14,924 bases of DNA from Dehalococcoidia bacterium UBA3254. Its GTDB lineage: Bacteria; Chloroflexota; Dehalococcoidia; Dehalococcoidales; UBA3254. The notes beneath the pieces were generated by a model, which saw only the letters and a list, made by a program, of their open reading frames with translations, was not told where the DNA came from and searched no databases. The position numbers and the translations under genes were made by a program. Each line of letters begins with the position of its first letter. Position 1 is the first letter of the stretch. Below, in pieces: positions 1 through 14,924 of this stretch. The DNA lies in the NCBI GenBank assembly GCA_002362735.1, contig DEUU01000123.1:1024-15947 (forward strand). Direction: 5' to 3'.

Positions 1-19
1 GCAAGGGGTCCCCTTGCAA
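1..19. repeat. GC-rich palindrome, copy 1 of a dispersed repeat
   Basis: Bases 1-17 (GCAAGGGGTCCCCTTGC) form a perfect palindrome of 8+1+8. A near-identical copy lies at 13705-13725, with one mismatch over the shared 19 bases. The window starts here, so the left edge may be cut. Copy 2 suggests a further TT on the outside. It lies just downstream of the minus-strand radical SAM stop codon and could form a hairpin that ends that transcript. The terminator role is inference, because the bases that would hold a T-tract are outside the window. Confidence 0.6.
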
Positions 20-27
20 GGAATTGT

Positions 28-1857
28 TTATTTCGTCGTTGCCAGCCTGGTCTGGCAGATGGGGAACAGGTTCTCAAAGCCGCAAACGTGGCAGCCTTCA
101 TCCCGGCAATCGCCGGTCGCTTCACATTTGAGCGCCTTCTGGTATTCCCGTTTCAGATAGTTTGTGGTTAACCCGACGTTAATGTGCGACCATGGCAGCA
201 GTTCGTCCAGAGAACGCTCTCTCTGAGCATAAAAAGCCGGATCAAGGCCGCACTCAGTGAAAGCACGCTTCCAGTTTTCCCAATTGAAATGTTCGCTCCA
301 GGCGTCGAAACCGCTGCCCAGTTGCCAGGCACGACGGATAACCTGCCCGATCCTTCGGTCTCCCCGGGAGATCGCAGCTTCCAGCAGGCTAGCCCTGGGG
401 TCTTGCCAGGATACTTTTAAGCCCCTCCGCCCGAGCCCGTCCTTCACAAGGTCATGCTTGGTGATGATCAGGTCTTCTTTGTCCTGGGCCACCCACTGAA
501 ATGGAGTATGAGGTTTGGGAACGAAGGTGGAAAGACTGATCCCGATCCGTGCCCGGTGGCCCATAAATTCCCGGCCTATATTGTGTACTTTCTCAACCAA
601 TCTGACGATATCCTGGACGTCTTCGATAGTTTCCTGTGGTAGTCCAATCATGAAATAAAGTTTCAGCGTAGTCCATCCCCTTTCGAAGGCAACAGTCGCC
701 GTTTCCAGGAGAGCGCTTTCCGGAATACACTTGTTGATAATATGGCGCAGCCGCTCGCTCCCCGCTTCCGGAGCGAAGGTCAGTCCGGTCTTACGGCCGG
801 ATGGCAAAGTCTCCATCAGTTGAATGGAGGAAGCGGCGATGCGCAGGCTGGGTAAAGAAAATGTGATGTTAGGATATAGTTTCGCCAGAGTCGAGACCAG
901 CTTATCGATTTCCGGATAGTCCGAAGTGCTGAGAGAAACCAGAGACATCTCGTCATAACCCGTATTTTCCAGAATTTGCCCCACGGCCTGAATTACCTCA
1001 TCCTGCGGTCTCTCGCGCACCGGACGATAGATACTGCTGGCCTGACAAAAACGGCAGCCCCGACTACAGCCCCGCTGGATTTCAATCGCAGCCCGATCCT
1101 GGACAATCTCTACGAAGGGAACAATGGGGTTGAGGGGAGGAGTCGGCAGTTTGGAGACCATTCTCCGCTGGATCACCGGCTTGGCTTCAGGAGAAATGGG
1201 AGTAAAACTCTTTAAGGTTCCCTCAGGCTGGTACTCAACCTGGTACAAAGAAGGAACATAAACGCCCTCGATCAGGGCAGCCTGCCTCAGAAGCTCGTTC
1301 TTAGGATTACCGCTTTTTTTCCAGGTTCGGAAGGTTTCCATAAATTCGATCAGCACCTCTTCTCCGTCTCCCAGAATAATAAGATCGAAAAAGTCCGCCA
1401 TCGGCTCGGGGTTGAGTGTGCTGCTGCCCCCGGCGATGATTAAGGGGTGAGACCCGTTTCGTTCGGTAGTGGTTACCGGTATCTGGGCCAGATCCAGCAT
1501 ATTAAGGACGTTGGTGTAGCAAAGTTCATAACCCAATGAGAAACCTATGATGTCGAAGTCTTTCAGCGGACGTTTGGACTCAAGTGCATAGAGCGGTAAC
1601 CCTGCCCCCCGCATCGCGCTTTCCATATCTTTCCAGGGAGTATAAACCCTTTCCGCCAGAACGTCCGGCATATTATTCAAAATCTCATACAGAATGGGGA
1701 CAGCCATGTTTGACATACCGATGTCGTAAAGGTCCGGGTAGCTGAGAACAAACTTGATATCCGTTTGACCCCAGTCTTTAACAACGCTCCGCCACTCTCC
1801 GCCGGTGTAGCGTGCGGGCTTCCCTACCTGATAAAGAATTGTATCCAGATTCATCAT
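28..1857 (-). CDS. TIGR03960-family B12-binding radical SAM protein
   Basis: Predicted cytosolic radical SAM enzyme of the TIGR03960 type; its reaction is not known. From the ATG at 1857 the protein has 609 residues, about the usual size of the family. The N-terminal ~220 residues resemble a cobalamin-binding domain. The radical SAM cluster motif follows as C264-x3-C268-x2-C271 (RGCSRGCRFCQ), which would hold the 4Fe-4S cluster that cleaves S-adenosylmethionine. The C-terminus carries another Cys cluster (CRDEGCHVCG) typical of this family. A GAGG site lies 7 bases before ATG 1857; ATG 1854 is possible and the TTG at 1863 is less likely. It follows the MBL-fold gene by 33 bases and is probably cotranscribed with it. 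The DUF2344 gene that often accompanies TIGR03960 genes is not seen here; it could lie beyond position 1. Confidence 0.9.
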   Translation of the reverse strand: MMNLDTILYQVGKPARYTGGEWRSVVKDWGQTDIKFVLSYPDLYDIGMSNMAVPILYEILNNMPDVLAERVYTPWKDMESAMRGAGLPLYALESKRPLKDFDIIGFSLGYELCYTNVLNMLDLAQIPVTTTERNGSHPLIIAGGSSTLNPEPMADFFDLIILGDGEEVLIEFMETFRTWKKSGNPKNELLRQAALIEGVYVPSLYQVEYQPEGTLKSFTPISPEAKPVIQRRMVSKLPTPPLNPIVPFVEIVQDRAAIEIQRGCSRGCRFCQASSIYRPVRERPQDEVIQAVGQILENTGYDEMSLVSLSTSDYPEIDKLVSTLAKLYPNITFSLPSLRIAASSIQLMETLPSGRKTGLTFAPEAGSERLRHIINKCIPESALLETATVAFERGWTTLKLYFMIGLPQETIEDVQDIVRLVEKVHNIGREFMGHRARIGISLSTFVPKPHTPFQWVAQDKEDLIITKHDLVKDGLGRRGLKVSWQDPRASLLEAAISRGDRRIGQVIRRAWQLGSGFDAWSEHFNWENWKRAFTECGLDPAFYAQRERSLDELLPWSHINVGLTTNYLKREYQKALKCEATGDCRDEGCHVCGFENLFPICQTRLATTK

Positions 1858-1890
1858 AATCAACCTCAGAATAAATTCAGGATCACTAAA

Positions 1891-2658
1891 CTACCCCAAA
1901 TCCCCCAGATCATACTGCATGCCGTCCCGGGCTGCGACCACCTGGATCCCCGTCTTCTGCGTCAGTTGCTCTGCCACTTCCCAGGGATGAGCTTTCCAGA
2001 GTTGCATCCCGTAATGCGTCAATATCGCCACCTTAGGCTTGATGCCGGATATAATTTTTTCCACGTCCCCGACGGCGAGGTGGTCTACCTTAAAATGATT
2101 TTCCACAAACACCACGTTAATAATAATCAGTTCGGAACGATAATTTTCAATCAGTTTATCGAAATAGCGCGTATCTGCAATATATGAAAATTCATAACTT
2201 CCCACCCTGAATTTTAGCCCGTAAGTCTCCACCGTATGAACGTGCCTGACAGGAGTGGTGAAAGAAATATGGTTTATCTGGTATGACTTTCCCTCTTGAA
2301 GGACCTCGATTCCATCGATATATTCCTTCAAATAGGAAAAGACTACAGGCTCCGGACCGAGAGCGTCCGCTGGAAGAAAGATTCTGCCGTGAGGTTTGAA
2401 GCCTCCCTGGGTCATCGCTTCGGCCATGATATTTACGTCTCCAGAATGGTCGAGGTGCCGGTGAGAAAGAATTATCGCCGTCAATTTATCGGCCTGAAGA
2501 TTTCGTTTTGTAGATTGAACGATGCTGCCCGGGCCAGGATCAATGAGGATTTCCGTACCGTTTAGATTTAGCCACATTCCGCCGGAAGCCTGGATCTGGT
2601 TGGCGACCATCACTCTGGCGCCAGCCGTCCCCAAAAAAGTAATTGTGTTCTGTCCCAC
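1891..2658 (-). CDS. MBL-fold metallo-hydrolase
   Basis: Metallo-beta-lactamase superfamily hydrolase of 255 residues, probably cytosolic with a two-metal centre. The fold opens with the usual TFLGTAGA strand-loop. The metal-binding motif H66-x-H68-x-D70-H71 (SHRHLDHSGD) is intact. Later ligand candidates are the Asp in YIADTRYF, the His in KVDHL and the His in ILTHYGM. The overall shape is like RNase Z and related phosphodiesterases, but the substrate cannot be read from sequence. The start is a GTG at 2658, because the fold begins immediately after it and no internal start would keep the first strand. No clear Shine-Dalgarno site precedes it, so it may be leaderless. It is the first gene of a minus-strand pair with the radical SAM gene. 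Confidence 0.85.
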   Translation of the reverse strand: MGQNTITFLGTAGARVMVANQIQASGGMWLNLNGTEILIDPGPGSIVQSTKRNLQADKLTAIILSHRHLDHSGDVNIMAEAMTQGGFKPHGRIFLPADALGPEPVVFSYLKEYIDGIEVLQEGKSYQINHISFTTPVRHVHTVETYGLKFRVGSYEFSYIADTRYFDKLIENYRSELIIINVVFVENHFKVDHLAVGDVEKIISGIKPKVAILTHYGMQLWKAHPWEVAEQLTQKTGIQVVAARDGMQYDLGDLG

Positions 2659-2664
2659 GTTTAT

Positions 2665-2693
2665 AAACTAGCATGAATAGGGTGTTTGTGCAA
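2665..2693 (-). promoter_or_regulatory. weak candidate promoter for the MBL-fold gene
   Basis: On the minus strand, TTGCAC (2693-2688) is separated by 17 bases from TAGTTT (2670-2665). The -35 matches well and the -10 poorly. If used, transcription would start at about the GTG codon at 2658, giving a leaderless message, which fits the missing ribosome-binding site. A TATAAA also overlaps the region, but too close to the start codon. Confidence 0.25.
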
Positions 2694-2696
2694 CCT

Positions 2697-2725
2697 TTGA
2701 CCTTGTCTCTCCCTCACGCTAAAAT
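2697..2725 (+). promoter_or_regulatory. sigma-70-type promoter for the HIT gene
   Basis: TTGACC (2697-2702) and TAAAAT (2720-2725) are separated by 17 bases, and each matches consensus at five of six positions. Transcription would start near 2732, about 20 bases before the HIT start codon and just ahead of its GAGGAG ribosome-binding site at 2743-2748. Confidence 0.65.
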
Positions 2726-2751
2726 ACTAAAGACCGTCTCACGAGGAGAAA

Positions 2752-3228
2752 ATGATGGAAAGACTCTGGGCACCCTGGCGTGTTCAATATATCCGGCAGA
2801 AAAATCCCACCGGCTGCATTTTTTGTAATAAACCCAAAGAAAACAATGATACGGAAAATCTGATCCTTTATCGCGGAAAAAACAACTTCGTCATTATGAA
2901 TTGTTTTCCTTATAATCCGGGACATCTGATGGTGGTGCCGTACCGTCACCTTGGCAAGCTGGAAGATCTATCGGCTGACGAGCGGAACGACCATTATGAG
3001 ATCGTCAGTCGGGTTGTGGGGATCTTGAGGCAGGTTACCGGCACTGAATATTTCAACCTTGGCATGAATCTGGGCCGGGTGGCAGGGGCCGGCATCGCCG
3101 ACCATATTCACACCCATATTGTACCCCGCTGGAACGGGGATAATAATTTTATGCCGGTGATAGCGGAAACCCGTATCATTTCAGAGTCTATTGAGGATAT
3201 CTATTCCAGACTTAAAGTAAAGTTTTGA
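2752..3228 (+). CDS. HIT-family nucleotide hydrolase or phosphorylase
   Basis: Histidine-triad protein of 158 residues, the usual size of the bacterial group related to diadenosine tetraphosphate phosphorylases and hydrolases. These enzymes act on nucleoside phosphates such as Ap4A or nucleotidyl conjugates in the cytosol. The N-terminus MERLWAPWR and the zinc pair C22-x2-C25 (GCIFCN) are characteristic of this subgroup. The catalytic triad H118-x-H120-x-H122 (HIHTHIVPRW) is intact, with the middle His as expected nucleophile. Two adjacent ATGs (2752, 2755) follow a GAGGAG site; either may be used. The exact substrate is not decidable. Its stop lies two bases from the stop of the convergent SRPBCC gene. 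Confidence 0.9.
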   Translation: MMERLWAPWRVQYIRQKNPTGCIFCNKPKENNDTENLILYRGKNNFVIMNCFPYNPGHLMVVPYRHLGKLEDLSADERNDHYEIVSRVVGILRQVTGTEYFNLGMNLGRVAGAGIADHIHTHIVPRWNGDNNFMPVIAETRIISESIEDIYSRLKVKF

Positions 3229-3230
3229 GA

Positions 3231-3620
3231 CTACTTCTCTAACATTACCTTCATTGGAGACCAGTAGTAGTCCTTCCAACCCTGCTTAATATCCTCGAAT
3301 TTATCATCAGGGACGCCTTTCTGGGTGAAGGTCATCCTGGTTCCCTTTTCGATTGCCTCGAAGATGAAAGTAATCGTCGAATTAACCCCTTCCGGCCAGT
3401 CGCTGTAGCGCCAGGTTTGCACGATTTTTTTATCCGGTACCAGTTCTATATTTTCACCTTCGATTTCCCCGCCGTAGATCTTGAACTTACCGCCTGCCTT
3501 GCGGCTGATCTTCGCATCACTGTCAGTAAACTGGCTATGCTTTTTCTCATCCATCAAGGCTTCATAGACTGCATGTGGAGAGGTTTTAAAGGTCACCGTT
3601 TGTCGGAAGTTTTGACTCAT
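3231..3620 (-). CDS. SRPBCC (AHSA1/START-like) domain protein
   Basis: A 129-residue single-domain protein of the SRPBCC superfamily, closest to the AHSA1-like group. It opens with the typical QTVTFKTSPHAVYEALMD segment and keeps the helix-grip pattern: the GGKFKIYGGEIEGENIEL strands, VQTWRYSDWPEG, the TRMTFTQKGVPDD turn and a final amphipathic helix containing GWKDYYWSPMK. These domains bind hydrophobic ligands or act as Hsp90 co-chaperone-like modules; no ligand can be named. A strong AGGAGGA site sits 6 bases before the ATG at 3620. The gene is monocistronic and convergent with the HIT gene. Confidence 0.85.
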   Translation of the reverse strand: MSQNFRQTVTFKTSPHAVYEALMDEKKHSQFTDSDAKISRKAGGKFKIYGGEIEGENIELVPDKKIVQTWRYSDWPEGVNSTITFIFEAIEKGTRMTFTQKGVPDDKFEDIKQGWKDYYWSPMKVMLEK

Positions 3621-3927
3621 CTCGTGTCCTCCTGAACCCGGTTAGCTTATGCTTCTTACATCTTACTACAAACCATCCATTTTTTTCCCACCAACTATTC
3701 TTGAAAAAAGCCTGGTTCAGACTAATATAAGATCAAATCTGGCAGGCGAAGTTATATTGTTCGGTTTTGGGATTTTTTTGAGCGTTATTTTCGTTGTAAT
3801 TGGATAAGGATTCTATTTTAGCCCACTCTAAAAGTTTTCGTTCATAAAGCTAAATATAATATAGTTATATGCGGGCTATGCTTAAAAACCCGAATTTGAA
3901 GCGTAGCGCGGATTAATTGAGAAAAAC
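3621..3927. other. AT-rich intergenic region
   Basis: About 307 bases without a credible gene, between the divergent SRPBCC and YdcF genes. It has a TATAAT at 3855-3860 that could be the -10 of the YdcF promoter, but no good -35 lies 16-18 bases upstream. A T7 run at about 3773-3779 has no stem before it, so I do not call a terminator. No repeat or RNA gene was recognised. Confidence 0.5.
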
Positions 3928-4518
3928 TTGTCAAAAAACCAGAAAATAATATTAGGAACAATATCTTCAATATGTCTGGCATTAGTATCGATATTCATTA
4001 TTGAATTTGATTCTATAATGACCTCGGTAGGGGGCTTTTTGATTGTAAATGAAAAGCCCCAAAAAGCGGATGTCATTATTGTCTTAAGTGGCGGTATCGA
4101 TAGAGTACCCTATGGGGTTAAATTGTATCAATCAGGTTACGCCGAAAAGGTTTTATTATCCGGGGGCAACGGAGGCGCAGATAGAAACATGAAACAACAG
4201 ACTTTAGAATTGGGAGTGCCTGAGAGCGCTATCATCCAGGAAGATCAATCCGGGACCACTTTTGAAAATGCTAAATATTCACTCAACATAGTCAAGGAAC
4301 AAGGATATAAATCGGTAATCGTAGTAACCTCTCCCTTTCACACCCGCAGGTCCAGTATTATTTTTGCCCGCTTCTTCAAAGGAATTAATGTCACAATGTG
4401 TGCAGTCCCTTATGATCCTGCATTGACTCATAACTGGTGGAAAGATAGTAATTCCACTCGATTCGTTATTTCAGAATATTTAAAGCTCGTTTGGCATTAC
4501 CTCTTTGAATGGAATTAG
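3928..4518 (+). CDS. YdcF/DUF218 family membrane-anchored protein
   Basis: Protein of 196 residues in the ElyC/SanA/YdcF (DUF218) family, associated in other bacteria with the cell envelope; its biochemical role is unsettled. Residues about 7-27 form one N-terminal membrane segment or uncleaved signal. The DUF218 domain follows: ADVIIVLSGGIDR, then KVLLSGG, then ELGVPESAIIQEDQSGTTFENA and VVTSPFHTRRS, the conserved nucleotide-like fold motifs. The start is taken as TTG at 3928, since no ATG or GTG lies at a suitable place before the membrane segment; the ribosome-binding site is weak, so the start is uncertain. It stands alone, with a 6-base hairpin (TAGAGG/CCTCTA, 4516-4533) over its stop codon. 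Confidence 0.82.
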   Translation: MSKNQKIILGTISSICLALVSIFIIEFDSIMTSVGGFLIVNEKPQKADVIIVLSGGIDRVPYGVKLYQSGYAEKVLLSGGNGGADRNMKQQTLELGVPESAIIQEDQSGTTFENAKYSLNIVKEQGYKSVIVVTSPFHTRRSSIIFARFFKGINVTMCAVPYDPALTHNWWKDSNSTRFVISEYLKLVWHYLFEWN

Positions 4519-4635
4519 AGGTTAGTTCCTCTACAACGTATGCTGAACCTTAATGGCATAACCTTCTGTTTTCCCATGCTTATTTTCTATAAGATACCTC
4601 AGTTTAGCTAGCAATTTATAATATAATTCCTAATC

Positions 4636-4681
4636 TTAATTATTATATTGACATATCTAATTATAATGATATAATAATTAA
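4636..4681. promoter_or_regulatory. candidate operator: 13-base perfect inverted repeat
   Basis: TTAATTATTATAT at 4636-4648 is the exact reverse complement of ATATAATAATTAA at 4669-4681, with 20 bases between. The left arm ends on the first base of the -35 box and the right arm contains the -10 box, so a bound dimer would block RNA polymerase. A related TTATAATATAATT lies upstream at 4616-4628. The DUF2089 protein encoded next has a helix-turn-helix and is the natural candidate for autoregulation. The region is very AT-rich, which raises the chance of accidental symmetry. Confidence 0.5.
4648..4675 (+). promoter_or_regulatory. consensus sigma-70 promoter of the DUF2089-DUF4097 operon
   Basis: A perfect TTGACA (4648-4653) and a perfect TATAAT (4670-4675) are 16 bases apart. 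The predicted start site near 4682 leaves a leader of about 16 bases, just enough for the GGGAGGA ribosome-binding site at 4687-4693. This is the strongest-looking promoter in the window, which suggests that repression is important. Confidence 0.8.
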
Positions 4682-4697
4682 ATATTGGGAGGATATT

Positions 4698-5102
4698 ATG
4701 ATTAATATGTTCCATCAGTGTCCTGCTTGCGGAGGCAATCTTATTATTACTGAATGTAAATGCGCCCGCTGCCAGCTGCAAATGCGTGGCGAGTTCCATC
4801 CCGGCACATTTGCCACACTTTCCACAGACCAGTTGACCTTTATCAAAGTATTTTTATCCGCACGGGGTAATCTCACCGAAATGGAAAGAGTCCTGGGAAT
4901 TTCTTATCCCACTATCCGCAACAAACTGGATGAAATCAATGTTGCTCTGGATCAATCGGATGAGAATAAGCCCGCTGGTGATGAACCGGCAGTTCCTTCA
5001 GAAGAAGATCGCCGCTCAATTCTACAAAGAGTCTCCGGTGGACAGTTATCTGCTGCCGAAGCCTTACAAAAATTGCAGAAGTCACAGGGAGGCAAATTAT
5101 GA
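4698..5102 (+). CDS. DUF2089 zinc-ribbon/HTH protein, likely transcription regulator
   Basis: A 134-residue protein of the DUF2089 family. The N-terminus is a small zinc ribbon: C8-x2-C11 (CPACGG) and a second cluster C20-x-C22-x2-C25. Residues about 48-88 hold a helix-turn-helix that matches the family (ARGNLTEMERVLGISYPTIR), so DNA binding is likely. After an acidic linker, residues about 102-128 form a short helical hairpin (RRSILQRVSGGQLSAAEALQ) of the kind found at the N-terminus of YvlB/LiaX-like proteins. The same kind of hairpin closes the next protein. Start ATG follows a GGGAGGA site. Its TGA overlaps the next ATG (ATGA, 5099-5102), implying translational coupling. It probably controls its own operon; the target is inferred from the palindrome around the promoter. 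Confidence 0.85.
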   Translation: MINMFHQCPACGGNLIITECKCARCQLQMRGEFHPGTFATLSTDQLTFIKVFLSARGNLTEMERVLGISYPTIRNKLDEINVALDQSDENKPAGDEPAVPSEEDRRSILQRVSGGQLSAAEALQKLQKSQGGKL

Positions 5103-6307
5103 GTATTTTAAATAATAGCTGGTCATCCGAATCCATTGATGTTATTAATATCAGGGCGGGCAACTGTAAGCTGGAGGTAAAGGGGACAGATGATGACCTG
5201 GTGCGGATAGAAGGGGATTTCGATGAAAAACACTGGCAGGACATCCAGTTGGACTCATCCGGCCGCCGTCTAAAGGTCTTTATTCCTCATAATCGTAGCG
5301 CGGAATTCACCCTGATACTTCCGCGGAATAAACCCTGGGTGACGCAGATATTTGCCGGGAAAGCTGATATTCAGGTCAAAGATGTTTACTCCCGCATTCA
5401 GCTTATGACGGGAAAAGGGGATATCCAGATTGAAGACCAGAAGGGTACGCTATCCATCGTCTCCGGTCATGGCGATCTCCGGGTGAAGCATTTTGTTCAG
5501 GTTGAAATTCCTGACCCTCCGGCTCTTCCCCCGGACCCCCCTTCCACCTCCCAGAGCGGGCCTGCCTGGGATTGGCTGCACTGGGATGGGAAAGAATGGG
5601 AAAACTGGGGCGAGGGGTTGGGTGAAAAAATTGGCTGGTGGGCGATGGACTTCAGCCGTTTGTTTGAACGCAGTCTCGTCACGGAAAAGAACCCGGGTAT
5701 TAATCTCCTGAGCAGCAACGGCAATGTGGAGTTATCAGATATTGAAGCTAATAATGGTTTGCTCCGGGTCTCCAGGGGTAATCTTGAAATGAAACAGGCT
5801 CAATTTACCAATCTGGAGGTAAATCTTGGTCACGGCGATTTCGAAGGCTGGTCCATCGTACCCTCCGGTGACTGGTCTATCCGGAATTCTAACGGAAATA
5901 TCCATCTTTCTTTACCTTCGAATATCCCGGCGCGATTGGATATCGGTACCCGCAATGGTGACATTCACTCTGATATACCCCTGGTCAGGGTCACTCGCCA
6001 GGGACCGGAATCAGCTTCCGGAAAGAGGATGGTGGGCTCCATCGGACCAAAAACCGGAGGGAATCCGCCGGAGATCCGGATTGTCGCTAACCACGGAGAT
6101 GTGGAAGTAGATTCACATTCTCCTTCACAGCCGAATGCTTCGGAGAAAGCGAGGGAAGATGTTTCTACCAGTGCCGTTGATATTGCGGAGCGTCCGGCTC
6201 ACTGTGCACTCCCCGAAGATTCACCGCTGGTTATCCTGGAATCTTTGCGGCAGGGAAAGATTACCGTTGCGGAAGCTGAGCAGCTTTTGAAAGGGATGAG
6301 CCTTTAG
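5099..6307 (+). CDS. DUF4097-family beta-repeat protein with C-terminal helical hairpin
   Basis: A 402-residue protein built of the DUF4097 (YvlB/LiaX-like) beta-strand repeat. Repeats of the type G-x-GD-hydrophobic can be followed along it: GKADIQV, GKGDIQI, GHGDLRV, SNGNVEL, SRGNLEM, GHGDFEG, SNGNIHL, RNGDIHS, NHGDVEV, which would stack into a beta-solenoid-like body. No signal peptide or membrane segment is visible, so it appears cytosolic. The repeats are broken near residues 138-182 by a Pro-rich then Trp-rich insert with seven Trp in residues 157-181. The C-terminus (about 376-402, LESLRQGKITVAEAEQLLKG) is a helical hairpin like that of the upstream DUF2089 protein. Relatives in Firmicutes take part in envelope-stress responses; a similar role here is inference. 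Confidence 0.85.
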   Translation: MSILNNSWSSESIDVINIRAGNCKLEVKGTDDDLVRIEGDFDEKHWQDIQLDSSGRRLKVFIPHNRSAEFTLILPRNKPWVTQIFAGKADIQVKDVYSRIQLMTGKGDIQIEDQKGTLSIVSGHGDLRVKHFVQVEIPDPPALPPDPPSTSQSGPAWDWLHWDGKEWENWGEGLGEKIGWWAMDFSRLFERSLVTEKNPGINLLSSNGNVELSDIEANNGLLRVSRGNLEMKQAQFTNLEVNLGHGDFEGWSIVPSGDWSIRNSNGNIHLSLPSNIPARLDIGTRNGDIHSDIPLVRVTRQGPESASGKRMVGSIGPKTGGNPPEIRIVANHGDVEVDSHSPSQPNASEKAREDVSTSAVDIAERPAHCALPEDSPLVILESLRQGKITVAEAEQLLKGMSL

Positions 6308-6325
6308 GTGGTTCTGCCGACCAGG

Positions 6326-6355
6326 TTGCCATTACGGTATTCAAAGTTTTACAAT
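6326..6355 (+). promoter_or_regulatory. candidate promoter for the flavoprotein gene
   Basis: TTGCCA (6326-6331) and TACAAT (6350-6355) are separated by 18 bases, each with five of six consensus matches. Transcription would start near 6362, ahead of an AAGGG site at 6376-6380. It suggests the flavoprotein gene can be expressed apart from the DUF4097 operon. Confidence 0.45.
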
Positions 6356-6389
6356 GCAATTGTTTAATTGTCATTAAGGGAAATCATCC

Positions 6390-7601
6390 ATGTTTGATGT
6401 CATTATCATCGGTGCCGGTATCTCCGGATTAAGTTGCGCCTGTTTTTTACGCCGCAGTGGCTTGCGCGTATTAGTTTTGGAGAAGTCTTCTGTTATCGGC
6501 GGGCGGATCGGGGAAAATATTCAAGGTTTCCCTTATTGGGAAATCCCAATAATCAAACTGAATATCCCCTGTCAGAGTCCGGTTGACAGCATAACTGTAT
6601 GGACCCCTGAGAACGAGCCGGTTAAATTTCATTTTAAAAGCCCCGTTCTCTACCTGGTGAAACGCGGCCCTTCTACGGATTCATTTGATTGCTGGTTGGC
6701 AGGGCAGGCTGCTATCTCAGGAGCTGGAATTCGTCTTGATTGCGAAGTGTCCGCCTTATTGTCAAATGAAAGTGTGTTCACCGGAGTCCGGACCACTTCC
6801 GGGGAGGAGTTTCGGTCTAAATTTATTATTGCAGCTGACGGCCCTTTTTCATCTGCGCGGAAAATGGCCGGGTTAAGTCCTCTCGAAATTAAAGGTTTTG
6901 CATTCGGTGAGAGAGTTTGTGGCCCGGGACTGACTCCTCTGGCTGTCGAGGTCTTTTTTGCCCGGGGCGTCTCTCCTTTTGGTTACGGCTACCTTATATC
7001 TTACCCGGACGGGCATCATGCCACTGCCGCTGTTTCAGCGAAACACGGTTATCTGAAGGTCAGTATCAAAGAGTGCTATTCTCAGTTCCGGCCTTCTCTG
7101 TCGTTTACTCTCAAAGAATGTGTCGCTGAAGACCATTTCTCCGGAGCGATCGTCTGCGGGGATGGGACTCAGGACCTTGAGAAGAATAATCTGATTTTTA
7201 TCGGTGAAGCGGGTGGCTTTCAGGATCCTACTTTTGGTTTCGGCATGGGACCCTGTATCCGTTCGGCTGAGTTAGGCAGCGAAATCGTGGAAAAGTCACT
7301 GCATGGAGAGGCTGGTTATACGGGTGGGGTGTTTACCGCGCAAGCGCGGCTTCGATTTTTCCAGGGGGAAATCGGCCGCCGCCGGAGTTTCCGGAATCAG
7401 GTGATCGAGCAGTTGAATGATGCTGATTTCTCCGCGGCAATCAAGTGTTTGAAAGGCCGGGAGGAGGCTATTCTATCATCTATGAATAACGGGGATTTCG
7501 CCGGCTTGCTGGTACAGGTGGGAAGAAGTTTGCTGTTCAAACGTCCCTCTCTTGCCCGGCTGATTCCCCAGCTTCTGGCGCAACGGTCAATGGAAAGTTG
7601 A
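6390..7601 (+). CDS. geranylgeranyl reductase-like FAD-dependent oxidoreductase
   Basis: A 403-residue flavoprotein of the geranylgeranyl reductase/FixC type, which saturates prenyl chains of lipids or quinones or carries out related FAD-dependent reductions. The N-terminus has the Rossmann FAD motif GAGISGLSCACFLRRSG (residues 8-24), followed by the Glu that binds ribose (VLVLEKS). A second FAD motif appears as AADGPFSSARK. The substrate-side segment SPFGYGYLISYPDG matches the YxWxFP motif of geranylgeranyl reductases in loose form. FIGEAGGFQDPTFGFGMGP is the conserved C-terminal FAD-binding segment. ATG 6390 follows AAGGG by 9 bases. Whether it acts on archaeal-type lipids, menaquinone or carotenoids cannot be told; the nearby aconitase-X genes may hint at isoprenoids, but they are not in the same operon. 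Confidence 0.8.
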   Translation: MFDVIIIGAGISGLSCACFLRRSGLRVLVLEKSSVIGGRIGENIQGFPYWEIPIIKLNIPCQSPVDSITVWTPENEPVKFHFKSPVLYLVKRGPSTDSFDCWLAGQAAISGAGIRLDCEVSALLSNESVFTGVRTTSGEEFRSKFIIAADGPFSSARKMAGLSPLEIKGFAFGERVCGPGLTPLAVEVFFARGVSPFGYGYLISYPDGHHATAAVSAKHGYLKVSIKECYSQFRPSLSFTLKECVAEDHFSGAIVCGDGTQDLEKNNLIFIGEAGGFQDPTFGFGMGPCIRSAELGSEIVEKSLHGEAGYTGGVFTAQARLRFFQGEIGRRRSFRNQVIEQLNDADFSAAIKCLKGREEAILSSMNNGDFAGLLVQVGRSLLFKRPSLARLIPQLLAQRSMES

Positions 7602-7611
7602 CGTATGAAAG

Positions 7612-7642
7612 ATTGGGGGTGACCAATAAGGTCGCCCCCAAT
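7612..7642. terminator. strong hairpin between convergent genes
   Basis: ATTGGGGGTGACC (7612-7624) pairs with GGTCGCCCCCAAT (7630-7642) across an AATAA loop. The stem has 13 pairs, one of them G-U in the plus-strand RNA. ATCATTTT follows on the plus strand, so the T-tract is short. It lies between the stops of the flavoprotein and the lipoprotein and probably ends transcripts from both sides. The arm ATTGGGGGCGACC (minus strand) is shared, one base shorter, with the hairpin after hcp, so it may belong to a dispersed repeat family. Confidence 0.65.
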
Positions 7643-7670
7643 ATCATTTTCAGATCACGAGTAAGAAAAA

Positions 7671-8465
7671 TTATTTCGGGAAGTTGGTGGGCATACCACC
7701 GGGTATCATTCCCCCCATATCCATGATCTTGGCGTCTGCGGGTAGCTCAAATAAGCTGTCATCAAGAGTTGAAAAATCAAAATTTTTGAATTCGGTGACG
7801 ATTGTGCCGTCTTTTGCCGTAACTTCAGATCGGACCGGTAGTCCTTTATCTTTCCAGATCCAGGATTTCACCGTTGCCCCGGCATCCGAATAGGTTATCA
7901 CCAGACAAGTTTTACCGTCTATCGTTTCTGTTCCGCTGATTACGGGGGACTTGCTGGTAATGTTAGCCGCTTCTTCAGTGACCGCTTTCGGTACATTGCT
8001 TAAACTCATTTTAATAGCTGATTTCTGGTCAGGCATATACATGTAGACCGTTTGCTTGTCCAAGTCTGCAAAAGTCACTACGTTCTGGCCCTGGGCGCTC
8101 ATCTCCATACGCATCTTTTTCTGTTTCATGAACATCTTCGTAATTGTCGCAGGCTGGCCTGGAGCTGTGGTAACCATGTCGTATTTCACAGACGAAATGC
8201 CCGTGCTTAATTTGAGAATGTCTGCGATATTCTGTCCGCTTGAGCTGCCGGAAGTGGCGGGAGTAGATGTCGAAGTAGCCGGTTTAGTCGTAGTAGCCGT
8301 TGAGCTTGTCATCGGGGCTGTGGTAGTAGAGGTAGCTGGTGCAGTGGTGGCATTGGAGGCGGGGGCAGTAGACGTTTTAGTCGGAGAGCCGCCGCAGCCG
8401 GCGAGCACAACAGTGACCATGATTAATAATACTGTCAGACCTATTAGTATTCTGGCTTTTGTCAT
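7671..8465 (-). CDS. Thr-rich lipoprotein with DUF4412/LolA-like domain
   Basis: Exported lipoprotein of 264 residues. The signal peptide (MTKARILIGLTVLLIMVTVV) ends in the lipobox LAGC with the lipidated Cys at 24. Residues about 28-79 are a low-complexity Thr/Ala/Ser linker, likely a flexible tether and possibly glycosylated. The remaining domain resembles the DUF4412/LolA-like lipid-binding beta fold: TKMFMKQKKMRMEMSAQGQ, TVYMYMPDQKSAIKM, TCLVITYSDAG, SWIWKDKGLPVRSE. The C-terminal tail is rich in Met, Gly and Pro (MDMGGMIPGGMP). The start is ATG 8465, behind an AAGGAGGA site and a good promoter; upstream in-frame codons to 8507 lie inside the promoter. No ligand is known; the gene is monocistronic. 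Confidence 0.85.
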   Translation of the reverse strand: MTKARILIGLTVLLIMVTVVLAGCGGSPTKTSTAPASNATTAPATSTTTAPMTSSTATTTKPATSTSTPATSGSSSGQNIADILKLSTGISSVKYDMVTTAPGQPATITKMFMKQKKMRMEMSAQGQNVVTFADLDKQTVYMYMPDQKSAIKMSLSNVPKAVTEEAANITSKSPVISGTETIDGKTCLVITYSDAGATVKSWIWKDKGLPVRSEVTAKDGTIVTEFKNFDFSTLDDSLFELPADAKIMDMGGMIPGGMPTNFPK

Positions 8466-8496
8466 ATTAGATTCCTCCTTGCAAAAATACTTTCTA

Positions 8497-8526
8497 ATCA
8501 TAGCCACTTATCTTTTTACTCGTCAA
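8497..8526 (-). promoter_or_regulatory. sigma-70-type promoter of the lipoprotein gene
   Basis: On the minus strand TTGACG (8526-8521) and TATGAT (8502-8497) are separated by 18 bases, each with five of six consensus matches. The start site would be near 8490, about 25 bases before ATG 8465. It lies in the gap after the aconitase-X small subunit, so the lipoprotein can be transcribed independently. Confidence 0.65.
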
Positions 8527-8547
8527 TATTCGTATAGTCCGGTTGAG

Positions 8548-8961
8548 CTATGGCTTTCTTACCTTCACGATGCCTAGTTCGGCGTCCATTTCCACATAGT
8601 CTCCGGTTTTTATCAGCTCCAGGGGGTTGCCGTCCAGTCTATCTATGACGGGTATATCGCCGAGAATCGCTCCCACTACCACAATCGATTTCGCCCGCAG
8701 GTTAATGATCCCGCTGGGTCCCTTGTGAAGCCTGGCCATTTCATAGATTACATCACTTCCCCCGGTAGACCCCTTTTCCACGGGAAAAATCAGTATCTTC
8801 CCTGTAATGCTCACCCCTTCAAGCTCGTGGTCTTTCTCAACAATTTGTCCTTTTTCCGGATTTACTCCTCCGGCAAAGCCGATCGGTTGCTGAGATACTA
8901 CCGCCTCTCCCTGAGCTTTCCCTTTGACCACTTTGCATCCTTTGAGTATTAGTTTATCCAT
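8548..8961 (-). CDS. aconitase X small (swivel) subunit, DUF126
   Basis: Small swivelling domain of aconitase X (DUF126), here a separate protein of 137 residues, the typical length of the two-subunit form. With the large subunit it makes a dehydratase. In archaea such pairs are phosphomevalonate dehydratase; some bacterial relatives dehydrate cis-3-hydroxyproline. The sequence shows LKGCKVVKGKAQGEAVVS, then PISFAGG-like PIGFAGGVNPEKG, then FPVEKGSTGGSDVIYEM, whose Ser in GST (residue 65) is the expected catalytic Ser. VVVGAILGDIPVIDRL and a GDYVEMDAELGIVKV strand close the domain. Two adjacent ATGs exist; 8961 is chosen because GGAGGT is 5 bases from it but only 2 from 8964. The large-subunit stop directly abuts ATG 8964, so the two are coupled. 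Confidence 0.88.
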   Translation of the reverse strand: MDKLILKGCKVVKGKAQGEAVVSQQPIGFAGGVNPEKGQIVEKDHELEGVSITGKILIFPVEKGSTGGSDVIYEMARLHKGPSGIINLRAKSIVVVGAILGDIPVIDRLDGNPLELIKTGDYVEMDAELGIVKVRKP

Positions 8962-8964
8962 CAT

Positions 8965-10209
8965 CTACCTCCAGGCTCCGCTCACCGCTGCTTCAATGCA
9001 GTCCTCCGTGGACCCTAAATAAGAGGGGATGTTCACGTCGAAGTCCATGAAGGCAATCCGGCACATTTTCACGGAGTTAGTGGCGGCAATCCTGTGCCCG
9101 CGATTTTTTAAATACCCGTTCGGCGCGAGGAGAGGGCAAAATTCTGAGAGAATCTTTCCTCCGGCGGACTCAATAATCTCTTTGTAGCCCATTCGATCCG
9201 CATAATCTTTCACGATGCGAGAGGTGAGGACCCAGAGTTCTACGCTGGGCTTCAGTTTTTTCCCTTCCAGAATTCTGGAAATATCCTTGATCTCCCCGAT
9301 CGAAGCGTGAGGACAACCCAGAATTACCAGGTTAATTTGTCTCTCCGTTGGCCGGCAAAGCGATTCCCTGGTCTCCTTCAGGTCTTTTTCGCTGAATTCA
9401 AAAATTTGACCGTCTTTTAATTCCCTTCCGCCAAAAGCCGCCTCTCTGTCAGGTGCTTCAGGTGTAATGCCAACGATATGAAAAAGGGCTACACTGCCTG
9501 AAGTTGCGGTGCCTGCGCCAAGGTGTTTCAACTGGTCTACCGAAATTGGAGCCGTGATGCCGGTAAAGACAGGGACCCTGTCTTCTGCCAGCTTACCGGT
9601 AAAATAACCCAGAGCTCCAAAATCATTCAGTTCCTTCAGATCGGCAGTTACCCTGATCTCCAGGTCTCCCAGGCGGTTCTGGTCCAGGTGGAAGCCGTAT
9701 TCCGGTACTCGCCCGCAAAATGCAGCTGCAAGTGAGCTTGGCCCGCCTTCTCGGTTGGTTCTGGCGCCAAGGACGGAATTGGCGAATACTACCGCTGAGG
9801 ATTCGCTCCAGGCGATGTGTTCTCCCGATCTTGGAAAGTGACCTACCAGATATGGGGTACAGGTATTGCTCAGAAACATCCCCATTTCGGCACAGGTGTT
9901 TATTAGTTTCAGCCATTTTCGGGCAAATTCCTCCGGGAAACCCAGATCCTGCCATAAAAGGGGATCGATCCCCAGAGGATTAGTATCAGTGAAGGCTTTA
10001 AATTTACCTCCTTTGCGGGCCATTTCTTCGCAAAGCAAAGCCCCAGCTTTACCCATTTTAAAACCCGCCACCAGATGGGCTGATGCTATCGGAATCATTC
10101 TATTGGCGTCGTAGCACTCTCCCAGCCCTACCATAATCTCCATCGATTTTTGGACCGCATACCCGTATTTCCCTTCCAGCATCTCATTTTCTTCTCTGGT
10201 TAATTGCAT
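8965..10209 (-). CDS. aconitase X large (catalytic) subunit, DUF521
   Basis: Large subunit of aconitase X, 414 residues from ATG 10209, the usual length. It should bind an iron-sulfur cluster and dehydrate a hydroxy acid together with the DUF126 protein. Family motifs run in order: MQLTREENEMLEGKYG, PIASAHLVAG, FTDTNPLGID, SNTCTPYLVGHFPRSGEHIA, SESSAVVFANSVLGARTNRE, the GG-P-SSLAAAFCGRVPEYG segment and the final ATNSVKMCRIA. Cys in NTCTPY, LGCPHAS and VKMCR are the candidate cluster ligands. Both phosphomevalonate dehydratase and cis-3-hydroxyproline dehydratase are possible; no proline-catabolism gene or other mevalonate-pathway gene is visible to decide. The longer reading to 10269 is rejected because it runs through the promoter. 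It is divergent from hcp. Confidence 0.88.
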   Translation of the reverse strand: MQLTREENEMLEGKYGYAVQKSMEIMVGLGECYDANRMIPIASAHLVAGFKMGKAGALLCEEMARKGGKFKAFTDTNPLGIDPLLWQDLGFPEEFARKWLKLINTCAEMGMFLSNTCTPYLVGHFPRSGEHIAWSESSAVVFANSVLGARTNREGGPSSLAAAFCGRVPEYGFHLDQNRLGDLEIRVTADLKELNDFGALGYFTGKLAEDRVPVFTGITAPISVDQLKHLGAGTATSGSVALFHIVGITPEAPDREAAFGGRELKDGQIFEFSEKDLKETRESLCRPTERQINLVILGCPHASIGEIKDISRILEGKKLKPSVELWVLTSRIVKDYADRMGYKEIIESAGGKILSEFCPLLAPNGYLKNRGHRIAATNSVKMCRIAFMDFDVNIPSYLGSTEDCIEAAVSGAWR

Positions 10210-10240
10210 CTTTCCACACCTTGTTTTTTCTGATGAACTG

Positions 10241-10269
10241 ATTATATTCCCGTATTGCCGCCATATCAA
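10241..10269 (-). promoter_or_regulatory. near-consensus promoter of the aconitase X operon
   Basis: On the minus strand TTGATA (10269-10264) and TATAAT (10246-10241) are separated by exactly 17 bases. The -10 is perfect and the -35 matches at five positions. Transcription would begin near 10234, 25 bases before ATG 10209. Confidence 0.7.
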
Positions 10270-10305
10270 TATCTGTTGATTTCCGGAATATCAGTGTGAA
10301 ATCAT

Positions 10306-10321
10306 TATGATCTATATCATA
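10306..10321. promoter_or_regulatory. candidate FNR/CRP-family operator upstream of hcp
   Basis: TATGAT-CTAT-ATCATA is a perfect inverted repeat of 6+4+6, the spacing used by FNR/CRP-family regulators (compare the FNR consensus TTGAT-N4-ATCAA). Its centre lies about 42 bases before the predicted hcp start site, the place where class II activators bind. In many anaerobes hcp is controlled by FNR- or HcpR-like proteins, so this fits; which regulator acts here is unknown. Confidence 0.5.
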
Positions 10322-10343
10322 GTACGCGGCCTTTCCGTCAATT

Positions 10344-10349
10344 TATAAT
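10344..10349 (+). promoter_or_regulatory. -10 box of the hcp promoter
   Basis: A perfect TATAAT lies 44 bases before the hcp ATG. The bases 17 upstream (AGTACG, 10321-10326) do not resemble TTGACA. A good -10 without a -35 is what an activator-dependent promoter looks like, and it agrees with the palindrome at 10306-10321. Confidence 0.55.
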
Positions 10350-10392
10350 GTAATCAGATGAAGAAATTATTATCGGAATTAAGGAGGGCAAT

Positions 10393-11961
10393 ATGGCCGA
10401 TATGTTTTGTTTTCAATGTGAGCAGACCGCCGGGGGCAAAGGATGTACCCGGTTGGGAGTATGTGGAAAAACTCCTGAATTGGCGGGAAAACATAACGAG
10501 CTGACAGCTGCCTTGATCGGCTTGGCCCGGGCAGCCCAGGGAAAGACCCCCGGTAAAAAAGCTAATGAACTGGTCATGCAGGGGCTTTTTGCGACCGTTA
10601 CCAATGTTAATTTTGATCCAAAGCGCATTGAGGAACTGAAAAATCAGGTCCAGGCGGAAAAAGTCAGGCTGGGGGGAGCGGCCGACTATAAGGCGGACGA
10701 ATTATTTATCGGAGAGCAGGATATTGTTTCTTTGCGTTCAACTTTGCTCTTCGGTCTGCGCGGCATGGCGGCTTATGCCTGGCACGCTTACGTCCTTGGC
10801 AAAGAAGATAAAGATGTCACCGCCTGGTTCTACAAAGGCTTAAATGCAGTGGGCGCCGATCATACCGTAGATGAGTGGCTGGGGTTGATCATGGAGTTCG
10901 GTCAGACCAATTTAAAATGCATGGCCCTCCTGGATGAAGCCAATACTTCGGCTTTCGGCCAACCCACTCCGGTTACAGTACCCCTGAAGGTGGAAAAAGG
11001 TCCCTTCATTGTCATTACTGGCCATGATCTCTTAGATCTTAAGCAGTTGTTAGAGCAGACCCAGGGTAAGGGGATCAATATTTACACCCACGGCGAAATG
11101 CTTCCCGCCCACGGTTACCCCGGTTTGAAGAAGTATCCCCATCTTAAAGGAAATTACGGCACTGCCTGGCAGAACCAGCAAAAAGAATTTGACGGGCTAC
11201 CGGCTCCTATTCTTTATACTACCAACTGTATTATGATTCCACGGGCTTCTTATGCCGACCGAATTTTCACTACTGCCGTCGTCGGGTTCCCCGGTATGAC
11301 TCATATCCCGGAGCAAGCGAACGGTATTAAAGATTTTACTCCGGTTATTAAAAAGGCTTTGGAACTGGGTGGCTGGAATGAAGACAAGCAATTTACCGGC
11401 ATTAACGGCGGAATTTCGGTCACCACCGGGTTTGCCAGTAATACCGTTCTGGGAGTGGCTCCTCAGGTTATTGAGGCTGTAAAGTCCGGCGCGATCAAAC
11501 ACTTCTTCCTGGTAGGAGGCTGCGACGCTGCTAAACCTGGCCGCAATTATTACACCAATTTCGTCAAACAGACTCCCGGCGATACCGTAGTCCTGACGCT
11601 GGCTTGCGGAAAATACCGCTTTAATGACCTGGATATCGGTACCATCGGAGGCTTACCCCGCATCATGGATGTTGGACAATGCAATGATGCCTATTCGGCT
11701 ATAAAAATCGCCCTTGCCCTGGCGGATGCATTCAAGGTGGGAGTCAACGACTTGCCTTTGACTCTGGTCCTGTCATGGTATGAACAGAAAGCCGTGGCTG
11801 TACTGTTAACTTTGCTTTCTCTGGGCATTAAAAATATCTATCTTGGGCCTTCGCTGCCGGCTTTTATCTCACCCAACGTCCTGAAAGTCCTGGTGGAGAA
11901 ATTCAATATCAAGCCTATCAGCACTCCTGAAGCCGATATGCAGGCGGTTCTTGCTAAATAA
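10393..11961 (+). CDS. hcp: hydroxylamine reductase / hybrid-cluster protein, class I
   Basis: Hybrid-cluster protein of 522 residues (prismane protein), a cytosolic enzyme that reduces hydroxylamine to ammonia in vitro and is linked to nitric oxide detoxification and protein S-nitrosylation. The N-terminal cluster motif is C6-x2-C9-x8-C18-x5-C24, the spacing of class I proteins from strict anaerobes such as Desulfovibrio. Ligands of the hybrid 4Fe-2S-2O cluster can be seen: H211 (TGHDLLDL), E235 (GEMLPAHG), C279 (TTNCIM), C377 (VGGCDAAK), C405 (LACGKYRF), C430 (GQCNDAYS) and E464 (WYEQKAVA). Their spacing closely follows the known Desulfovibrio enzyme. AAGGAGGG precedes ATG 10393. It is probably cotranscribed, at least in part, with the cupin gene 85 bases downstream, through the hairpin at 11966-11990. 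No hcr reductase gene is in the window. Confidence 0.96.
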   Translation: MADMFCFQCEQTAGGKGCTRLGVCGKTPELAGKHNELTAALIGLARAAQGKTPGKKANELVMQGLFATVTNVNFDPKRIEELKNQVQAEKVRLGGAADYKADELFIGEQDIVSLRSTLLFGLRGMAAYAWHAYVLGKEDKDVTAWFYKGLNAVGADHTVDEWLGLIMEFGQTNLKCMALLDEANTSAFGQPTPVTVPLKVEKGPFIVITGHDLLDLKQLLEQTQGKGINIYTHGEMLPAHGYPGLKKYPHLKGNYGTAWQNQQKEFDGLPAPILYTTNCIMIPRASYADRIFTTAVVGFPGMTHIPEQANGIKDFTPVIKKALELGGWNEDKQFTGINGGISVTTGFASNTVLGVAPQVIEAVKSGAIKHFFLVGGCDAAKPGRNYYTNFVKQTPGDTVVLTLACGKYRFNDLDIGTIGGLPRIMDVGQCNDAYSAIKIALALADAFKVGVNDLPLTLVLSWYEQKAVAVLLTLLSLGIKNIYLGPSLPAFISPNVLKVLVEKFNIKPISTPEADMQAVLAK

Positions 11962-11965
11962 AAAC

Positions 11966-11990
11966 ATTGGGGCGACCGAAAGGCCGCCCC
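11966..11990. repeat. GC-rich hairpin after hcp, possible dispersed repeat
   Basis: GGGGCG-A-CC (11969-11977) faces GG-C-CGCCCC (11982-11990) across a GAAA tetraloop, with one A/C mismatch. No T-tract follows, so it is a poor intrinsic terminator and may instead pause transcription or protect the mRNA end between hcp and the cupin gene. The left side ATTGGGGCGACC matches the minus-strand arm of the hairpin at 7612-7642 apart from one G. Confidence 0.5.
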
Positions 11991-12046
11991 TTACACTGGC
12001 AAACCGCTGAAGGACAAAAAATTCAAATACTGCCTGGAGGTTAAAA

Positions 12047-12391
12047 ATGTCACCAAATGATAAACGGAATAGCCCTGGTAATCTGGCGCAGGTTTCGCGC
12101 CTGGTCGGTCAAATAGATTATCAAGAATGTTCCATCGTCAGTAAGACCCTTATCGATAAGCCGGGCGGTACGGTGACCGCTTTTGCTTTCGGGGAAGGCC
12201 AGGGATTAAGCGAGCATACTGCTCCCTTTGATGCTCTCGTCTATGTTTTTGACGGCGAAGTAGAAGTAAGTATTTCCGGAAAACCTCATCGCCTGAAAGA
12301 AGGCGACATGATTATCATGCCTGCGAACGATCCGCACGCGTTAAAAGCCATCACGCGATTTAAAATGCTGCTGGTCATGATTAAATCTTAA
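12047..12391 (+). CDS. small single-domain cupin protein
   Basis: A 114-residue cupin (beta-barrel) protein of unknown substrate. The first cupin motif is seen as GLSEHTAPFDALVYVFDGEV and the second as EGDMIIMPANDPHALKA. One His in each motif (SEHTAP, PHALKA) can bind a metal, but the second His of the classical HxH is replaced by Ala, so metal binding may be incomplete or use other residues. GGAGG lies 7 bases before ATG 12047. It follows hcp on the same strand and probably shares its transcript, which would tie it to the same stress response; that link is inference. Confidence 0.82.
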   Translation: MSPNDKRNSPGNLAQVSRLVGQIDYQECSIVSKTLIDKPGGTVTAFAFGEGQGLSEHTAPFDALVYVFDGEVEVSISGKPHRLKEGDMIIMPANDPHALKAITRFKMLLVMIKS

Positions 12392-12426
12392 AGTGGGTAG
12401 CGAGTTTTGTTTCGAAGCAAAGAGAG

Positions 12427-12627
12427 TCAGGATTTAACCTTCCTGACAATTAGTCCGGTTAGCCACATTAGCAATCCGATTATAAAAATCAGCACACCCA
12501 GTATATCTGAGTCGAAATTAAACAGCCAGAGTAGCAGTGGCGTTAGTAAAAACAGGATTATTCCCACGGCCATGATAGTAAACGCCGTCACGTTATATTT
12601 GCCTAATTTCCTGACTAGTTTCGTCAT
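12427..12627 (-). CDS. small two-TM membrane protein
   Basis: A 66-residue protein of no recognised family. It has two hydrophobic helices (about residues 13-36 and 42-61) joined by a short polar turn containing NFDSD. Both ends are basic (MTKLVRKLGKY and VRKVKS), predicting both termini in the cytoplasm. AGAGGA lies 6 bases before the ATG at 12627. An opposite-strand reading of similar length lacks this pattern, so the minus-strand frame is preferred. It is convergent with the cupin gene, 35 bases away. Confidence 0.65.
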   Translation of the reverse strand: MTKLVRKLGKYNVTAFTIMAVGIILFLLTPLLLWLFNFDSDILGVLIFIIGLLMWLTGLIVRKVKS

Positions 12628-12942
12628 CTAGACTTCCTCTGCGGGTTTTGCTTTGCGTCCAGCTGGAGATGCGACTATTCTATCACGTAATTCTTCTGTT
12701 CGCTATTAAAATTAGCTCTCAAAGATGCTGCCATTATTCTCATTTGATATCCAAACAGGATTTGTCAGTAGTATCGTGTCAATTTTGTATACTTCCCGGG
12801 GTTGGTGCTAAAATTGCAGAAATATAAAATTCTTAAAGACTAACTAATCCTCTATATTATGGTTATAATTAATTGTATGACGGGAAAAAACAGCCGCTAT
12901 GCATACGATTGCTGATGAGTTCCATAAAGCTGAGAAGGTTCT
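12628..12942. other. intergenic region with candidate promoter
   Basis: About 315 bases without a confident gene, between the divergent two-TM gene and the cytochrome gene. A possible plus-strand promoter is TTGTAT (12785-12790), an 18-base spacer and TAAAAT (12809-12814). A second -10-like TATAAT at 12864-12869 has no partner. A 15-codon reading frame (ATG 12899) ends in TGA at 12944-12946, overlapping the cytochrome GTG; it lacks its own ribosome-binding site. Confidence 0.35.
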
Positions 12943-13191
12943 GTGAAACTGGCAGTAAAAATACAATGGTCTTTTATGACTGTACTGATTAGCTCTTCTG
13001 CGTTGCTGAGCGCTTGTTCAAGCGGCTCTAATATACCTCACCCAATTGCAGGCCATACTGACTGTTTATCCTGCCATGGTTTGACCGGTAGTAATCCATA
13101 TCCAGAAGGTCATGCCAGCCATCAGTATACCAACGATCAGTGTACCCGATGCCACAAACCGTCATCCGCCGCAGAAACATCGCCAAATTGA
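12943..13191 (+). CDS. small diheme c-type cytochrome lipoprotein
   Basis: An 82-residue exported protein. Residues 1-24 form a lipoprotein signal with the lipobox LLSAC (lipidated Cys 25), so it should be anchored outside the cytoplasmic membrane. Two haem c attachment motifs are present: C41-x2-C44-H45 (CLSCH) and C67-x2-C70-H71 (CTRCH). Further His residues (H33, H38, H57, H60) lie before each motif and could be sixth ligands. The pattern of HPIAGHTDCLSCHG and NPYPEGH before CTRCHKP looks like a minimal repeat of multihaem cytochromes. It could pass electrons between membrane partners; no partner gene adjoins it. GTG 12943 follows GAGAAGG (12931-12937). Haem attachment would need a cytochrome c maturation system elsewhere in the genome. 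Confidence 0.8.
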   Translation: MKLAVKIQWSFMTVLISSSALLSACSSGSNIPHPIAGHTDCLSCHGLTGSNPYPEGHASHQYTNDQCTRCHKPSSAAETSPN

Positions 13192-13399
13192 TTATCTATT
13201 GCCGCGGCTTCATTCCAATTTCATAAAACGCTCCCCGCGCTTCATTATCAAGGGCTCTAAAAATCTACAGGTGTTTTGCTCTGTGCAGAACGACTAATAA
13301 TTCAGATGGTACTTAAATCCTGGTACCAAACTGCTAACCCGGTTTATGGAGATTGTTACCCAGGATATAAGAGCCTTGTTCTGACATCGGAGGAATAAG

Positions 13400-13657
13400 A
13401 TGAGAATAGAAAACAAACTGCAAAGGGCTTCCGTAATGCGTGCCAGAGACCTCGGGGGAAAAGTGCAGATCATCTGCGCGGACGACCATGGTTTGCTTTC
13501 GGTTTATATGGATTATTCGCCCTTTTGCCAGTTCACTCGCATCTTATGTGAATCCGGCCTGAAAATGAAAGGAACGGTTATTGAATATAATCGGGAACTG
13601 GTACGGGTAGCTTTGCCCGACCGCCGCTGGAAGCAGTTGGCTACAACCGCCAGTTAG
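13400..13657 (+). CDS. hypothetical small protein
   Basis: An 85-residue protein that I do not recognise. It has a strong CGGAGGA ribosome-binding site 6 bases before ATG 13400 and a plausible soluble composition, rich in basic residues at the N-terminus (MRIENKLQRASVMRARDLGG) and with alternating hydrophobic strands afterwards (KVQIICADDHGLLSVYMDYS, GTVIEYNRELVRVALP). No signal peptide, membrane segment or zinc cluster is present; two Cys (in FCQF and ILCES) are not in a known motif. It lies alone between the cytochrome gene and the MCM-like gene, followed by a palindrome with a T-run. The small size and good start suggest a real gene of unknown function. Confidence 0.6.
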   Translation: MRIENKLQRASVMRARDLGGKVQIICADDHGLLSVYMDYSPFCQFTRILCESGLKMKGTVIEYNRELVRVALPDRRWKQLATTAS

Positions 13658-13704
13658 AACAGGATTTTCAATTTGATCCTCTCCTTCCCCATCAAAGGTT
13701 TCTG

Positions 13705-13735
13705 TTGCAAAGGGTCCCCTTGCAAATGATTTTTT
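13705..13735 (+). terminator. palindrome, repeat copy 2, with T-run
   Basis: Bases 13705-13725 are a near-perfect palindrome (core GCAAAGGGTCCCCTTGC) with one mismatched pair, and they repeat the element at position 1. A run of six T (13730-13735) starts four bases later, so this copy could act as an intrinsic terminator after the 85-residue gene. The tight symmetry leaves almost no loop, which is unusual for a terminator. Confidence 0.45.
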
Positions 13736-13766
13736 CTGCGTTGTCTCCCGATCCTTCTCTAGTTAA

Positions 13767-13780
13767 AAGGGGCACCCCTT
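13767..13780. repeat. short palindrome AAGGGG-CA-CCCCTT
   Basis: A perfect 6+2+6 inverted repeat 42 bases after repeat copy 2, with a similar AAGGGG/CCCCTT core. It is flanked by AA on the left and by CAAAAAAA on the right. On the minus strand the hairpin is followed by TTTT. Together with copy 2 it marks a short repeat-rich stretch before the MCM-like gene. Confidence 0.4.
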
Positions 13781-13906
13781 CAAAAAAATGACGTCCACCG
13801 CCAAAATCGAAACAGGTTCGGTACTTTTGGCTAACTATACTTTGTGTGTGAAAAACACTAAAATAGTCTAATCGAATTTGCTTCTGCGGGGTTTCGGAGG
13901 TAGTTG

Positions 13907-14924
13907 ATGGAGCTTAACAATATTCCGAATCTGACTCAGACCGAGCGGAGAACACTCGAAAGTATGGGGCTGGATAGTGTGGAAAAAGTGGCTCAAAGAT
14001 CGGTTTCCGAACTGGGTCTGGCGAAAAAAGGCGAACGCATTATCCAGGTGGCGAGAAATATTATTGCCCATCAAAATATTCGCGATATTTCGATCTCTGA
14101 AGATCTTGTTACGATCACGCTGGCGGATGCCTCCAAAGCCGTTATTACCTCCGTTGAGCATGTTTTAAATATGCGTCATTCCAATACTGTGCGGAATCTT
14201 CAGGCTGATAGGCTGCTGGTCTGCAAAATGACCATAAAACCTTGTTTTGTCTGCCAGGAAAATGCGGAAATCTTTTGTACTGACTGCAGTGAGTTTTTCT
14301 GTGGTCAGCATCAAAATCATGGACCTCACTACAATATTAAAAAAGTGAAAGACATAAATGCGGAATTTGAGGAAATAAAACAGGCCGCTCAAGAATACGT
14401 ACCGATGAGGTCTGATAAAAGAAGGGACTCTGATCTTGCGCCTATCAGCGAAGTAGTGAAACGTGCTCAGGAGGTCGGATTTTCCGGTTTTGCCGAAACC
14501 TTCTTTTCGGAGCTCGAGGGCAGCGAGGTAGTTAAGAGAGCCCTGGCCTGTGCCCTTTTCTCCACTCCTGAAGAACCGGTCCATGTCCTGGTAGTCGGAG
14601 ACCCGGCTGGTGGTAAATCTCTGGCCAGGGATATCATTACCCGAAAACTGGGTACGGATATCGAGCTGGTGGGGGCAAATGCCACGCGAGCCGGGCTTGT
14701 CTGTAATCTTTCAAATGGTGAGCTGGGTGTTCTGGCTTACGCGAAGAACAAGATCGTCCTGGTTGATGAATTTGATAAAATCCCGGAACAGGATATCGAA
14801 AATTGCTACGAGCTCCTTTCTAATGGAAAATGCAGCGTGCACTCTGCAAAAATCCATGAGACCATCGAGTCCCATTTCGTCATGATAGCCATGGCAAATC
14901 CCGTAAATACCGTTTTCGTCGAGG
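13907..14924 (+). CDS. MCM-like AAA+ ATPase with B-box zinc finger (3' end outside window)
   Basis: A reading frame open from ATG 13907 (behind GGAGG, 13896-13900) to the window edge, 339 codons so far. Residues about 8-50 look like a helix-hairpin-helix DNA-binding region. Residues 113-141 match a B-box zinc finger: C113-x2-C116-x7-C124-x2-C127-x4-C132-x2-H135-x2-H138-x2-H141. From about residue 210 an MCM-type AAA+ core begins: SELEGSEVVKRALACALF, Walker A GDPAGGKS (K237), the TRAGLVCNLSNGELG segment, Walker B ending in D287-E288-F-D290-K291, a helix-2-insert-like GKCSVHSAKIHET and the sensor-1 Asn in MANPV (N331). MCM proteins are hexameric DNA helicases of archaea and eukaryotes. The classical MCM N-terminal OB domain is not evident. 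Helicase activity is inference; a related AAA+ of the MCM/RavA/Mg-chelatase branch remains possible. Confidence 0.82.
   Translation, partial: MELNNIPNLTQTERRTLESMGLDSVEKVAQRSVSELGLAKKGERIIQVARNIIAHQNIRDISISEDLVTITLADASKAVITSVEHVLNMRHSNTVRNLQADRLLVCKMTIKPCFVCQENAEIFCTDCSEFFCGQHQNHGPHYNIKKVKDINAEFEEIKQAAQEYVPMRSDKRRDSDLAPISEVVKRAQEVGFSGFAETFFSELEGSEVVKRALACALFSTPEEPVHVLVVGDPAGGKSLARDIITRKLGTDIELVGANATRAGLVCNLSNGELGVLAYAKNKIVLVDEFDKIPEQDIENCYELLSNGKCSVHSAKIHETIESHFVMIAMANPVNTVFVE

What the first reader, a model, noticed from the sequence alone, without database searches (positions are those of the whole stretch)
13907..14924. Bacterial MCM-like AAA+ protein with HhH-like and B-box domains
Seen directly: an open frame with Walker A GDPAGGKS, Walker B LVDEFDK, the MCM-like TRAGL segment and the sensor-1 MANPV, joined to a B-box-pattern zinc finger (Cys113 to His141) and an N-terminal HhH-like helix pair. 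From family knowledge: bacteria replicate with DnaB, bacterial MCM homologues are mostly in mobile elements, and B-box fingers are mainly eukaryotic. I do not know a described protein with this order. It could be a repair, recombination or element-replication helicase, or an AAA+ machine recruited by protein contacts through the B-box.
Basis: partly seen in the sequence, partly recalled or inferred. Interest (0 to 1): 0.85.

Follow-up and report, generated by a model that had tools for sequence, protein, structure and literature searches.

The report
MCM-type ATPase with zinc B-box
A bacterial chromosome carries an uncharacterised ATPase related to the DNA-unwinding MCM motors of archaea and eukaryotes, with the usual front half replaced by a recombinase-like fold and a B-box zinc finger; its closest kin without the finger are undescribed archaeal proteins.

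The parts
13907..14924 (+). Open reading frame of the MCM-like protein (339 codons in the window, 3' end beyond the window; full-length B-box relatives are mostly 472-490 aa)
   Evidence: P0001 is 89% identical and 477 aa
13907..14077 (+). Residues 1-57: helix-hairpin-helix domain of the RadA/Rad51/NusA-AR2 type
14078..14224 (+). Residues 58-106: beta-beta-alpha-beta-beta small domain; with helix 147-163 weakly like the ArgR C-terminal domain
14243..14329 (+). Residues 113-141: B-box zinc finger, ligands C113 C116 C124 C127 C132 H135 H138 H141 (pattern C-C-C-C-C-C/H-H-H)
   Evidence: ligands; PML B1-box match; Pfam zf-B_box in 19 of 27 relatives at E<=0.1
14408..14924 (+). Start of the MCM-type AAA+ module (residue 168 onward): Walker A 231-238, helix-2 region, Walker B 285-290, pre-sensor-1 hairpin 308-321, sensor 1 329-333; Arg finger and lid lie beyond the window

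Best explanation
A chromosomal, MCM-type AAA+ ring ATPase that acts on DNA in genome maintenance (repair, recombination or fork rescue), not as the main replicative helicase. Subunits form a ring, probably a hexamer, through the MCM-type AAA+ module. ATP is hydrolysed between subunits by Walker A/B of one and the arginine finger of the next, and the pre-sensor-1 hairpin with its basic tip moves DNA through the pore. The usual MCM N-terminal collar (A domain, zinc B domain, OB fold; recalled) is replaced by a RadA-like HhH domain, which would contact duplex DNA or a recombination partner, and a small alpha/beta domain. In the bacterial branch a B-box is set into that collar and serves as a contact for neighbouring subunits or a partner protein. 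The gene probably passed between archaea and Dehalococcoidia. Shown by computation: the domain order, the predicted MCM-type fold, the conserved catalytic residues, the B-box clade, the chromosome-like setting of the window. Inferred: ring, hexamer number, DNA translocation, partner contact, the pathway, and the transfer and its direction.
Against: No gene neighbour points to repair or recombination in the window or among the 3 L001 ORFs scanned; archaeal neighbourhoods could not be read. No biochemistry was found. A Pfam MCM match over the cut-off is not specific: it rings in all 14 control genomes, bacteria included. The tree does not resolve MCM against other AAA+ families (p-AU 0.476). The helix-2 region is about 8 residues shorter than in SsoPfMCM, so the pore differs from a normal MCM helicase. 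HhH domains also make protein contacts, so DNA binding is not shown. For the N part no Foldseek match reaches E 0.001. L001 has R in place of the Walker A lysine. The gene is rare and patchy in bacteria, which also suits an accessory or element-linked role. Weak matches to a candidate-defence model, PDC-M37B, in 3 of 3 members scanned (1.1e-5, 4.1e-7, 9.9e-10).
Confidence: 0.5

Rival explanations
1. A recruited AAA+ remodeller: the MCM-type ring works on a protein or nucleoprotein complex (for example a recombinase filament), with HhH and B-box as docking parts, and does not unwind DNA.
For: Shortened helix-2 region; the HhH resembles RadA/Rad51 and NusA AR2 domains, among them ones solved with protein partners (SuhB with AR2; histone H4 tail with the RAD51 lobe); B-box nearest to PML B1-box, whose paper reports oligomerisation (PMC6706441, start of abstract in a search listing).
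Against: Basic hairpin tip and MCM catalytic residues are kept; the listed folds nearest to the AAA+ part are MCM DNA helicases.
Confidence: 0.25
2. Replication helicase of a plasmid, provirus or integrated element, as for the bacterial MCMs described so far.
For: PMC5862659 (passages) says bacterial MCMs had been described only in phages and adds integrative plasmids; patchy distribution, 1 of 156 genomes of the order.
Against: No relatives from three viral-contig scans; only partial matches under 30% identity on phages and plasmids; no integrase, primase or relaxase family among the 16 other window proteins scanned; B-box-free members lie on contigs up to 2.3 Mb.
Confidence: 0.1
3. Anti-phage defence ATPase, by analogy with BrxL of BREX systems (that BrxL is MCM-like is recalled).
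For: Weak PADLOC matches to PDC-M37B in 3 of 3 family members scanned; NCBIfam BrxL at E 0.026, 13.2 bits of a 329.3 cut-off; patchiness.
Against: Pfam BrxL_ATPase reaches only 2 of 27 members at E<=0.1, best 0.021; no PADLOC match among the 3 other window proteins scanned and no defence family in the window Pfam scans; even length, mostly about 440-465 aa, in the B-box-free members listed.
Confidence: 0.1

Closest known systems
Archaeal/eukaryotic MCM helicase (Pfam PF00493; SsoPfMCM 4r7y/9nuk, SsoMCM 6mii)
   Different: No canonical N-terminal tier (A, zinc B, OB; recalled) and no C-terminal winged helix; helix-2 region about 8 residues shorter; about 440-490 aa, where the archaeal plasmid and virus MCMs fetched here have 650-919
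B-box-free relatives (most of P0047-P0251; the named ones are hypothetical proteins of Thermoplasmatota and Helarchaeota)
   Same: Same order HhH - small domain - MCM AAA+; AAA+ 57% identical on average
   Different: Of 44 aligned, 35 have 2 residues and 9 have 19-21 Cys-free residues where the B-box branch has 39-42
RadA/Rad51 N-terminal HhH domain
   Same: Fold of residues 1-57, rmsd 1.2-2.6
   Different: Attached to an AAA+ module, not to a RecA core
PML/TRIM B-box (zf-B_box, PF00643)
   Same: Eight-ligand series and fold
   Different: Set into the N-terminal part of an AAA+ protein; no RING family among the Pfam matches of 27 members
MCM-like helicases of phages, plasmids and SCCmec; BrxL of BREX
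   Same: MCM-related AAA+ in bacteria (PMC5862659 passages and its reference titles; BrxL recalled)
   Different: Those described sit in mobile elements or defence systems; this one lies among ordinary chromosomal genes in the window and has close archaeal kin

Membership tests
MCM family (AAA+ module) | Match to Pfam MCM over its curated cut-off | tested here: met
   54.4 bits against 23.3 in the truncated window protein; 68.9 in P0001; 27 of 27 members match at E<=0.1. Not specific by itself: the same family rings over the cut-off in 14 of 14 control genomes, E. coli included
MCM family (AAA+ module) | Nearest solved structures by sequence and by fold | tested here: met
   all 60 rows shown by profile, all 50 VIA-align rows and all 50 Foldseek rows are MCMs; lower-ranked rows were not seen
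MCM family (AAA+ module) | Walker A, Walker B, sensor 1, Arg finger | tested here: met
   the Arg finger was seen in relatives only, because the window ends before it
MCM family (AAA+ module) | Pre-sensor-1 hairpin with basic tip | tested here: met
   strands 308-312 and 317-321 in the model; K/R at 315 in 41 of 42 and 43 of 44
MCM family (AAA+ module) | Helix-2 insert | tested here: inconclusive
   about 8 residues shorter than in SsoPfMCM
MCM family (AAA+ module) | Grouping with canonical MCM in a tree | tested here: inconclusive
   not rejected (p-AU 0.476), not shown
Canonical MCM | N-terminal tier (A, zinc B and OB domains; recalled) | tested here: not met
   no MCM N-terminal or OB family among the 20 Pfam families matched by 27 members at E<=0.1; the N part is predicted as HhH + alpha/beta + B-box
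Canonical MCM | C-terminal winged helix (recalled) | tested here: not met
   the protein ends with the AAA+ module: the match to MCM runs to residue 476-477 of 477
Canonical MCM | NCBIfam minchrom_main_MCM cut-off | tested here: not met
   33.8 bits against 940 on the truncated window protein
Canonical MCM | Ring assembly, ATPase and helicase activity | not testable with these tools
   -
RavA/MoxR or Mg-chelatase clade | Better match to those profiles than to MCM | tested here: not met
   P0001: MCM 4.6e-19, Mg_chelatase 1.7e-4; best of 27 for Mg_chelatase 6.4e-6 and for AAA_3 9.7e-4, against 3.2e-20 for MCM
RavA/MoxR or Mg-chelatase clade | Grouping with those proteins in a tree of AAA+ cores | tested here: inconclusive
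   RavA and two MoxR fall on the far side of a 100/99 branch, but very long branches meet and ComM, BchI-like and BrxL are unresolved
B-box | Eight-ligand series C-C-C-C-C-C/H-H-H | tested here: met
   the motif CC/HCCCCHH is stated in PMC4506424 (passages)
B-box | Pfam zf-B_box cut-off | tested here: inconclusive
   14.5 against 24.1 bits in the window protein; E 1e-5 at best among 27; of 42 listed B-box members only P0008 carries the precomputed label
B-box | B-box fold | tested here: met
BrxL (BREX) | NCBIfam BrxL cut-off, and match to Pfam BrxL_ATPase | tested here: not met
   13.2 against 329.3 bits on the truncated window protein; 2 of 27 at E<=0.1, best 0.021

The most novel reading that the evidence does not exclude
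A second cellular branch of the MCM family, undescribed, exists in Thermoplasmatota and Helarchaeota and has crossed into bacterial chromosomes. Its N-terminal collar was rebuilt from a RadA-like HhH domain and, in bacteria, a B-box. There it serves host genome maintenance, against the statement in print (PMC5862659, passages) that bacteria do not use MCM helicases in chromosomal replication, recombination or repair.
Probability: 0.4. Interest if true: 0.8.

Novelty: new variant of a known kind. Interest (0 to 1): 0.6.

Why it matters
MCM is the motor of archaeal and eukaryotic replication. Its N-terminal collar is thought to set how it loads and grips DNA (recalled). A natural MCM-type ATPase family without that collar, with a recombinase-type HhH in its place, gives a direct way to ask what the collar is for. 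It would also be an MCM on a bacterial chromosome outside a mobile element, and an AAA+ protein with a B-box, so it makes two assumptions testable: that bacteria do not use MCM for their own chromosomes, and what B-boxes do outside ubiquitin systems.

Tried and rejected
Genome context: no whole genome is held for the window. The host was placed as Dehalococcoidia by neighbour identity. The single genome-contig scan found one locus, L001, so archaeal neighbourhoods could not be read.

Spread in bacteria: class draw 1 of 197, order 1 of 156, phylum draw 1 of 400. The hit is the same genome, G001 (that of L001), each time, and the draws overlap. These are draft genomes, and absence from a draft is weak evidence.

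Deep placement by tree: tried (29 rows) and not resolved; RavA, ComM, BchI-like and BrxL branches are very long. Rows left out before it: one MoxR (L020, no Walker A by my pattern) and two more MoxR loci (L021, L024) that I did not use. The two MoxR rows used were cut from a slightly misplaced anchor. Transfer direction: a tree of 49 family members chosen by me (15 B-box, 34 B-box-free, out of the 251 listed) with 3 canonical MCMs as outgroup keeps the B-box clade together (97/99). The B-box-free rows form one group with weak support (86/45), so nesting of the bacterial clade inside the archaeal one is not shown.

Recent transfer by composition: G+C 46.9% and GC3 48.7% of the gene lie within the range of its neighbours (GC3 38.6-60.0). 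No sign of a recent arrival.

Mobile element: searched and not found. The viral-contig scans use two short patterns each, so a member without those stretches would be missed. The widest phage match of the B-box-free protein P0064 is 23% identical over 68%, to Halorubrum virus BJ1.

Literature: nine searches, eight of which bore on this family. I saw the listings and opened passages of six papers (PMC8195603, PMC4158269, PMC5862659, PMC3984812, PMC3307487, PMC4506424). None of what I saw describes the family; the other listed papers were not opened, and one search was left unused. Burroughs et al. 2011 on prokaryotic treble clefs is not held, so a mention there cannot be excluded. Krupovic et al. 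2010 on archaeal MCMs was seen only as a reference.

Counting slip, corrected: one search counted P0050 among the B-box-free rows. It is a fragment of a B-box member, and recounts without it; the B-box-free counts given here are those. The between-branch identities already left it out. P0043-P0046 are N-terminally short fragments and were not put in alignment A4, which holds 87 of the first 120 listed proteins.

Full report
WHAT IS THERE. The window ends inside a real protein-coding gene. From ATG 13907 the frame is open for 339 codons to the window end. The missing part is seen in relatives. P0001, 89% identical to the window protein, is 477 aa long. L001, a Dehalococcoidia MAG contig, carries a 478-aa relative at 50% identity.

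FAMILY. A protein search with the window piece gave 390 hits at E<=1e-3, of which 120 were listed. P0001-P0042 carry the zinc finger: a regular expression for the Cys pairs found 39 of 42, and the other three have one residue fewer in the first pair. In the alignment all five Cys are present in 42 of 42, and the sixth ligand is C or H in 42 of 42. P0043-P0046 and P0050 are N-terminally short fragments; P0050 starts inside the finger. None of the other P0047-P0120 shows the finger by that expression. Two more searches gave 490 and 458 hits, 120 listed each. Over the three listings (P0001-P0251) 20 proteins bear an organism name, and all 20 are archaea: 17 Thermoplasmata, Thermoplasmatota or Thermoplasmatales and 3 Helarchaeota. 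The sources call them hypothetical (one 'DUF2087 domain-containing'), or by automatic naming 'DNA replicative helicase MCM subunit'. Of the B-box branch only L001/P0037 has a known host, so the claim that the branch is bacterial rests on that MAG and on the window itself. B-box-free rows without a name could include bacteria.

RELATION TO OTHER AAA+ FAMILIES. Pfam prefers MCM over Mg-chelatase, AAA_5, AAA_3 and BrxL_ATPase in the 27 members scanned. As a control, the Pfam MCM model alone rings over its cut-off in 14 of 14 control genomes, bacteria included, so the match by itself does not make an MCM; the margin over the other families and the fold carry the argument. A tree of 29 AAA+ cores keeps the B-box clade together (99/100) but does not resolve MCM against ComM, BchI-like and BrxL: holding family + MCM as one clade costs 0.38 log units (p-AU 0.476). 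A second tree without those long branches (52 rows) keeps the B-box clade at 97/99 and leaves the direction of transfer open.

SETTING. Of 17 window proteins, 5 (radical SAM, HIT, AHSA1, Hcp, cupin) match a 20-kb stretch of genome G179 at 61-77% identity; radical SAM was found in 144 of 197 genomes of the class, best in G179. G179 lies in the same order group as the L001 genome. The window is thus a Dehalococcoidia-type chromosome stretch. In G179, Hcp and cupin are followed by other genes, and no MCM-like gene is found in that genome. The gene is not in the usual gene set: 1 of 156 draft genomes of the order. G179 has a strong DnaB (1.9e-98); the L001 genome has a partial one (the DnaB model rings in 14 of 14 controls, over the cut-off in 10, so only the strong match is telling). 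Composition is like that of the neighbours. Three scans of viral contigs found no relative. Phages and plasmids gave only partial matches under 30% identity, many annotated as MCM. In the window and in L001 no partner gene is shared beside it among the proteins scanned.

HOW IT PROBABLY WORKS. From the anatomy: a ring ATPase of MCM type that moves or remodels DNA, with an HhH collar for duplex DNA or a recombination partner and, in the bacterial branch, a B-box for contacts. Not shown: ring, DNA binding, unwinding, pathway. The strongest alternative is a remodeller that docks on a nucleoprotein complex.

WHAT IS KNOWN. [quoted passage not shown] PMC4506424 (passages) states that B-boxes occur in prokaryotes and eukaryotes. 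PMC3984812 and PMC3307487 (passages) treat multiple MCM copies in archaea. PMC4158269 (passages) notes related proviruses in an archaeon and a Dehalococcoides strain; this suggests gene traffic between such groups, not traffic of this gene. I found no description of this protein in what I saw of the searches; most subscription papers are not in that library.

VERDICT. It is a new variant of a known kind: MCM-type by its AAA+ module, not a canonical MCM by architecture. Interest 0.6.

Noticed in passing
L001:3465-4898 (P0037): Walker A lysine replaced by arginine (GEPAGGRT) in the only B-box member with a known host; either a sequence error, a variant site or a dead ATPase. 41 of 42 members keep K.
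   Followed up: partly
P0199, P0208, P0215: Three 622-aa B-box-free members are about 175 residues longer; in P0199 the extra part is N-terminal. No further Pfam family unrelated to AAA+ matches in them at E<=0.05.
   Followed up: partly
P0140 residues 373-420 (label also in P0119, P0138, P0171): DUF2087 match just over its cut-off (24.9 bits against 22.4) in the C-terminal lid region of some B-box-free members.
   Followed up: no
B-box-free members, residue equivalent to F355: The residue after the Arg finger is C in 21 of 44 B-box-free members and F in 23, but F in all 42 B-box members.
   Followed up: no
window 8548-10197: Aconitase X split into a separate swivel-domain gene and a large-subunit gene.
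   Followed up: no
window 10393-12391 and L009 7786-9745: Hcp (prismane) followed by a small cupin gene is kept in order between the window and genome G179; a functional link is possible.
   Followed up: partly
window 13400-13657: Small 85-aa ORF just upstream of the MCM-like gene with no Pfam or PADLOC match.
   Followed up: partly
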